Translations under genes and position numbers: made by a program | DNA from: Naumannella halotolerans | GTDB lineage: Bacteria; Actinomycetota; Actinomycetes; Propionibacteriales; Propionibacteriaceae | Direction: 5' to 3' | Assembly: GCF_004364645.1 (NCBI RefSeq) | Contig: NZ_SOAW01000003.1 | Coordinates: forward strand, 1 to 64,000 | Length of the DNA stretch: 64,000 bases | Notes under the pieces: model-generated | What the model was told of the DNA's origin: nothing | Database searches by the model: none | Seen by the model: the letters and a program-made list of their open reading frames with translations, nothing else | In this document: positions 1-64,000 of the stretch, piece by piece | How the letters are laid out: each line of letters opens with the position of its first letter | How positions within the stretch are numbered: position 1 is the first letter of the stretch

Positions 1-65
1 TCGGCATGATGACCCCAGTCCAATACGAGCACCACCTACACCAGACGGCTACCCTGGCCGCCTGA
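1..65 (+). mobile_element. C-terminal end of an IS3-type transposase gene (cut by the window edge)
   Basis: Reading from base 3, the frame gives a 20-residue tail starting GMMTPVQYEHH and ending ATLAA, then a TGA at 63-65. A tail of the form (Y/M)MTPxxYE...A is typical of the integrase-core ORF (OrfB) of IS3-family elements. The bases that follow (about 70-95, with the run gaacggggtcaagccc) look like the terminal inverted repeat of such an element, but the other end lies outside the window and cannot be compared. Most of the gene is missing here, so the exact IS subgroup is unknown. Confidence 0.6.
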
Positions 66-184
66 CCACGTGTCCGTCGAACGGGGTCAAGCCCAGTGTT
101 GCACCCACCGTCAGAACCCGCGTGCTCCTTTCCCGCCATAACTGACGACAAGCTGGGGTACGGCGGGCAGGGACCGGGTGCCGG

Positions 185-190
185 TACGCT
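185..190 (+). promoter_or_regulatory. -10 box of a likely leaderless transcript (azoreductase)
   Basis: TACGCT ends exactly six bases before the ATG at 197. This would place the transcription start at or next to the start codon. No Shine-Dalgarno sequence is needed or clearly visible. Confidence 0.5.
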
Positions 191-196
191 CCAGGG

Positions 197-823
197 ATGC
201 GCAGACTGCTTCGATTGGACTCCTCAGCCGGTGGCGAGCTGTCGGTGACCCGCAGCCTGACCGGTCGGTTCGCGTCCGGCTGGCTCGCCGCGGGTGATGA
301 TCGTGAGGTGATCGCCCGCGACCTGCACGCCGACCCGTTGCCGCATCTGGAGACCTCGGAGTTGCACTTCCCACCGGTCGGCCGCCTCACGGAGGTGGCC
401 GAGTCCGATCAGCAGCGGCAGGACGAGGTCGTCGAGCAGTTGCGCAGCGCCGACGTCGTGGTGATCGGCGCGCCGATGTACAACTATTCGATGCCGTCGA
501 CCCTGAAGACCTGGATCGACCGGATCCATCTGCCCGGTATCACCTTCGACCTGGAGCCGTTGCCGATGGCGGGCAAGCCGGTGGTGCTGATCAGCGCTTC
601 CGGCGCGGCCTACGACCCGGGTACGCCAACCGAGGGCTGGGACCATGTGCTGCCGCCGTTGCAGATCGTGCTCGGCGACGCACTCGGGATGGACGTGCAC
701 GTGGTGACCAGCCGGCTCACGCTGGCCGATCGGGATCCGCAGCTGGCCGCCTTCAGTCAGCGCGCGGAGCAGGAACGCGCCGATGCCGAGAGCACACTGG
801 ACAGGCTGGCCTCGACCCTCTGA
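197..823 (+). CDS. FMN-dependent NADH-azoreductase
   Basis: A 208-residue flavodoxin-like quinone/azo reductase of the AzoR family, which uses FMN and NADH to reduce quinones and azo bonds in the cytoplasm. The N-terminus has the phosphate-binding loop (D8-S-S followed by S17 and S20). The family signature GAPMYNYSMPSTLK is at residues 91-104, where the FMN isoalloxazine binds. The length matches the family (about 200 residues). The start at 197 is supported by a -10 box six bases upstream. It stands alone: the next gene is convergent and ends four bases away. A role in detoxifying electrophilic quinones is the usual inference; the physiological substrate is unknown. Confidence 0.88.
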   Translation: MRRLLRLDSSAGGELSVTRSLTGRFASGWLAAGDDREVIARDLHADPLPHLETSELHFPPVGRLTEVAESDQQRQDEVVEQLRSADVVVIGAPMYNYSMPSTLKTWIDRIHLPGITFDLEPLPMAGKPVVLISASGAAYDPGTPTEGWDHVLPPLQIVLGDALGMDVHVVTSRLTLADRDPQLAAFSQRAEQERADAESTLDRLASTL

Positions 824-826
824 GCC

Positions 827-1930
827 TCAGCCGACCCACTCGGCGATCTTCGCGATCAACGAGATCAGCAGGTAGATGCCATACAGGATGCCGCCGGCGA
901 TCGCGGTCCACTTCACACCGGTACGCAACCGCCTGCCGCGTGGGGCCACCTGAGGTGGTGGACCGGTCGGAGCCGGCCGGGGGGTGAGGCCCGGAGCGTC
1001 CATTGCGGGTTCGCCGACCCGGTGGTCGCGGTAGCTTTCGGACCGGCTGCCGACCCGGGCACCGACGGTCTGCGCAAGCCAGTCCAACTGCTGCCAGGTA
1101 CGGGGCGCTGTGATGTCCAGACCGGACCTGGAGTAGACGAACAACCAGTCGTCGACGATCTCGAGGTCGAAGGCGCGGCTGGCGTCGACCAGGTAGGCGA
1201 TCAGGTCCGGGGTGAAGATGTAGTAGGCATCGAAGCCGTACCCGGACGGGGCATAGGCGGTGAAGTGCTTGTCCAGGGGCTGGCCGAGAGAGACCCGCTG
1301 ATCGGAGCGGTAGGCAACCGGGAGGTTCGTGCCGAGGCGGTTGTTTGACCTGGCGTCGAGCACCATGTGCGGCAGTGTGCCCGGCAGCCGGATGGCGGCG
1401 TACTGCCACCGGTGGGTCTTGCTGTCATCGCCACTGCCGGTTTCCCATTTGTACCGACCGCAGGCGACGACCGGCCCGTCGTCGGAGAAGATGCCGGGTT
1501 CGGTTGCCCGGCCGTTGCCGAGATTGAAGATCAAACCGGGATACCGGGGGCCGGGTGTCTCCGGCCGGTACACGAACCCGTTCCGCTCGGCGAACCGGAC
1601 ACACGTGAGGTGCTGTTTCCACAACGAGAGCCGGCGATCCCGGTTCATCATCGCGAAGATCGCCACCATGATCAGCCCACCGAAAGCGACACCGGCCGCG
1701 GCGAGGAGCAGCAGTTCCGGTGAACGGTTGAAGATCCAGACGATCCCCACCACCAGCAGCACCGCCACGGTGGTCAGTCCGCCGATCAGGGCCGCGATCG
1801 TCGCGTTGCCGCTGACCGACAGCGAACCCCAGCCGGCGTTGCCGGACTCGGCCATCGCGGTCCGGAAGTCCCGCGCCTCTCTCCGGGTGACCCGCCGTTC
1901 CAGCGGGGTGGTGTCGATGATCTGGTTCAC
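827..1930 (-). CDS. Membrane protein of unknown function
   Basis: A protein of about 367 residues that I do not recognise. A GTG start at 1930 (reading VNQIIDTTPLERR) is preferred because GGAAAGGA lies upstream; the frame stays open to 2074 but that part is compositionally odd. Two hydrophobic helices lie at about residues 40-65 and 70-95, followed by a short basic stretch (NRDRR), a soluble domain of about 200 residues, and a last helix near the C-terminus (GGILYGIYLLISLIAKI). The layout (two N-terminal helices, then a soluble domain with LDARSNN and DDWLFVYS motifs) resembles DUF3137-like actinobacterial proteins, but this is only a resemblance. It is convergent with the azoreductase and upstream of no obvious operon. 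Confidence 0.7.
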   Translation of the reverse strand: MNQIIDTTPLERRVTRREARDFRTAMAESGNAGWGSLSVSGNATIAALIGGLTTVAVLLVVGIVWIFNRSPELLLLAAAGVAFGGLIMVAIFAMMNRDRRLSLWKQHLTCVRFAERNGFVYRPETPGPRYPGLIFNLGNGRATEPGIFSDDGPVVACGRYKWETGSGDDSKTHRWQYAAIRLPGTLPHMVLDARSNNRLGTNLPVAYRSDQRVSLGQPLDKHFTAYAPSGYGFDAYYIFTPDLIAYLVDASRAFDLEIVDDWLFVYSRSGLDITAPRTWQQLDWLAQTVGARVGSRSESYRDHRVGEPAMDAPGLTPRPAPTGPPPQVAPRGRRLRTGVKWTAIAGGILYGIYLLISLIAKIAEWVG

Positions 1931-2031
1931 GGTGGCTGGCTGTCCTTTCCGAACGGCACCCCAGACTAGACCCGAGGCGGGTCCCCAACGGTTGCGGCCC
2001 GGACCGGGCTGATCCTGTCCCGGTGGGCAGG

Positions 2032-2394
2032 TCAGCCGCGGCCCGCGCGCAACGCCATCCGGATCAGCGTCCACTGCAGCGGCAGCCGCGCCAGCGTGCC
2101 CCAGCGGCGCAGCGGCGAGTGGGAGTGCTGGGCATCCACGGCCATCTTCACGTTTGCCGGGAAGATCGCCACCAGCAGGCCGGCGCTGGCCCAGCCGGCG
2201 ATCCGCCGAGTGGGCCGCAGGGCCAGACCGGTCGCACAGATCAGTTCGGCCACCCCGGAGATGATCACCGTCTCTCTGCGGGGCAGGGGCTGCGGCACGA
2301 TCGGCTCGAACACCTGCGGGCGGAGGAGGTGGATCAGGCCGGAGACTCCGAAGGCCTGGATGAGCAGCACCCGGTCGAGACGAGAAGAGACCAT
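2032..2394 (-). CDS. DoxX-like membrane protein
   Basis: A 120-residue four-helix membrane protein of the DoxX/DoxD type. The start at 2394 (MVSSRLDRVLL) is chosen because a -10-like TAGACT lies seven bases upstream and because the reading frame before it has no family similarity. The DoxX-like core includes FEPIVPQPLPRRETVIISG and the following helix with a conserved acidic residue in GVAELICATGLAL. These proteins sit in the cytoplasmic membrane; some are linked to redox stress complexes, but no function can be assigned here. It ends 101 bases upstream of the preceding membrane-protein gene, on the same strand. Confidence 0.75.
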   Translation of the reverse strand: MVSSRLDRVLLIQAFGVSGLIHLLRPQVFEPIVPQPLPRRETVIISGVAELICATGLALRPTRRIAGWASAGLLVAIFPANVKMAVDAQHSHSPLRRWGTLARLPLQWTLIRMALRAGRG

Positions 2395-2401
2395 GGCGTC
2401 G

Positions 2402-2407
2402 AGTCTA
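2402..2407 (-). promoter_or_regulatory. -10 box of a likely leaderless transcript (DoxX gene)
   Basis: On the minus strand TAGACT is followed by seven bases and then the ATG at 2394. This is the same spacing pattern seen before several other genes in the window. Confidence 0.4.
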
Positions 2408-2552
2408 GGCTCCCGCCCTTGTCCCTCTGCCCGGACGTGTCGACCGGCAGCGTACACAGACAGCCGTGGACCGGGCTTGCGCAGTTGTTTTCTGCGTACC
2501 GAGGTCCCCGGACGGGGCCTCCCGGCCCGCTGTTCGTGCCGAACAGCTGCGA

Positions 2553-4622
2553 TCAGATCGTGCGGCACAGACGGCCGGCGTCGAGCATCGCGGAGTGGAC
2601 GTTCCGGCTGGCCACCGCATCACCGATCCGGAACAGCTGGAATGCCCCTGTCCGGTTGCGGATCAAGTCCTGGGCGTGGCCGTCCAGCAGGGCGACCGGA
2701 TCCATCGCCCCGGCGTTCATCGAGGTCCCCAGCAGGTCTTCGTAGAGGTCGGCAACCGGTCGCGTACCCAACTCGGTCACCACTGCGTCGACCGATCGGG
2801 TCTCGGTGAAGTCGAAGCCGTCCATGCCGAGTTCGACGTTCAGTCCGCTGTCGTCCCGGGCCACCGACAGCAGGCGCCGAAGCACCGTGATCCGCACCGA
2901 GTGCCGAGCGAGTGCGTGGAAGTAGCCGGCGGCGGTCAGTGATCCGACATCGGGGGAGACCGACCGTTCGGGGGTGATCAACTCGACCTCTGCGCCGCGC
3001 GCCGCGAGCGCCTCGACGGCATCGAGTGCCTGGTTTCCGCCGTGGTCGTCGTAGACGATCACCCGTCCCTTCGGCCGGTAGGCGCCGCCGAGCACATCCC
3101 AGGTGTCGCGGACCAGACCGGCACCGGGGATCTCCGGTTCCCGCGGCAGGCCACCGGTGGCGATGATCACCACGTCCCAGGCATCCGCCTGCAGATCATC
3201 GGGCTCGACATAGCTGTTCAGGCAGACTTCCACGCCGAGCCGTTGAAGTTCACCGACCCGCCAGTCGACGATGCCGCGCAGGTCACGTCGACGGGGCGAG
3301 AGCGAGGCCAGGGCGAGCTGCCCCCCGAGGCTGTCGGAGGCCTCGAACAGCTTCACCCGATGGCCACGCTCGGCCAGCACCCGGGCCGCCTCCAGCCCGG
3401 CCGGCCCACCGCCTACCACCGCAACCTGCTTGAGCTGCAGGGCCGGGCTGATCGCGTGCGGCAGTTCGAGTTCCCGACCGGTCGACGGGTTGTGGATGCA
3501 GTAGGCGGCCCCGGACTGGTAGATGCCGTCGATGCACATGCTGGCCCCGACACAGGGCCGGATCTGGTCGGTACGACCGGTGGCGATCTTGGTCGGCAGG
3601 TCCGGATCGGCCATCAGCGCGCGGGTCATCCCGACCAGGTCCAGCAGGCCATCAGCGATGGCATGCCGCGCGGTCTGCACATCGGCGATCCGGGCCGCGT
3701 GCATCACCGGGATCGAGAGCTTCTGCTTGATCTGACCGGCGAACTCCAGGTGCGGTGCCGACGGGGTGGCCATCGGCGGGATCGCCCGCGCCAGATCGGC
3801 GTCGGTGCCGAGGTTGCCCTTGATCAGACTGATGAAGTCGATCCCGGCCTCGGTGATGTCGGTTGCGATCTGCAGTGCCTCGGGGGTCTCCAGGCCACCC
3901 TTGCGCTCTTCGTCGAAGCTCATCCGGGCACCGACGATGAAGTCGGGCCCGACGGCCTCACGGATCGCCCGGATCACCCGCAGCGGGTAGCGCATCCGAT
4001 TCTCGTAGCTCTCGCCGTACTCGTCGTGGCGATGGTTCCAGTACGGCGTCCAGAAGGAATCCAGGAACTGGCCGTAGAGCATCAGTTCGATGCCGTCGAG
4101 TCCGGCCGAACGGCACATCTGGGCGGTGGCGACGAAATCGTCCTGGATCCGGGCCAGGTCCCACTGTTCTGCTGCCTTCGCGAACGCGCGGTGTGCCGGT
4201 TCGCGGACATCGCTGGCCGAGACCGCGGGCAGCCACTGATCGGCATAGTTGCTGGTCCGATGCCCCAGATGGCTCACCTGGATCATCACCGCCGCACCCT
4301 CGGCATGGACGTCGTCGGCCAAGGCGTGGAGCAACGGTTCCGCCTCGTCCTTCCACAACTGCAGGTTGCCGAAGGCCGGTGCGGAGTCCCGGCTGACGAC
4401 GGCGCTGCCACCGATCATGGTCAGGCCGACACCGCCGCGTGCCTTGATCCGGTGGTACTCCCGGTACCGCTCGGTCGGCAACCCGTTCTCGCTGTAGGCC
4501 GGTTCGTGCGAGGTGCTGACGATCCGGTTGCGCAGGGTGAGCTCCTTCAGGACGAACGGGCTCAGCAGCGGGTCGTTGGTTGTCGGGTGATTGTGACCGG
4601 TGGCTGCGGTGGTGGTGGACAT
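2553..4622 (-). CDS. N-methyl demethylase flavoenzyme, DgcA/StcD type
   Basis: A 689-residue flavoprotein of the trimethylamine dehydrogenase / 2,4-dienoyl-CoA reductase architecture. Residues 1-350 form an old-yellow-enzyme TIM barrel that binds FMN. Residues 357-375 form the Fe-S segment, and the second half is a pyridine-nucleotide-disulfide-type module beginning at VAVVGGGPAGLEAARVL (about 400-416). The cysteines read CVGASMC then C375, so the position normally occupied by the second cysteine of a CxxC pair is alanine. I recall the same pattern in N-methylproline and dimethylglycine demethylases. It lies 16 bases after the ferredoxin reductase gene in a three-gene operon with a betaine-type Rieske oxygenase. 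A role in removing the methyl group left after the oxygenase step (dimethylglycine or N-methylproline) is therefore likely. The exact substrate is inferred. Confidence 0.8.
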   Translation of the reverse strand: MSTTTAATGHNHPTTNDPLLSPFVLKELTLRNRIVSTSHEPAYSENGLPTERYREYHRIKARGGVGLTMIGGSAVVSRDSAPAFGNLQLWKDEAEPLLHALADDVHAEGAAVMIQVSHLGHRTSNYADQWLPAVSASDVREPAHRAFAKAAEQWDLARIQDDFVATAQMCRSAGLDGIELMLYGQFLDSFWTPYWNHRHDEYGESYENRMRYPLRVIRAIREAVGPDFIVGARMSFDEERKGGLETPEALQIATDITEAGIDFISLIKGNLGTDADLARAIPPMATPSAPHLEFAGQIKQKLSIPVMHAARIADVQTARHAIADGLLDLVGMTRALMADPDLPTKIATGRTDQIRPCVGASMCIDGIYQSGAAYCIHNPSTGRELELPHAISPALQLKQVAVVGGGPAGLEAARVLAERGHRVKLFEASDSLGGQLALASLSPRRRDLRGIVDWRVGELQRLGVEVCLNSYVEPDDLQADAWDVVIIATGGLPREPEIPGAGLVRDTWDVLGGAYRPKGRVIVYDDHGGNQALDAVEALAARGAEVELITPERSVSPDVGSLTAAGYFHALARHSVRITVLRRLLSVARDDSGLNVELGMDGFDFTETRSVDAVVTELGTRPVADLYEDLLGTSMNAGAMDPVALLDGHAQDLIRNRTGAFQLFRIGDAVASRNVHSAMLDAGRLCRTI

Positions 4623-4638
4623 CGTGAACTGCTCTTCC

Positions 4639-5763
4639 TCAGGCGTCGATGATCAGGTCGGAGGTGGGTTTCGCCGAGCAGAGCAGTACCTTGCCCTGCC
4701 GGATCTCCTTCGGACGGATACCGCCGGCATGCTGCATGTCCACCTCGCCGGACAGCAGATCCTGCTTGCAGGAGCCACAGACTCCTTCGCCGCAGGAGGA
4801 CGGCAGCGGAATCCCGGCCGCCGAGGCGGCGGTCAGGATCGAGGTCGAGGCGTCGCAGTCGATGGTCCGCCCCGCCCGCCGGAACTCGACCAGATGGGTG
4901 GCGGTGGTCGGTGCGTCGGCCGACGGCGTCTCGGTGGTCGACGGTGCCAGGGGCGCTCCGGGGGTGCCGAGGACGAAGGACTCCTCGTGGTAGCGGCCGG
5001 GATCGACCCCGAGCAGGTCCACCATCTCCCGTACCGCGGCCATGTACGGTGCCGGGCCGCAGGTGAAGATCTCGCTGCCGAGCAGGTCCGGAGCAGCCTT
5101 CAATAGCACGGCCGGGCTGAGCCGGCCGGTCGGACCCTGCCAGTTCTCGGTCGCCGAATCGGCTTCGCAGATGATGGTCACGTCGACGTTCGGGTACGTG
5201 TCGAGCCACTCCAACTCGGCCCGGAAGATGATGTCGTCCGGGGTGCGGGCGCTGTGGATGAACCGGATCTGTTGCGTGGACCCGCGATTGATCATCTCCC
5301 GCAGCATCGACATCACCGGGGTGATACCGCTACCGGCGCTCAACAGGACAAGTTGCTCGGCCGGATGAAGATCACTGCTGAACGCTCCGAGTGGCCCACT
5401 CGCACCCAGCACGTCACCCACCCGGAGATGATCATGGAGCCAGTTCGAGACCGGTCCATCGGGGACCCGCTTGACGGTGATGGTCAGTTCGTCGGCATCG
5501 GCCGGCGCCGAGGAGATCGTGTAGCAGCGTTCGACCGGGACCCCGTCGACCGGCACTTGCAGGGTCAGGTACTGGCCCGGGGTGAACCGGAGTTGGGCCC
5601 GGTCGTCCAGGGTGAAGCTGAAGGAGCGCACATCGTGGGTGATGTCGGTGACGGAACTGCAGCGCAGCCGGCCGTCGAAGTCGTCCAGCAGTTCGTTGTC
5701 GGTCGACGCCTCCGGGTACCGGTGATCGGTTCCGGTGTCGGGCGGGAGCATCAGATCGGTCAT
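4639..5763 (-). CDS. Ferredoxin reductase partner of the Rieske oxygenase (GbcB-like)
   Basis: A 374-residue electron-transfer protein. The start at 5763 overlaps the stop of the upstream oxygenase gene by four bases (ATGA), so translation is probably coupled. Domain order is an FAD-binding FNR fold (RCYTISSAP at 79-87), an NAD-binding domain with LLSAGSGITPVMSML, and a C-terminal plant-type [2Fe-2S] ferredoxin domain with cysteines in CGEGVCGSC and a last one in LLCSAKP. This order is that of GbcB and related hybrid reductases. It passes electrons from NADH to the Rieske oxygenase encoded just upstream. Confidence 0.88.
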   Translation of the reverse strand: MTDLMLPPDTGTDHRYPEASTDNELLDDFDGRLRCSSVTDITHDVRSFSFTLDDRAQLRFTPGQYLTLQVPVDGVPVERCYTISSAPADADELTITVKRVPDGPVSNWLHDHLRVGDVLGASGPLGAFSSDLHPAEQLVLLSAGSGITPVMSMLREMINRGSTQQIRFIHSARTPDDIIFRAELEWLDTYPNVDVTIICEADSATENWQGPTGRLSPAVLLKAAPDLLGSEIFTCGPAPYMAAVREMVDLLGVDPGRYHEESFVLGTPGAPLAPSTTETPSADAPTTATHLVEFRRAGRTIDCDASTSILTAASAAGIPLPSSCGEGVCGSCKQDLLSGEVDMQHAGGIRPKEIRQGKVLLCSAKPTSDLIIDA

Positions 5764-7034
5764 GGTTCCACCACCTCGGAGAGTCGTTCGATGTACCAGG
5801 TCACGAAGTCGTCGACATCGGATTCCGACGGCGCGTAGGGGCCGGGCAGGTACCCCGGATCGGAGACGCCGGTCTGCGCCAGGGCGCACAGTCCGGCGTC
5901 CTGCGCGTTAGTCATCTTCCACACCGCGGTCAGGTTGTCGAGGTCGTAGTCCTCGCCCTCGACGGCATCGCTGTGCACCAGCCAGGTGGTACGGACCAGG
6001 GTCCGATCGACGTCCAGCGGCAGGGCGCTGAACACGACCGCGTGATCGGCCAGGAAGTGGGACCACATGTTCGGCTGATGGTGCAATGAGAGCCTGCCCA
6101 GACGCGGGGTGTCGAGATCGCCGAGCAGTTTCTGGGAGGCCGCTGTGCCGTCGATCGTGTAGGACTCGCCGGCTCCGTCGAGAGCCTCCCGCTGGATCCG
6201 GAAGGCCGAGGGCCTGCCGGTCAGTTCGTGGATCAGCTCATAGGGGTAACCGCGGTCCGAACAGGCGGTTTCAAGATCATGTTCGGCCTGCAGGTAGCGG
6301 GCATGGGCGGGCAGCAGCCGGGTGGGAATGTCCTCGACGGCATGACCGTAGGTGGGGAAGAAGGTGCAGGTCAGCTCGGGGTGCCCGGCCTCGCAGTGGT
6401 AGCACTCGCGGTTGTTCTCCATCACGAGCTTCCAGTTGGCGTGCTCCACCAGGTCGATCTGTGCCGCCACCTTGGTGTTGGTCAACTGGTGCGGGCCCAG
6501 ATAGGCCTCGATCCGTGCCGAGACCTCGTCGAAGTCGTTCGGCGGTTCGGCGGCCAAGCAGATGAAGATCAGCCCACCCTCGGACCGTACCGACACCGAA
6601 CGCAGGCCGAAGCAACTCTTGTCGAAGTCGGCCGGCTGGTCCTTGGCGTGCAGCAGGCTGCCGTCGGGGCTGTAGGTCCACTGGTGGTAACCGCAGACGA
6701 TGTTGCCCACCGAGCCGCGTTCCTCGTTCAGCAACCGGGCGCCGCGGTGCCGGCAGACATTCCGGAAGGCCCGGATCTCGAAGTCGTCGTCGCGGATGAT
6801 GATCACCGAGGCCTTGCCCACCGTGACGGTGACGTAGTCGCCTTCCTCCGCGATCTCGGCCTCGGTGGCCACGAAGATCCAGTGCCGACCGAAGACGGCG
6901 TCGAGGTCGGCGGCGAAGACTGTCGGATCGGTGTAGAACTCTGCCTCCAGTGAGAACCCGGGGCGTCGTCGCCGGATCAGGCTGGACAGCGTTGAGGTGG
7001 CGGTGGCGTCCGGATTCGGAGCAAAGATGGTCAT
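5760..7034 (-). CDS. Rieske mono-oxygenase alpha subunit, betaine-demethylase type (GbcA-like)
   Basis: A 424-residue aromatic-ring-hydroxylating-type oxygenase. The start MTIFAPN at 7034 is chosen because it gives the usual family length and lies close to the divergent LysR gene. The Rieske [2Fe-2S] ligands are C94-x-H96 and C114-x2-H117. The mononuclear iron site follows the family pattern in NRECYHCEAGHPEL. Together with the reductase and demethylase downstream it forms an operon like gbcAB plus dgcA or the stachydrine stc genes. The likely reaction is oxidative N-demethylation of a quaternary ammonium compound (glycine betaine or proline betaine), releasing formaldehyde. The family assignment is firm; the choice of substrate is an inference. 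Confidence 0.85.
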   Translation of the reverse strand: MTIFAPNPDATATSTLSSLIRRRRPGFSLEAEFYTDPTVFAADLDAVFGRHWIFVATEAEIAEEGDYVTVTVGKASVIIIRDDDFEIRAFRNVCRHRGARLLNEERGSVGNIVCGYHQWTYSPDGSLLHAKDQPADFDKSCFGLRSVSVRSEGGLIFICLAAEPPNDFDEVSARIEAYLGPHQLTNTKVAAQIDLVEHANWKLVMENNRECYHCEAGHPELTCTFFPTYGHAVEDIPTRLLPAHARYLQAEHDLETACSDRGYPYELIHELTGRPSAFRIQREALDGAGESYTIDGTAASQKLLGDLDTPRLGRLSLHHQPNMWSHFLADHAVVFSALPLDVDRTLVRTTWLVHSDAVEGEDYDLDNLTAVWKMTNAQDAGLCALAQTGVSDPGYLPGPYAPSESDVDDFVTWYIERLSEVVEP

Positions 7035-7137
7035 TGATGCGGCTCCTGCGGGGCGGGTACCTCTTTGGATGAGTCTCAAGGAGGCGACTCCGGAGAACAA
7101 GCGCACGATCTTGCTGCCGACTGTGCAAGAATTTCGC
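7035..7137. promoter_or_regulatory. Divergent promoter region between the oxygenase operon and its LysR regulator
   Basis: These 103 bases separate two divergent start codons, the usual setting for a LysR-controlled operon. A dyad-like stretch with gtgcaagaatttcgc lies close to the LysR start and could be part of an operator. I cannot define the binding site without related sequences. Confidence 0.4.
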
Positions 7138-8043
7138 ATGATTGATCGGCGGGTCCAGATTCTGCGGACGGTCGCGAGTCGCGGTACGGTCACCGCCGCC
7201 GCCGATGCCCTCGGCTACACGCCATCGGCGATCTCGCACCAACTGCGCACCCTGTCCCGCGATCTGGGGATCCGCTTGTTGGAGCCCGATGGCCGTCGGG
7301 TCCAGTTGACCCTGGCGGCGCGGCTGCTCCTGCGGGGTGCCGACGAGCTGAGCATCCGGTGGGAGGAACTGCTGGCCGAACTGGCGACGGTCAGCGGCGA
7401 GAGCAGCGGCCGGCTGACCATGTGTGGTTTCTCGACGGCGTCGGCGCTGATGCCTGCCGCGGCCTCGGCGGTGAAACAGGCGCACCCCTACACGACGGTT
7501 CGGATCGTGGAGGCGAACCCGGAGGAGTGCTTCGACCTGTTGCTGACCGAGCACGCCGATCTGGCCGTGGTGGTGGCGACCTCGGGGACGCCGTCGTTGA
7601 CCGACAAGCGGTTCGAGCAGCAGTCGTTGCTGGACGACCCGCTGGACCTGCTGGTGCATGTTGATCATCGGTTCGCGAGCCGCCGTTCGGTGCCGATGGA
7701 GGAGACCGCGCAGGAGAACTGGATCCTGGACCGGGTGGGTCGCCCGTACCGGAACCTGGTCGTCGCCGCCTGCACCTATGCCGGGTTCACTCCGACCGTC
7801 GCCCATGAGGCTGTCGAGTGGGACACCGGGGCGGCGCTGGTGGGTGCCGGTCTGGGTGTGGCGATGGTGCCGCGACTGGCCCGACTGCCGGCCGACGACC
7901 GGATCGTTCGCGTCCCGCTGGCCGGTGAGCCGACCCCGGCCCGGCACGTGTTGACCGCGGTACGCCGGGGCAGTGCCGAACAGCCGGTGATCCGGACGGC
8001 GCTGGCGGCCCTGCGGGACGTGGCAGCGCAGGTGGTCGGCTGA
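7138..8043 (+). CDS. LysR-type transcriptional regulator of the demethylation operon
   Basis: A 301-residue LysR-type activator. The winged helix-turn-helix is at residues 1-60 (MIDRRVQILRTV, then TVTAAADALGYTPSAISHQL as the recognition region). The effector-binding domain follows. The start at 7138 is chosen because the family begins a few residues before the HTH; the open frame before it overlaps the divergent gene. Its divergent position next to the oxygenase operon makes it the likely regulator of that operon, responding to the methylated substrate or a breakdown product. The ligand is unknown. Confidence 0.85.
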   Translation: MIDRRVQILRTVASRGTVTAAADALGYTPSAISHQLRTLSRDLGIRLLEPDGRRVQLTLAARLLLRGADELSIRWEELLAELATVSGESSGRLTMCGFSTASALMPAAASAVKQAHPYTTVRIVEANPEECFDLLLTEHADLAVVVATSGTPSLTDKRFEQQSLLDDPLDLLVHVDHRFASRRSVPMEETAQENWILDRVGRPYRNLVVAACTYAGFTPTVAHEAVEWDTGAALVGAGLGVAMVPRLARLPADDRIVRVPLAGEPTPARHVLTAVRRGSAEQPVIRTALAALRDVAAQVVG

Positions 8044-8146
8044 GGCGGACCGTATCGGCCGCAACGGACCGTGCGTGGAGGCCGACCGGATTGTCTGCTG
8101 ACCCGAGGTGACCCCGGACGCGCTCCTGATGAGGACGGGGCCAACC

Positions 8147-8509
8147 ATGATCACGGCGACACGTCAGGGGCTCGGCCCGGATGTTGAGAGCCTTCGCGCT
8201 GGCTTCGACTCGGTGCTGGGCGGTGATCACGGCTCGGCGCTGTCCAGCCGTGCGCACCGAGCAGTGCGGCGGCGCGTACTGGCCCGGATCGCGATCAGCG
8301 TCGTCGCTGTGCTCGTCATCGCTGTCCTGGTGGTCGGAGTCATCATCGCTGCGGTATCGACTCGCATGACCTCCCCGGAGAACGACAACCAGGATGAACC
8401 GCCCCGAACACCGCCTGACCCCCACTGCACTCGCGGCCATCGGTGTGCTGATGCTGGGCCTTGCTGCCTTGCCGGTTGCACCGGCAACGCCGCCGCGACT
8501 CCGTGGTAG
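8147..8509 (+). CDS. Small single-span membrane protein, unknown
   Basis: About 120 residues starting at MITATRQGLG. A cytoplasmic stretch of about 50 residues is followed by a basic patch (RRRVLAR) and one strong hydrophobic helix of about 25 residues (ISVVAVLVIAVLVVGVIIAAV). A polar tail then overlaps the start of the next, frameshifted gene. Such a one-helix protein ahead of an exported PKD-like protein is plausible as a pair, but I know no function for it. The last 40 residues (several Cys and Pro) overlap the next gene out of frame, so the true end may differ. Confidence 0.5.
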   Translation: MITATRQGLGPDVESLRAGFDSVLGGDHGSALSSRAHRAVRRRVLARIAISVVAVLVIAVLVVGVIIAAVSTRMTSPENDNQDEPPRTPPDPHCTRGHRCADAGPCCLAGCTGNAAATPW

Positions 8510-9122
8510 CAGTGGCGGTTCGTCCGGCGGCCGTGGCGGTAGCGGCGGCGGCTCGACCGGCGGTAGCGGTTGGTCGGGCGGTGGCGGCGGTAACGGTGGC
8601 GGCGGTGGCGCCGACGATTGATCCGGGCGAGGCGGCTCGTCGGGCGGTTGCCCGGTTGACGTTCGTGGCGGCGGCGCCGGAGCTGTCGCCGGACTGGAAC
8701 CTCAACGAGTGGGACATGGTTGCGGTCGGGTTTCCGGTGTGGGTGTCGGCCGACGACGCGAGCCTGGCGTCGTTGTCGGATTCGGAGTCGGTCGAGGGGT
8801 TGGCGGTGTCGCTGGTCGTTCGTGAGTCGACGGTGTCGGTGGCGATGGGCGACGGCACCACCTTGGGCTGTGCGACCTCGGGCCGGGGGCTCGTGGTGGG
8901 GTCCCACGAGCCGGGATCGGATGGTCCGTGTTCGCATGCCTATCAGGAGGTCGGCAGGTACACCATCACCTCGACCCACGCAGGTGGACTGGGAGGCCGG
9001 TGGCGAGTCGGGAACGATCGAGGTGAACGGTCAGGCCTCGACCGAGATCCCGATCGGCGAATTGCACGCGGTCATCACCAACTCCGAACCGTACGGCGGC
9101 AACTGCTCAGCTGTCGTCTGCC
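8394..9122 (+). pseudogene. Frameshifted gene for an exported glycine-rich, PKD-like protein
   Basis: One protein can be pieced together from three frames. The frame starting at 8394 gives a signal-like helix (residues 10-30) and a Gly/Ser-rich linker. The next frame continues from about 8600 with PTIDPGEAARRAVARL and a beta-rich segment containing VAMGDGTTLGC and GRYTITSTH. A third frame picks up at about 8980 with VDWEAGGESGTIEV. The pieces follow the order of a common actinobacterial secreted family (xVDPxxLAxxAV, then MGDGTTVxC, HxYxxxGxYTV, WxxxGxSGT). Two single-base shifts are needed, the first inside the glycine repeat. It runs up to the convergent LacI-family gene and has no clean stop. 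This is either a decayed gene or a sequencing error in GC-rich repeats. Confidence 0.6.
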
Positions 9123-10175
9123 TCAACCACCGGGGCTGGTCTTGTCCGGGCTGCTGTGCGGACGGGGACGCGCCGTGGAGGAGCGCACGACCAGTTCGTG
9201 CGGGAGCGAGATCGCCGAGGGCGACTGTCGGTCATGGTCCAACTGGTCAATGATCACGCGTGCCGCCTCGACGCCCTGCCGGTACGGGAACTGGGCGACC
9301 GTGGTCAGGCCGAAGAACTCCGAGTGCACGTAGTCATCGACGCCGGCGACCGAAACATCGCCCGGAACACTCAGACCAAGATCACGAGCGGCCAGGATGG
9401 CTCCGATCGCCATCTCATCGCTGGCGGCCGAGATGGCGGTCGGTCGGTGACGCCCCGGCGCTCCAAGCAGCTGTTTGGCTGCGGTGTACCCGCCGTCGAG
9501 CGTGAAGTCCCCGTACAGCGCCAAGGCAGGGTCGAACTCGATGCCGGCCCGTTGCAGTGACCGGCGGTAGCCGTCGAATCGCTGGACGGGAAGCTGGAAG
9601 TCACTGTCGACCTCCGGCTTGCCGCCGATGAACCCGATAGTCGTGTGGCCCAACCCGGTCAGATGGTCGGTGGCAAGTTCGGAGACCGCCAGGTCGTCGA
9701 TTCCGAGAGACGGCACCCCGGGGATCACACCGCCGATGCAGACCAACGGCTTGCCGACCTGGTGCAGCCGGGCGATCTCATGGGGCGTCAGCTCCAGGGC
9801 CACGGCGAGCACCGCATCCACCCGCTGCCGGAGCAGGAACTGTTCGAACACCTGTGCGCGCGCCCTGGTTCCGCCGGCGAGGTTGTACAAGGTCACGTCG
9901 TAGCCGGCTTCGAGCAGGGTGAGCTGGGCACCTTCGAGGACCTGGCCGAAGTACCAGCGATCGAGGAACGGGATGACCACCCCGACGTTGCGAGTCCGTC
10001 CACTGGCGAGGCTGGAGGCGTTGGAGGCGACCACGTAGCCCAGAGCTGCGGCGGCATCGAGAACGGCCTGCTTGCGCGCCGGTGACACCGTTCCGCGCCC
10101 GGACAGGGCACGGGAGACCGTCGCCGTCGAAACCCCTGCTCGCTTGGCAACCTCGGCGATGCTGACCGCTTGCAT
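9123..10175 (-). CDS. LacI-family repressor of the alpha-glucoside genes
   Basis: A 350-residue LacI/GalR regulator. The start at 10175 gives the typical N-terminus with SIAEVAKRAGVSTATVSRAL as the helix-turn-helix and hinge region, followed by a periplasmic-binding-like domain (NVGVVIPFLDRWYF onward). It begins five bases after the stop of the glucosidase gene, so the two genes form an operon. Two sites of the form TGCAAGCG(C/T)TTACA, typical for this family, lie in the divergent promoter region upstream of the glucosidase and malE. It very likely represses both directions and is released by a maltose- or glucoside-derived signal. Confidence 0.9.
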   Translation of the reverse strand: MQAVSIAEVAKRAGVSTATVSRALSGRGTVSPARKQAVLDAAAALGYVVASNASSLASGRTRNVGVVIPFLDRWYFGQVLEGAQLTLLEAGYDVTLYNLAGGTRARAQVFEQFLLRQRVDAVLAVALELTPHEIARLHQVGKPLVCIGGVIPGVPSLGIDDLAVSELATDHLTGLGHTTIGFIGGKPEVDSDFQLPVQRFDGYRRSLQRAGIEFDPALALYGDFTLDGGYTAAKQLLGAPGRHRPTAISAASDEMAIGAILAARDLGLSVPGDVSVAGVDDYVHSEFFGLTTVAQFPYRQGVEAARVIIDQLDHDRQSPSAISLPHELVVRSSTARPRPHSSPDKTSPGG

Positions 10176-10179
10176 GCGC

Positions 10180-11823
10180 TCAGGCTTCCACGAACCAGGC
10201 CGCGGTGTCAGGCGGCACCGCATGCTGGTCGGCGAGGGGACCGCTGGCGATCAGTGGAAGCATCCCCGCCGGCGCCGGGGCGATGTCGGTACCGGTGTTC
10301 GCGATCACCACGACGTCCTCGACGGAAAAGCTCAACACATCCGGCGTCCAGCCGTCCAACCAGCACAGTGTGCCGGAGCCGAGTCCATGATCACCACGGC
10401 CGGCGATCAGCGATCGGTACAGCTCCAGGGTGGAACCGGGTACGCCGGCCTGTTGGTCGCGCGCGTAGGCGTTCCATTGGTCGGGTTGCGGCAACCATGA
10501 CTTCCCAGTCGGGCTGAAGCCGTGGGCAGGCGCGTCGGCCGACCACGGGATCGGCACCCGGCAACCGTCCCTGCCGTACCGTGTCCGGCCGGTACGGAAC
10601 CAGGTCGGGTCCTGTCGTACCTCGTCAGGAAGATCTACCACTTCGGGCAGACCGAGTTCCTCGCCCTGGTAGAGGTACGCGCTGCCGGGCAGGGCCAGCA
10701 TCACCGTGGTCGCAGCCCGGCCGCGGGACCAGCCGATGGCCGGATCGGGCTTTCCCGGCGTCAATGGCCCGATGCCGTGGCCCTGGGGTGAATCGGCCGA
10801 CAGCGCCAGACGGGTGGTGTGCCGGACAACGTCGTGATTCGACAGCACCCAGGTAGTCGGCGCACCGACTTCACCGAAGGCCTCCAACGACTCGATGATC
10901 ACCGTCCGGAGTGCGTCGGCGTCCCAACGAGTGAAGACGTAGGGGAAGTTGAATGCCTGATGCATTTCGTCACTGCGTACCCACAGTGCACTCTCCCGGA
11001 GCGTCGGCATCCAGGCCTCGGCACAGAGAACGCGTTCGCCGGGGTAGGAGTCGATCAGGATGCGCCAGTCGCGATAGACGTCATGGACCTCGGGTTGGCC
11101 GAAATAGGGGGCGTCCTCGCCGCCGTCGCCGCCCATCGAGTCCGCGCCGTCGCGCGGAGTGTGATCAGGCAGGCCATCGGCCTTGATCAAACCGTGGGCG
11201 ACGTCGACCCGGAACCCATCGACACCGCGGTCAAGCCAGAAGCGCAGGATGTCGCGGAACTCGGCCCGGACCTCGGGGTTCGACCAGTTGAAGTCCGGCT
11301 GCGCCGGGTCGAACAGGTGCAGGTACCACTGCGCCGGGGTGTGATCACCGGCGTCGACGCGAGTCCACATCGAACCGCCGAAGATCGACTCCCAGTTGTT
11401 CGGGGGTAGCTCGCCGCCGCTGCCTCGGCCGTTGCGGAAATGGAACCGGGCCCGTTCGGCACTGCCGGGCCCGGCCGCCAGAGCCTGGACGAACCACGGG
11501 TGCTGTGCCGAGGCGTGATTGGGGACCAGGTCGATGATCACCCGAATGCCCAGCGTGTGTGCGTTCTTGATCATGGAGTCGAAGTCGGAGAGATCACCGA
11601 ACAGAGGATCCACATCACGGAAGTCCGCGACATCGTACCCGCCGTCGGCTTGCGGACTGGTCATGAACGGGGAGAGCCAGACGGCATCGACCCCGAGGTC
11701 TGCCAAGGAGTCGAGCCGGGCCGTGATCCCCGGCAGATCACCGACACCGTCACCCGAGGCATCGGCAAAGGATCGAGGGTAGATCTGATAGATCACAGCG
11801 CTGCGCCACCACTCTGATGTCAT
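10180..11823 (-). CDS. GH13 alpha-glucosidase (oligo-1,6-glucosidase type)
   Basis: A 547-residue cytoplasmic glycoside hydrolase of family GH13 that cuts glucose from maltose- or isomaltose-type oligosaccharides. The (beta/alpha)8 barrel starts at WWRSAVIYQIYPRSFADASG. Conserved motifs are DLVPNHAS (region I), GFRVDVAHG with the nucleophile Asp (region II), LCAEAWMP with the acid/base Glu (region III) and LSNHDVVRH (region IV). The start at 11823 (MTSEWWRS) is favoured because the next upstream ATG adds residues with no similarity. It is divergent from malEFG and shares the LacI-type operator region, so its substrate is probably the sugar taken up by that transporter. Confidence 0.9.
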   Translation of the reverse strand: MTSEWWRSAVIYQIYPRSFADASGDGVGDLPGITARLDSLADLGVDAVWLSPFMTSPQADGGYDVADFRDVDPLFGDLSDFDSMIKNAHTLGIRVIIDLVPNHASAQHPWFVQALAAGPGSAERARFHFRNGRGSGGELPPNNWESIFGGSMWTRVDAGDHTPAQWYLHLFDPAQPDFNWSNPEVRAEFRDILRFWLDRGVDGFRVDVAHGLIKADGLPDHTPRDGADSMGGDGGEDAPYFGQPEVHDVYRDWRILIDSYPGERVLCAEAWMPTLRESALWVRSDEMHQAFNFPYVFTRWDADALRTVIIESLEAFGEVGAPTTWVLSNHDVVRHTTRLALSADSPQGHGIGPLTPGKPDPAIGWSRGRAATTVMLALPGSAYLYQGEELGLPEVVDLPDEVRQDPTWFRTGRTRYGRDGCRVPIPWSADAPAHGFSPTGKSWLPQPDQWNAYARDQQAGVPGSTLELYRSLIAGRGDHGLGSGTLCWLDGWTPDVLSFSVEDVVVIANTGTDIAPAPAGMLPLIASGPLADQHAVPPDTAAWFVEA

Positions 11824-11853
11824 CGGATCAAGGTAGGCCGGATGCGCCCATCT

Positions 11854-11867
11854 TGTAAACGCTTGCA
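11854..11867 (-). promoter_or_regulatory. LacI-family operator (glucosidase side)
   Basis: On the minus strand this reads TGCAAGCGTTTACA, 31 bases before the glucosidase start. It differs by one base from the site on the malE side and has the central CG of LacI-family operators. Confidence 0.75.
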
Positions 11868-11994
11868 CGATCAAATAGTCAGATGTCGCGCTTTCTGTCC
11901 CTTCGAAAACTCGACCAAGAGCGAATCTCGGTGCAATGGAAGCGTGTAGTCGGGCCTTCCTGGCACTTGCGCCTGAGGATCTTGTGTGACACGC

Positions 11995-12008
11995 TGCAAG
12001 CGCTTACA
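11995..12008 (+). promoter_or_regulatory. LacI-family operator (malE side)
   Basis: TGCAAGCGCTTACA, a near-perfect palindrome with the AAGCGCTT core, lies 38 bases before the malE start. The two sites in this 223-base region are in opposite orientation, each facing its own gene. Confidence 0.8.
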
Positions 12009-12046
12009 AAGATCGAGGTCTAGGCCAAGCTCCCAGGAGGACACCA

Positions 12047-13291
12047 ATGACGGTGAGAAGCACCCGACGTTTCACGGCGGTGACAGCACTGCTGACAGCG
12101 ATCGTGCTGGGCGGCACAGCGTGTTCGTCCGGCACCGACGCTACGGCGGGGGGTGAGGGAACCGGTGAGACTGCTGCCACCTCGACCTCACTGACCGTCT
12201 GGGTCGATGCCGAGCGGCTGGATGCCGTGCAGTCGGTGGTCGACACCTACACCGAGCAGACCGGAGTCGGGGTCGAACTGGTCGGCAAGAATGTCGACGA
12301 CATCAAGGACGACTTCATCCAGCAGGTGCCCACCGGCGAGGGTCCCGACATCACCATGGGCGCCCATGACTGGCTGGGCGAGCTCGCCACCAACGGCGTT
12401 GTCGCACCGATCGAGCTCGGTGACACCAGCGGCAACTACCTCGACGTGGCTGTGGAGGCATCGACCTACGACGGAGCCACCTACATGCTGCCCTACGCGG
12501 TCGAGAACCTGGCGATGCTGCGCAACGCCGAACTCGTTGCCGACGCGCCGTCCGACTACGACGACATGATCGCGAAGGGCAAGGACGCCGGGCTTGACTC
12601 GCCATTCGTGGTCGAGCAGGGCTCGGAGGGTGACCCGTACCACCTGTATCCGTTCCAGACCGCCTTCGGTGCCCCGGTCTTCGGCACCGATGAGACCGGC
12701 TACAACTCCGACGATCTACAGCTCGGAGCTCCGGGCGGTGAGAAGTTCGCCGATTGGCTGGGGGAGCAGGGTGAGGAAGGAAACCTGAACACCGACATCG
12801 ACGGTGACATCGCGAAGCAGGCGTTCCTCGACGGTGACGCCGCCTTCTGGCTGACCGGACCGTGGAATGTCGGTGCGGCACAGGACGCCGGAATCGACGT
12901 CGCGATCGACACGATCCCCAGTCCGACCGGTGAGGCGGCCTCTCCGTTCGCCGGCGTGAAGGGATTCTTCGTCTCCAGCCAGTCCGAGAACCAGGTTGCC
13001 GCCAACGACTTCCTGGTCAACTTCCTCGGCTCCGAGGAAGCCCAATTGGCGCTGTTCGAATCCGGCAACATCCTGCCGGCGCTGTCCGCTGCCGCCGAGA
13101 CCGCGTCGTCGGACCCGGTGATCGAAGGGTTCGCCGCGGTCGGTGAGGAGGCTGTACCGATGCCGGCAATCCCGGAGATGGGTGCGGTCTTCCAGTACTG
13201 GGGCATCGCCGAGGCCGAGATCATCAACGGCTCCGATCCGTCGGAGACCTGGCAGAAGCTGGTCTCCGACGTCGAGGGCGCGATCGGTTGA
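12047..13291 (+). CDS. malE: Sugar-binding lipoprotein of a maltose-type ABC importer
   Basis: A 414-residue extracellular solute-binding protein. A basic N-terminus and hydrophobic helix end in GGTAC at about residue 26, a permissive lipobox, so it is probably a lipoprotein anchored outside the membrane. The mature part has the MalE layout (LTVWVDAERLDAVQSVVDTY at its start, DGDAAFWLTGPWNVG near the middle). AGGAGG lies six bases before the ATG. It is the first gene of malE-malF-malG, controlled by the LacI-type operators upstream. No ATPase gene (malK) is present in the window, so a shared ATPase such as MsiK is presumably used. Confidence 0.88.
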   Translation: MTVRSTRRFTAVTALLTAIVLGGTACSSGTDATAGGEGTGETAATSTSLTVWVDAERLDAVQSVVDTYTEQTGVGVELVGKNVDDIKDDFIQQVPTGEGPDITMGAHDWLGELATNGVVAPIELGDTSGNYLDVAVEASTYDGATYMLPYAVENLAMLRNAELVADAPSDYDDMIAKGKDAGLDSPFVVEQGSEGDPYHLYPFQTAFGAPVFGTDETGYNSDDLQLGAPGGEKFADWLGEQGEEGNLNTDIDGDIAKQAFLDGDAAFWLTGPWNVGAAQDAGIDVAIDTIPSPTGEAASPFAGVKGFFVSSQSENQVAANDFLVNFLGSEEAQLALFESGNILPALSAAAETASSDPVIEGFAAVGEEAVPMPAIPEMGAVFQYWGIAEAEIINGSDPSETWQKLVSDVEGAIG

Positions 13292-13297
13292 TGACGT

Positions 13298-13331
13298 CGG
13301 TGGTGGGGTGCTGCAGGGCACCCCACCACCG
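13298..13331 (+). other. Strong intercistronic hairpin between malE and malF
   Basis: A perfect 13-base-pair stem (CGGTGGTGGGGTG with CACCCCACCACCG) closes an eight-base loop. It starts seven bases after the malE stop and has no T-run. Such hairpins often protect the malE message and lower downstream expression, so more binding protein than permease is made. Confidence 0.6.
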
Positions 13332-13364
13332 GACGTATTGATCCAGGCAACGGAGCGGACAACG

Positions 13365-14969
13365 ATGACCCAACTCACCCAGACCCCCGACAAGGGAGGA
13401 ACTGACACCGCCGATCGCCCTCGCGGGCAGGGATCGTCGACCTCTGGCCGGATGCTTCCGCTGTTGATCAAGATTCTGGCGCTGGCGGTGGTCGACGCGC
13501 TGGCGGTGTACGCCGTGCTGGTGCTGATCGGAGCCAAGGCCTGGGTCGTCGCCGGTGTGGTGGTCGTGGTTACGGCGATCGTCAACTGGATCTACTTCTC
13601 CCGCCGGGCGCTGCCGGCGAAGTACCTGGCCCCGGGTGTGATCTTCCTCTGCCTGTTCCAGGTCTTCGTGCTCGTCTACACCGGGTATGTCGCATTCACC
13701 AACTACGGCACCGGCCACAACGGCAACAAGGACCAGGCGATCTCCGCGCTGAGCGCGGCGGCTCTGCAACGCGTACCGGATTCCCCGACCTTCCCGGTCT
13801 CGGTGGTGACCCGCAGCGAAGAACTCGGCCTGCTGGTCACCGCACCTGGCGGCGACGCGCTGTTGGGTACCTCGGAGTCCGCGTTGGAGCCTGTGGAGGC
13901 CACCTTCGAAGCCGGCAAGGCAGTCGCCACCCCGGGCTGGCAGACGCTGCAGTTCGCCCAGATCCTGGACCGCACCGATGAGGTGGCGCAGCTCTCGGTC
14001 CCGTTCTCCGACGATCCGAACGAGGGGGCGCTGCGCACACCCGACGGATCGAATGGCTACCTCTACATCTCCACGTTGCACTACGACGAGGTGGCCGACA
14101 CCCTGACCGACGAGTCGACCGGTAAGGTCTACCGGGACACCGGAGAGGGCGCTTTCACCGCTGACGACGGCGAGCAGTTGATGCCGGGGTGGCAGGTGAC
14201 AGTCGGTCTGGACAACTTCGCCCGCGCCGTCACCGACGCCCGGTTGGCCCAACCGTTGCTCTACGTCACGGCCTGGACCTTCGGTTTCGCGCTGCTCTCA
14301 GTGGCAACGACCTTCGCGCTCGGGCTCTTTCTGGCGATTGTGTTCAACCATCCGGCCATGCGTGGACGCAAACTGTACCGAGCCCTGTTGATCATTCCCT
14401 ATGCCGTGCCGTCGTTCCTGTCCGCGCTGGTGTGGGCAGGCATGATGAACGAGAGCTTCGGTTTCTTGAACCAGGTCGTGTTCGGTGGCGCCATGATCCC
14501 ATGGTTGAGTGATCCATGGATGGCGAAGCTCTCGGTACTGCTGGTCAATCTGTGGCTCGGTTTCCCCTACATGTTCTTGGTCTGCACAGGTGCGTTGCAG
14601 GCGATCCCGGACGAACTGACCGAGGCCGGGACCGTGGACGGCGCCAGTGGTTGGTCGATCTTCCGCTTCATCAAGTTGCCGCTGGTGCTGGTCAGCGTGG
14701 CGCCGCTGTTGATCGCGTCGTTCGCCTTCAACTTCAACAACTTCAACATCGTCTACATGCTGACCGGTGGCGGGCCACGGGATCCGAGCGCGCCGATTCC
14801 GGTGGGTCACACCGACCTGCTGATCTCGATGGTCTACAAGGTCGCCTTCACCGGCCAGGTGCGGGACTACGGTCTGGCGAGTGCCTACTCGATCATCATC
14901 TTCGTCGTCGTCGCGATCATCTCGGTGATCGCCTTCCGGCGCACGAAGTCACTGGAGGAGCTGAACTGA
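13365..14969 (+). CDS. malF: Maltose-type ABC importer, MalF permease
   Basis: A 534-residue integral membrane protein. The start at 13365 (MTQLTQTPDK) follows the intercistronic hairpin. Three N-terminal helices (about residues 30-55, 58-78 and 85-115) are followed by a periplasmic insert of about 170 residues, comparable with the P2 domain of MalF. Five more helices follow. The ATPase-contact EAA loop reads EAGTVDGASGWSIFRFIKLP. Its stop overlaps the malG start by one base (TGATG), so the two permeases are translated together. Confidence 0.9.
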   Translation: MTQLTQTPDKGGTDTADRPRGQGSSTSGRMLPLLIKILALAVVDALAVYAVLVLIGAKAWVVAGVVVVVTAIVNWIYFSRRALPAKYLAPGVIFLCLFQVFVLVYTGYVAFTNYGTGHNGNKDQAISALSAAALQRVPDSPTFPVSVVTRSEELGLLVTAPGGDALLGTSESALEPVEATFEAGKAVATPGWQTLQFAQILDRTDEVAQLSVPFSDDPNEGALRTPDGSNGYLYISTLHYDEVADTLTDESTGKVYRDTGEGAFTADDGEQLMPGWQVTVGLDNFARAVTDARLAQPLLYVTAWTFGFALLSVATTFALGLFLAIVFNHPAMRGRKLYRALLIIPYAVPSFLSALVWAGMMNESFGFLNQVVFGGAMIPWLSDPWMAKLSVLLVNLWLGFPYMFLVCTGALQAIPDELTEAGTVDGASGWSIFRFIKLPLVLVSVAPLLIASFAFNFNNFNIVYMLTGGGPRDPSAPIPVGHTDLLISMVYKVAFTGQVRDYGLASAYSIIIFVVVAIISVIAFRRTKSLEELN

Positions 14970-15880
14970 TGAGCGCATCGACACTCGACCGCGAAGACGG
15001 CCCCGACATCCCGACCGAACGCAAGCGGTCGGCCGGAGCCTGGTTCACCGACACCGGGTGGCGGCACCTGGTGGGATTGGTGGCCGTTGCCTTCGCGCTG
15101 TTCCCGGTCGTCTTCGTCATCTCCAGCTCGCTGAATCCGAACGGAACCCTCACCGGCTCCAACCGACTCTTCTCCGCCATTGGCATCGACAGCTACGCCA
15201 GAATCCTCGGCGGTTCGCAAACACCGTTCCTGACCTGGTTCGGGAACACGATGCTGATCGCAGCATTGACGGCTGTGCTGACCGTGTTCTTGGGGGCGCT
15301 GGCCGCCTATGCCTTCTCCCGGATGCGATTCACCGGCCGCCGCTTCGGCCTGATTGCGATCATCGTGGTGCAGATGTTTCCGCAGTTGCTGGGGGTGGTT
15401 GCGATCTTCCTGCTGCTCAGCACCATCGGTGACTGGTTCCCCGAGATCGGCCTGAATTCGCGGATCGGTCTGATCCTGGTCTACCTGGGTGGTGCACTGG
15501 GCGCGAACACGTACCTGATGTACGGGTTCTTCAACACGCTGCCCCCCTCGCTGGATGAGGCCGCGCGTCTTGATGGCGCCAGCCATGTGAGGATCTTCTT
15601 CAGGATCATCCTGCCGCTGGTCACGCCGATCCTCGCGGTGGTGGCGTTGTTGTCGTTCATCACGACGTTGAACGAGTACGTGGTCGCCAGTGTGATCCTG
15701 ATCGACTCCGAGAAACAGACCCTGGCAGTCGGGCTCACTCAACTGGTGTCGAATCCGCGCTACGCCGACTGGAGCGCCTTCTCGGCTGGAACCGTGATCG
15801 CCGCACTGCCGGTGGTTGCCCTCTTCCTCTACCTGCAGAAGTACATCGTCGGCGGGTTGGCCTCCGGCGCGGTGAAGTAG
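14969..15880 (+). CDS. malG: Maltose-type ABC importer, MalG permease
   Basis: A 303-residue permease with six predicted membrane helices. The first starts at about residue 30 (HLVGLVAVAFALFPVVFVIS). The EAA loop reads EAARLDGASHVRIFFRIILP. The C-terminus ends with LYLQKYIVGGLASGAVK, the G-L-x-x-G-A-V-K ending that MalG proteins share. It pairs with MalF to form the channel. It is the last gene of the operon; the following 167 bases hold no clear terminator. Confidence 0.92.
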   Translation: MSASTLDREDGPDIPTERKRSAGAWFTDTGWRHLVGLVAVAFALFPVVFVISSSLNPNGTLTGSNRLFSAIGIDSYARILGGSQTPFLTWFGNTMLIAALTAVLTVFLGALAAYAFSRMRFTGRRFGLIAIIVVQMFPQLLGVVAIFLLLSTIGDWFPEIGLNSRIGLILVYLGGALGANTYLMYGFFNTLPPSLDEAARLDGASHVRIFFRIILPLVTPILAVVALLSFITTLNEYVVASVILIDSEKQTLAVGLTQLVSNPRYADWSAFSAGTVIAALPVVALFLYLQKYIVGGLASGAVK

Positions 15881-16047
15881 CCGACCAGTCGGCATTCGTG
15901 TCCGGATCGCCGAGTCACAGGCGGGGTGCGGCTTCACTAACCCCGACAACCGCTGGGCGAATCAATGCTGGAAGATCATCAGAATCGCAGTGCCGATGTC
16001 CAACCATGATCCCGATCAAGAGGCGGCTGACCGAAAAGAGGAGACGC

Positions 16048-16533
16048 ATGGAGACGCTCACCGAAACCCAGATCCGACGCCGAGTGGAATCTGCTTACAG
16101 GTTGTTCGTGATCCGGGACCGATACCTACTTCAATGCGATGCGAACGAACGAAGCCTGACCCACAAGCTGGCCGAGTACCTCGTCCCACAGTTTCCACAC
16201 TGGGATGTCGACTGCGAGTTCAACCGCGACGGTAAGGTGCCGAAATCCGTGCCGAGTTGGCGCGGGAACATCTCGCCGAGTGACACTCAAGCCAAGACGG
16301 TCTTTCCCGACATCATCGTGCACAAACGGGGCAGCGATCAGAATCTGCTGGTGATCGAGGCGAAGAAGTCGAGCACCGCGGCGACCAGCGAAGATGCGGC
16401 CAAGCTGGCGGCATATCGGAGCAGTCTTGCCTACCGCTTCGTCTGCCTGGTCGTGTTCCCGGTGGGCCCGGCGGGCCGACCCCGCGCAGCCGACGATGTA
16501 TCGTTCCCGTACCGATCGACTCTCACAGGCTGA
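16048..16533 (+). CDS. PD-(D/E)XK nuclease-like protein, standalone
   Basis: A 161-residue protein of unknown role. AGAGGAG lies just before the ATG at 16048. A PD-(D/E)XK active-site pattern is visible: an N-terminal helix with E34 in ERSLTHKLAEYL, P87-D88 in VFPDIIVHKRG, and E104-A-K106 in LLVIEAKKSS. These are the metal- and DNA-binding positions of this nuclease fold. The domain fills the protein and no methylase or helicase partner is adjacent. It lies between malG and tRNA-Ser(CGA), a typical insertion spot, and its codon use is slightly less GC-biased than its neighbours. A role in restriction or defence is possible but unproven. Confidence 0.65.
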   Translation: METLTETQIRRRVESAYRLFVIRDRYLLQCDANERSLTHKLAEYLVPQFPHWDVDCEFNRDGKVPKSVPSWRGNISPSDTQAKTVFPDIIVHKRGSDQNLLVIEAKKSSTAATSEDAAKLAAYRSSLAYRFVCLVVFPVGPAGRPRAADDVSFPYRSTLTG

Positions 16534-16832
16534 CCAGTGGTCGGACCTGGTCCGGTGAGCATCCATTGACCGCAAACCGAGCGACGGCGGTATCGGCGTC
16601 GGCGGGGTTGGACGTCGCCACCCGGGAGCGACGACCGGTGAGCTGGCTCGGTCAGGTCGAGTGGCCAAGCCTGATCTTCGATGAATGCACCTCGGCCGGC
16701 GGTTCCATGCGCTGGCCATCAGCATGCCCGAAAACAGGCGGCGAGCGCCCGATCGGACCGGTGAACCCCTCGCAATGACCTTTCCCTGACCGCCGCAGGC
16801 GTCGAACCGCCCTCCGTACACTCCAGAAACAG
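16534..16832. other. Intergenic stretch, no supported gene
   Basis: About 300 bases between the nuclease-like gene and the tRNA terminator. Open frames on both strands here have no start with a ribosome site and no recognisable family. I see no repeat or RNA motif. Confidence 0.5.
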
Positions 16833-16870
16833 CGAAACTCCGCCCAGAATCACTCTGGAACGGAGTTTCG
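16833..16870 (-). terminator. Hairpin downstream of tRNA-Ser(CGA)
   Basis: Perfect ten-base arms CGAAACTCCG (16833-16842) and CGGAGTTTCG (16861-16870) enclose an inner pair CCAGA/TCTGG. It starts 36 bases beyond the 3' end of the tRNA on the minus strand, as expected for its terminator. Confidence 0.65.
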
Positions 16871-16905
16871 TCACCTGATGGCCCTCAGTTTCGTAAGGAC
16901 CCCTC

Positions 16906-16993
16906 TGGCGGTGGCGGCGGGATTTGAACCCGCGGTAGGTCTCCCTACACCCGCTTTCGAGGCGGGCACCTTCGGCCGCTCAGACACGCCACC
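16906..16993 (-). tRNA. tRNA-Ser (anticodon CGA)
   Basis: On the minus strand the acceptor stem GGTGGCG pairs with CGCCACC. The anticodon stem-loop reads GCCTCGAAAGC with anticodon CGA. A long variable arm (typical of serine tRNA) and the T arm GCGGG-TTCAAAT-CCCGC follow. The discriminator is G, and the 3' CCA is encoded (ending at 16906). Length is 88 bases including CCA. Confidence 0.95.
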
Positions 16994-17130
16994 GCCGAGT
17001 AGGTTACAAGCTCCGAACCTACGTTTCCAATCGGCGCTGTCGGCCCCGTGGCACCGCCTCCGATCCGGGGCCGTGCGGCAGCCACTCGGGCGTCAGAATG
17101 CAAGTCCCGATACCGGTCGGCGCTCAGGGC

Positions 17131-17673
17131 TCACTCAGTGGCTTCGATGATCTCCGGCAGGCAGATGTCGGGCTGGTCGTACTCGATCTCCCACTTGGCG
17201 TCGTCGATCATCCCGCCGTACTCCTCGCCGAGCAGTACCTCGACCGAACGGTCGATCCGGCCGTCGCCCTGGATCTCCGGGTCGCGGAAGTGCTGGGCGA
17301 CCAACTGGACCTCGGGGTTGTTCGGGTCGGCGCCGATGATCAGGGTGCCCGCCGGGGGCTGGTCGCCTTCGTAGTTGCCGGTGATGGTGACGTTGAACTC
17401 GTCGGACTCCAGGGCGCGGCTGACATCGGCAGCCAGGCCGCGTTCACCGCCGGCATTGAGCACCTGCACGCTGACCTGTTCCGAGCGCAGTTCACCGTCG
17501 GTGATCGGCATCTGAATGCAAGGCGCCACAGTCGGCGGCGGTGCCGGCGCGGTCAGCCAGTTGTAGCCGACCCGGAAGAAAACAAAGAGCAGGACCAGCA
17601 GGGCGAGCAGGGTCAATGGGGTCTTCAACACCCGCAATACCCGGATCGCGGTGTCGGCGCGTTCGGTCTCCAC
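17131..17673 (-). CDS. Membrane-anchored LytR C-terminal domain protein
   Basis: A 180-residue protein with a GTG start two bases after the end of the preceding gene. One N-terminal membrane helix (about residues 17-35, TPLTLLALLVLLFVFFRVGY) is followed by an extracytoplasmic domain of the LytR_C type, with VSVQVLNAGGERGLA at about 68-82 and LIIGADPNNPEVQLVA. LytR_C domains occur alone or after LCP domains that attach polymers to the cell wall. A wall-related role is suspected, but the catalytic LCP part is absent. It probably forms a two-gene operon with the small conserved protein upstream. Confidence 0.8.
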   Translation of the reverse strand: METERADTAIRVLRVLKTPLTLLALLVLLFVFFRVGYNWLTAPAPPPTVAPCIQMPITDGELRSEQVSVQVLNAGGERGLAADVSRALESDEFNVTITGNYEGDQPPAGTLIIGADPNNPEVQLVAQHFRDPEIQGDGRIDRSVEVLLGEEYGGMIDDAKWEIEYDQPDICLPEIIEATE

Positions 17674-17675
17674 GG

Positions 17676-17978
17676 CTACTTGAGTTCCAGTACCCGGGCG
17701 TGCATCGTCTGCCGCTGCTGCAGCGCGGCACGCAGCGCCCGATGCAGACCGTCCTCCAGGTACAGATCGCCCTGCCAGAACACGACATGGGCGAACAGGT
17801 CACCGTAGAAGGTCGAATCCTCCTCCAGCAGTGCCTCCAGGTCCAGATTCCGCTTGGTCGTCACCAACTGATCAAGTCGGACCTGGTGCGGGGGGATCGC
17901 GGCCCATTGCTTCTGGACGTACCCGTGATCAGGGTACGGCCGTCCGTCGCCTACGCGCTTGAAGATCACGTCGGCCAC
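17676..17978 (-). CDS. Small conserved actinobacterial protein upstream of the LytR_C gene
   Basis: A protein of about 100 residues (GTG start at 17978; a TTG at 17987 is also possible). It contains GRPYPDHG, PPHQVRLDQLVTTKR and EDSTFYGDLFAHVVFW, and ends with a ParB-like pattern LYLEDGLHRALRAAL. Actinobacterial proteins of this type are highly conserved and are sometimes labelled VapB-family antitoxins in databases, although no toxin gene lies beside it here. I treat the function as unknown. It lies directly before the LytR_C gene with a two-base gap, which suggests co-translation. Confidence 0.75.
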   Translation of the reverse strand: MADVIFKRVGDGRPYPDHGYVQKQWAAIPPHQVRLDQLVTTKRNLDLEALLEEDSTFYGDLFAHVVFWQGDLYLEDGLHRALRAALQQRQTMHARVLELK

Positions 17979-18075
17979 TGTAGCCAAATGTCACCGGCGT
18001 CCCACCGGGTCCCAGATCACGATTTGGCGTCCATTGCCTGATCGGCCACTGAGGAGATGTGCCAGTCTTTGAGCC

Positions 18076-19803
18076 ATGACTGATGCCGAAACCAGCGAAG
18101 AGGCCGTCGCCGACACGTCCGTCAGCCCGGTCGTGGCCGAGGTCACCGAGGGGTACGCCTTCGACGAGCCGGCGATCGAGCTCGGGGTTCTGGTCGAGGC
18201 CGAGCAGCCCGTACCGGCAGCGAAGGTACGGCTGCCGCTGGCGATGATGAACCGCCACGGACTGGTCGCCGGAGCCACCGGTACGGGCAAGACGAAGACC
18301 CTGCAGGTCCTCGCCGAGCAACTCTCCGCCGCCGGCGTACCGGTCTTTGCCGCCGACATCAAAGGCGACCTCTCCGGCATCGCGGCACCCGGGGAATCAT
18401 CGGAGAAACTGGACGCCCGGGTACGGAAACTCGGCCAGGACTGGCAGCCCCGTGGCTTCCCGACCGAGTTCTACGCCCTCGGCGACGACGGCAGCGGGAC
18501 GCCGCTGCGCGCCACGGTCAGCAGTTTCGGCCCGATCCTGATGGCCAAGGTGCTCGACCTGAACGAGGTCCAGGAATCCACCCTCGGCCTGGTCTTCTCC
18601 TATGCCGACAAATCCGGACTCGCTCTGCTGGACCTGTCCGACCTGCGGGCGGTGCTGATGTTCCTCACCAGCGACGAGGGCAAGGCCGAACTGAAGCAGA
18701 TCGGCGGCGTCTCCAAGGCCACCGTCGGGGTCATCCTGCGCAAGCTGACCAATCTCGCCGACCAAGGCGCCGACGCCTTCTTCGGCGAACCCGAATTCGA
18801 CACCGAGGACCTGCTGCTGGTCGACGCCGACGGTTCGGGTCGGATCTCGTTGCTCGAACTGCCGAATGTGCAGGACCGGCCCGCCCTGTTCTCCACCTTC
18901 TTGATGTGGCTGCTGGCCGACCTGTTCGCCTCCCTGCCCGAGGTCGGTGACCTGGAGAAGCCGAAGCTGGTCTTCTTCTTCGACGAGGCGCATCTGCTGT
19001 TCAACGACGCTTCGGACGCCTTCCTAGACGCGATCGCGCAGACGGTACGCCTGATCCGCTCCAAGGGGGTCGGTGTCTTCTTCGTCACCCAGACCCCGAA
19101 GGATGTCCCCGATGAGGTACTCGCCCAGCTGGGTTCCCGGGTGCAGCACCAGCTCCGGGCACACACCCCGAACGATGCGAAGGCGTTGAAGCAGACCGTC
19201 GCCACCTTCCCCAAGAGCACCTATGACCTGGCCGAGGCGCTCACCGCACTCGGTACCGGTGAGGCGATTGTCACCGTGATGGATCCCGATGGCGCCCCCA
19301 CCCCGGTCGCCTGGACCCGGATCCTGGCGCCGGAATCACTGATGGCACCGATCGCCGCCGAAGACCTCGCCGCCCGGGTGAAGGCATCGGCGCAGCACGC
19401 CAAGTACGGGCAGGCGATCGACCGGGAATCGGCCCGGGAGAAGCTGGCCGCCCGTCTCGATGCCGGCGCAGCTGCCGAGCCGGCACCCGCCGGTCCCGCA
19501 CCGGCCGACCAGCCCGGCGACCGACAGCCCAGCCCCGGACAGCAGGCACCGACCGAACCGGCCGAGCCGGCACCGAAGACCCGGCGCACCAAGGCCGAAC
19601 GTCGATGTTCGAGAAGCTGTCGAAGAACACGATGGTCCGTCAGGTCGCGCGTACCGCCACCCGGGAGATCTTCCGCAGCATCTTCGGCAACGCCCGGCGG
19701 CGCTGATCAGTCGTCGTTGCGGACCTCGAGCACCTGGCCGTCGGTGACCTGCAACAGCACCTCGATCTCGCTGTTGTCGGCCTGGTCGAGGCTTACCTGG
19801 TAG
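18076..19803 (+). CDS. HerA-like ATPase (DUF853 type) with a frameshifted C-terminus
   Basis: A HerA/FtsK-type P-loop ATPase of about 540 residues. Walker A is GATGTGKTKT at about residues 66-75, the Walker B region is KLVFFFDEAHLLF at about 297-309, and an arginine-rich C-terminal region follows a Pro/Ala linker. As written, the frame runs to 19803 and overlaps the convergent lipoprotein gene by 97 bases. The last part in that frame is nonsense. In another frame, from about 19603, the sequence gives MFEKLSKNTMVRQVARTATRE and then ends RRR with a TGA at 19704-19706, directly abutting the stop of the convergent gene. One missing C near 19600 would restore the protein. The true end is therefore most likely 19706. 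Confidence 0.8.
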   Translation: MTDAETSEEAVADTSVSPVVAEVTEGYAFDEPAIELGVLVEAEQPVPAAKVRLPLAMMNRHGLVAGATGTGKTKTLQVLAEQLSAAGVPVFAADIKGDLSGIAAPGESSEKLDARVRKLGQDWQPRGFPTEFYALGDDGSGTPLRATVSSFGPILMAKVLDLNEVQESTLGLVFSYADKSGLALLDLSDLRAVLMFLTSDEGKAELKQIGGVSKATVGVILRKLTNLADQGADAFFGEPEFDTEDLLLVDADGSGRISLLELPNVQDRPALFSTFLMWLLADLFASLPEVGDLEKPKLVFFFDEAHLLFNDASDAFLDAIAQTVRLIRSKGVGVFFVTQTPKDVPDEVLAQLGSRVQHQLRAHTPNDAKALKQTVATFPKSTYDLAEALTALGTGEAIVTVMDPDGAPTPVAWTRILAPESLMAPIAAEDLAARVKASAQHAKYGQAIDRESAREKLAARLDAGAAAEPAPAGPAPADQPGDRQPSPGQQAPTEPAEPAPKTRRTKAERRCSRSCRRTRWSVRSRVPPPGRSSAASSATPGGADQSSLRTSSTWPSVTCNSTSISLLSAWSRLTW

Positions 19804-20330
19804 ACGATCCGGTCGTCCTCATCGGTGATGTCGGCGTCGTCGAGCTCACCGTCGGCCTCACCGAAGGCGATCTCCAGGGCCTCGGTCAGCGAGATCTGCG
19901 CCGCATCCAGTTCGGCGGCGTCATCGTCGTCGAGGTTCTCCTCGTCGGTGACCCCCGTGACCGCGGTGCCGGCGGCGTCCAACTGCACCTCCGAGGTCTG
20001 GTCGCCGACCCGTACCTCCACCTCCCAGGTGTCGGTGCGCTGATCGTGGTCGATCGCCACAGCAGTGCCGTTGAGTTCGGCCTCGGCGGTCGCGATCGCC
20101 GTGACGGCGCGCTCGTTGCGCTCACCGGAGGTCTCGGCGCCACCCGTGCTCGGGGTGGCTGACGCGGTTTCGGTCGACGGGGTCTGGACAGTCGTCGGCT
20201 CGGCGGCCGCGGAGGTCTCTGCCGGGGCGGGGGCGTCGGTGGCGGCAGGATCGGCAGTGTCGTTGCCGCAACCGGCGAGGGCGGCGCTCAGCGCCAGGAC
20301 GGAGATGCTCAGGGCTGCCGAAGGTCTCAT
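19707..20330 (-). CDS. PepSY-like domain lipoprotein
   Basis: A 207-residue lipoprotein. The signal peptide ends with the lipobox LAGC at residues 18-21. It is followed by a Thr/Ala/Pro-rich spacer to about residue 70, and then two PepSY-like alpha/beta repeats (AVTAIATAEAELNG..., with WEVEVRVGDQ, and AAQISLTEALEIAFG..., with YQVSLDQ). The second half is strongly acidic. PepSY domains are often thought to bind or inhibit peptidases or bind metals at the surface. It is convergent with the HerA-like gene and just downstream of efeB on the same strand. No function is known. Confidence 0.8.
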   Translation of the reverse strand: MRPSAALSISVLALSAALAGCGNDTADPAATDAPAPAETSAAAEPTTVQTPSTETASATPSTGGAETSGERNERAVTAIATAEAELNGTAVAIDHDQRTDTWEVEVRVGDQTSEVQLDAAGTAVTGVTDEENLDDDDAAELDAAQISLTEALEIAFGEADGELDDADITDEDDRIVYQVSLDQADNSEIEVLLQVTDGQVLEVRNDD

Positions 20331-20406
20331 GGGACAAGAGTGACAGGCCGTTTCGGCGCCGGCCACCTTCGCGGGCCCGAGGTCTGCCTGTGGTGGTGTC
20401 CGCTGG

Positions 20407-20477
20407 GCGAGATCTGCCACTCGATCCGAGAATCAGGGGATTGTGGCCCGAATCGGCCATCGAGTGGCAGATCTCGC
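20407..20477. repeat. Palindromic element 1 (CACTCGAT family), 19-bp perfect arms
   Basis: The arms are 20407-20425 and 20459-20477, perfect inverted copies of GCGAGATCTGCCACTCGAT, with 33 bases between. It lies between the PepSY lipoprotein start and the efeB stop. A related palindrome with the same right-arm bases occurs at 38292-38370, and a shorter relative at 49959-50038. Confidence 0.8.
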
Positions 20478-20491
20478 TCACCTCACCGGCG

Positions 20492-21955
20492 TCACTCGAA
20501 CAGCGCCTGACCGATGTAGCCACCGGTCCGCGGTGCCGGGGGTACGGCGAAGATCGCCGAGCCCACGTGCCGGATGTACTCGTTCAGCAGATCGAAGCGT
20601 CCCAGCTTCTGCTGCAGGGTGACGAAGTTCTCCGGATCGTTCTGGTAGGAGATGAACAACAGCCCCGCGTCGAGCAACCCCTCGGGGTTCATCCCATCGG
20701 TGAAGTTGTAGGAGCGGCGCAGGATCTTCACCCCGTCGTTGTTCTCGTGCGCGGCCAGGGCGATGTGGGAGGTCGGGTCGATCACCGGATCGCCTTCGGC
20801 GGTGGTGGCGGCGAAGTCCGGGGTGTCGAACTCGGCCTGCCCGGTCAGCGGTGCGCCCTCCAGCTTGGTCCGGCCGAAGATCTGTTGTTGATCGGAGATC
20901 CGGTCGAAGTCCCAGGTCTCGATCGTCATCATGATCTTGCGAACGACCTGGTAGGTGCCTCCGCTCATCCAACCAGCATCCTCACCCAGCCAGACGAATC
21001 GGTCGTAGTCGGCGGCCTCGGTGATGTTGCGGGTCCCGTCCTTGAAGCCGAGCAGGTTGCGTGGAGTCTGCTGTCCGGGGCCGGCACTCGCCCGACCGAA
21101 GCCCATCACCGCCCACCGTGTGTGGGCGGTCCCGGTGACCATCCGGGCAAGATCACGGATCGCGTGGTAGGCGACCTGCGGGTCGTCGGCACAGGCCTGT
21201 AGTGACAGGTCACCGCCGGTGAACTCCTCCTGCAGCTGATCACCGGGTATCCGCGGCAGGTCCTGCAGCAGGGCAGGACGTTTGTCGGCCAGCCCGTAGG
21301 CGTCGGTGAAGATCCCCGGGCCCAACCCGACGGTGACGGTCAGTGACGCCGGCCCGAGGCCCTCGGCCTCGCCGGTGTCGGTGGCGACCGCATCGGGACG
21401 ATCCGGCTCCACCGCCCCGATCGACTCTCCCTGCATGAGCTGGGCGATCCCGGCGGTCCAGCGGGCCAGCAACACCTGCAGATCCTGGGTGAGTGCGGTC
21501 GCGGCCAGGTCGAAGGTCATGTAGACGGTGTAGCGCTGCGGGGCAGTGGCGACCCCGGCCGGGTGTGGCTGGTCGTAGAACGGCACCGTCACATTCAGGT
21601 CGACGATGTCCTCGGCATCGGTGGCGGCCGGTGGCGCCTCGGCCCCGAAGGCCGCCATCCCGCCTGCCCCGGCAGCCACACCGAACGCGGCCGCACCGCC
21701 GACCCCGGCGAAGAGGGCTCGACGCGAGACCGACCCGGGTTTGCGGGTCGCTCCACCCGAGGTGGCCGATACCTGTTCGGTCGATCGCTCGGTGGTATCG
21801 GTGTCGATGTCGGGGGTACGGCCGGTCACCGCTGAGGGATCCTGTCGATCCGTCGTCGCTGAGGGGTCCTGTCGATCCGTCGTCTGCGACCGATCCCGTC
21901 GACCGGTCGCCTCGGCGGAATCCCTGCTGCGCCCGGTTTCCGGTGGGTTCGTCAT
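20492..21955 (-). CDS. efeB: EfeB, Tat-exported Dyp-type haem peroxidase
   Basis: A 487-residue Dyp-type peroxidase (EfeB, also called deferrochelatase/peroxidase). An unusually long polar N-terminus of about 75 residues, with a repeated TTDRQDPSA, precedes a twin-arginine signal (SRRALFAGVGGAAAFG). The catalytic GxxDG motif is GFKDGTRN. The haem iron ligand His is in the distal half (DPTSHIALAAH). It is the last gene of efeU-efeO-efeB and should act outside the membrane, releasing iron from haem or oxidising ferrous iron for the importer. GAGGAGGAG lies before the start. The extended N-terminus could be misannotated, but the ribosome site supports it. Confidence 0.93.
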   Translation of the reverse strand: MTNPPETGRSRDSAEATGRRDRSQTTDRQDPSATTDRQDPSAVTGRTPDIDTDTTERSTEQVSATSGGATRKPGSVSRRALFAGVGGAAAFGVAAGAGGMAAFGAEAPPAATDAEDIVDLNVTVPFYDQPHPAGVATAPQRYTVYMTFDLAATALTQDLQVLLARWTAGIAQLMQGESIGAVEPDRPDAVATDTGEAEGLGPASLTVTVGLGPGIFTDAYGLADKRPALLQDLPRIPGDQLQEEFTGGDLSLQACADDPQVAYHAIRDLARMVTGTAHTRWAVMGFGRASAGPGQQTPRNLLGFKDGTRNITEAADYDRFVWLGEDAGWMSGGTYQVVRKIMMTIETWDFDRISDQQQIFGRTKLEGAPLTGQAEFDTPDFAATTAEGDPVIDPTSHIALAAHENNDGVKILRRSYNFTDGMNPEGLLDAGLLFISYQNDPENFVTLQQKLGRFDLLNEYIRHVGSAIFAVPPAPRTGGYIGQALFE

Positions 21956-21970
21956 CTGCTCTCCTCCTCG

Positions 21971-21992
21971 CGGTGATCGAAGTCGATCACCG
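21971..21992. other. Short hairpin between efeO and efeB
   Basis: CGGTGATCG, four bases, then CGATCACCG, a perfect nine-pair stem. It lies in the 86-base gap between two genes of the efe operon, before the efeB ribosome site. It has no T-run, so it is more likely a message-processing or expression-setting hairpin than a terminator. Confidence 0.45.
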
Positions 21993-22041
21993 ATGCCCAG
22001 CGACGGCCGGTGCGCCGGTGCGCGGCCGACCGTCGAGGGAT

Positions 22042-23301
22042 TCAGTTGGCGGTCGCGACCTTCTCTGCGATCTTCTGCAGCGGTTGCTGCAGGGACAGCA
22101 CCGACTGGCTCAGATCCTTGGCGTGCTTCTCCCGATTCTTCTCGTCCCAGGTGATGAAGCCACCCGGTGCCGAGGCGTCGCGGTACTTGTTCAGCTCCTC
22201 ATCCACCTTGCCGAACTCGTCGGCCACCTCCTGGCTGAGATCGGGATCGATCTGTTCCAGACCCGGCTGCAGGTTCGCGAAGGCCTGCTTGGCGCCTTCG
22301 ACGTTGCCGGAGAAGTCGGCCAGGTCGATGTGGCTGAACGCCTCCTCCTCGCCGGTGATCTTGTTCGACTGCACCTCTTCCAGCAGGCTGGCGGCACCAT
22401 TGGCCAGGTCTTCGGGCCGGTACTCCAGACCCTTCACGACCTCGACCAGCTTGCCGACGTTGGTCGACAGGTCAGCGGCGTAGGTCTTCGTGTCGTCGGT
22501 GATCTCCTCGCTTTTCCACAGATTACGTTCGACCGCATGGAATCCGCTCCAACCGACCTCCTCGTCCAAGCTGGATTCCCGCATGTCGATCAGGTAGTCG
22601 AGGTTGCCGGCGTTGTCGGTCGGGTCGAAACCGGGCATCACGAAGCCCTCCACATCGGACTCGATCTTCTCGTAGAAGGGTCGGGCCTGGATGTAGGCGG
22701 CCTTGGCGGCCTCCACGTCACCGCTGTCGACGGCGTCCTTCAGGCCATCCACCCCGGTTTGCAGGTCCTCGGCCTGGGAGATCACCCAGGCGGCGTAGTC
22801 GGCGCTGCCCTGGGTGAGCAGTTCTGAGGTACTGCCGCTCGGTTCTGCCGCCGCATCACCGGTGACGGTGAAGGTCTGGGTCTCCGGATCCGCGCCCGGG
22901 CAGTACACGGTGTAGTCACCACCGTCGAGGGTGACGGTGAACGATGACGCGGGCAGGCCGGGTGCCAGGTTCTCCTTCTCACCGAGGATCTTCAGGTCGT
23001 TCTGCAGTTCCACCTCACTGATCGCGGTGGAGCTGACATTGGTCACCGTGAAGGTGACCGGACCGGCCGGCGCCTGGCTGAAGTTGAGCGAGCAGGTGTC
23101 GACACCGTCGGCGGCGAGGGTGACCTGGACCTGCGCCGCGCCGTCGGTGACCGGAGCTTCTCCACCGGTCGTGCTCGCCGCCTCGCTGCCCCCGGCAGAG
23201 GTCGTCGTGGTGTCGGCCGTACAGGCTCCGAGTGAGAGGACCAGCGCAATGGCGGCACCGGCGAGGGAGGCCGGACGGCGTGACGGGAAACTGGTGAACA
23301 T
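22042..23301 (-). CDS. efeO: EfeO, iron-binding lipoprotein with cupredoxin and M75 domains
   Basis: A 419-residue lipoprotein with lipobox LGAC at about residues 24-27. An N-terminal cupredoxin-like domain (to about residue 150) is followed by the imelysin/M75 domain. The conserved metal-binding HxxE motif appears as HAVERNLW, preceded by GWSGF. This two-domain form is the usual EfeO of EfeUOB systems. It is thought to bind ferrous or ferric iron and pass it to EfeU. It lies between efeU and efeB on the minus strand, 42 bases after efeU. Confidence 0.93.
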   Translation of the reverse strand: MFTSFPSRRPASLAGAAIALVLSLGACTADTTTTSAGGSEAASTTGGEAPVTDGAAQVQVTLAADGVDTCSLNFSQAPAGPVTFTVTNVSSTAISEVELQNDLKILGEKENLAPGLPASSFTVTLDGGDYTVYCPGADPETQTFTVTGDAAAEPSGSTSELLTQGSADYAAWVISQAEDLQTGVDGLKDAVDSGDVEAAKAAYIQARPFYEKIESDVEGFVMPGFDPTDNAGNLDYLIDMRESSLDEEVGWSGFHAVERNLWKSEEITDDTKTYAADLSTNVGKLVEVVKGLEYRPEDLANGAASLLEEVQSNKITGEEEAFSHIDLADFSGNVEGAKQAFANLQPGLEQIDPDLSQEVADEFGKVDEELNKYRDASAPGGFITWDEKNREKHAKDLSQSVLSLQQPLQKIAEKVATAN

Positions 23302-23343
23302 GGGTCTTCTTTCGTGAATCGATCCGTGGGGACCCCGGGCTCG

Positions 23344-24969
23344 TCAGCGCGAGCCGGTCTCTTCGGAAGGGGTGGGTTCGGGCGGGGCGAGGGGCTGTTC
23401 GGTACGCGCCGGCTCGGCGCTCGGCGGTGATTTCTGGGCCGCCAACCGGCGTCGCGCGTTCCAGGCGCTGGCCAGTACGACCAGGGCGGCCACCCCCAGC
23501 AGAACCGGTACCTGTCGACCCCAGAACTGGCGTTCGAGCTGGGCGGCGGGCAGTTCCCGCAGTTCGTCCGTCACCTCTTGGACATAGGCAGGATCGGTGC
23601 TGAGGGTGTCGCTGGAGACGCTGCGACCACCGGGCATCTGTCCGGAGACGGTCAGCGTGCGAGACGTCGTCAGCCCGCCACCGGTCAGTGTCAGCGTCGT
23701 CACCTCGGTCCGGGAGAAGTCGAGCAACTGGCCCTGGGCGACCCACAGATCGCTGGTCTGGCTGATGCTCCAGGCCGCGTCGAAGGGGCCCACGGATCGT
23801 TGAGGGTTGACCCCCACCGGCAGCCGGCCGCCGTTGAGCTGGGTCAGTTCGGCCACGGTGATCGAATCGGGCAGCCCGTCGGTCGATCCGGTCGCGGTCT
23901 GGGTGTACTGATCGACCTCGTCGAGGCCCCCATGGTTCACCGTCTGCGGGTTCTGCAAGGGGAGCTGGCCGGTCTGCGAACCGAGGACGATCTGGGCGGT
24001 GCCGGCGGCGAGGGTGACCGTACCCACGGCGGCGCCGGTGGCGTCGAGGACCGGAGCGCTGGTCGACGGAGTGACCGCAGCCGGGCGTACCCCGATCGCC
24101 AGGCCGAGCGCGAACACGGCCAACCCCGTCCCGATGATCAACCGCAACCGGATCGCTGCGGCACCGGTCGGGCGCCAGCGCCGCGGCCAGTACAGGTACA
24201 GCGCCACCGGTACGAGATAGGCGAACCAGCCGATCACCTGGATCACCGTGGGGTACGGCGGGATCCCCAGCACACCGGTGAACAGTGCGCCACGGATCGA
24301 GCCGTTCGGCGCCAGCCAGCTCAGGTCGGCCGCCCGCTGCTGGCCGGCGTTCAGCCAGCCGGCCTCCCGGGCCGTACCCAGGGTGCTGACCACCAGACCG
24401 GCCGCGACCAGCACCAGGAACGCACTGGTGACGCTGAAGAAGCGACCCAGGTCGATCCGCATCCCGCCGGTGTAGAGGCCGTAGCCGATCACCGCGGCGA
24501 CGACGATGCCCAACCCGGCACCGACCGCGGCCAGGGTGGCATTGGTGGAGGCCGAGAAGGTGGCGAGCAGGAAGACCGAGGTCTCGAAGCCCTCCTTCAA
24601 CACCGCCAGGAAGGCCATCACGACCAGCGCCCGGGTCGATCCCTGGCCCAATGCTGCCGCCGCGGAGGTCTCCAGTTCCGACTTCAGCCCGCGCGCGTTC
24701 GTGCTCATCCACAGCACCATGCCGGTGACGAAGACGATCGCCACCACCCCGATGACCGTCTCCAGACCTTCCTGGGCGGCCTGCGGCAGGCTCTGCTCGG
24801 CGAAGCGCAGGGAGATGCCGACCAGCAGGCTGATGACGATCGCGGCCGTCACGCCGATCGCCATCGGCACCAGGGAACGCCCGTTCCGCCGCAGGAACGC
24901 GGCGATGATGCCGACGATCAGTGCCGCTTCCAGGCCCTCGCGGAGGCCGATGATGAAGGTGGCCAGCAT
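23344..24969 (-). CDS. efeU: EfeU, FTR1-type iron permease with a long extracytoplasmic insert
   Basis: A 541-residue membrane protein. The FTR1 iron-binding motifs are REGLEA in the first helix (residues 9-14) and KEGFE in a later helix; each places paired glutamates in the membrane. Seven helices are predicted by about residue 290, followed by a large extracytoplasmic domain of about 200 residues and a final helix (VPVLLGVAALVVLASAW). The C-terminus is Pro/Glu-rich. Many EfeU proteins are about 280 residues, so the C-terminal half is an addition seen mainly in actinobacteria. It is the first gene of efeUOB, with an IdeR-like box upstream. Confidence 0.92.
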   Translation of the reverse strand: MLATFIIGLREGLEAALIVGIIAAFLRRNGRSLVPMAIGVTAAIVISLLVGISLRFAEQSLPQAAQEGLETVIGVVAIVFVTGMVLWMSTNARGLKSELETSAAAALGQGSTRALVVMAFLAVLKEGFETSVFLLATFSASTNATLAAVGAGLGIVVAAVIGYGLYTGGMRIDLGRFFSVTSAFLVLVAAGLVVSTLGTAREAGWLNAGQQRAADLSWLAPNGSIRGALFTGVLGIPPYPTVIQVIGWFAYLVPVALYLYWPRRWRPTGAAAIRLRLIIGTGLAVFALGLAIGVRPAAVTPSTSAPVLDATGAAVGTVTLAAGTAQIVLGSQTGQLPLQNPQTVNHGGLDEVDQYTQTATGSTDGLPDSITVAELTQLNGGRLPVGVNPQRSVGPFDAAWSISQTSDLWVAQGQLLDFSRTEVTTLTLTGGGLTTSRTLTVSGQMPGGRSVSSDTLSTDPAYVQEVTDELRELPAAQLERQFWGRQVPVLLGVAALVVLASAWNARRRLAAQKSPPSAEPARTEQPLAPPEPTPSEETGSR

Positions 24970-25021
24970 GAACCACTGTCCTTCTTGAGGTCCACCCCTC
25001 GAAGCCCATGCTTCGGGGAGA

Positions 25022-25039
25022 TAGGTGAACCTTCCCTAA
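25022..25039 (-). promoter_or_regulatory. IdeR/DtxR-like iron box upstream of efeUOB
   Basis: On the minus strand this reads TTAGGGAAGGTTCACCTA, close to the palindromic IdeR/DtxR consensus TTAGGTTAGGCTAACCTAA. It lies 53 bases before the efeU start. Iron-loaded IdeR would repress the operon there. Confidence 0.7.
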
Positions 25040-25144
25040 TGGCATCTAACTCCTGCCGGAGCGGCCCGTCCAGACCCTGGTCTGTGTCTTCGGGCACAGG
25101 TGGCCGCAGCGCTGTCTGGTGTTCCCGGTGCGGCAGCGCGGCGG

Positions 25145-26182
25145 TCAGACCCGGGTCGGGTCGATCAGGGTCACCCCCGTGGGCGGGGCGACATCGGTAC
25201 GCGGCAACAGCGATGCTGCCTCCGACAGGCCGACGGTGCCGGTGATCAGCTCCTGCGGGCGCAATCGGCCGCTGCTGATCAGCTCCAGCAACGGCGGATA
25301 GTCGGCGGCCGACATGCCGTGACTGCCGTTGACCTGCAGCTCCCAGCCGATCACCCGGCCCCAGTCCAGCACCGGCAGGCTCGCCGGATCGAACAAACCG
25401 ATCTGCATATGACGGCCCTGTCGGCGCAGAACTCCGATCGCCAGCTCGGCAGTGCTGGGATGGCCGACCGCGTCCACGCTCACCTGCGCCCCGCCGCCGG
25501 TCAGTTCGGCGATCTCCTCGGCTGCTCGATCACCGGCGGTGACCACGGCTTCGGCGCCGACCGCGGCCGCCATGGCCAGCGCGGCGGGTGATCGATCGAC
25601 CGCGATCGGCCGGGCGCCCATGGCTGCGGCGATCATCACCGCGCTCAGACCGACCCCGCCGGCGCCGACCACGACCACCCATTCACCGGCACGCACTCGG
25701 CCCGGCCCGTGCAGCGCTCGGAAGGCCGTGGCGAAACGGCAGCCGAGACTTGCTGCGACCTGATCGGAGATGTCGTCACCGACGGCGACCAGATTCGCGT
25801 CGGCGGCATGCACGATCACGTACTCGGCATGGGAGCCTGCATGGGTGAACCCGGCCTGGGTCTGGTCGGGGCAGACCTGCGCCTGGCCGGTGAGGCACCA
25901 GCGGCACCGGCCGCATCCCTGGACGAATGGTGCGGTCACCCGCTGGCCGCTACGCCAGCGCTCGACACCGGATCCGACTGCATCGACCACCCCGGAGAAC
26001 TCGTGACCCGGTACGTGGGGAAGTGCGACATCGGTGTCGTGGCCGGCCCAGGCGTGCCAGTCGCTGCGGCACAGGCCGGAGGCGGCGACCGTCAGTCGTA
26101 CCGCACCGGCGGGTACGTCGGGGGCCGGCAGTTCCCGTACCTCGATCGGGCCACCGAAACGGTCGTACTGCAAGGCCAGCAT
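25145..26182 (-). CDS. Zinc-dependent alcohol dehydrogenase
   Basis: A medium-chain zinc alcohol dehydrogenase of 345 residues (351 if an ATG at 26200, which has a G-rich ribosome-like sequence, is used). Catalytic zinc ligands are C in SGLCRSDWH and H-E in PHVPGHEFSG. The structural zinc site has four cysteines between CGRCRWCLTG and VCPDQTQ. The NAD(P)-binding loop is VVVVGAGGVGLSAV. It lies downstream of two tiny ORFs and a hairpin on the same strand, which may form its leader, and upstream of the IdeR-controlled efe operon. The substrate is unknown. Confidence 0.85.
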   Translation of the reverse strand: MLALQYDRFGGPIEVRELPAPDVPAGAVRLTVAASGLCRSDWHAWAGHDTDVALPHVPGHEFSGVVDAVGSGVERWRSGQRVTAPFVQGCGRCRWCLTGQAQVCPDQTQAGFTHAGSHAEYVIVHAADANLVAVGDDISDQVAASLGCRFATAFRALHGPGRVRAGEWVVVVGAGGVGLSAVMIAAAMGARPIAVDRSPAALAMAAAVGAEAVVTAGDRAAEEIAELTGGGAQVSVDAVGHPSTAELAIGVLRRQGRHMQIGLFDPASLPVLDWGRVIGWELQVNGSHGMSAADYPPLLELISSGRLRPQELITGTVGLSEAASLLPRTDVAPPTGVTLIDPTRV

Positions 26183-26257
26183 GTGCCCAGCATGCAGCAC
26201 CCCCGGTGCTCACCGCATCGTGGGTCGATGGGCAGAACACCGGGGGTGCGGCCAGGC

Positions 26258-26410
26258 TCAGCGCCGACGGGGGCGGCGTGAGCGGAGTGCGGCCTTGTGG
26301 GCCCAGCTGAGCGCTGCCTCGCGGGACACCTGCTCAGAGGACTTGAAGTACAGGTCCACCGAGCGACTGTTCATCGCCGCCGAGGGCGGCAAGGGGTCGG
26401 GAATGCGCAT
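26258..26410 (-). CDS. Small ORF of 50 residues upstream of the alcohol dehydrogenase
   Basis: AAGGAAG lies six to seven bases before the ATG at 26410, a good ribosome site. The product starts MRIPDPLPPSAAMNSRSVD, has YFKSSEQVSREAALSWAH in the middle and a basic tail (RSRRPRRA). A second possible start is Met13. No family is recognised. It precedes the alcohol dehydrogenase by 57-75 bases and follows the 23-residue ORF and hairpin, so the three are probably on one transcript. Composition and the ribosome site support translation; the function is unknown. Confidence 0.5.
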   Translation of the reverse strand: MRIPDPLPPSAAMNSRSVDLYFKSSEQVSREAALSWAHKAALRSRRPRRR

Positions 26411-26495
26411 GATGATCTTCCTTGAGAGAAATGACGGGTGATCCGGACGCGTCGGACCGCGCCTCCTCAGTGGAGGACGTCGGTACGGGGAAAGG

Positions 26496-26523
26496 CTGCG
26501 CCCGTTGGGGATTCCGGGCGCAG
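26496..26523 (-). terminator. Attenuator-like hairpin between two small ORFs
   Basis: Perfect nine-base arms CTGCGCCCG and CGGGCGCAG with a ten-base loop are followed on the minus strand by CCTTTCCCC. It begins nine bases after the stop of the 23-residue ORF and precedes the 50-residue ORF. This is the position of a transcription attenuator or of an early terminator. Confidence 0.5.
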
Positions 26524-26532
26524 GGCTGTCGG

Positions 26533-26604
26533 TCAGCTCAAGGACCCGGATGGTACGAAGGCAGTGGTGCCGCGATCGGCGGTGCCGAGATTGGTCAACA
26601 TCAT
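26533..26604 (-). CDS. Tiny ORF of 23 residues with a strong ribosome site
   Basis: The product is MMLTNLGTADRGTTAFVPSG plus SLS. AGGAGG is seven bases before the first ATG, the best ribosome site in the region, so translation is likely. It is followed by a perfect nine-pair hairpin and then by a second small ORF and a zinc alcohol dehydrogenase. It may be a leader peptide for attenuation or a small functional peptide. There is no run of a single amino acid that would point to a particular tRNA. Confidence 0.45.
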   Translation of the reverse strand: MMLTNLGTADRGTTAFVPSGSLS

Positions 26605-26625
26605 CTGACTTCCTCCTTCCGGTTG

Positions 26626-26639
26626 GTGGTGATCACCAC
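26626..26639. promoter_or_regulatory. Perfect 14-bp palindrome, probable operator
   Basis: GTGGTGATCACCAC is fully palindromic. It lies 22 bases before the 23-residue ORF, within the promoter region shared with the divergent metE riboswitch. The protein that binds it is not identifiable from the sequence. Confidence 0.45.
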
Positions 26640-26795
26640 TGTGGCCGATCCGGCGAGTGACCGCCACCGAATTAATCGCCGAACTCCCCGTCCCGGACCG
26701 GTCAGCAGCACAGCCGGGGCGACTCCGGTACCGGTGCCCACAGGGTGGTCGCCGGGGATGACGAGAGGTCCGGGTGCAACCATGAGCCTGCGACT

Positions 26796-26987
26796 GGTCT
26801 TCGATGCCGCCCCGGCGGTGTCGGATCGAGCACCCCAGCGGTGCGAGAGGGAACCCGGTGGGAATCCGGGACTGTCCCGCAGCGGTGAACGGGAACGACC
26901 GCCGTCACAGGCACTGGGCTCCGGCCCGGGAAGCGACGGCCAGTAGGCAGCCACCCCAGGGTGGACGAGCCCGTGAGTCCGAAGACC
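26796..26987 (+). ncRNA. Cobalamin riboswitch upstream of metE
   Basis: The closing stem GGTCTTCG (26796-26803) pairs with CGAAGACC (26980-26987). Inside are the signature segments of the B12 aptamer: GAGGGAACCCGGTGGGAATC, then GGGACTGTCCCGCAGCGGTG, and on the 3' side GAGCCCGTGAGTCCGAAGACC. It lies 168 bases upstream of the metE start. B12 binding would switch off the B12-independent methionine synthase, as is known for this arrangement. Confidence 0.93.
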
Positions 26988-27155
26988 TGCCAGCCGTGTC
27001 GGTCGCCACCGGTGACCGGCGGAATGCCGCCTCGTGGACTGGGTGTGCGCCGACCAGGACAGTGGCCCGTGGCCGCGGCAGCAGCCGTACCGCAGGGCCA
27101 CCGCCGGCGTGCGCCCGTGCAGGGGGCACCGACAGCGTGGACCTGGAAGGCAGAC

Positions 27156-29444
27156 ATGAACAGCATCAACAGCACACCGATCAAGGCCACGGTTGCTGGC
27201 GTGCCCCGGATCGGGCCGCGACGCGAACTGAAGAAGGCCGTCGAAGCGCACTGGGCGGGCACCCTGGATGCCGTCGGGCTGGCCGAGGTGGCCGCTCAGT
27301 TGCGGGCCGACAGCTGGAACCAGTTGATCGACGCCGGATTGGACTCGGTGCCGACCAACACCTTCTCCTACTACGACCAGGTGCTGGACACCGCGGTACT
27401 GCTCGGCGCCGTACCCGAGCGGTACGCGGCGGTGGCCGACGACCTGGAACGCTACTTCGCCGCGGCCCGGGGCAATGATCAACTCCCGCCGCTGGAGATG
27501 ACCAAGTGGTTCGACACCAACTACCACTATCTGGTGCCGGAGATCGACGACCGGACCGCGTTCTCGCTGAACCCGAACGGGATCCTGGCTGACCTGCGGG
27601 AGGCCGCACAGGTCGTGTCCGGCCGGGCGGGACTGCGGCCAGTGGTGATCGGCCCGGCCACCTTCCTCAAACTGGCCAAGGCGACCCCCGGATCCGGTGA
27701 GCCGTTCGCCCGGTTGTCCGAGCTGACCCCGTTGTACGCGGAGCTGGTGAGCTTGCTGGCCGCCGACGGGGCCGCCTGGGTGCAGTTCGACGAGCCTGTG
27801 CTGGCGACCGATCTGACGGCCGAGGAGATCTCCGCGATCGCCGAGGTCTACTCCACCCTGGCGGCGGTGGCTGATCGTCCCGCGATCGAGGTCGCCGTCT
27901 ACTTCGGCGATCCGGGAGAGGCACTGGCGCCGCTGCTGGTCACCGGCATCGACGCCATCGGTCTTGATCTTGTCAGCGGCTCCGTCCCGGCAGGAGAAGT
28001 TGATCTTTCGGCGGTGCAGGTCGTTGCCGGTGTAGTCGACGGGCGCAATGTCTGGCGTACCGATCCCGACACCGCGCTGCAGAAGCTGCAGGAGCTGGCC
28101 GGGCGTGCGGCCGGGGTGGCGGTGTCCACCTCCTGTTCGCTGTTGCACGTGCCCTACACCACCGAGGGTGAGGACGACCTCGACCCGGCAGTGCGTAGGT
28201 GGCTGGCCTTCGGCACGGAGAAGCTGTCCGAGGTCGATCTGCTGGCCCGGGCGCTGAACGACGGTACCGACTCGGTTGCCGCCGAGCTCGGCGCGGCGCG
28301 GGAGATCCTGGCGTCGCGGGCGGCCGATCCGCGGCTGGCCAACAGCGCGGTACGACAGCGACTGGCCGAGGTGATCGAGTCCGGTGCCCAGCGCGGATCG
28401 GCGCAGGTACGCGAGCAGCTGCAGGCGCAGCGTCTCGGGCTGCCGCCGCTGCCGACCACCACCATCGGTTCGTTCCCGCAGACGCCGGAGATCCGGCGCA
28501 CGCGAGCCGGATTCAAGAACGGCCGAATCGACGAAACCGCCTACACCAAGGCGATGCAGGACGAGATCGCGGCAGTGATCGAACTGCAGACCGAGCTCGG
28601 GCTCGACGTGCTGGTGCACGGTGAACCCGAACGCAACGACATGGTGCAGTACTTCGCCGAACTGCTCGAAGGGTACGCCTCGACCGCGAACGGCTGGGTG
28701 CAGTCCTACGGCAGTCGCTGTGTCCGGCCGCCGATCCTGTGGGGCGATGTCAGCCGACCCGAGCCGATGACGGTCGGCTGGTGGCAGTACGCCCAGTCGT
28801 TGACCGACAAGCCGGTGAAGGGGATGCTGACCGGTCCGGTGACGATCATCGCCTGGTCCTTCGTCCGCGACGACCAGCCGCTGGCCGAGTCGGCCAATCA
28901 GGTCGCCCTGGCCATCCGCGACGAGACAGTCGATCTCGAGGCCGCCGGCGCGGCGATCATCCAGGTCGACGAACCCGCCCTGCGTGAACTGCTTCCCCTG
29001 CGTGCCGCCGATCAGCGGGCCTACCTCGACTGGTCGGTCGGCGCCTTCCGGTTGGCGACCTCCGGGGTACGTGACGAGACCCAGGTGCACACCCACCTGT
29101 GCTACTCCGAGTTCGGTGAGGTGATCGACGCGATCGCCGGACTGGACGCCGATGTGACCTCGATCGAGGCCGCCCGTTCGAAGATGGAGATCGTGGATGA
29201 TCTTGGTTCCTCGGGCTTCGCCGCGGCGGTCGGCCCGGGTGTCTACGACATCCACTCCCCGCGCGTACCGGACACCGCTGAGGTGGCCGAGCTGTTGCAG
29301 CTGGCGCTCAAGGGCGTACCGGCGAACCGGCTGTGGGTGAACCCGGACTGCGGTCTGAAGACCCGCGGAACGACCGAGGTGAAGGCGGCACTGCAGAATC
29401 TGGTGGCCGCCACCGAACGCGCCCGCGAGGGCTTGTCGGTCTGA
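27156..29444 (+). CDS. metE: Cobalamin-independent methionine synthase
   Basis: A 762-residue enzyme that transfers the methyl group from methyltetrahydrofolate to homocysteine, the last step of methionine synthesis. The start at 27156 ([15 protein letters not shown]) has a GGAAGG ribosome site. The N-terminal folate-binding half begins [15 protein letters not shown], and the catalytic half begins near [10 protein letters not shown]. Zinc ligands are visible in [10 protein letters not shown] and in PDCGLKTRG near the C-terminus. The length matches MetE. Expression is controlled by the cobalamin riboswitch upstream, so the cell should also own a B12-dependent MetH or a B12 source. Confidence 0.97.
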
Positions 29445-29489
29445 GCGCCGAACCGGGGACGGTCGAGGTTCCGGCCGTCCCCGGTTGTC

Positions 29490-29729
29490 TCAGGCGGTGA
29501 CGTCGCGACGGTCCAGTACCGCCGCGGTGCAGTGCAGGGCAACAGCAGTCAGCGCCGCACTGAGCACGACGAGGAGTGCCACCGGACCGGGCGCTCCGCG
29601 AGAGCAGTCCGTACGGCAGCAGGTACACCCCGACCGGGATCCGCGCGGTCGAGGCCAGCACGGCGATTCCACCACCGACCAGTGCCACCGCGATCGACGC
29701 GGCGAACGAGCGCAGCAGCATCGACAGAC
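29490..29729 (-). pseudogene. Remnant of an ABC-type permease gene (3' end only)
   Basis: The frame on the minus strand from about 29729 gives LLRSFAASIAVALVGGGIAV and PVGVYLLPYGLLSR, membrane helices of an ABC-2-like permease. After a single-base shift near 29600 it continues [20 protein letters not shown] and ends with VLDRRDVTA and a stop at 29490-29492. The 5' part is gone: the sequence joins a response-regulator remnant at about 29730. It is not functional. Confidence 0.6.
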
Positions 29730-29735
29730 CCGAGC

Positions 29736-30311
29736 GAGGTGGTCGGATCGGCCGCCGATGGTGCGGAGGCTCTGGAACTGTTCGCAGGCATCGATTGCGA
29801 TGTGGTGCTGATGGATGTGCGGATGCCGGGGATGAACGGGGTCGATGCCACCGCCGAGATCCGCCGCCGCGGCGAGCATCAGAAGGTGCTGACCACCTTC
29901 GATCTCGATCAGTACGTCTTCGACGCCTTGAGCGCCGGGGCCAGCGGCTTCCTGGCCAAGGACACTCCACTGGAGGAGCTGGTCAGTGCGATCCGCCATG
30001 TCCACGCCGGTGACGCAGTGGTCTCACCCAGCACCACCACCCGGCTGATCCGGCACTTCACCAGCGGTGGTACGCCGGCACCTCGCCCGACGCCCCGCGC
30101 CGACCACCGCCTCGAGCAGCTCACCGGACGGGAGCGGGAGGTGTTGATGCTGTTGGCCGAGGGCCTGAGCAATGCCGAGATCGCCACCAGGCTGGTGGTC
30201 GAGGAGGTCACGGTGAAGACCCATGTCAGTCGGATCCTGACCAAGCTGGGGCTGCGCGACCGTACCCAAGCGGTGATCACCGCCTATCGGAGCGGGCTCG
30301 TCGAGCCCTGA
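29736..30311 (+). pseudogene. 5'-truncated NarL/LuxR-type response regulator
   Basis: From EVVGSAADGAEALELF the sequence follows a receiver domain: the phosphoacceptor Asp in VVLMDVRMPGMNG and the Lys in FLAKDTPLEEL. Then comes a LuxR helix-turn-helix (LTGREREVLMLLAEGLSNAE, then VTVKTHVSRILTKLGLRDR). The first 35-45 residues of the receiver, including the acidic pair that binds magnesium, are missing. The open frame upstream of 29736 is antisense to the permease remnant and has no similarity. A GTG at 29739 could still start a shortened protein, but it could not be phosphorylated normally. No kinase gene remains. Confidence 0.7.
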
Positions 30312-30342
30312 GCCGCACGTCGGGCGAGGGGGCGGCGGTGTC

Positions 30343-31137
30343 TCAACGGGCGGGCGGGCCACCGGGGGCAGGTCCGACCGAGAGGCGTGAATCCCCCGGG
30401 TTCAGCAGTGTCCCCAGGTGCGGGACCGCATGGCGTCGTGACAGCGAACAGACCACCGCCAGCGCCAGGAATCCCGACAACGGTCTGTCCATGGCCGACA
30501 CCAACAGGTTGGAGGCGACCACACCGGGTGCATCACCAAAGACCGAGAGTTTGCTGGCGACATGGTCGACCAGATGGCCCGTGCGGCCGTGGAACATCCC
30601 GAGCAGGATCGGGATCGCTGTCAGGGAGCAGCACAGCGCGGTGATCAGGTTCAGCTTCAGAAATCCCGGGATGTCGCTGACTCGACGAATGCCGTAACCC
30701 CAGACGATGCCACCCACGGCATTCACCAATCCGAAGGGGAGCGCGGTCGGCCCGTCCAGCGCCGTGCCGGCTGCATTGGTCGTCAGGCCGACGGCAGCCC
30801 CCGCCCACGGGCCGAGAGCGAACGAGGCGACGGCCGTACCGACCATGTCGAGATACAGCGGCAACCGCAGCTGGACGACGACCGCATACCCGACGAGATT
30901 GAGTGCCAGCGAGAGCGCGAGCACCGTGACAACAGAGCGGATGTCACGACCAGCGGGCTTCGGTTCGGCGCCGGTCACCGCGGCCGGAACGGGGACGGGA
31001 TCGGGCGCACTCGGGCGGGTGCTCGGTGGCAGGACGACCGCTGCCCGAGCGCGGCCGCAGCGTTGCAGCCAGTGCTCGACCTCCTCCTGCCCACCCCCGA
31101 GTGCCCGGACTATCTCCCCGACCAACTCGGCGTTCAC
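30343..31137 (-). CDS. ECF-transporter S-component-like membrane protein, N-terminus damaged
   Basis: About 264 residues from a GTG at 31137 (VNAELVGEIVRALGG). The N-terminal 35 residues resemble the end of an actinobacterial helix-turn-helix domain. Upstream, in another frame, LLRLFERGFRTAPNKSVEQG could be its beginning, which suggests a frameshift near 31150. A Pro-rich linker follows, then five to six membrane helices (SVVTVLALSLALNLVGYAVV onward, with LYLDMVGTAVASFALGPWAG and TTNAAGTALDG). This pattern is that of ECF substrate-binding (S) components for vitamins or thiamine-like compounds. No A or T component is in the window. The true start and whether it works are uncertain. Confidence 0.6.
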   Translation of the reverse strand: MNAELVGEIVRALGGGQEEVEHWLQRCGRARAAVVLPPSTRPSAPDPVPVPAAVTGAEPKPAGRDIRSVVTVLALSLALNLVGYAVVVQLRLPLYLDMVGTAVASFALGPWAGAAVGLTTNAAGTALDGPTALPFGLVNAVGGIVWGYGIRRVSDIPGFLKLNLITALCCSLTAIPILLGMFHGRTGHLVDHVASKLSVFGDAPGVVASNLLVSAMDRPLSGFLALAVVCSLSRRHAVPHLGTLLNPGDSRLSVGPAPGGPPAR

Positions 31138-31339
31138 CCGGGTACGGCGAACCCAACCGTGACGACGGTCCGGCCGGGGAGGAGCCGACCACCCTGCTCG
31201 ACGGACTTGTTCGGGGCTGTTCGGAACCCGCGTTCGAACAGTCGGAGCAGCCAGCCCGGTGCTTACTGTCGTGGCGCTGACGCAGATTGTCAGGGGGGCT
31301 CGGGACATCCGGGTGCCCGGGAAATCGGGAGGTAACACG

Positions 31340-31966
31340 GTGGCGAAGAAGAACAACGAGTTCGCGGCGGCGCTGAAGCAGGCCGGGATCAACCGCAGTG
31401 CGGAGGTACGTACCGGCGCAGGGCAGGCATGTGACGTCCTCGGGAAGGTGAATCGGAGCGGTCTGGACCCTGCTGCAGCGCAGGAGCTGGCTCAGCTCAG
31501 GCAGGAGGTCGACCGGGCTGAGACCACCTACGGGCAGACCCATGCGACCGCCGACCCCCAGATCGCGGCGCGTGCCAAGCACCTGACCACCGTCAACACG
31601 GTACGGAAGCTGACCCAGGTACTGCTCCTGCTGCTGGCGGTGATCGTGTTGTTCAACGAGTGGTGGGTCGCAATGGTGCTCCTCGTCGTGCTGATCGTCG
31701 GGAGACTGATCGCCAGGAAGTGGCTCGTCGGTCAGGCGCAACTGCTTGCACGGCAGTCGACTCAGCCCTCTGCCGAGGCCTTGCGGACCATCGGTCGCCC
31801 CTTCGGCGGTCTGAGTGACCCGTCCGGTCTGTGTGCCCGGGCCGATGCTCTGTACTGGGCCGGTCTCGATAAGCACGGGAAACTGCTCGAACAGCAACGG
31901 CGCAGATCGCGGGGAACTCAACCACCACGAAGGGCCGGCAGCCGCAAGCTGCCGGCCGTTCGCTAG
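31340..31966 (+). CDS. Membrane protein of unknown function (two helices)
   Basis: A 208-residue protein. The GTG start at 31340 has GGGAGG seven bases upstream. An N-terminal soluble part of about 95 residues, rich in Ala and Gln and probably helical, precedes two adjacent hydrophobic helices (TQVLLLLLAVIVLFNEWWVA and VLLVVLIVGRLIARKW). A polar and basic C-terminus follows. No family is recognised. It is divergent from the ECF-like gene. A hairpin at the gene's 3' end may terminate it. Confidence 0.6.
   Translation: MAKKNNEFAAALKQAGINRSAEVRTGAGQACDVLGKVNRSGLDPAAAQELAQLRQEVDRAETTYGQTHATADPQIAARAKHLTTVNTVRKLTQVLLLLLAVIVLFNEWWVAMVLLVVLIVGRLIARKWLVGQAQLLARQSTQPSAEALRTIGRPFGGLSDPSGLCARADALYWAGLDKHGKLLEQQRRRSRGTQPPRRAGSRKLPAVR
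31933..31957 (+). terminator. Hairpin overlapping the end of the membrane-protein gene
   Basis: GGCCGGCAG (31933-31941), a seven-base loop, then CTGCCGGCC (31949-31957). This is a perfect nine-pair GC-rich stem ending six bases before the stop codon. There is no strong T-run, as is common for actinobacterial terminators. Confidence 0.45.
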
Positions 31967-32162
31967 GTCTACGGCTATCACTGGAGAAACAGCACCGGGA
32001 ACAGGCCGGAACATGGGGTGAACTGCCTTTTTGGCCTGGATCCGTGAACCGGTGAATGCGCGCGAGCGGCAGTTCTGCCGCCGCCCGGGCGGCTGCCACG
32101 GGGTCGCTGTTAGCGTGTCTCGCGACCAACTTCGACGATCACAAGTTTCACGTGGAGATCTG

Positions 32163-32810
32163 ATGCGCCGCCGCACCGCAGCCGCCCTGACCCTGCCATC
32201 CATGCTTGCCCTGGCTCTCGCCGGATGCTCAGGAAGCACAGAAGAATATCCCGGTGAAACGGGCCCTGTGACCGATCAGTCGTCCCAGGCAGAGAGCCCA
32301 GAGGAGTGGGCGCAGGGGTCATGTCCGCTGAGCTTGGCCACCACGAATAAAGGGAACATCTTCGCTCTCACGCAGGGCGCGCTCTCTCCCCTTCCCGAGA
32401 AGATCGACGTGGAAGGCCGAGCGATCCAAATGGGCATGTACACGATAGATAAGTCGTCCGGTGTTGCCACGAAAGTTGCCGAGATGGACTCCGAGACCGT
32501 TTTCTGCTACCAAGCAGCTCGGGCTGAAGGTGTGGTCGAAGGCGTCGAAGAAATTTCAGGAGAGACCATTCGATTCTTCCCCGTGACCTCACCAGAGCAC
32601 GGAGAGGTCTACCTCACGAATTTCGCGGATTTCAACAGTTATCCGGCGGGTCTCCGGTTCAGTGCAAGTTCCATGGAGTTGGAGGACGAGATGTACACGA
32701 ACCTGCCTTACGCTCTCGCGTCCTTTGTGAACGTCACTGAACAAGATGTGCAAGGTGCAGAGGAAACAGATGTCAACGCGTGCAACCTCCGCGGAAGCCA
32801 CTGCATGTGA
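32163..32810 (+). CDS. Lipoprotein of unknown function
   Basis: A 215-residue predicted lipoprotein. A basic N-terminus (MRRRTAAALTLPS) and a hydrophobic stretch end in the lipobox LAGC at about residues 18-21, followed by an acidic Gly/Ser/Glu-rich spacer. GGAGATC lies shortly before the ATG. The mature part contains CPLSLATTNKGNIFALTQG and four further cysteines, two of them near the C-terminus (NACNLRGSHCM), so disulfide bonds are likely outside the cell. GC content is lower and codons such as ATA and AAA more frequent than in the housekeeping genes. No family is recognised; it may have come in by transfer. Confidence 0.65.
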   Translation: MRRRTAAALTLPSMLALALAGCSGSTEEYPGETGPVTDQSSQAESPEEWAQGSCPLSLATTNKGNIFALTQGALSPLPEKIDVEGRAIQMGMYTIDKSSGVATKVAEMDSETVFCYQAARAEGVVEGVEEISGETIRFFPVTSPEHGEVYLTNFADFNSYPAGLRFSASSMELEDEMYTNLPYALASFVNVTEQDVQGAEETDVNACNLRGSHCM

Positions 32811-33010
32811 GGCATGGCGCCGGATATGCGCGGACCACGGTCTACCCGCGGCCTTGCTGGCGTAGCTCGTCGCTTCCTGGTCGTAGTAGCGCGCCACCCG
32901 GGCCAAGGCCGGGTATACGATCAACGACCTAGCACAAACTGGTAAGAAGCTGCCGGCAAAGCACGTTGGCAGTAGCACACTGTCGTCGAGCTGGGAGAGA
33001 CCAAAGAGCG

Positions 33011-33649
33011 ATGAGCATGATCGAAAACCTGCCCGTGAAAGTCATAAGCTCTAAAGTATTCGACACTGAGCTTGGCGGGAGGACGTACATCAACTTTGTT
33101 GGCACTCAAGGGACCAGATTCTTCTGGCGGGCATCTGGAAAGCTCGACATCCCAGTCAATAGCCATGTCTCGCTCACGGGGTCCATCGTTGAACACCGTG
33201 AGGACGGATCCATCGTGCTGACCCACTGCGCGCTGGACGGCCGAACCCCAATTGATCTACCGAAGCTGCCATCAACGCCGCCGCACGCCGGCGTTCCCGG
33301 TGTGCCAGTAGAACCCTCCCAGCCATTTGAAGGCACTTTGGGCACGGCGTGGGGTGTCGTGGACCGCGGGATGAGCACGCTTGCGCGAGTACTCCTCGTG
33401 ATCTTGGGCCTCAGCTGCCTTATCCCTTTCATCGGGATGCTCATTGGCGTGATCGCCATCCCCACGATGATCATCGCCGCGATCGTTCTCTTGGTACGGA
33501 AAGCGGGGCGCGCAGGATCCGTTCAGTACGGCGACAGCATCGTATCCCAGAATCTAACGTGGGTGCTCATCTCACTCGGCATCGCCGTCGTGTGCCTTGC
33601 GATACAAGTTGGCTTCCTGTTCTTCCTCTCGGCGGCTGCCGGAGGATGA
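33011..33649 (+). CDS. Membrane protein with an N-terminal soluble domain, unknown
   Basis: A 212-residue protein starting MSMIENLPVKVISSKVFD; GGGAGAG lies 13 bases upstream. Residues 1-90 form a beta-rich soluble domain (RTYINFVGTQGTRFFWRASG, with a VSLTGSIVEHREDGS strand pattern like an OB fold). A Pro-rich linker is followed by two closely spaced helices at about 128-165 and a last one at about 188-210. Codon use (AGC, ATA, AAG) differs from neighbours, as in the lipoprotein gene upstream. No family is recognised. Confidence 0.6.
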   Translation: MSMIENLPVKVISSKVFDTELGGRTYINFVGTQGTRFFWRASGKLDIPVNSHVSLTGSIVEHREDGSIVLTHCALDGRTPIDLPKLPSTPPHAGVPGVPVEPSQPFEGTLGTAWGVVDRGMSTLARVLLVILGLSCLIPFIGMLIGVIAIPTMIIAAIVLLVRKAGRAGSVQYGDSIVSQNLTWVLISLGIAVVCLAIQVGFLFFLSAAAGG

Positions 33650-33722
33650 TTCCCGGCTTCGGCTGCCTGTCGTGCCCGCGATCTGTCGACTAGACGACGA
33701 TCCGTCTACTTGCGCTGCTTCT

Positions 33723-33931
33723 GCCGTCCGACTGGACGACGAACCTGCACGCCCGCGTTGGCATGCTGTCGAAGCTCAGCGGCTCGACGGTCACGGACAC
33801 CATCCGGACCGCCATTGAGAACCACCTCGAGGTGTTGGCGAACGATCCCACGATCACCGCCAAGGCTAAGGAACTCACCGCTGAGATCGACAAGGAAGCC
33901 GAACTGCAGCGTCAGGCCTTCATACATCTAG
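33723..33931 (+). pseudogene. Broken ribbon-helix-helix antitoxin-like gene
   Basis: The first frame gives ASAVRLDDE, the typical start strand of a ribbon-helix-helix antitoxin. After a one-base shift near 33740 the next frame gives NLHARVGMLSKLSGSTVTDT, IRTAIENHLEVLAN and a C-terminal helix with AKAKELTAEIDKEAELQ. There is no start codon before the first piece and no stop after the second; the frame runs into tRNA-Ser(GGA). No toxin gene follows. It looks like the remnant of a toxin-antitoxin unit beside a tRNA. Confidence 0.6.
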
Positions 33932-33940
33932 AAGCAAACA

Positions 33941-33983
33941 GCGCCCCGGAGGGCGATCACTTGGTGACCGCGCCCCGGGGCGC
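33941..33983 (-). terminator. Hairpin downstream of tRNA-Ser(GGA)
   Basis: Perfect arms GCGCCCCGG (33941-33949) and CCGGGGCGC (33975-33983) are followed on the minus strand by TGTTTGCTTC. The position, about 70 bases beyond the tRNA 3' end, fits a terminator. The second arm is itself part of a GCGCCCCGGGGCGC palindrome. Confidence 0.45.
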
Positions 33984-34054
33984 CACTGCTTCCTTGAGCC
34001 ACCTAGTCCAGTTCCATCGGGGCAACAACCCTCTTGGTTGGACTAAGCGCCTCA

Positions 34055-34142
34055 TGGCGGAGGATAGGGGATTCGAACCCCTGAGGGCTTGCACCCAACC
34101 CGCTTTCCAAGCGAGCGCCATAGGCCACTAGGCGAATCCTCC
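34055..34142 (-). tRNA. tRNA-Ser (anticodon GGA)
   Basis: On the minus strand the acceptor stem GGAGGAT pairs with ATCCTCC. The anticodon loop is in GCTTGGAAAGC with anticodon GGA. It has a long class-II variable arm and the T loop TTCGAAT. The discriminator is G and CCA is encoded (ending at 34055). Length is 88 bases. Confidence 0.95.
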
Positions 34143-34302
34143 GCCGGGGAGGTTACCTCATCGGGGCGGCCGGATGCGAACCGGCGGACTGCCGAACGCA
34201 TCGCCGCCAGCCGGTGCTCGGGCTCCCGCCCGGGGTGACGAAACGCCGGGCGGCCCGCACCCGAAGGTACGGACCGCCCGGCGCTGTCGGCACCGCCGCA
34301 GA

Positions 34303-38041
<3,739 letters not shown>

Positions 38042-38052
38042 ACTCCTTCGAA

Positions 38053-38140
38053 GGTCCCCCGTGTGGCGTTACCTCACCCAATTCCCCCAGGGCCGGAAGG
38101 CAGCAAGGGTAAGTGGGCTCTGTCGGGTACGCGGGGGACC
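38053..38140 (+). ncRNA. ffs: Signal recognition particle RNA, small bacterial type
   Basis: The ends GGTCCCCCG and CGGGGGACC pair perfectly. The conserved apical domain reads CAGGGCCGGAAGGCAGCAAG, containing the GGAAG tetraloop region and the AGCA symmetric loop that bind Ffh. The size (about 90-100 bases) is that of a 4.5S-type RNA lacking the Alu domain. It lies upstream of a cluster that includes dnaX, as in many actinobacteria. The exact ends may extend a few bases further. Confidence 0.93.
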
Positions 38141-38291
38141 CCTTCTGTCTGCCGGTGACGATTCGCTTTCCACCGGTTCTTCGTCGGCGCAACGGCGCGG
38201 CGGGTCTGTGCCGCTGCCGCGAGCATCGTCGGCTTCGTTGCTTCTCCTGCTGAACCGGCGTCGCTCACGCCACCGGGGCCTTGCCGCCATT
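38141..38291. other. Intergenic stretch after the SRP RNA
   Basis: No gene is supported between the SRP RNA and the palindromic repeat. Minus-strand frames here have no ribosome site and are antisense to the SRP RNA. The sequence is GC-rich without a clear hairpin. Confidence 0.4.
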
Positions 38292-38370
38292 GTGAGCAGA
38301 ATCCGCCACTCGATCGCCGGATCGGCCTGGAATCGGTCATTTCATCGATCGAGTGTCCGATCTCGCTCAC
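38292..38370. repeat. Palindromic element 2 (CACTCGAT family)
   Basis: The left arm (38292-38314) and right arm (38348-38370) are imperfect inverted copies, matching at both ends (GTGAGC and CACTCGAT). The right arm matches the corresponding 23 bases of element 1 at 20459-20481 at 21 positions. It lies between the SRP RNA and the GltB-like gene. Confidence 0.7.
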
Positions 38371-38458
38371 ACAGGCCACGGTCGGGGCTGCCACCCGCAG
38401 CCATTGCGGCCCGCCACGCGGGTGACTGCCCCGGCACCGGAGCACGACGTCGCAGCGC

Positions 38459-38464
38459 TAGGGT
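38459..38464 (+). promoter_or_regulatory. -10 box of a likely leaderless transcript (GltB-like gene)
   Basis: TAGGGT ends exactly six bases before the ATG at 38471, and no ribosome site is visible. Confidence 0.55.
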
Positions 38465-38470
38465 GCCGCT

Positions 38471-40018
38471 ATGCGATGGCGCACCGTGGTCGGCGCCGCA
38501 GCGCCGGTGGCGGTGCTCGGTGCCGTGGCAATCAAGGACCTGCTGCAGCGCAAACACGCGCTGCTCCGCAATTATCCGGTGATCGGCCACGCTCGGTACA
38601 TGATCGAGGCCATCGGTCCGGAGCTGCGGCAGTACATCGTCGCCGACAACGACGAGGAGCGGCCGTTCAGCCGCGATCAGCGACGTTGGATCTATGCCTC
38701 GTCGAAGGGTGTCGACAACTACTTCGGCTTCGGTACCGACAACGACCTCGAGACCGCCACGAACTACCCGATCGTGAAGCACCGGACCTTCGCCGAGAAT
38801 GCCTCAGCGGGTCATCAGGCCGGGTCGTGGTTGCCGTCGGCAAAGGTGATCGGCAGCTTTCGCAAGCGGCGCCACGCATTCCGACCCGACTCGGTGGTCA
38901 ACGTCTCGGCGATGAGTTACGGCTCGCTGTCCGGACCGGCGATCCAGGCACTGAACGCCGGTGTCGGCAAGGCCGGGGCCCTGCAGAACACCGGTGAGGG
39001 CGGGTTGTCCGATGATCATCGTCAAGGTGGTGAGTTGATCTACCAGATCGGCACCGCCTATTTCGGCTGTCGTGACCGGCAGGGGCGTTTCGACCTGCAG
39101 AAGCTGGTCGATATGGTCGCAAGCGCGCCGGTGCGGGCGATCGAGATCAAGCTCAGCCAGGGTGCCAAACCAGGACTCGGCGGCCTGCTGCCGGCGGCGA
39201 AGGTGAGCCCGGAAATCGCTCGGATCCGAGGCATCGAACCGCACCAGGACTGTGCCAGCCCGTCGCGCCACACCGCCTTCTCCGATGTGGATTCGATGCT
39301 GGACTTCGTGGAGACGATCGCCGACGCCACCGGATTGCCCGTCGGGGTGAAGTCGGCCGTCGGTGATCAACAGTTCTGGGTCGACCTGGCCGAGCGATCC
39401 GCTGCCGGCGACCGGGGCGTCGACTTCATCACCATCGACGGTGGTGAGGGCGGTACGGGCGCCGCGCCGCGGGTGTTCGCCGATACCGTCGCGCTGCCGT
39501 TCCGACTCGGTTTCGCCCGGGTCTACGCCGAGTTCGCCCGCGCCGGGCTCACCGACCGGATCAGCTTCATCGGCTCCGGGCGACTCGGGCTGCCGGAGAA
39601 CGCGGTGACCGCCTTTGCGCTCGGCTGCGACATGATCAACGTCGCCCGGGAGGCGATGCTGGCGATCGGTTGCATCCAGGCCCAGCGTTGCCACACCGAC
39701 CACTGCCCGACCGGAGTCGCCACCCAGAACAAATGGCTCACCGGGGGTCTCGATCCGACCCTGAAGTCGGAGCGGCTGGCGGCGTACCTGCGGGCGCTGC
39801 GGCACGATCTGATCACCCTGACCGACGCCATCGGTGTGGTGCATCCATCCTTGATCGGCATCGACGATGTGGAGATGCTCACCGAGGGCGAGGTGTCGCT
39901 GACCCTGCAGGAGATCTACGGCTACGAACCCGGCTGGGGACAGCCCAGCACCGAGGACGCCGCGGCGATCAAGGAACTGATGGCAACGGCAGCGACCACG
40001 GCCACGATCACCCACTGA
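38471..40018 (+). CDS. FMN-binding glutamate-synthase-like membrane protein
   Basis: A 515-residue protein of the GltB-like FMN-binding family. One N-terminal helix (VVGAAAPVAVLGAVAIK) precedes a glutamate-synthase central barrel. FMN-binding segments include NVSAMSYGSLSGPAI, TGEGGLSDDH and ITIDGGEGGTGAAP. A 3Fe-4S-type cysteine pattern, CIQAQRCHTDHCPTG, follows. The glutaminase domain and the NADPH subunit of true glutamate synthase are absent, so the reaction is not known. The length fits the stand-alone family (about 510-540). It has a leaderless-type promoter and no co-transcribed partner. Confidence 0.88.
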   Translation: MRWRTVVGAAAPVAVLGAVAIKDLLQRKHALLRNYPVIGHARYMIEAIGPELRQYIVADNDEERPFSRDQRRWIYASSKGVDNYFGFGTDNDLETATNYPIVKHRTFAENASAGHQAGSWLPSAKVIGSFRKRRHAFRPDSVVNVSAMSYGSLSGPAIQALNAGVGKAGALQNTGEGGLSDDHRQGGELIYQIGTAYFGCRDRQGRFDLQKLVDMVASAPVRAIEIKLSQGAKPGLGGLLPAAKVSPEIARIRGIEPHQDCASPSRHTAFSDVDSMLDFVETIADATGLPVGVKSAVGDQQFWVDLAERSAAGDRGVDFITIDGGEGGTGAAPRVFADTVALPFRLGFARVYAEFARAGLTDRISFIGSGRLGLPENAVTAFALGCDMINVAREAMLAIGCIQAQRCHTDHCPTGVATQNKWLTGGLDPTLKSERLAAYLRALRHDLITLTDAIGVVHPSLIGIDDVEMLTEGEVSLTLQEIYGYEPGWGQPSTEDAAAIKELMATAATTATITH

Positions 40019-40055
40019 GTCGATCACGGCCCCGAGCTGACCAGCCCGGACCGCA

Positions 40056-40817
40056 TCAGCCCTGGTCGGTCTCCCGGCGGTAGGCGACCTTGGCCGAGAT
40101 CTGGTCCCGGGCCAGGACGAGGATCTGGTCGAAGTTCACTCGCGCCGGTCGGGTGGCCACCCAGGCAATGGTGTCGGCGATGTCCTCGGCGGTCAGCGGT
40201 TCGACCCCGGCGTAGACGGCATCGGCCTTGTCCTGGTCGCCACGGAACCGCACCGTGGAGAACTCGGTGTTCACCATGCCCGGGTCGATCTGGCAGACCC
40301 GGACCGGCTTGCCGAGCAGTTCGATCCGCAGCGAGCGGGTCATCGCGGTGATGCCGAACTTGGCGACGTTGTAACCACCGCCACCTTCGTAGGCCTCGCG
40401 GCCGGCGATCGAACCGATGTTGATCACCTGACCGTCACCGGAGTCGATCAGTTTCGGCAGGAATGCCTGGGTCAGTCGCAACGTACCCAACACGTTGGTG
40501 TCGTACATCCACTGCCAGTCCGAGATCGAGGCCTCGGCGACGGGCTCGACACCGACGGCGCCACCGGCGTTGTTGACCAGCAGGGAGCAGTTGGGCACCT
40601 GCTCGGCGAAGGCGGCGACCGAGGCATCGTCGGTGACATCGAGTGCGATCGCGGTGCCGCCGCACTCCTCGGCGATGGACTGCAGCTTCTCGATCCGGCG
40701 CGCGCCGAGAATGACGTCGAAGTCCGCAGCCGCCAGGGCCCGGGCGCTGGCGGCGCCGATTCCGCTGCTGGCTCCGGTCACCACTGCCACTGGTTTCTGG
40801 TTCGTCACGGTCTGCAT
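40056..40817 (-). CDS. Short-chain dehydrogenase/reductase
   Basis: A 253-residue classical SDR. The NAD(P)-binding motif is VVTGASSGIGAAS at residues 13-25, NNAG follows (LLVNNAGG), and the catalytic Ser-Tyr-Lys triad is visible as the Ser of GSIAG, then YNVAK. The arginine after the first strand (GARRIEKL) suggests NADPH preference. GAGGAG lies before the ATG. It resembles YdfG/serine-type 3-hydroxy acid dehydrogenases, but the substrate is not certain. It is convergent with the GltB-like gene and divergent from dnaX. Confidence 0.85.
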   Translation of the reverse strand: MQTVTNQKPVAVVTGASSGIGAASARALAAADFDVILGARRIEKLQSIAEECGGTAIALDVTDDASVAAFAEQVPNCSLLVNNAGGAVGVEPVAEASISDWQWMYDTNVLGTLRLTQAFLPKLIDSGDGQVINIGSIAGREAYEGGGGYNVAKFGITAMTRSLRIELLGKPVRVCQIDPGMVNTEFSTVRFRGDQDKADAVYAGVEPLTAEDIADTIAWVATRPARVNFDQILVLARDQISAKVAYRRETDQG

Positions 40818-41017
40818 CTCCTCGAGGGTCGGTCACCGAGCGGTGACGGGGCGGATCCCGGTCAAGCAGGTACGGGTCAGCGCACGATCGGGGCCGGAAT
40901 CCGGGTTCCGTCCCAGCTTAGGACTCACCCGTCGCCCGGTCGTGGCGTTCTCGGACGCTGACCCGGGCAGCGAGCTCCGAGCAGGATCGGACTGGACCGG
41001 TTGTCGGTCGGGCCGAC

Positions 41018-41023
41018 TAAGGT
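41018..41023 (+). promoter_or_regulatory. -10 box of a likely leaderless transcript (dnaX)
   Basis: TAAGGT ends six bases before the GTG start codon at 41030, the same spacing as at 185, 38459, 59581 and 61173. Confidence 0.5.
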
Positions 41024-41029
41024 TGCGGC

Positions 41030-43906
41030 GTGGATCCGGGTCAGTTCAGTGAGGACGAATTCGGTCGCGCCGAGTCCGACTCCGCCGCCGAGTTCGACAG
41101 CGACCTGCCCCCGACACAGTTCGAGGAGCAGGGCCCCTTCGAGCAGGAGGAGTCGCTCTGGGACGACCCGGGCACGACACCGGCCGAGCCGTCGGCCGAG
41201 GATCGTCCGGTGGCCGAGCCGGGCCCGCCGGCCGAGGAGGTCGCCGCCCCGCTGGCGCTCTATCGCCGCTACCGCCCCGACACCTTCGACGACGTCATCG
41301 GCCAGGACCATGTCACTGCTCCCTTGAAGCGGGCGCTGGCCAACAATCGGGTGAACCACGCCTATCTGTTCTCCGGCCCGCGGGGCTGTGGCAAGACCAC
41401 CTCGGCACGCATCCTGGCCCGGGCGCTGAACTGCGCCGAGGGGCCGACTCCCGAGCCCTGTGGGGTCTGCCAGTCCTGTCGTGACCTGGCGCGCGGTGGC
41501 CCCGGGTCGATCGATGTGATCGAGATCGACGCCGCCAGCCACGGTGGTGTCGATGATGCCCGTGACCTGCGCGAGCGGGCCTTCTTCGCCCCGGTGCAGA
41601 GCCGCTACAAGGTCTACATCGTCGACGAGGCACACATGGTGACCACCGCCGGCTTCAACGCCTTGTTGAAGCTGGTGGAGGAGCCGCCGCCGCATGTGAA
41701 GTTCATCTTCGCGACCACCGAGCCGGACAAGGTGATCGGCACCATCCGCTCGCGTACCCACCACTATCCGTTCCGCCTGGTGCCACCGAAGACCCTGACC
41801 GCCTATCTGGCGAAGTTGTGCCAGGCCGAGGGCATCGCGGTGGAGCCTTCGGTGCTGCCGCTGGTGGTCCGAGCGGGCGCCGGTTCGGTACGTGACTCCT
41901 TGTCGGTGCTGGACCAGTTGCTCGGCGGGGCCGATGTGCAGGGGGTCAGTTACTCGCAGGCCACCGCCTTGTTGGGCTACACCCCGGATTCCCTGCTCGA
42001 CGAGGTGGTCGATGCGTTCGCCGCCGGTGACGGTGGCTCGGTCTTCGCCGGTATCGACAAGATCATCGAGGTCGGTCAGGATCCGCGGCGCTTCGCCGAG
42101 GACCTGTTGCGCCGACTGCGGGATCTGCTGGTCGTCGCCCAGGTTCCGGATGCGATCGCCAGCGGCCTGATCGACGTCGCCGGTGACCAGGCCGAGCGGT
42201 TGCGGTCACAGGCGGCAGCCCTCGGTGCCGGTGAGCTGACCCGGGCTGCCGAGGTGGTCGCCAAGGGGCTGACCGATATGCGGGGTACGACCGCGCCGCG
42301 GCTGCATCTCGAACTGATGTGCTCGCGGGTGCTGCTGCCGGGAGCCGATGTCGACGGTCGTGGTCTGCATGCGCGGCTGGACCGGCTCGAACGGCGGATG
42401 GGGATGGATCCCGCGGCCCCCACCGAGCCCGTGCCGACCGCCGCGCCGGCACCGCCGGTGGACGGCCGGGCAGCTGCCCGGGCAGCACTGGCGAAGACGA
42501 ATCCTCCGGGACCGTCGGAGACACCGTCGGCACCCACCGGACCAGAGCCGGACCGGCAATCGCGGACGAGCGCTCCACAAGCTCCGGCGGACCCGGGAGC
42601 GCCCGAGGGCGCAGGGGGTGCCCGGTCGTCGAACCCCTCCGGAGGCCAGGGCGCTGCGGTTTCAGCGGCGGGTCAGGGCGCGACAACATCGGCGGGCGAG
42701 ACCGCCGCGGGCCCATCCGCCGGGCAGAACTCGGCGATCCCCTCGGCAGGGCAGGGAGCCGCCGCACGTGCGGACCGGGAATTCGACAATCCGCCGGCAG
42801 GTCAGGGCTCCGCGTCTGCAGCGCAGGGCGGTGCCGCGCCTGGGTCGGACGGTCAAGGCCCCGAGTCCGCATCGCAGAGTCGGGGTGCCACGTCTGGACC
42901 GGCGGGTCAGGGCTCCGCGTCCGCAGCACAGGGTCGGGGTGCCTCGTCTGGACCGGCGGATCAGGGCCCCGGGACTCCATCGACGAACGAGGATGAGGCG
43001 CCAGCCCGATCCGGTGGAGCCCCCGATGCGCGGGAGCGCGGCGGTGCGCCGAACGGTGGGGAAGCCCCTTCGACGTCCCCGTCGGAACACGGTTCGGCGG
43101 ACTTCGGTGGCGATCCCAGGCCTCCTCGATCAGGGTCGGTGCAGCAGGCCGGTTCCGGTCCTCAACGGCCAGCCGTTGGCCCAGCAGCCCACTCTCGCCC
43201 GGCAGCCCAGACCGGCCCGGCAGCCCAGACCGGCCCGGCAGCCCAGACCGGCCCGGCAGCGGTGTCTCCGTCACCGGCCGACGCTGGTGTGCCCGGTGGT
43301 CTGAACACCGCTGAAGTGCGCCGTCTGTGGCCTGATGTGCTGGAGAAGGTCAAGTCCCGGCGGCGGTTCACCTGGGTGTTGTTGAGCCAGAACGCGCAGG
43401 TCGCCGAGGTCGCCGACGCCACGTTGACGTTGGCGATGCCGAATTCGGGCGCCCGCGACAGCTTCACCCGTGGCGGCAGCGAGGACGTACTGCACGAGGC
43501 GTTGAGGGCCGCCCTCGGTGTGGACCTGAAGGTGAGCGTGATCGTCGACGCCGAGTCCTCGGCCCAGGTGGCCGGGCCGCGCGGCGTACCGAACGCCGAT
43601 CCGCCGACCTCGGACCGGCAGGTGCCACCGCCCGGTGGCGGCTCCCCGTACCCCGATCCGCAACGGCCGCCGGCCGCCGGGCCGAACCAGTTCAGCCAAC
43701 AGGCGACCGGTGACCGCTCGGCGCAGGCACGGGAGCGGATCCGCCCCACACGTACCGAACCGGGGCAGGCCGAGCCTGAGGACGAGGAGCCCGAACCGGC
43801 CGACGGTGGGGAGGAGATCGCGCTGACACCGGCCGAGATCCTGAGCAAACACCTCGGAGCGGAGCTGATCGGCGAGGAACCGGCCGGAGACGCCTCGCGC
43901 CGCTGA
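41030..43906 (+). CDS. dnaX: DNA polymerase III subunit gamma/tau
   Basis: A 958-residue clamp-loader subunit (GTG start). An acidic N-terminal extension of about 75 residues precedes the AAA+ core: Walker A GPRGCGKTTSAR, a four-cysteine zinc site (CAEGPTPEPCGVCQSC), Walker B IVDEAHM and sensor 1 FIFATTEPDKV. The gamma core ends near residue 450. A linker of about 280 residues is rich in Gly, Ala, Ser and Pro with tandem repeats (such as AGQGSASAAQG and AAQTGP). The C-terminal tau domain (LNTAEVRRLWPDVLEKVKSR) should bind the polymerase. Actinobacterial dnaX proteins commonly have a low-complexity linker; this one is long. The cluster order dnaX-ybaB-recR is conserved. Confidence 0.95.
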   Translation: MDPGQFSEDEFGRAESDSAAEFDSDLPPTQFEEQGPFEQEESLWDDPGTTPAEPSAEDRPVAEPGPPAEEVAAPLALYRRYRPDTFDDVIGQDHVTAPLKRALANNRVNHAYLFSGPRGCGKTTSARILARALNCAEGPTPEPCGVCQSCRDLARGGPGSIDVIEIDAASHGGVDDARDLRERAFFAPVQSRYKVYIVDEAHMVTTAGFNALLKLVEEPPPHVKFIFATTEPDKVIGTIRSRTHHYPFRLVPPKTLTAYLAKLCQAEGIAVEPSVLPLVVRAGAGSVRDSLSVLDQLLGGADVQGVSYSQATALLGYTPDSLLDEVVDAFAAGDGGSVFAGIDKIIEVGQDPRRFAEDLLRRLRDLLVVAQVPDAIASGLIDVAGDQAERLRSQAAALGAGELTRAAEVVAKGLTDMRGTTAPRLHLELMCSRVLLPGADVDGRGLHARLDRLERRMGMDPAAPTEPVPTAAPAPPVDGRAAARAALAKTNPPGPSETPSAPTGPEPDRQSRTSAPQAPADPGAPEGAGGARSSNPSGGQGAAVSAAGQGATTSAGETAAGPSAGQNSAIPSAGQGAAARADREFDNPPAGQGSASAAQGGAAPGSDGQGPESASQSRGATSGPAGQGSASAAQGRGASSGPADQGPGTPSTNEDEAPARSGGAPDARERGGAPNGGEAPSTSPSEHGSADFGGDPRPPRSGSVQQAGSGPQRPAVGPAAHSRPAAQTGPAAQTGPAAQTGPAAVSPSPADAGVPGGLNTAEVRRLWPDVLEKVKSRRRFTWVLLSQNAQVAEVADATLTLAMPNSGARDSFTRGGSEDVLHEALRAALGVDLKVSVIVDAESSAQVAGPRGVPNADPPTSDRQVPPPGGGSPYPDPQRPPAAGPNQFSQQATGDRSAQARERIRPTRTEPGQAEPEDEEPEPADGGEEIALTPAEILSKHLGAELIGEEPAGDASRR
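43201..43260 (+). repeat. 18-bp tandem repeat inside dnaX
   Basis: The unit GGCAGCCCAGACCGGCCC occurs three times in full and once in part. It encodes the repeated peptide AAQTGP in the gamma/tau linker. Since the unit is a multiple of three, copy-number change would not break the frame. Confidence 0.8.
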
Positions 43907-44018
43907 CCGGGGCCGCGATGCTGAGCGCTTTGCCGGCACCGGATCGGTGGATCATCGACCGACTACGCTGGTCCCGACACAATCCCCGGTCCGATGCGGA
44001 CCGCAGAAAGGACTTCAG

Positions 44019-44375
44019 ATGTTCGGAGACGGTGCTGATATGCAGGGCCTGCTCGCACAGGCTCAGGCGATGCAGGAACAGCTCGCCCAGGCGCAGGAGG
44101 AACTGGCCAATGCCGAGGTCAGCGGCACTGCCGGCGGTGGGCTGGTGAGCGTCACCCTGACCGGCACCGGTGAACTCACCGCCGTCGACATCAAGCCCGA
44201 GGCCGTCGATGCCGACGACACTGAGTCGCTGTCCGATCTGATCATCGCCGCCTATCGCGATGCCCAGGCCAAGACCCAGCAGCTCGCCGAGGAGAAACTC
44301 GGCCCGGTGGCCGGTGGGTTCGGCGGCGGTGACAGCCCGCTCGGTGGCGGTGGCTTTCCCGGTCTGCCCGGCTGA
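44019..44375 (+). CDS. ybaB: YbaB/EbfC nucleoid-associated protein
   Basis: A 118-residue protein starting MFGDGADMQGLLAQAQAMQE, with GAAAGGA before the ATG. The family core (QAQEELANAEVSGTAGGGLV, then VTLTGTGELTAVDIKPEAVD) forms a dimer that binds DNA. A Gly-rich C-terminus (GGGDSPLGGGGFPGLPG) is typical of actinobacterial members. It lies between dnaX and recR, the usual position, 112 bases after dnaX. Confidence 0.93.
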   Translation: MFGDGADMQGLLAQAQAMQEQLAQAQEELANAEVSGTAGGGLVSVTLTGTGELTAVDIKPEAVDADDTESLSDLIIAAYRDAQAKTQQLAEEKLGPVAGGFGGGDSPLGGGGFPGLPG

Positions 44376-44454
44376 GCACTCCACCTCGCGTCCAGCGCGG
44401 CAGCCGGTCCGGGTCGGACCTCGCGACTAGGCTGGCCGAGGCGAAGGAGGACGT

Positions 44455-45054
44455 GTGTACGAAGGACCAGTTCAGGACCTGATCGAAGAGCTCGGACGGT
44501 TGCCCGGTGTGGGCCCGAAGAGTGCTCAGCGGATCGCCTTCCACCTCCTTTCCACCGACCCCGAGGACGTCACCCGCTTGGCCGACGTCCTGAACCGGGT
44601 GCGCAGCAGCGTGCGGTACTGCGAGGTCTGCTTCAACGTGGCCGAGGGTGACCGGTGCCGGGTCTGCCGGGATCCGCGGCGCGACCGCACCGTCATCTGC
44701 GTGGTCGAGGAGTCCAAGGACGTCGTCGCCATCGAACGGACCCGCGAGTTCCGTGGCACCTACCATGTGCTCGGGGGTGCCATCTCCCCGATCGACGGCA
44801 TCGGCCCCGGTGACCTGCGGGTACGGGAGCTGTGCCAGCGACTGGCCGACGGCACCGTGAGCGAGGTGATCATCGCCACCGACCCGAACCTGGAGGGGGA
44901 GGCGACCTCCAGCTATCTCAGTCGGCTGCTGCTGCCCATGGGGGTCAAGGTCGCCCGGCTGGCCAGCGGTCTGCCCGTCGGCGGTGATCTCGAGTACGCC
45001 GACGAGGTGACCTTGGGGCGTGCCTTCGAGGGCCGCCGCTACGTCAGCGCCTGA
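44455..45054 (+). CDS. recR: Recombination mediator RecR
   Basis: A 199-residue protein with a GTG start and GAAGGAGG directly upstream. The helix-hairpin-helix motif is [19 protein letters not shown] (about 13-31). The four-cysteine zinc finger is in [17 protein letters not shown]. The Toprim domain includes [15 protein letters not shown], and the C-terminal Walker-B-like part is [18 protein letters not shown]. It promotes RecA loading with RecO and RecF in gap repair. It is the last gene of the dnaX-ybaB-recR group, and TAGGCT about 20 bases upstream may give it its own promoter. Confidence 0.96.
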
Positions 45055-45149
45055 TCGCTCCGGTCGGGCGACCGGTCCGCCAGTCGAGGACGACTTGCCG
45101 TACCGGCCAGAAGCCGGCTGAGCGGTCACCCACCCGGCCAACCGTCGAA

Positions 45150-45467
45150 TCACCCCAGCCAGCGGATCACGGCGAGGACGAACAGGACGGCCCCGACCGC
45201 GAATGCCAGCAGACCGAGGACGACCGGTCCCGGTCGCCCGTTCCGGTAACCGCCGAGAGCGCCGAAGAGGCCGAGCAGGAACCCGAGGTTCGCGTCCAAC
45301 CCCATCGCACCCAGCAGGCCGCTGCTGGGGCGGTCGGCATTCACGGCGAAGATCCAGGAAACCACCGTCAAAGCCGCGATTCCGGACAGCAGCCAAGCGG
45401 TGATCGGGTTGTAGAGGATCGTTGTGATCCGGTTCGCCGCATCCTGGCCGTTCCCCGCTGGAGTCAT
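45150..45467 (-). CDS. Small membrane protein, unknown
   Basis: A 105-residue protein with three hydrophobic helices (PITAWLLSGIAALTVVSWIF, NLGFLLGLFGALGGY and VVLGLLAFAVGAVLFVLAVI). The start at 45467 (MTPAGNGQDAANRI) is chosen because AAGGAT lies at a suitable distance; an ATG nine bases upstream is too close to it. No family is recognised. It lies alone between recR (convergent) and the ileS leader (divergent). Confidence 0.6.
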   Translation of the reverse strand: MTPAGNGQDAANRITTILYNPITAWLLSGIAALTVVSWIFAVNADRPSSGLLGAMGLDANLGFLLGLFGALGGYRNGRPGPVVLGLLAFAVGAVLFVLAVIRWLG

Positions 45468-45584
45468 GACGCCCATCCTTGCAGCCGCGAGTGAATGGAC
45501 GGGCAACCGACCGGGGAAAACGACGGCTCAGTGCAGTTCACCCGAGGTCCGTCCGGACGACTGCTGGGTTGTCCGCTCCCGCAC

Positions 45585-45738
45585 GAGCGGTGACCCGTCG
45601 AAATCCCGACGTGGGTCGTGGGCTGCGGCCGCCTCGCCTGGGGTGGGCGAGCAGTGGAGCTGTCTGCCTGCCGTGGACAGCCGAATCCTGCACGCGTGAC
45701 CGGGAATCCCGCGAGCGGCGACCCGTCGTAATCCCGGC
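45585..45738 (+). repeat. 26-bp direct repeat upstream of the ileS leader
   Basis: GAGCGGTGACCCGTCGAAAT plus CCCGAC (45585-45610) recurs at 45713-45738 with three mismatches. The copies are 102 bases apart. The second copy ends about 20 bases before the probable ileS promoter -10 (TACAGT at 45761). They may be binding sites or the flanks of a small insertion. Confidence 0.5.
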
Positions 45739-45760
45739 AGCGGCCGGTTGTCGGATCGAC

Positions 45761-45966
45761 TACAGTGGACCCGCTGCACGGCACGGATGGGGCCATCACC
45801 CCGGAGCTGCCGGAAGAACGGCTACCGCGATCCAGCGGCGAGCCCTGTAGAACCGGCCGCAGCGAGCAAGAGTGGGCGATCCCGATCGCCAAGAAGGGTG
45901 GTACCGCGGACCGGTCGCCGAGTGGCCGGAGACGTCCCTTCAACCAGGTTGACGACCGAGGAACCA
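45761..45966 (+). promoter_or_regulatory. T-box leader of ileS, probably translational
   Basis: The T-box core AGGGTGGTACCGCGG is at 45895-45909, with the partner strand CGTCCCTT at 45934-45941, forming the antiterminator/antisequestrator stem. A short upstream stem around GGGGCCATCACCCC places an ATC (Ile) triplet at 45795-45797 as the likely specifier, as in the ultrashort Stem I of actinobacterial ileS T-boxes. No terminator T-run follows; the ribosome site GAGGAA lies just downstream. Control of translation by uncharged tRNA-Ile is therefore more likely than of transcription. TACAGT at 45761-45766 is the probable promoter -10, so the RNA itself starts a few bases later. Confidence 0.85.
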
Positions 45967-45971
45967 CCGCA

Positions 45972-48900
45972 ATGACCAACGAGGTCACCCCCGAAGACGC
46001 GTCCCGTACCTACGCCGCCGTACCGGCGCAGATCGACCTGCCGCGGATGGAGCACGAGATCCTCCAGCTCTGGCAGCGCGACGACACCTTCGCCAAGTCG
46101 CTGGAGCGTACCCGCGACGGTGACACCTGGACCTTCTACGAAGGTCCGCCGACCGCCAATGGCATGCCCGGCACCCACCACATCGAGGCCCGGGTGTTCA
46201 AAGATGTCTTCCCGCGGTTCCGGACCATGCAGGGGTATCGGGTCGACCGGAAGGCCGGTTGGGACTGCCACGGTCTGCCGGTCGAGCTGGCGGTGGAGAA
46301 GGAACTCGGCCTGAACGGCAAGCCCGACATCGAGAACTACGGCGTCGAGGCCTTCAACGAGCGCTGTCGCGAATCCGTGCAGCGCCATGTCGGTGCCTTC
46401 ACCGAGCTGACCGAGCGGATGGGTTACTGGGTCAACCTGGACGAGGCCTACTGGACCATGGACCCCGAGTACGTGCAGTCGGCGTGGTGGGCGCTGAAGC
46501 AGATCTTCGACGCCGGATTGCTCACCGAGGACTTCCGGGTCACCCCGTACTGCCCGCGCTGCGGCACCGGTCTGAGTGATCACGAGCTCGCCCAGGGGTA
46601 CGAGACGATCACCGACCCGTCGGTCTACGTCCGGCTGCCCCTGACCTCCGGGCCGCAGGCGGGCAAGGCCGATCTGTTGATCTGGACCACCACCCCGTGG
46701 ACCCTGCCGTCGAACGCCTTGGTCGCGGTGAAGTCCGATGTCGTCTACACCGTCGCGGTGAAGGCGGGGGAGACCCCGGTCGTGGTGGCTGAGCCCCTGC
46801 TGGAGTCGGCCCTGGGTGAGGGGTGGGGCGCCACCGACACCTTCACCGGTGAGGAGATGGTCGGCTGGACCTACGAGCGTCCGTTCGACCTGGTCGAGCT
46901 GCCCGGCCGCGGCGCCTTCGTCGTCACCGAGGACTACGTCACCACCGATGGTGGCACCGGTCTGGTCCACCAGGCACCGAGTTTCGGCGCCGACGACTTC
47001 GAGTCGGCTCGCCGCAACGGTGTGGAGTTGATCAACCCGATCGACGAGCAGGGCAACTTCGACAACTCCGTGCCACTGGTCGGCGGGATGCACTTCCGGG
47101 CGGCGAACCTGCCGCTGGTCGACGAGCTGAAGGCAAGCGGGAAACTGTTCAAGGCCTTGGAGTACGAGCACTCGTACCCGCACTGCTGGCGCTGCCACAA
47201 CCCGTTGATGTACTACGCACTGCCGTCGTGGTACATCCGTACCACCAAGATCAAGGACGAGCTCCTGCGGGAGAACGAGGGCACCCACTGGTACCCCGAG
47301 AACGTCAAGTGGGGCCGCTACGGCGACTGGCTGAAGAACAATGTCGACTGGGCATTGTCGCGTCGACGCTACTGGGGTACGCCGCTGCCGATCTGGCGCA
47401 ATGATCTTGATCCCTCGAAGTTGGTGGCCGTCGGATCACTGGCCGAGTTGAGCGAGCTGTCTGGCCGTGACCTGTCCGAACTCGACCCGCACCGGCCCTT
47501 CGTGGACGACATCACATTCAGCATCGAGGGCGAGGACGGCACCTATGTGCGGGTGCCGGAGGTGATCGACGCCTGGTTCGACTCCGGTTCGATGCCGTTC
47601 GCCCAGTGGGGTTATCCGCATGCGCCCGGTTCGGAGGCCGCCTTCGGCAGCCACTACCCGGCCGACTTCATCTGCGAGGCCATCGACCAGACCCGCGGCT
47701 GGTTCTACACGCTGATGGCTGTCGGCACGTTGGTCTTCGATCAGAACTCGTACCGCAATGTGCTCTGCCTGGGGCACATCCTGGCCGAGGACGGCCGGAA
47801 GATGAGCAAGCACCTGGGCAACATCCTGGAGCCGATCCCGTTGATGGACCGTCACGGTGCCGATGCGGTGCGCTGGTTCATGGCAGCCGCGGGGTCGCCG
47901 TGGATGGCGCGTCGGGTCGGTGACAAGACGATCAACGAGACCGTCCGCAAGGTGCTGTTGACGTACTGGAACACCGTCGCCTTCCAAGCCCTGTACGCCC
48001 GGGCGAACGACTGGACCCCCGCTGCCGTCGGCCAGGTCACCAGTGATCATGTGTTGGATCGGTGGCTGCGGTCGGCGACCAATGTGTTGATCACCGAGGT
48101 GACCGATGCCTATGAGAACTTCGACACCCAGCGCATCGGCCAGCTGCTCAGCGAGTTCGTTGACGAGCTCTCCAACTGGTACGTACGCCGTTCGCGTCGC
48201 CGCTTCTGGGACGGGGACAACGGTGCCCTGCAGTCATTGCACGACACCCTGCATGTCCTGACCCGATTGATGGCACCGCTGGTGCCGTTCATCACCGAAC
48301 GGGTCTGGCAGGACCTGTTCGTGCCTGTCGATCCCGACGGCCCGGCCTCGGTCCATCTGGCTGACTGGCCGGTGACTGATGAGTCGGTGGTCGATGTTGA
48401 TCTTGACCAGGCGATGGAGTTGACCAAGCGTTTGGTGGAGCTGGGCCGTTCGGCCCGTGCCGAGGCGGCGGTGAAGACCCGGCAGCCGCTGCAGCGGGCG
48501 CTCGTACCCTCCGTCGCCTTCGAGAAGCTGACCGAGGAGCTGAAGGCGGAGTTGACCGCGGAGCTGAACATCCAGTCCGTGGAGCCGTTCTCCGGTGCCG
48601 GTGCACTGGTCGACTACGAGGCCAAGGGCAACTTCCGCGCGCTCGGCAAGCGGTTCGGCAAGCAGACCCCACAGATGGCGGCCGCCATCGCCGCCGCCGA
48701 TGCCGCGCAGCTGTCGGCAACGCTGGCCGCCGAGGGCCGGGCGAGCGTCGACTTCGACGGTGGCACCGAGATCGGACCGGACGAGGTGATCATCTCCGAG
48801 CGTCCCCGTGAAGGCTGGTCGGTGGTCAATGCCCAAGGAGAGACGGTCGCTCTTGATCTTGAGCTGACGCCGGAGTTGGTACGTGCCGGACAGGCCCGGG

Positions 48901-49127
48901 ATGTGGTGCGGTTCGTACAGGAGTCACGGAAGAACAGTGGCTTCGACGTCTCCGATCGGATCACCCTGCGGTGGAGCGCCGGCGATGAGCTGTCACTGGC
49001 GATCCGCGAGCATGGCGACCTGATCGCCGATGAGGTGCTGGCGGTGTCCATGGATGAGACCGACCTCGGTGATGACGCTCTGGTCGATTCCGATCTCGGG
49101 GTACGGATCGCGATTGCGAGGGTCTGA
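45972..49127 (+). CDS. ileS: Isoleucyl-tRNA synthetase, type 2
   Basis: A 1051-residue class I aminoacyl-tRNA synthetase. The start at 45972 follows GAGGAA. The HIGH-type signature lies in PTANGMPGTHHIEARVFKDV, reading GTHH rather than HxGH. The KMSKS loop is GRKMSKHLGN. The editing domain (CP1) lies between. The overall sequence, with the WDCHGLPVELAVEKELG element and a long C-terminal domain, is that of the eukaryote-like type 2 IleRS, which is often less sensitive to mupirocin. Expression is controlled by the T-box leader immediately upstream. Confidence 0.95.
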   Translation: MTNEVTPEDASRTYAAVPAQIDLPRMEHEILQLWQRDDTFAKSLERTRDGDTWTFYEGPPTANGMPGTHHIEARVFKDVFPRFRTMQGYRVDRKAGWDCHGLPVELAVEKELGLNGKPDIENYGVEAFNERCRESVQRHVGAFTELTERMGYWVNLDEAYWTMDPEYVQSAWWALKQIFDAGLLTEDFRVTPYCPRCGTGLSDHELAQGYETITDPSVYVRLPLTSGPQAGKADLLIWTTTPWTLPSNALVAVKSDVVYTVAVKAGETPVVVAEPLLESALGEGWGATDTFTGEEMVGWTYERPFDLVELPGRGAFVVTEDYVTTDGGTGLVHQAPSFGADDFESARRNGVELINPIDEQGNFDNSVPLVGGMHFRAANLPLVDELKASGKLFKALEYEHSYPHCWRCHNPLMYYALPSWYIRTTKIKDELLRENEGTHWYPENVKWGRYGDWLKNNVDWALSRRRYWGTPLPIWRNDLDPSKLVAVGSLAELSELSGRDLSELDPHRPFVDDITFSIEGEDGTYVRVPEVIDAWFDSGSMPFAQWGYPHAPGSEAAFGSHYPADFICEAIDQTRGWFYTLMAVGTLVFDQNSYRNVLCLGHILAEDGRKMSKHLGNILEPIPLMDRHGADAVRWFMAAAGSPWMARRVGDKTINETVRKVLLTYWNTVAFQALYARANDWTPAAVGQVTSDHVLDRWLRSATNVLITEVTDAYENFDTQRIGQLLSEFVDELSNWYVRRSRRRFWDGDNGALQSLHDTLHVLTRLMAPLVPFITERVWQDLFVPVDPDGPASVHLADWPVTDESVVDVDLDQAMELTKRLVELGRSARAEAAVKTRQPLQRALVPSVAFEKLTEELKAELTAELNIQSVEPFSGAGALVDYEAKGNFRALGKRFGKQTPQMAAAIAAADAAQLSATLAAEGRASVDFDGGTEIGPDEVIISERPREGWSVVNAQGETVALDLELTPELVRAGQARDVVRFVQESRKNSGFDVSDRITLRWSAGDELSLAIREHGDLIADEVLAVSMDETDLGDDALVDSDLGVRIAIARV

Positions 49128-49176
49128 GCAGTCCGCCGGATGGTCGCTGGTGTGTCGAAGGGCCCGTGCACCTGAC

Positions 49177-49208
49177 GCGGGTGGGTAGTCGTCGGGGAGT
49201 CCACCCGC
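49177..49208 (+). terminator. Possible ileS terminator hairpin
   Basis: GCGGGTGG (49177-49184), 16 bases, then CCACCCGC (49201-49208), a perfect eight-pair stem about 50 bases after the ileS stop. No T-run follows, so this is tentative. Nothing else is seen between ileS and the MocA-like gene at 49341. Confidence 0.35.
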
Positions 49209-49340
49209 CGTCGGAGATCACCGAGTGGCCACCGGAGGACAGGGAAGGAGGCGCCGGTCCGGCGAGCCGATCGGCCCCGGACGAGTTCGCACCCCCGCCG
49301 GGGTGACCAATTCCCCGACTGTCGAGTGCGCACGGGAGAG

Positions 49341-49916
49341 TCAGGTACCGGGTCGGTCGATGTCGGCGCCGTCCCACAGGTCCGCGCACTCGACCAGAGG
49401 GGCGCCGTGATCGCGCAGGTACGGCCCGGCCGCCCGGTCCGGAGACCCGGTGTCCCGCAAAGGCTGCCAGTGATTGCGGCCGAGCAGGACCGGATGACCG
49501 GGCCGGCCGCCGTACCCGGCACGGAGCATCGATTCCGGTCCGACGGGTGCGAAGCCGAGGACCCGGCGGACCACCAGCACCGGCAGCCCGGGCAGGTCGA
49601 CCAAGCTGATCAGGGCGGCGGTCGCCGTGGTGGTCGCGGCCGCAGCCAGGCCCCGGTGCAACGAGGCGCCGATGCCGTCGGCCCAGTTGTCGGCAACCAC
49701 CACACTCGCTTCCTCGGGGACGAGCGGACGTGCCTGCGTCGCACCGGCGCCGAGAACCACCAGCACACCGTCACAGCCACCCGCAGCGAGTGTTCGTACC
49801 GCGTGCTCCACCCAGGGAGTGCCGTCGGGCAACCGACGCAGCGCCTTCGGCCCGCCGGCCCGCCGTCCGGCGCCGGCGGCCAGGACCAGCCCGATCGGGC
49901 CCTCCGCACCCGTCAC
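49341..49916 (-). CDS. MobA/MocA-like nucleotidyltransferase (molybdenum cofactor)
   Basis: A 191-residue nucleotidyltransferase (GTG start). The nucleotide-binding motif is GLVLAAGAGRRAGGPKALRR (about 9-28), and the metal-binding Asp is in LISLVDLPGLP. GRPGHPVLLGRNHW is characteristic of MocA, which attaches CMP to molybdopterin for xanthine dehydrogenase-type enzymes. Such an enzyme and XdhC are encoded 2-8 kb away, so a role in maturing that hydroxylase is likely. E. coli has a similar grouping around mocA (ygfJ), ygfM and xdhD. Confidence 0.78.
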   Translation of the reverse strand: MTGAEGPIGLVLAAGAGRRAGGPKALRRLPDGTPWVEHAVRTLAAGGCDGVLVVLGAGATQARPLVPEEASVVVADNWADGIGASLHRGLAAAATTTATAALISLVDLPGLPVLVVRRVLGFAPVGPESMLRAGYGGRPGHPVLLGRNHWQPLRDTGSPDRAAGPYLRDHGAPLVECADLWDGADIDRPGT

Positions 49917-49958
49917 CAGGTCGTTCCTGTCAGCTCGACAGTCGGCAACAAGACAAAG

Positions 49959-50038
49959 GTCACACTCGATCCAACAGCGCTGACCAGGACGCCTGCTCCG
50001 GCGCGGCTCTGAGGTTGGTGCAGGCGATCGAGTGTGAC
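49959..50038. repeat. Inverted repeat 3 (CACTCGAT family, short arms)
   Basis: GTCACACTCGAT (49959-49970) and ATCGAGTGTGAC (50027-50038) are perfect 12-base arms separated by 56 bases. The CACTCGAT/ATCGAGTG core is shared with the larger palindromes at 20407 and 38292. It lies between the MocA-like and nitroreductase genes. Confidence 0.55.
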
Positions 50039-50074
50039 GTTCGGCGTGTCACCGGCAGGCGGGTGTGGCATCGA

Positions 50075-50722
50075 TCACCACGTGTCGTGGTGCAGCACGG
50101 TCTCCAGCGGCTGGCGCTTGGCGGGCTTGAAGTCGGTGCCGATCGTGTAGGCGACCGGGAGCAACGCCACCTGGGTGACCTTCTCGTAGGGGATGCCGAG
50201 GACTTCCGCCGCGCGCTTCTCCCCGTCGCCCGGCAGGTGCAGCGTGGTCCACGCCGAACCGAGCCCGCGCTCGCGCAGGGCGAGCATGAAGCTCCACGCC
50301 GCCGGCAGGATGGAGCCGTAGAAGCTGGCGACCGCGCCGGTGTCCTGGCCTTCCACCCGGCCCCACATACAGGGGATCACGAACACCGGTGCCTTCTCCA
50401 AGTTGTCCGAGAGGTACTGCGAGGAACTGGAGACCGCGGACATCCGCTCACCGCGCGCATCGCCCTCGCGGTACTCCGGTTTCGGCATCGCGAAGTACGG
50501 TTCGGCGATCGACCGGTAGATGTCGGCCAGCGCCTTCTTCTTCGCCGGATCGGTGACGATCATCCAGTGCCATCCCTGGCGGTTGGAGCCGGTCGGCGCC
50601 TGCAGGGCGATCTCCAGTGCCTGGTGGATGATCTCGGGTTCGACCGGGCGATCGAAGTCGAGTCGCTTGCGTACCGAACGGGTGGTGGTCAGGACTTCAT
50701 CGGCTGACAGGTTCAGATTCAC
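50075..50722 (-). CDS. Nitroreductase family protein
   Basis: A 215-residue flavin reductase starting with GTG at 50722 (VNLNLSADEVLTTTRSVRKR). Family features are the RSVRKRLDF start helix, ALQAPTGSNRQGWHW for FMN contact, and LRERGLGSAWTTLHL in the second half. These FMN enzymes reduce nitro compounds, quinones or flavin analogues with NAD(P)H. The upstream open frame to 51196 has repetitive, non-family sequence and is not included. It lies between the MocA-like and the deaminase genes on the same strand; a link to purine metabolism is not established. Confidence 0.85.
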   Translation of the reverse strand: MNLNLSADEVLTTTRSVRKRLDFDRPVEPEIIHQALEIALQAPTGSNRQGWHWMIVTDPAKKKALADIYRSIAEPYFAMPKPEYREGDARGERMSAVSSSSQYLSDNLEKAPVFVIPCMWGRVEGQDTGAVASFYGSILPAAWSFMLALRERGLGSAWTTLHLPGDGEKRAAEVLGIPYEKVTQVALLPVAYTIGTDFKPAKRQPLETVLHHDTW

Positions 50723-50967
50723 CCCGTCAGTTTCGCACCACCATGACCGAGATGAACACCCGCTCCCTTGAGCGTGGTCGGGCTCCCCGTCCGTGTTGTC
50801 GGGCTCAGCGTCAGCGTGGTCCGGTTCGCGTACGGGTGGTCCGCTGGGGTACTCGAACCGAGGGTCGGCGATCCTGTCCGCGCGGTGGTCCCGAGCCAGT
50901 GCCATCTCCGAGCGCGGTCCCATGGCCGCGTGGTCGAAAGCGCGGACACGGTGACGGTGCTCGACAG

Positions 50968-51444
50968 TCAGTAGTCGGTACGGGCCGCGTTGGCCTGCCA
51001 CGCCTCGAACGGATGGTTCGAGGTGAGAGTCGGTACGTGCTCGACCTTCGGCGCCTGCCAGGAGATGCTGGGGGAGTTGAAGAGGTCGTAGAAGGCGCGG
51101 TCGTCGAAGCCGCCGACCTCGGCCTGGTGACGGTCGGCGGTGTAGACGATCCGGTCCACCCGGGACCAGAGTGCGCTTGCCAGACACATCGGGCATGGTT
51201 CGCAGGAGGCGTAGAGAGTCGCCCCGACCAACGAGAAGTCACTGATCCGCAGGCAGGCCGCCCGGATCGCGGTGACCTCGGCATGGGCGGTCGGGTCGAG
51301 GTCGCGGGTGACCCGGTTCTGCCCGTCGGCCAGCAACTCGCCGTCGGCGCTGACCACAACGGCACCGAACGGACCACCACCGTCGGCGACATTCTGCGCG
51401 GCCAGATCTACCGCGCGCTGCAGCCACTTCGCATCGTCCGACAT
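50968..51444 (-). CDS. Guanine-deaminase-type nucleoside deaminase
   Basis: A 158-residue zinc deaminase of the cytidine/deoxycytidylate deaminase fold, close to bacterial guanine deaminases. The zinc site is HAEVTAI (His ligand and catalytic Glu) and PCPMC (two Cys ligands). The C-terminal FYDLFNSPSISWQAP and ending ...ARTDY agree with GuaD-type dimers. The product of guanine deamination is xanthine, the substrate of the molybdenum hydroxylase encoded nearby. The gene order therefore fits a purine catabolic route, although adenine or other bases cannot be excluded. Confidence 0.85.
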   Translation of the reverse strand: MSDDAKWLQRAVDLAAQNVADGGGPFGAVVVSADGELLADGQNRVTRDLDPTAHAEVTAIRAACLRISDFSLVGATLYASCEPCPMCLASALWSRVDRIVYTADRHQAEVGGFDDRAFYDLFNSPSISWQAPKVEHVPTLTSNHPFEAWQANAARTDY

Positions 51445-51596
51445 CCTCGTTCTCCCTCCCCGGCCGGAACCGGATTCGGGATCACCCTAAGCAGTGCGCG
51501 TTTCGGCTGTGTGTCAGTCCGATCCCGGAACGGCGCGGCGAGCGGGTTTCGGCACGCGGGGTGAGCTGGGCAATGATCGGGTGGTCCGCGCGTCCC

Positions 51597-51692
51597 GCGG
51601 ATTTCGACGGTTGGTCAGCACATGAACGGGCAGAATCCGCGCCGATAGTGGCGGATCGACTGTGCACCGGGCGCGAGCCGTCGTTCTCCGCG
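51597..51692. repeat. Repeat copy A (GCGGATTTCGACGG unit)
   Basis: It starts GCGGATTTCGACGG, passes through CAGAATCCGCGCC, and ends GAGCCGTCGTTCTCCGCG. GCGGATT and AATCCGC within the unit can pair. It is nearly identical to copy C and more distant from copy B. Confidence 0.8.
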
Positions 51693-51809
51693 AAGATCTG
51701 GTCGCGCCGCTGGCGATGGGAGCGGGCAGCAATCGGATCGCTGACGATCGGGGTGGCGGCGATCGGACCGCTGACGATCGGGCGGGCGAGGGGGTGTCCA
51801 CTGTGATCC

Positions 51810-51907
51810 GCGGATTTCGACGGCCCGACCCGCGCGCGAGCGGGCAGAATCCGCGCCGGCGGGGTCGCATAGACGAGTGCGTTGAGTACGAGCCATCGTT
51901 CTCCGCG
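51810..51907. repeat. Repeat copy B (diverged)
   Basis: It shares the first 14 bases, CAGAATCCGCGCC and the end CGTTCTCCGCG with copy A. The middle parts differ strongly, but the length is kept (98 bases). It is preceded by GGTGTCCAC as in copy C. Confidence 0.75.
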
Positions 51908-51982
51908 CGAAGAGTTGGTCGTGGGGTCATACCGGCGTCGGATCGTGACGTTCAGGTTGGGCGCGTGGTGTCCACGGCGATC

Positions 51983-52079
51983 GCGGATTTCGACGGTTGG
52001 TCAGGACATGAACGGGCGGAATCCGCGCCGATAGTGGCGGATCGACGTGTGCACCGGGCGCGAGCCGTCGTTCTCCGCG
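51983..52079. repeat. Repeat copy C, just before xdhC
   Basis: It matches copy A at almost every position over 97 bases. It ends 57 bases before the xdhC start and 45 bases before the probable -10 box. The array therefore leads straight into the xdhC promoter. Confidence 0.8.
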
Positions 52080-52124
52080 TCCGGAGATCGATGCCGACGA
52101 AATCTGGCCGTCACATCGCTTTGG

Positions 52125-52130
52125 CAGGAT
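52125..52130 (+). promoter_or_regulatory. -10-like box of a possibly leaderless xdhC transcript
   Basis: CAGGAT ends six bases before the ATG at 52137. The first base differs from the TAnnnT consensus, but the spacing equals that of the clearer examples. Confidence 0.35.
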
Positions 52131-52136
52131 TCGTCC

Positions 52137-53150
52137 ATGCTGGAGCTCGCCGACCGCCTGTCGCCGCTGATCTCTGGCGATCGACCGTTCGTCACAGCCA
52201 CCGTGATCGGTGTGGACGGCAGCGCCCCGCATGTGCTCGGATCCTCGATGGTCTTCGACGGGGAGTCGGTGATCGGCAGTATCGCTGCCGGCTGCGTCGA
52301 AGGGGCGGTGGTCGATGTCGCCGAACGGGTGTTGGACGACAGGCGAACCAGGATCGTCAGCTTCGGCGTGGCCGATGATGACCTGTACGCCGCGGGCCTG
52401 TCCTGCGGCGGCGAGTTGCGGATCCATCTCAGCCGGGTGGATCCGCACCACCCAGGTGCAGCCGGGGTGCTCGCTGCCCTCGCGCGGGTGCGAAGCGGAC
52501 AGAGTGCCCGCCTTCTCTACTCTGCCGATGGTTTCGGTGGCCGCGAGTGTGACGCCGAGTTCGTCGAGACGCGGACCCCGCCGGCACAGTTCCTGATCGT
52601 CGGGGCGATGGAATACTCGACGGCGCTGTCGGCTGCCGCACAGGCGCTGGACTATCGAGTCACAGTCTGCGATCCGCGGGCGCTGTTCACCACCCAGGAC
52701 CGGTTCCCGGGCACAGAGCTGGTGGTGGCCTGGCCGCCGCGTCACCTCGCCGCCGCCCAGCTCGACTCCCGATCGGTGATCTGCGTGCTCAGCCATGACG
52801 ATCGTTTCGACGCCGAGACGATCGCCCTGGCACTGCGGTCGCCGGCCGGGTACGTGGGGGCGATGGGGTCCAGGCGTACTCACGAACGACGCATGCGCGC
52901 ACTTCTCGACCTCGGGCTCAGCGACGAGGAGCTCACCCGGTTGCATTCGCCGATCGGGCTCGATCTGGGTGCCTCCACCCCCGCCGAGACCGCCATCTCG
53001 ATCCTTGCCGAGGTGTTGGCGCAGCGCAACGGTACGTCGGGTCGGCCGTTGCGGACGGGTGAGGGAGCCATCCATGGCAACTCCGGTGGAAGGTCCCGGT
53101 CGAAGTTGGCGTCGAAGTCGGCGTCGTTGTCACGACTCACGACGAGCTGA
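52137..53150 (+). CDS. xdhC: XdhC/CoxI-family molybdenum enzyme maturation factor
   Basis: A 337-residue protein. The N-terminal XdhC domain has VIGVDGSAPHVLGSSMVFDG and GSIAAGCVEGAV, with the cysteine thought to hold the cofactor sulfur. LSCGGELRIHL follows, and the C-terminal Rossmann domain begins FLIVGAMEYSTALS and includes LSHDDRFD and GYVGAMGSRRTHERR. XdhC binds molybdopterin cytosine dinucleotide, helps add the sulfido ligand and inserts the cofactor into xanthine-dehydrogenase-type enzymes. It is convergent with the hydroxylase genes, a layout that differs from the usual single operon. Confidence 0.9.
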   Translation: MLELADRLSPLISGDRPFVTATVIGVDGSAPHVLGSSMVFDGESVIGSIAAGCVEGAVVDVAERVLDDRRTRIVSFGVADDDLYAAGLSCGGELRIHLSRVDPHHPGAAGVLAALARVRSGQSARLLYSADGFGGRECDAEFVETRTPPAQFLIVGAMEYSTALSAAAQALDYRVTVCDPRALFTTQDRFPGTELVVAWPPRHLAAAQLDSRSVICVLSHDDRFDAETIALALRSPAGYVGAMGSRRTHERRMRALLDLGLSDEELTRLHSPIGLDLGASTPAETAISILAEVLAQRNGTSGRPLRTGEGAIHGNSGGRSRSKLASKSASLSRLTTS

Positions 53151-53208
53151 GATCCCTCGGCCCGCGTCTCGCCGTCGGGTTTCGATGCCCCGTCGCCTCG
53201 ATCCCTTC

Positions 53209-53269
53209 ATCTGTTCCGCAGGAAACGCATCTCAGAGCCTGTGACGGGTGCATTTCCTGTGGAACAGAT
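53209..53269. repeat. Stem-loop element, copy 1
   Basis: Arms of 21 bases (53209-53229 and 53249-53269; 19 Watson-Crick pairs) flank a 19-base loop containing CTCAGAGCCTGTGA. The outer stem reads ATCTGTTCC with GGAACAGAT. Confidence 0.75.
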
Positions 53270-53428
53270 TTGTCGGGTGGGGTGTGTGGTCGGATTCGCG
53301 TCGTCTGTCTGGGGTGTGGACTGTCTGGGCTGTCTGTCTGTCTCTCTGTGGCTGTGCTCGGGGCCGTGGGCCGTGCGTCCGCCGCTGGTACGACTGTCGC
53401 TTGCGTGCCCGTGCCACGTGAGCGCTCT

Positions 53429-53491
53429 AATCCGTTCCGCAGGAGTTGCAGCTCAGAGCCCGTGAGGAGTGCATTTGCTGCGGAACGGATT
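53429..53491. repeat. Stem-loop element, copy 2
   Basis: Arms of 22 bases (53429-53450 and 53470-53491; 19 pairs) flank a 19-base loop containing CTCAGAGCCCGTGA. The outer stem reads AATCCGTTCC with GGAACGGATT. Compared with copy 1, both sides of the stem have changed together. Confidence 0.75.
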
Positions 53492-53525
53492 GAGCGCGCG
53501 CCTGACCGCGGTCGGGCCCGCTGTT

Positions 53526-53781
53526 GGTTCGGGCCGGCTTGGTTCGGGCCGGCTTGGTTCGGGCCGGCTTGGTTCGGATCGGTCGCCTGGGTTGTCGACG
53601 GATCGATCGCCTGGGTTGTCGACGGGTCGGTGAGGACGGGGTTCGTCGGCGTTGGGCCGGTCCTGGGGTTGGGGTGAGCGTTGGGCAGGTCCTGGGGTTG
53701 GGTCCGTGGTGGGCAGGTGCGGGGTTGGGGTGAGCGTTGGACAGGCCCGGGGGTGGGGTCAGCGTCGGACAGGCCCGGGGG
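53526..53781 (+). repeat. Short tandem repeats downstream of the hydroxylase gene
   Basis: GGTTCGGGCCGGCTT occurs three times (53526-53570) plus a partial copy. Next, CGCCTGGGTTGTCGACGG appears twice. Then several G-rich repeats of the kind TGAGCGTTGGGCAGGTCC follow. On the strand of the hydroxylase gene these are C-rich and lie directly after its stop. Confidence 0.7.
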
Positions 53782-56442
53782 TCAGCGTTCGAAATGCACC
53801 GAGGGTACGGTCGCCATCGGGCCCATGTGCCAGGCGTCGGGTTGGGCGAGCCGCCAGACCCGGTCCCGGCTCATCGGCAGCTCGAACGGGCGTACCCCCA
53901 GGGCATCGCGGATCGCATTGGCCATCGCCGGCGCCACCGGGTTGTACGGTGCCTCGCTCATCGACTTCGCGCCCAGCGGACCCAGGGGCGAATGGGTGTC
54001 GGCGAAGTAGACCTCGGTCCGCGGCAGGTCACCGAACTTCGGGGTCCGGTAGTTCCGCAGCGTGCTGGTGGTCACCTCACCGTCGACCACCTGCACGATC
54101 TCGTACAACGACGAGCCGATCGCCTGCCCGACGCCGCCTTCGATCTGCCCCCGCAACTGCTCGGGGTTCAACACGGTGCCGGCATCGGCGGCATGCACCG
54201 AGCGCAGGATCCGTACCTCACCGGAACCGGGATTCACCGCGATGTCGAAACCGTGCACATTGAACGCGACCGTTCGCGGGGTGCCGTCATGGCTGGCGAC
54301 CGCCCGTCGCTCTCCGCCGGCGGCGAGTTGCTCGGCCAGGGCGCTCGCGGCGGCGAAGACCGCCCGGCCGGCGACCACGGTCCCGGTCGAACCGTAGGCG
54401 CCGGTGTCGTAGGTCCCCAGAGCGGTGTCGGACTGTTTGATCTTCACCCGATCGACCCCCACCCCCAGGGCCTGCGCGGCCAACTGGGTGTGCACGGTGG
54501 TGGTGCCGTTGCCGAACTCGGCGGTGCCGACCTCGACGACGAAGCTGCCGTCGTCCAACGCCTCCACCGCAGCGGTCGCGTGGTGCCCCCGCGGGGGGAT
54601 GGTGGCGATCATGGACAAGGCGACGCCCCGACCGCGTTTCCAACCCGCCGGGGCGCGCAGCCGACCACCGGGTTTCCGAAGCGCCTTCTCGACCAGCTCC
54701 AGGCACTGACCCAACCCGTCCTCACCGTCATAGCCGACGTCACCGGGATCGTCCTCGACGGTGACCAACGGGTCGCCGGGACGGACCGCATTGCGGCGGC
54801 GGAACTCGATCGGATCAAGATCGAGTTTGCGGGCCAGTTCGTCGATCGCCGACTCGATGGCGAAGATCACCTGGCCCAAGCCGTACCCGCGGAAGGCCCC
54901 GGACGGTGGGTTGTTGGTGTAGACCGACTCGGCGTCGATGCTCACATTCGCACAGCGATAGACCGCCACCGATTCGTGCACACTGTGGAACATCACCCCG
55001 GCGCCGTGGTTGCCGTAGGCGCCGGTGTCCATCAGCTCGTTCACCGCCAGCGCGGTCAGCTGTCCGTCGGCGGTGGCGGCGGCGGTCACCCCGACCCGCA
55101 TCGGATGCCGCAGCGGTGCCCGCAGGAACTCCTCGCTGCGGGTGAACTCGTACTGCACCGGTTGCCCGGTCCGCAGTACGGCCAAGGTCACCAGGTCCTC
55201 GGTCAGCATCTCCTGTTTGCCGCCGAAGCCACCACCCACCCGGGCGGTGAACACCCGTACCTTGTCCGGTTCGAGGTCGAACACCCGGGCGATCTCGTCC
55301 CGGATCAGGTACGGCACCTGGGAGGAGGTACGCAGGTTCAGCACGCCCTCGTCGTCGACCCAGCCCCTGGTGGCATGGGTCTCCAGGGCGACATGGGCGA
55401 CCCGGGCAGTGGCCCAGTTCCCGGTCACCACAGCATCGGCGGCCGCCACCGCCGCGGCGACATCACCGCGTTCGGCATGCAGTGCGGCCACCACATTGCG
55501 GTCCGGTTCGGCGATCCGGGCCTGATCCTTCTCCCCGTGCAACAACGGAGCACCGGGGGTACGCGCCGCCTGCGGATCGAAGACCGCCGGCAACTCCTCG
55601 TAGCTGACCTTGATCAACTCGACAGCCCGTTGAGCAAGATCAACAGTGTCGGCGACCACCGCAGCCACCCGCTGGCCGTGGAAGCGGACCACCGGATCCA
55701 GCACCATCGTGTCGTCGGGATCGTCGGTGCGTGACTCGTGCCGGCCGGTGGAGAAAAGGACCTGCGGCGCATCGCGGTGGGTGAGCACCGCCCGTACCCC
55801 TTCCAGGGCCTCGGCCGCGGTGGTGTCGATCGCGGTGATCCGGGCATGTGAAACGGTGGCGCCGAGGACCGCCAGATGCAGCAGCGGCCGTCCCGGTTCG
55901 GTGGTGTCCAAGGTGTACTGCTCGGTCCCGGTGACCACCCGCCAGGCGGCCGGCGGCATCACCGAACTGCCGACCACCGGATCGCCGGGATCGGCCTCGC
56001 AGCGGACATTGACCTGCCCGCCGATCGCGTCGGCGATCGAGCGGTAGCCGGTGCAGCGGCACAGATTGCCCTTCATCGACCGTGGCAGGTCCTGCAACTG
56101 TTCCTCATCCAGACAGGAAGCAGTGACCACCATCCCGGCGGTGCAGAATCCACACTGGAAGCCGCCGGCGCGGACGAATGCCTGCTGCATCGGATGGGGA
56201 TCGGTGGGGGTGCCGAGTCCGGCTGCGGTGGTGACCTCGGCACCGTCGGCGCGATGGACCGGGGTGATGCAGGAGTGGACCGGTGAGCCGTCCAACAGCA
56301 CCGTGCAGGCACCGCAGTCGCCGGCGTCACAGCCCTTCTTCACCGCGAACCGTTCCTGATCGCGCAGGAAGGTACGCAGCACCTGACCCGGCCGGGCCTC
56401 GGTGTCGACCGGTACGCCGTCGATGGTGACCCGCAACCTCAT
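53782..56442 (-). CDS. Molybdenum hydroxylase, fused [2Fe-2S] and Mo-binding subunit (XdhD-like)
   Basis: An 886-residue xanthine-dehydrogenase-family enzyme. Residues 1-150 carry two [2Fe-2S] clusters (KKGCDAGDCGACTVLLDG with a later Cys, and QCGFCTAGM ... GNLCRCTGY). The Mo domains follow: AARVGGGFGGKQEM, SGAFRGYGLGQ, and near the C-terminus the catalytic Glu in KSMSEAPYNPVAP. Most xanthine dehydrogenases keep FeS and FAD together in one chain; here FeS is fused to the Mo chain and FAD is on a separate protein, as in E. coli XdhD/YgfM. Xanthine or hypoxanthine is the likely substrate, given the guanine deaminase nearby. The ATG overlaps the FAD-subunit stop by four bases. Confidence 0.88.
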   Translation of the reverse strand: MRLRVTIDGVPVDTEARPGQVLRTFLRDQERFAVKKGCDAGDCGACTVLLDGSPVHSCITPVHRADGAEVTTAAGLGTPTDPHPMQQAFVRAGGFQCGFCTAGMVVTASCLDEEQLQDLPRSMKGNLCRCTGYRSIADAIGGQVNVRCEADPGDPVVGSSVMPPAAWRVVTGTEQYTLDTTEPGRPLLHLAVLGATVSHARITAIDTTAAEALEGVRAVLTHRDAPQVLFSTGRHESRTDDPDDTMVLDPVVRFHGQRVAAVVADTVDLAQRAVELIKVSYEELPAVFDPQAARTPGAPLLHGEKDQARIAEPDRNVVAALHAERGDVAAAVAAADAVVTGNWATARVAHVALETHATRGWVDDEGVLNLRTSSQVPYLIRDEIARVFDLEPDKVRVFTARVGGGFGGKQEMLTEDLVTLAVLRTGQPVQYEFTRSEEFLRAPLRHPMRVGVTAAATADGQLTALAVNELMDTGAYGNHGAGVMFHSVHESVAVYRCANVSIDAESVYTNNPPSGAFRGYGLGQVIFAIESAIDELARKLDLDPIEFRRRNAVRPGDPLVTVEDDPGDVGYDGEDGLGQCLELVEKALRKPGGRLRAPAGWKRGRGVALSMIATIPPRGHHATAAVEALDDGSFVVEVGTAEFGNGTTTVHTQLAAQALGVGVDRVKIKQSDTALGTYDTGAYGSTGTVVAGRAVFAAASALAEQLAAGGERRAVASHDGTPRTVAFNVHGFDIAVNPGSGEVRILRSVHAADAGTVLNPEQLRGQIEGGVGQAIGSSLYEIVQVVDGEVTTSTLRNYRTPKFGDLPRTEVYFADTHSPLGPLGAKSMSEAPYNPVAPAMANAIRDALGVRPFELPMSRDRVWRLAQPDAWHMGPMATVPSVHFER

Positions 56443-57251
56443 GCAGCCTCACCCAACTCGACCCGCAGTTCCTCGGCGAAGCGCTTGGTCAGGTCGGCGC
56501 GCCAGTCGATGCTGCCGTGCGGATCGGCGTACCAGACGTCGATGCCGTCGATCGCCTTGGTCAGTTCGGCGGCGGTCGGGACGCCGGTGAACCCGAGCCG
56601 GACCGGGCAGGTCGTCGAGGCGGTGATGGTGACGGCGAAGTCGCCACCCGGATCGGCCCGGGCGACCACGAACACCGCCGAACGTCCCATCGGGGTCAGC
56701 GAGGTCCGCCGCATCGCACTCGGTGAGCGCAGGGCACTGCCGGGCAGTTCGATCGCCCGCAGCAATTCCCCGGGGGCCAGGCTGATCTCCTGTGGTCCGC
56801 GGACGAAACCGATGATCGGGGTACGCCGGTCCCTCCCGTCGGGAGCCCAGATGACCGCAGTGCCGTCCAGGCCGGAGGTCAGCGAGGTCATCGGACCGGC
56901 GGGCAGGGCGAGGCAGATGTTGCCGCCGACGGTCGCCACCCGGTGGATCTTCCAGGACCCGAACAGGGCATCGACGCAGGGCCGGAACAGCGGGTGGGAG
57001 TCGGCTTCGGCCAGTTGCTCCAGGGTGCAGGTGGCGGCGATCCGGATGCCGCCGTCCGGCAGTTCCTCGATCGGCGGCCAGCCCATGGCGGTCAGGTCGA
57101 CCAGGCCGCGGATGCCCGGCCGAGGCTCGGAGTACAGCGCCGTACCGCCGCCCATGAAGGCTTCACCGGGCTCCAGCCACAGTTCATCGCGGCTGTGCGG
57201 GAGGCGCACATGCTCGATGTCGATGAGGTCCACGTCGCGAGCTAATCGCAT
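56439..57251 (-). CDS. Molybdenum hydroxylase FAD-binding subunit (YgfM-like)
   Basis: A 270-residue FAD-binding (PCMH/CO dehydrogenase flavoprotein) subunit. The start at 57251 (MRLARDVDLIDIEHVRLPHS) is chosen because the family begins a short way before the substrate-facing strand. FAD motifs are MGGGTALYSE (about 51-60) and ATVGGNICLALPAG (about 124-137). It accepts electrons from the FeS clusters of the fused subunit and passes them to NAD. It is the first gene of a two-gene operon with a four-base overlap, located between the 5'-nucleotidase and the hydroxylase gene. Confidence 0.88.
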   Translation of the reverse strand: MRLARDVDLIDIEHVRLPHSRDELWLEPGEAFMGGGTALYSEPRPGIRGLVDLTAMGWPPIEELPDGGIRIAATCTLEQLAEADSHPLFRPCVDALFGSWKIHRVATVGGNICLALPAGPMTSLTSGLDGTAVIWAPDGRDRRTPIIGFVRGPQEISLAPGELLRAIELPGSALRSPSAMRRTSLTPMGRSAVFVVARADPGGDFAVTITASTTCPVRLGFTGVPTAAELTKAIDGIDVWYADPHGSIDWRADLTKRFAEELRVELGEAA

Positions 57252-57323
57252 CGATATGTCAGCAGCATCACTTATGTATCGCGCAGGTAACGATCGGCCG
57301 GTCAATTTCTGGTCGAACGCTGA

Positions 57324-57364
57324 AATGCCCGGAAGTCGACGTCGAGCGACGACTTCCGGGCATT
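57324..57364 (-). terminator. Terminator of the 5'-nucleotidase gene
   Basis: A perfect 15-pair stem (AATGCCCGGAAGTCG with CGACTTCCGGGCATT) and an 11-base loop, starting ten bases after the stop of the minus-strand nucleotidase gene. It separates that gene from the hydroxylase operon that follows on the same strand. Confidence 0.8.
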
Positions 57365-57373
57365 GCGCGATCG

Positions 57374-59416
57374 TCAGCGGCGACGCCGCAGGAGCGCCGC
57401 ACCGACCACGGTCAGCGGGATCCCGAGCAGCAGTGCCGTCAGCGGTCCGGCACCGGTGTCGGCCAGCGGCGGCAGCTTGCCACCGTCCTCGGTGCCGGTG
57501 CCGGTGCCGGCACTGGGGGACCGGGTGGTCGACGGGTCACCGCTCGGGCTGGGGTCGGGGTCACCGCTCGGTCCGGGATCGGGGTCACCGCTCGGATCCG
57601 TGCTCGGCTCGGTCACCGGCGAACTGGTGACCACCTCCCAGTTCTCGTCACGGAATTCGGCCGGGTCGATCGTCTCGGTCTCGATCGCCCAGTCGATCAA
57701 CAACTGGCGGATCTCGAGGCGTTCGTCGTAGACCACCGGTGCGTCGGTGATGTGGGGGTATCCCGAACCGCCGGACTGCCGGTAGTTGTTGACGGCCATG
57801 ACGAAGGTGTCGTCGTCGGCGACCGGCGTACCGTCGGGGTGACTCAACCCCTCGATCCGTGATCCCACCGGTTGGGAGACGTTGATCGTGTAGTCGAGGT
57901 TGTCGATCACGTCGTAGCTGTAGTCGGGGATCGCCCGGCCGGCCTCGGCGTCCCAGGCGTTGGTGTCGGTCTCGGGGTCGAAGGTTGCCCCTTCCTCCAA
58001 CTGCACGAAGTAGCGCGCCGACCATTCCAGGTAGTCCTTCAACTCCGCACCGGTGAGTTCGACGCCGAGCAGGGTGTTCTCGTAGATGTAGAGGGCTGCC
58101 ATGTCGCGGATGGTCACCTCGCCCTGGTCGAAGACCACATCGCGGTTGAACGGCGATGCCTGGGAGATCACGGTGGCGTCGGCGTTCTCGGTGCCGGCCA
58201 GTGCTTCGCGTACCGTCTCGGTCTGTACCTGGTTCACCATGTCCAGCAAAGCGGTGTCCTCGTACCGCGAGGTGGCGCCGCTCATCTCCTCGGTGGAGGT
58301 GGCGATCGTGGTGTTCACGTAGTCGATCGTCGTCTCGTGGGCCTGGCTGACCGCCGCGACCACGGCCGGATCCTCGGCGACCTCACCGTGGGCGTACAGC
58401 GACACCGCCGTCGGTGGTGTGTCGGACCAGTTGACCTCGAAACCGTCACCGGAGGGGACCAGGTGCAGTGAGGTCTCGGAGACGCTGTTGCCCCAGTAAT
58501 AGGGCTGGGTGATCAAGGTCTTGCCACCGTCGTTCTTCTCGACGATGGTCTCCGGGATGTCCTGGTGGGTGTGCCCGGCGACGACCACATCAAGATCAGG
58601 TACGTTCTCGGCGAGCGAGGTCGCGAGGTTCTCCTGCCGGGCCGAGGCATCCCAGGTCTGGCCCTCGGGGTCGAGACCGGTGTGGGCCAGGGCAACCACC
58701 ACATCGGCGCCCTCGGCCTTCAACTGCGGGACGTACTGCTGCACCGTCTCCACCTGATCGGCGAAGTCGATCTTGTCCTCGACGATGGCCTTGTCCCAGT
58801 AGCGGACGCCGGGGGTGACCACGCCGACGACACCGATCTGCACCTGCTGGCCGTCGATGGTGCGTTCGATCATGGTCGTCGGCGGGCGGCTCGGCTCCTC
58901 GGTGCCGGCGACCAGGGCGTTCGCTCCGAGCAGTGGTGCCTCGAGTTGTTCGGCGTAGCTGTCGAGCAGCTCCAGACCGTAGTTGTACTCGTGGTTGCCG
59001 ACCACCTGGGCGTCGTAGTCCAGGGCATTGAATGCCGCCGCCATCGGGTGGCTCTCACCGGTCTCGGTGACCGGTTCGCGGTAACCGTAGAGGTAGGTCA
59101 GCGGGGTCCCCTGGATGGCGTCGCCGTTGTCGAACAGCAGCACCGACTCCTCACCCTTCTCCTGGCGTACCTCGTTGATCAAGGTGCCCAGTCGCGCCAG
59201 TCCCAGCTCCTCACCCTCGGGGTAGGGGGCGTCGGCGAAGTAGTCCCAGTTCAGCACGTGGCCGTGGTTGTCGGTGGTGGCCAGCAGCGTCAGGTCGATC
59301 GGTTCGGCGGCCTCATCGGCCCGGGCCGTGGACGGAGCGGCGAGCAGCAGCAGGGCGGCGGCGGAGGCGGCGAGCGCAGCGGTACGTGGTGCGCGACGGC
59401 GGTGGGGGGACGACAT
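57374..59416 (-). CDS. Surface-anchored 5'-nucleotidase / 2',3'-cyclic phosphodiesterase
   Basis: A 680-residue secreted nucleotidase. A Sec signal peptide (about residues 1-33, ending STARA) is followed by the metallophosphoesterase domain with TTDNHGH, FDNGDAIQG, GNHEYNYG and GHTHQD as metal ligands. The substrate-binding C-terminal domain of the 5'-nucleotidase family (about residues 370-600) follows, then a Pro/Ser/Asp-rich stalk and a sorting signal: LADTG, a hydrophobic helix and RRRR. LAxTG is the class E sortase motif of high-GC actinobacteria. It should release nucleosides from external nucleotides, feeding the purine genes next to it. AAAGG precedes the ATG. Confidence 0.9.
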   Translation of the reverse strand: MSSPHRRRAPRTAALAASAAALLLLAAPSTARADEAAEPIDLTLLATTDNHGHVLNWDYFADAPYPEGEELGLARLGTLINEVRQEKGEESVLLFDNGDAIQGTPLTYLYGYREPVTETGESHPMAAAFNALDYDAQVVGNHEYNYGLELLDSYAEQLEAPLLGANALVAGTEEPSRPPTTMIERTIDGQQVQIGVVGVVTPGVRYWDKAIVEDKIDFADQVETVQQYVPQLKAEGADVVVALAHTGLDPEGQTWDASARQENLATSLAENVPDLDVVVAGHTHQDIPETIVEKNDGGKTLITQPYYWGNSVSETSLHLVPSGDGFEVNWSDTPPTAVSLYAHGEVAEDPAVVAAVSQAHETTIDYVNTTIATSTEEMSGATSRYEDTALLDMVNQVQTETVREALAGTENADATVISQASPFNRDVVFDQGEVTIRDMAALYIYENTLLGVELTGAELKDYLEWSARYFVQLEEGATFDPETDTNAWDAEAGRAIPDYSYDVIDNLDYTINVSQPVGSRIEGLSHPDGTPVADDDTFVMAVNNYRQSGGSGYPHITDAPVVYDERLEIRQLLIDWAIETETIDPAEFRDENWEVVTSSPVTEPSTDPSGDPDPGPSGDPDPSPSGDPSTTRSPSAGTGTGTEDGGKLPPLADTGAGPLTALLLGIPLTVVGAALLRRRR

Positions 59417-59580
59417 GGCGGCCTTTCACTCGGGGGGCGATGCGTCGGCCCACGGCGAGGTGGGTCCGGACAGCGGCAGCCTAGAGCAGCGGCCGGGTGG
59501 GCGGTGCGGGTTCGGCCGGATGGGTGGACGGCAGCGGCTCCTCCTTCGCCGCGGTGGCCGACTCCCGGTCGGGGATCTCG

Positions 59581-59586
59581 TAGCGT
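59581..59586 (+). promoter_or_regulatory. -10 box of a likely leaderless transcript (PPOX gene)
   Basis: TAGCGT ends exactly six bases before the ATG at 59593. Confidence 0.5.
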
Positions 59587-59592
59587 GGGCCC

Positions 59593-60018
59593 ATGCCTCG
59601 TACCATCGCCGACCTGACACCGGATGCACTCGCCTTCCTCGCCGAGCGGCACCTGGGAGTGGTGACCACCCTGCGGGCCGACGGCAGCCCGCAGGTGGTG
59701 GCGGTCGGGTTCACCTACGATCCGGAATCGGGGCTGGCGCGGGTGATCACCTCGGGCGATTCGTCCAAGGTGCGCAATGCCGAGCGACGGACCTGGGCGG
59801 TGCTGAGCCAGGTCGACGGCCGCCGCTGGCTGAGCCTGGAGGGGACGGCCCGGGTACTGACCGATCCGTCGGCGGTGGCTGATGCCGAAGCCCGGTACGC
59901 GCAGCGCTACCGCGTACCCCGGCCGAATCCGAAGCGGGTGGTGATCGAGGTGACGATCGAGCGGGTGCTGGGGTCGCGGATGCTGTTCGAGGAGGGACCG
60001 GGCATCGTCAGCAGGTGA
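59593..60018 (+). CDS. PPOX-class (F420-type) oxidoreductase
   Basis: A 141-residue split-barrel flavin/F420-binding protein. It starts [20 protein letters not shown]; the barrel strands [20 protein letters not shown] and [16 protein letters not shown] are diagnostic for actinobacterial PPOX F420-dependent families. [17 protein letters not shown] and a C-terminal [10 protein letters not shown] follow. The reaction is not determined. It lies alone between the nucleotidase (divergent) and the M24 peptidase (convergent). Confidence 0.85.
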
Positions 60019-60041
60019 TCATGGACGAAGTCCGTCACCGA

Positions 60042-61166
60042 TCACGTCGCCGGCAACACCGTCAATCCGTGCGGCTGGTTGTTCAGCCGCTCGCAGCCGT
60101 CGGCCGTGACCACCACGATGTCCTCGATCCGGGCACCCCATTCACCGGCGTGATAGATCCCCGGTTCCACCGAGAACGCCATCCCGGGCTCCACCGCCAG
60201 GGTGTTCCCGGCGACGATGTAGGGCGCCTCGTGCACCGACAGGCCGATCCCGTGGCCGGTGCGGTGGGTGAAGAACTCCTCGAGACCGGCCCTTCGCAGA
60301 CTCTCCCGGGCGCGCGCATCGATCGCCTCGGCGCTGATCCCGGGTCGGACCGCGGCGACCGCCGAGGCCTGGGCCTCCTCCAGTGCCGCGATCTGTGCGG
60401 CGATCGCCGGATCGGGTGCACCGATGCTGTAGGTACGGGTGCAGTCGGAGTTGTAGCCACTGGGCAGCGGACCACCGATGTCGACCACCACGATGTCACC
60501 GTTGTTGATCACCCGGTCCGAGACCTCGTGGTGCGGGTCGGCGCCGTTCGGCCCGGAGCCGACGATCACGAAGTCGGCCCGGGCATGTCCCTCGGCGACG
60601 ATCGCGGAGGCGATGTCAGCGCCGACCTCCCGTTCGGTCCGGCCGGCGCGCAGCCACCGGGCCATGCCGGCGTGCACCCGGTCGATCGCCGCCCCGGCTT
60701 CGCGGAGCTGGGCGATCTCGGACTCGTCCTTGCGCATCCACAACTGGCTGAGCAGAGGGGTCGCCGAGACCGCCGGGGCTGCCAGCCGGGTGTTCAGCGG
60801 GATCAGGTGCAGTGCCGGCATCGCATCGGTGACGGCGGCGGTCGCGGGCGTGCCCAGCGCATCGAGCACCAGCGCGTACGGATCGGCGCCGTCGATCCAG
60901 TCGAGGACCGGCAGACCGAGTGTGGTCACCGCACCGGTCCGCCAGGCCCCGAGTTCCAGATGGGGTACGACCAGCGAGGCCGGGCGACCGTCGGCGGGGA
61001 TCACCAGGCAGGTCAGCCGTTCGAAGGATTCGGCCTCCGAACCGACCAGATAGCGCAGGTCGGCGCCGGGGGTCACCAAGAGCCCGGCCAGGCCGGCCCC
61101 GGCTGCCAGGGATGCGGCGCGTTCCAGTCGGCGGCCGAACACGGAGGGGTCGAGGACGCTGCTCAT
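60042..61166 (-). CDS. M24-family metallopeptidase (Xaa-Pro aminopeptidase-like)
   Basis: A 374-residue protein with a creatinase-like N-terminal domain (to about residue 140) and a pita-bread peptidase domain. Metal ligands are visible: the Asp of VVVDIGG and YNSDCTRTY, the His of RTGHGIGLSVHEAP, and the Glu residues of EPGMAFSVEPGIY and ARIEDIVVV. The start at 61166 follows a -10 box by six bases. Family members cut X-Pro bonds or hydrolyse creatine-like amides. Without more context the peptidase role is most likely. Confidence 0.88.
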   Translation of the reverse strand: MSSVLDPSVFGRRLERAASLAAGAGLAGLLVTPGADLRYLVGSEAESFERLTCLVIPADGRPASLVVPHLELGAWRTGAVTTLGLPVLDWIDGADPYALVLDALGTPATAAVTDAMPALHLIPLNTRLAAPAVSATPLLSQLWMRKDESEIAQLREAGAAIDRVHAGMARWLRAGRTEREVGADIASAIVAEGHARADFVIVGSGPNGADPHHEVSDRVINNGDIVVVDIGGPLPSGYNSDCTRTYSIGAPDPAIAAQIAALEEAQASAVAAVRPGISAEAIDARARESLRRAGLEEFFTHRTGHGIGLSVHEAPYIVAGNTLAVEPGMAFSVEPGIYHAGEWGARIEDIVVVTADGCERLNNQPHGLTVLPAT

Positions 61167-61172
61167 GGCACG

Positions 61173-61178
61173 ACTGTA
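61173..61178 (-). promoter_or_regulatory. -10 box of a likely leaderless transcript (M24 peptidase)
   Basis: On the minus strand TACAGT ends exactly six bases before the ATG at 61166. Confidence 0.55.
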
Positions 61179-61257
61179 GCCATCGGCGCTCACTGCGCCG
61201 GGGGCCCCGGCCGAGGGTCTCCTCGGTGGGTCCACCGGCGTCGGGCAGAACCCGGGT

Positions 61258-62289
61258 TCAGCGCGGGATCTGCGGGTCCTCGGTGAAGGACAACCCGACC
61301 TGATCGGCGCAGGCCTGCAGGATCTTCATCACCGACACGGTGTCGGACAGCGGCATGATCGCCGACTCGGTCCGGCCGGCGCGGATCGACTCGGTGACCT
61401 CGACCAGCTCGTGGTAGTAGCCGCCGCCGATGGGCGGATGCTCGTGGTGCTGGTCGGCCCGGCCGGTCCAGTTCATGTGGTGCACGATGAACCGATCGGG
61501 GTGGTGGAACCGGGGCGGGATCTCGATCCAACCCTCCGTACCCAGGATCGCCGCCCGCCCCGGCCCGGCGTTCTCGATCGAGCAGTAGAGCGAGGCGAGC
61601 AGCCCGTCGGAGTAGCCGAGCTGGATGCTGGTGGAGGCATCCACACCGTTGTCGTAGTGGCTGGCGGCGGCGACCACGCTTTCGGGGTCACCGAGGAAGT
61701 ACTGAGCCAAGGAGACCGGGTAGACCCCCAGGTCGAGCAGGGCCCCGCCGGCGGTCGACGGCTCGAACAGTCTGTGCCCGGCCTGGAAGGGACGGCCGAG
61801 GCACAGATCGGCCTGCACCCCGCGTACCTCACCGATCGCGCCGCTGTCGACCAGCTCGACGATCTTCACGATCGCCGGCAGGAAGCGGGTCCACATCGCC
61901 TCCATGACGAAGCGGTCGTGTTTCCGCGCCGCCTCGACGATCGCCATCGTCCCGTCCAACGTCGCGGTGAAGGCCTTCTCCACCAGCAGATGCTTCCCGG
62001 CGGCCAGCGCGGCCTCGGCGATCGCCTGGTGCTGGGCGTGCGGGGTGGCGATGTAGAGGACGTCGACCTCGGGGGAGTGGATCAGCTCGTCGTAGCTGCC
62101 GTAGGCGATCGGCGTACCGCTCGCCCCCTCGTCATCGGCATGGTCGTCGATGAACGCCTGCGCCCGCTCGGCCGAGCGGGAACCGACCGCGGTGAGGGTG
62201 GCATTGGGTACCAGCGCCAGGTCGCGGACCAGGTTGTTGGCGATGCTCCCGGGCCCGACGATGCCCCAGCGGACGGTTTCGATGCTCAT
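61258..62289 (-). CDS. Gfo/Idh/MocA-family oxidoreductase
   Basis: A 343-residue NAD(P)-dependent dehydrogenase. The Rossmann motif is RWGIVGPGSIANNLVRDL at the N-terminus. The conserved EKP-type lysine motif reads LLVEKAFT, and the C-terminal domain contains GGALLDLGVYPVSLAQYFLG. These features resemble dihydrodiol dehydrogenase and sugar oxidoreductases of this superfamily. The substrate cannot be told. It is divergent from a LysR regulator that may control it. Confidence 0.87.
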   Translation of the reverse strand: MSIETVRWGIVGPGSIANNLVRDLALVPNATLTAVGSRSAERAQAFIDDHADDEGASGTPIAYGSYDELIHSPEVDVLYIATPHAQHQAIAEAALAAGKHLLVEKAFTATLDGTMAIVEAARKHDRFVMEAMWTRFLPAIVKIVELVDSGAIGEVRGVQADLCLGRPFQAGHRLFEPSTAGGALLDLGVYPVSLAQYFLGDPESVVAAASHYDNGVDASTSIQLGYSDGLLASLYCSIENAGPGRAAILGTEGWIEIPPRFHHPDRFIVHHMNWTGRADQHHEHPPIGGGYYHELVEVTESIRAGRTESAIMPLSDTVSVMKILQACADQVGLSFTEDPQIPR

Positions 62290-62381
62290 GGCTTCTGCCT
62301 AGAGGACTGCGGCGGTCCGGTCAAGTCCGCAAGTGGTACGAAGACCCGTCGTGGCCCTGCTGATCGTGAGACGATCCGAGA

Positions 62382-63299
62382 ATGCCGCGGCCGTTCACGC
62401 TGATCCAGCTCCGCTACTTCCAGGCCGTGGCGCGGGCGCAGAGCATCACCACGGCAGCGGCGCGGCTGGAGGTCTCGCAGTCGACGGTCTCCACCGCGAT
62501 GGCCGAGCTGGAACGCGCGCTCGGGGTGGAGCTGTTCATCCGTCGCCGGAACCGCTCGGTCGTGCTGTCGCCGATGGGGCGACGGCTGTGGTCCAACATC
62601 GACATCTTCCTCGAACAGGCAGATGCTCTCTACGAGACCGCACAGGGAATCCGTGACGACGAGGTCTCCGGGTTGCTGCGGATCGCCGTCTTCAGCCCGA
62701 TCGCCCCGTTCCGGGCACCGGAGATCGTGGCCGCTTATGAGCACCGGTTCCCGCGGGTGCGGCTGGAGGTGGGGGAGGGTGATCTGGCCGAGTTGCAGGA
62801 ACTGCTGATGTCGGGTGATTGTGAGCTCGCCCTGGCCTATGACCTGGATCTGCCGGCCGGTTTCGATCGGACCGTGGTCGCCCGGATCCCACCGCATGTG
62901 CTGGTTCCCCATGATCACCCGGCCGCCCGGGCAGGGAAACCGGTCAGACTCACCGACTTCGACGACGAACCGTTGATCGCCCTGGGGTTGCCGCATTCGC
63001 GTGAGTACTACGAACGGCTGTTCGCCCAACTGGGGATGGAGCCCAAGGTGCGGCACCGGTTCCGCAACTACGAGACCGTCCGGGCCTTCGTCGCCGCCGG
63101 TCACGGCTGGACCGTGCTCAATCAACGGGTTCCCTCGATCGGCGGTGCCACCCAGCCGGTGGCCCTGGAGATCGTGGAGGAGCTGCCGCCGGTGGAGGTG
63201 GTGCTCGCACGACCGGCCGGTGTGACGCTGACCCGCCGGGCCGAACGTTTCGTCGAGGTCTGTGCCGAGCTGTACGCCGATCGTTGGCCCGCCTACTGA
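62382..63299 (+). CDS. LysR-type transcriptional regulator
   Basis: A 305-residue LysR regulator. The helix-turn-helix covers residues 5-65 (TLIQLRYFQAVARAQSITTA and LEVSQSTVSTAMAELERALG), followed by the effector domain. The 92 bases between it and the divergent oxidoreductase gene are the likely operator region. The next gene on the same strand, an MHS-type transporter starting 146 bases later, is another candidate target. The ligand is unknown. Confidence 0.88.
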   Translation: MPRPFTLIQLRYFQAVARAQSITTAAARLEVSQSTVSTAMAELERALGVELFIRRRNRSVVLSPMGRRLWSNIDIFLEQADALYETAQGIRDDEVSGLLRIAVFSPIAPFRAPEIVAAYEHRFPRVRLEVGEGDLAELQELLMSGDCELALAYDLDLPAGFDRTVVARIPPHVLVPHDHPAARAGKPVRLTDFDDEPLIALGLPHSREYYERLFAQLGMEPKVRHRFRNYETVRAFVAAGHGWTVLNQRVPSIGGATQPVALEIVEELPPVEVVLARPAGVTLTRRAERFVEVCAELYADRWPAY

Positions 63300-63444
63300 C
63301 CGGCCGCGGCACGGGCTGTTGACCGGTCTCGGCGGTCGGCATCGATGTCTTCGATGGCCCGGCAACGGCTGTCTCGATCGGACTTCATCGAAGGGCAACC
63401 CGGAAACGCTGGCGGCCCCCCGCGGTTGGGACGACGATGTCGGT

Positions 63445-64000
63445 ATGACAAACCCCTCGTTGGCCGCACGACCGACACGTGCGACGACTGTGCAGAAGAA
63501 GGTGCTGCTGGGTGGCAGCGTCGGGCAGTTCATCGAGTTCTACGACTTCACCCTGTACGGGTTGACGGCGGTGATCTTCTCCACCCACTTCTTCCCCCAG
63601 GGCGATGCGCTGACGGGGCTGCTGGTGGTTTTCGCCACCTTCGGCGTCGCCTTCGTCTGCCGTCCCCTGGGCGGACTCTTCTTCGGCGCCCTGGGTGACC
63701 GGATCGGTCGACGGCGCACTCTGGCCATCACGCTCTTCCTGGTCGGCGGGGCAACCACCTTGATCGGGTTGTTGCCCACCTTCCATCAGGTCGGGTGGCT
63801 GGCGCCGGTGCTGCTGGTGCTGTGCCGTTTGGCACAAGGGTTCTCCGCCGGCGGAGAATCGGTCGGCGGGCCCTCCTTCGTCTTCGAGCACGCCCCGGTG
63901 GCCCGTCGCGGGTTCTGGATCAACATCACCCTGGCCGCGACCGCCCTGCCCTCGGTGGTCGCCGGCGGCTTGATCCTGGCCCTGAGCACCGGCCTCAGCG
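63445..64000 (+). CDS. MHS-family MFS transporter (5' part, cut by the window edge)
   Basis: The first 185 residues of a major facilitator transporter starting MTNPSLAARPTRATTVQKKV. The metabolite:H+ symporter (MHS) signature is clear: GSVGQFIEFYDFTLYGLTAV in helix 1 and RPLGGLFFGALGDRIGRRRT between helices 2 and 3, followed by RLAQGFSAGGESVGG in helix 4. MHS members carry organic acids, betaines or related compounds with protons. The rest of the gene lies beyond the window. Its regulator may be the LysR protein just upstream. Confidence 0.85.
   Translation, partial: MTNPSLAARPTRATTVQKKVLLGGSVGQFIEFYDFTLYGLTAVIFSTHFFPQGDALTGLLVVFATFGVAFVCRPLGGLFFGALGDRIGRRRTLAITLFLVGGATTLIGLLPTFHQVGWLAPVLLVLCRLAQGFSAGGESVGGPSFVFEHAPVARRGFWINITLAATALPSVVAGGLILALSTGLS

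Follow-up and report, generated by a model that had tools for sequence, protein, structure and literature searches.

The two stem-loops found in one window of the Naumannella halotolerans genome, i.e. the whole stretch of 64,000 nucleotides that was analysed (contig NZ_SOAW01000003.1, positions 1 to 64,000), belong to a REP-like family of palindromic repeats that probably has an AbiEi-EDxHD-type nuclease as its dedicated enzyme, which would bind, cut and mobilise the repeat. Comparison across genomes shows that such repeats are linked to genes of this nuclease family, that the partnership of repeat and nuclease is clade-specific and that the repeats are dispersed in three genera.

Both hairpins of the window lie in a gap of ~630 bp between the end of a plus-strand gene at 53150 and the end of a minus-strand gene at 53782. 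Copy 1 has arms of 21 nt that are 90% complementary, with its left half-site at 53209..53229 on the plus strand and its right half-site at 53249..53269 on the minus strand; copy 2 has arms of 22 nt that are 86% complementary, at 53429..53450 (plus) and 53470..53491 (minus). The arms are 19 nt apart in both, and each copy folds on either strand with z-scores of -5.8 to -6.6 against its own shuffles, which bears out the two-copy stem-loop element with 19-base loops that a sequence-only reading of this DNA had proposed. Compared as direct repeats, copy 1 and copy 2 share 82% identity over 62 nt. A covariance model finds them as 63-nt matches at 53208..53270 (70.0 bits, E 1.3e-15) and 53429..53491 (69.2 bits, E 2.2e-15), and in copy 2 the span from TTCCGCAG to CTGCGGAA (53435-53485) measures 51 nt. 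Behind copy 2, the window also contains 15-bp tandem units (TTGGTTCGGGCCGGC) and degenerate units with a spacing of 28-29 bp (53524-53582 and 53636-53800).

These hairpins are real and not due to chance, because a 301-bp region of the window used as a BLAST query gave 39 matches in the genome (hereafter G000) and the covariance model, built from 24 copies, identified 54 distinct places of 63 nt each. The dispersed, REP-like character suspected from the two copies is thereby borne out at the scale of the genome. For later counts, 50 of the 54 places were retained, leaving out C1:1244038 (inside a gene) as well as C1:323708, C2:588791 and C1:1403506 (divergent). The 24 copies aligned without a single gap, and all 50 were afterwards put in gap-free register. 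Consistent with this rigidity, a pattern pairing TTCCGCAG with CTGCGGAA occurs at 40 genome places, all of which (40/40) span 51 nt despite spacers of 24-36 nt being permitted, while the same pair pattern read backwards occurs at none. Likewise, the half-site TTCCGCAGNA is found 125 times in the genome vs 41 times for its backward control, an excess of 84 that is about the number attributable to the pairs.

According to a simple purpose-made gene finder, the genes on either side of a copy are co-directional in 25 of the 50 cases, convergent in 18 and divergent in 6, and one copy lies inside a weak predicted gene (26, 20, 6 and 2, respectively, for all 54 places); the corresponding gene junctions in the window number 22, 11 and 11. 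Thus, 49 of the 50 copies are intergenic; 14 follow a predicted stop codon at a distance of at most 16 bp, and no copy lies within 20 bp of a predicted start. Copies are often neighbours 98-221 bp apart, several of them with common loops, as if locally duplicated (C1:170030/170128, C1:709448/709557, C2:124889/125009, C1:2300560/2300702 and the window pair). Two of the excluded places, C1:323708 and C2:588791, carry a distinct, mutually similar palindrome (TTCTGCAGCAATGGCC...) that was caught by the model and is perhaps a second family. Outside this genome, one scan of contigs with the half-site pair pattern led to a sole locus, a contig of an Acetobacteraceae MAG (JARLIM010000021.1, L124) with one exact match of the pair and no nuclease homologue within 8 kb.

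What is conserved in the family is the sequence of the arms. When the 100 arms of the 50 copies are treated as one symmetrised profile, information spans columns 2-27 (consensus RTCYGTTCCGCAGSANNYGCASYYMW) and then almost ends, the central columns 28-32 having 0.03-0.22 bits; outside the arms, C is enriched in the left flank and G in the right one. The loop core CTCAGAGCCYGTGA that the sequence-only reading had described is indeed common to the two window copies, yet this likeness is a feature of two neighbours and not of the 50-copy family. The same reading had argued for selection on structure from covarying outer stems, with T-A in one copy replaced by C-G in the other, and this part does not survive the alignment of more copies. 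Among the 24 copies, 219 of 500 shuffles paired at least as well, and among the 50 copies pairing did not rise above permutation in the outer, middle, inner or flanking segments. At the outer pair in question (columns 5/59), CG occurs 13, TG 12, CA 12 and TA 7 times, with 6 others, i.e. a paired fraction of 0.42 vs 0.44 expected from independent columns. The covariation argument falls because the variable stem columns vary independently on the two sides, as is also seen at column 15 (CC 14, GC 10, CG 9, GG 8) and column 19 (TG 15, CA 13, CG 10, TA 8). Of the two outcomes named beforehand as speaking against the element, a lack of further copies was thus not observed, while a lack of significant covariation was.

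Since the arms are conserved in sequence, their spacing is fixed and pairing does not exceed shuffles, the palindrome is maintained as a pair of inverted half-sites whose separation does not vary, which is what a dimeric protein would need in order to bind duplex DNA. The saturated centre between intact half-sites suggests selection on each copy, beyond the need of a purely selfish repeat. Columns 26 and 27 at the tip of the arms lean to pairing (0.54 vs 0.44 expected and 0.60 vs 0.45, respectively), and in the family of the congener G001 the inner stem covaries (p 0.001, 18 copies), which is evidence of pairing there and not fully reconcilable with the half-site reading. A possible extension of the stem into the C-rich and G-rich flanks was considered as well and rejected, given that no copy-specific pairing was found there (p 0.80 in the family itself, p 0.14 in the congener).

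A shared protein emerged from comparing palindrome-bearing loci of G000 with those of the congener. In G000, a gene outside the window (C1:633684-634616) has a palindrome at each end and encodes a protein of 332 aa (L079:1582-2580); its homologue in the congener, a protein of 318 aa (L117:1744-2700) with 52% identity over 313 residues, is encoded between two copies of another palindrome that has the same core length of 51 nt. The palindrome overlaps the 3′ end of both genes. Codon use of the flanked G000 gene is atypical, at 0.021 per codon vs 0.134-0.495 in 18 window genes, while two other nuclease genes of this genome, which are flanked by other repeats, fall inside the window range (0.200 and 0.171).

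The nature of this protein was approached via profile searches. The G000 protein itself reached no family in Pfam or NCBIfam and matched three AbiEi models of PADLOC (best E 1.5e-6). Among 25 aligned homologues, DUF559 and MTES_1575 (restriction-endonuclease-like) each match 14 and one PADLOC AbiEi model matches 19. Compared with PDB, the alignment profile finds 3hrl (E 3.5e-5), the mobile intron protein 3r3p (E 0.011), which we take to be I-Bth0305I, and PvuRts1I (E 0.13). Residues E230, H279 and D288 are invariant in the 25 sequences and D262 is present in at least 90%, a set that would fit an EDxHD active site. Judged by these matches, the family probably combines an AbiEi-like region with a nuclease domain of the Vsr/DUF559 type. 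The sequence-only reading had pointed to a REP-associated TnpA/Y1 transposase as the enzyme to look for; PF01797 has no genome match at E<=1, a search whose control gave matches in 10 of 14 known genomes, 6 of them over the cut-off. A gene flanked by copies of the family hence exists, but its product is predicted to be a Vsr/DUF559-type nuclease with an AbiEi-like region and not a Y1 enzyme.

Within the bacterial family, 42 of 198 genomes contain homologues of this protein (E<=1e-10). A class-wide search with the alignment as query, in which the five candidates of each genome were scored, detected them in 257 of 393 genomes, representing 97 of 123 genera (E<=1e-20). To compare their flanks, the 250 bp before each gene were aligned in both orientations with the 250 bp after it, to which 60 bp of the gene end were added, and a score of at least 19 was counted as a matched repeat pair. 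Such pairs occur at 23 of 34 homologue loci of the family (one of 35 loci, L134, was excluded for too short a flank). Among the controls, this score was reached by one tile out of 156 and no gene out of 21 in the window, by 8 of 289 tiles taken from other loci and by 15 of 1122 cross pairs, a number of which join near relatives. A class-wide set of loci, picked by protein score only, gave matched flanks at 24 of 28 (26 of 30 including two loci already used) against 5 of 173 same-locus control tiles, for which the Fisher p of 3e-22 is not exact, as tiles overlap and one family (f21), with palindromes that are mostly related, supplies 8 of the 28 loci. Left out of the 28 were L188, from the Naumannella halotolerans genome itself, and L189, the same locus as L147. 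The flank test found no matched flanks at 11 of the 34 family loci and 4 of the 28 class-wide loci.

All three named Arthrobacter plasmid loci that were read, out of six matching plasmid records, are flanked as well, with scores of 40, 28.6 and 34 (homologue accession WP_054009319.1), as is the one matching phage record, an unverified 'phage' contig from faeces (score 29.4). Viral contigs searched with two single-protein queries yielded no relative.

In 51 systems, preselected for matched flanks and including one frame-disrupted locus, a strong palindrome is present on both sides in 19 and on at least one side in 30. Another arrangement is found in genus g18, where the three loci read (L141, L139 and L145) carry arrays of ~20-bp hairpins with a period of 50-52 bp, in opposite orientation on the two sides of the nuclease gene. 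These arrays comprise up to six units on one side and have a CRISPR-like look, with spacers that are partly similar. Flanking repeats are clade-specific. Across 23 systems, similarity of protein and repeat are weakly correlated (rho 0.19, p 0.007), which backs joint change only mildly: the most similar pair of proteins has a modest repeat similarity (11.8), and the G000 repeat scores no more than 6.4-7.0 against the repeats of its five nearest homologues. At one locus (L234, G348:C3), the homologue is flanked by 61-bp palindromes and its frame is disrupted, and repeats may therefore outlive the gene.

Dispersal is likewise seen in other genera. In G147, the hairpin unit of the system occurs at 66 places with at most 3 mismatches (control 0). 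All 12 genomes of genus g69 that were searched, partly chosen since their nuclease loci carry this repeat, contain the arm GTTGATCATGGAG, in numbers from 1 to 107, with top counts of 107 (G330), 92 (G270) and 72 (G339) and a control of 0; the 13 other genomes searched contain it 0-2 times. In the g69 stretches that were read, these arms mostly form palindromes of 61 bp, in which 48 bp (in some cases 47) separate one arm from the other; they have the size of the window element and an unrelated sequence. G330, which has the most copies, showed no nuclease homologue in the stretches examined, and in G014 the repeats around the gene have just two additional matches, both weak. At two loci, L233 (G348:C3) and L231 (G330:C1), ~1.1 kb and 0.2 kb of other DNA, respectively, lie between the palindrome arms, and the insert of L233 has inverted ends, like an insertion sequence targeting the palindrome centre.

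The palindrome family of the congener agrees with that of G000 in core length but differs in its arm (RATTGTTTCCGYAGTTATGCCCGC), besides which arms of a further type, GATCCCTCCCGCAGGTGATGCCGC, occur; its 18 copies were accepted by eye from 29 places with at most 3 mismatches (backward-pattern control 9). Individual palindromes of the congener (loci L107-L123) are mosaics of the two arm types, being A/A, A/B or chimeric within an arm. Synteny was checked for seven intergenic places of G000 (eight copies) whose neighbour matches are at most 1.5 kb apart in the congener, with 0.8 of the 3.5 Mb of the congener covered and with gaps that are approximate, being taken from alignment ends, and may contain further genes. 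None of the seven places holds a palindrome by score, the best values being 5-11.5 vs a 99% level of 14.5 in random window pieces. The test was repeated with the arm pair itself because the congener's mosaic palindromes can score as low as 10: all seven places show 4-5 mismatches, compared with 3-6 in 40 random pieces and 0-2 in four known members.

How might such a system work? In the mechanism we propose, the element would be a palindromic recognition site of 61-63 bp with two inverted half-sites of ~25 bp and would make up one component of a two-part system, the second being the linked AbiEi-like/EDxHD-type nuclease gene. A nuclease dimer would bind the palindrome as duplex DNA, with one subunit per half-site. 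The autonomous unit would consist of the nuclease gene and its flanking palindromes, and solo palindromes, including both window copies, would be gene-less copies that settled between genes, often just behind stop codons. Copying might be driven by the nuclease, e.g. if a break near a target were repaired from a palindrome-bearing copy. Published precedents exist for both parts of the protein: AbiEi acts as an autorepressor by occupying inverted repeats in front of its operon, each of which reaches 23 bp and which together cover 49 bp (PMC3985639), and the EDxHD enzyme I-Bth0305I is described as a dimer on a target of nearly 60 bp (PMC3943268). A protein uniting AbiEi-like and EDxHD parts would therefore be expected to recognise a palindrome of 61 bp. 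AbiEi is reported in the former source to bind its two repeats independently and without cooperativity, which, carried over to the present protein, would not favour a dimer.

The same precedent lends itself to a reading without mobility, which we regard as possible, albeit rather unlikely: the palindromes could be host-serving binding sites of the AbiEi-like protein, such as operators, chromosome-organising sites or roadblocks, with the flanking pair providing autoregulation and the dispersed sites making up a regulon or a structural network, the copies of which would each be retained by selection and not through mobility. Conserved half-sites around a free centre would suit such sites, as would the autorepression of AbiEi via inverted repeats (PMC3985639) and the placement of copies between genes (49/50), frequently within 16 bp behind a stop codon (14/50) and never within 20 bp of a start. 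Yet a host network sits poorly with the 0 of 7 syntenic sites occupied in the congener, with palindromes on both sides of the gene, where they also overlap its 3′ end, and with arm counts ranging from 1 to 107 inside one genus (g69).

That the copies act as bidirectional transcription terminators or 3′-end stabilisers, with the nuclease link being secondary, is improbable. The 18 copies between convergent genes, the 14 directly behind a stop codon and the strong RNA hairpins would all be in keeping with such a role. However, a terminator scan of 53000-53900 that admitted loops of 3-8 nt made no call, neither window copy is followed by a T run, C prevails in the left flanks and G in the right ones, six copies lie between divergent genes, pairing covariation is absent in the G000 family and the repeats are arranged in pairs around one gene family.

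Still less probable is a MITE of an ordinary DDE transposase, whose terminal inverted repeats would be the arms. While a short, dispersed and intergenic palindrome would match this description, its centre has no common sequence, the Pfam matches of the linked proteins include no DDE domain, and the flanks give no clear sign of a duplicated target site: flank identity reaches at most 0.35 vs 0.26 expected, the best flank offsets slightly exceed the 95% level of 60 permutations at k = 3, 5, 6 and 8 and not at 2, 4 and 9, and the raised offsets share no consistent boundary. Finally, it is hardly credible that the repeats are a structured RNA or REPs moved by a Y1 (RAYT) transposase, which is what the sequence-only reading had in view, since hairpin folding, the REP-like distribution and the inner-stem covariation of the congener family are set against copies that do not covary in G000, a genome in which PF01797 finds no Y1 gene, and an Rfam scan of 52700-54000 that yielded nothing above threshold, its two microRNA matches being far under their gathering scores.

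A REP-like repeat with its own nuclease, the reading we prefer, is close to the REP/RAYT 'REPtrons' (PMC3733652; titles on the same subject include PMC2817692 and PMC8266576), which likewise comprise many short palindromic intergenic repeats, flank an enzyme gene and differ in sequence between clades. In contrast to these, the enzyme here is unrelated, with no Y1 match, and where the repeats of REP/RAYT systems are tagged hairpins of 20-40 bp in these descriptions, the present element has 61 bp, is two-fold symmetric and shows a conservation fitting duplex recognition. The system would operate in the manner of a REPtron without belonging to that class, given that the defining Y1 enzyme was not found. 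In PMC3733652, REPs are described as either GTAG-tagged with a RAYT or CGTC-tagged without a dedicated enzyme; the latter share with the present family the dispersal of palindromes without RAYT, but they have no linked enzyme and are described there in five phyla. The word Actinobacteria is absent from the main text of that paper, and in the passages searched, a transcriptome paper on Propionibacterium acnes mentions REPs just in general (PMC3848588).

On the side of the enzyme, the homing endonuclease I-Bth0305I offers a nuclease family related by profile (3r3p, E 0.011) and a dimer-bound target of nearly 60 bp (PMC3943268), whereas the gene here is free-standing between its sites, with neither intron nor intein noticed, and carries an AbiEi-like region. 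The AbiEi antitoxins of type IV toxin-antitoxin systems have a related protein region and bind long inverted repeats at their own promoter (PMC3985639); unlike these, the repeats here are found on both sides of the gene as well as dispersed, and the protein has a predicted C-terminal nuclease domain. The DUF559 and MTES_1575 proteins (PF04480, PF18741) are alike in the C-terminal domain, which each of the two models recognises in 14 of 25 members. To our knowledge, no association of these proteins with repeats has been reported, and DUF559 papers judged by title or start of abstract included none on repeats. No paper connecting palindromes, whether flanking or dispersed, with nucleases of the AbiEi or DUF559 type was among the matches listed, which were judged by title and abstract start and come from a literature largely outside subscription journals and preprints.

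Beyond Naumannella, we lean towards the view that selfish repeat systems of this kind are widespread and undescribed: an AbiEi-EDxHD nuclease gene would be bounded by clade-specific palindromes, or by hairpin arrays with a 51-bp period, that are recognised as duplex DNA and spread through the genome, with a turnover of specificity so fast that sister species differ in palindromes and sites. If true, this would constitute a further enzymatic route to REP-like repeats besides HUH and DDE chemistry and would provide a dedicated enzyme for palindromic repeats where a RAYT is absent. It would also assign a function to an abundant 'unknown' gene family, which is present in 257 of 393 genomes of the class and whose flanks were examined at 28 + 34 loci. 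Such systems would further represent a natural set of nuclease/site pairs with sites near 60 bp, the specificity of which could perhaps be read from the flanking DNA.
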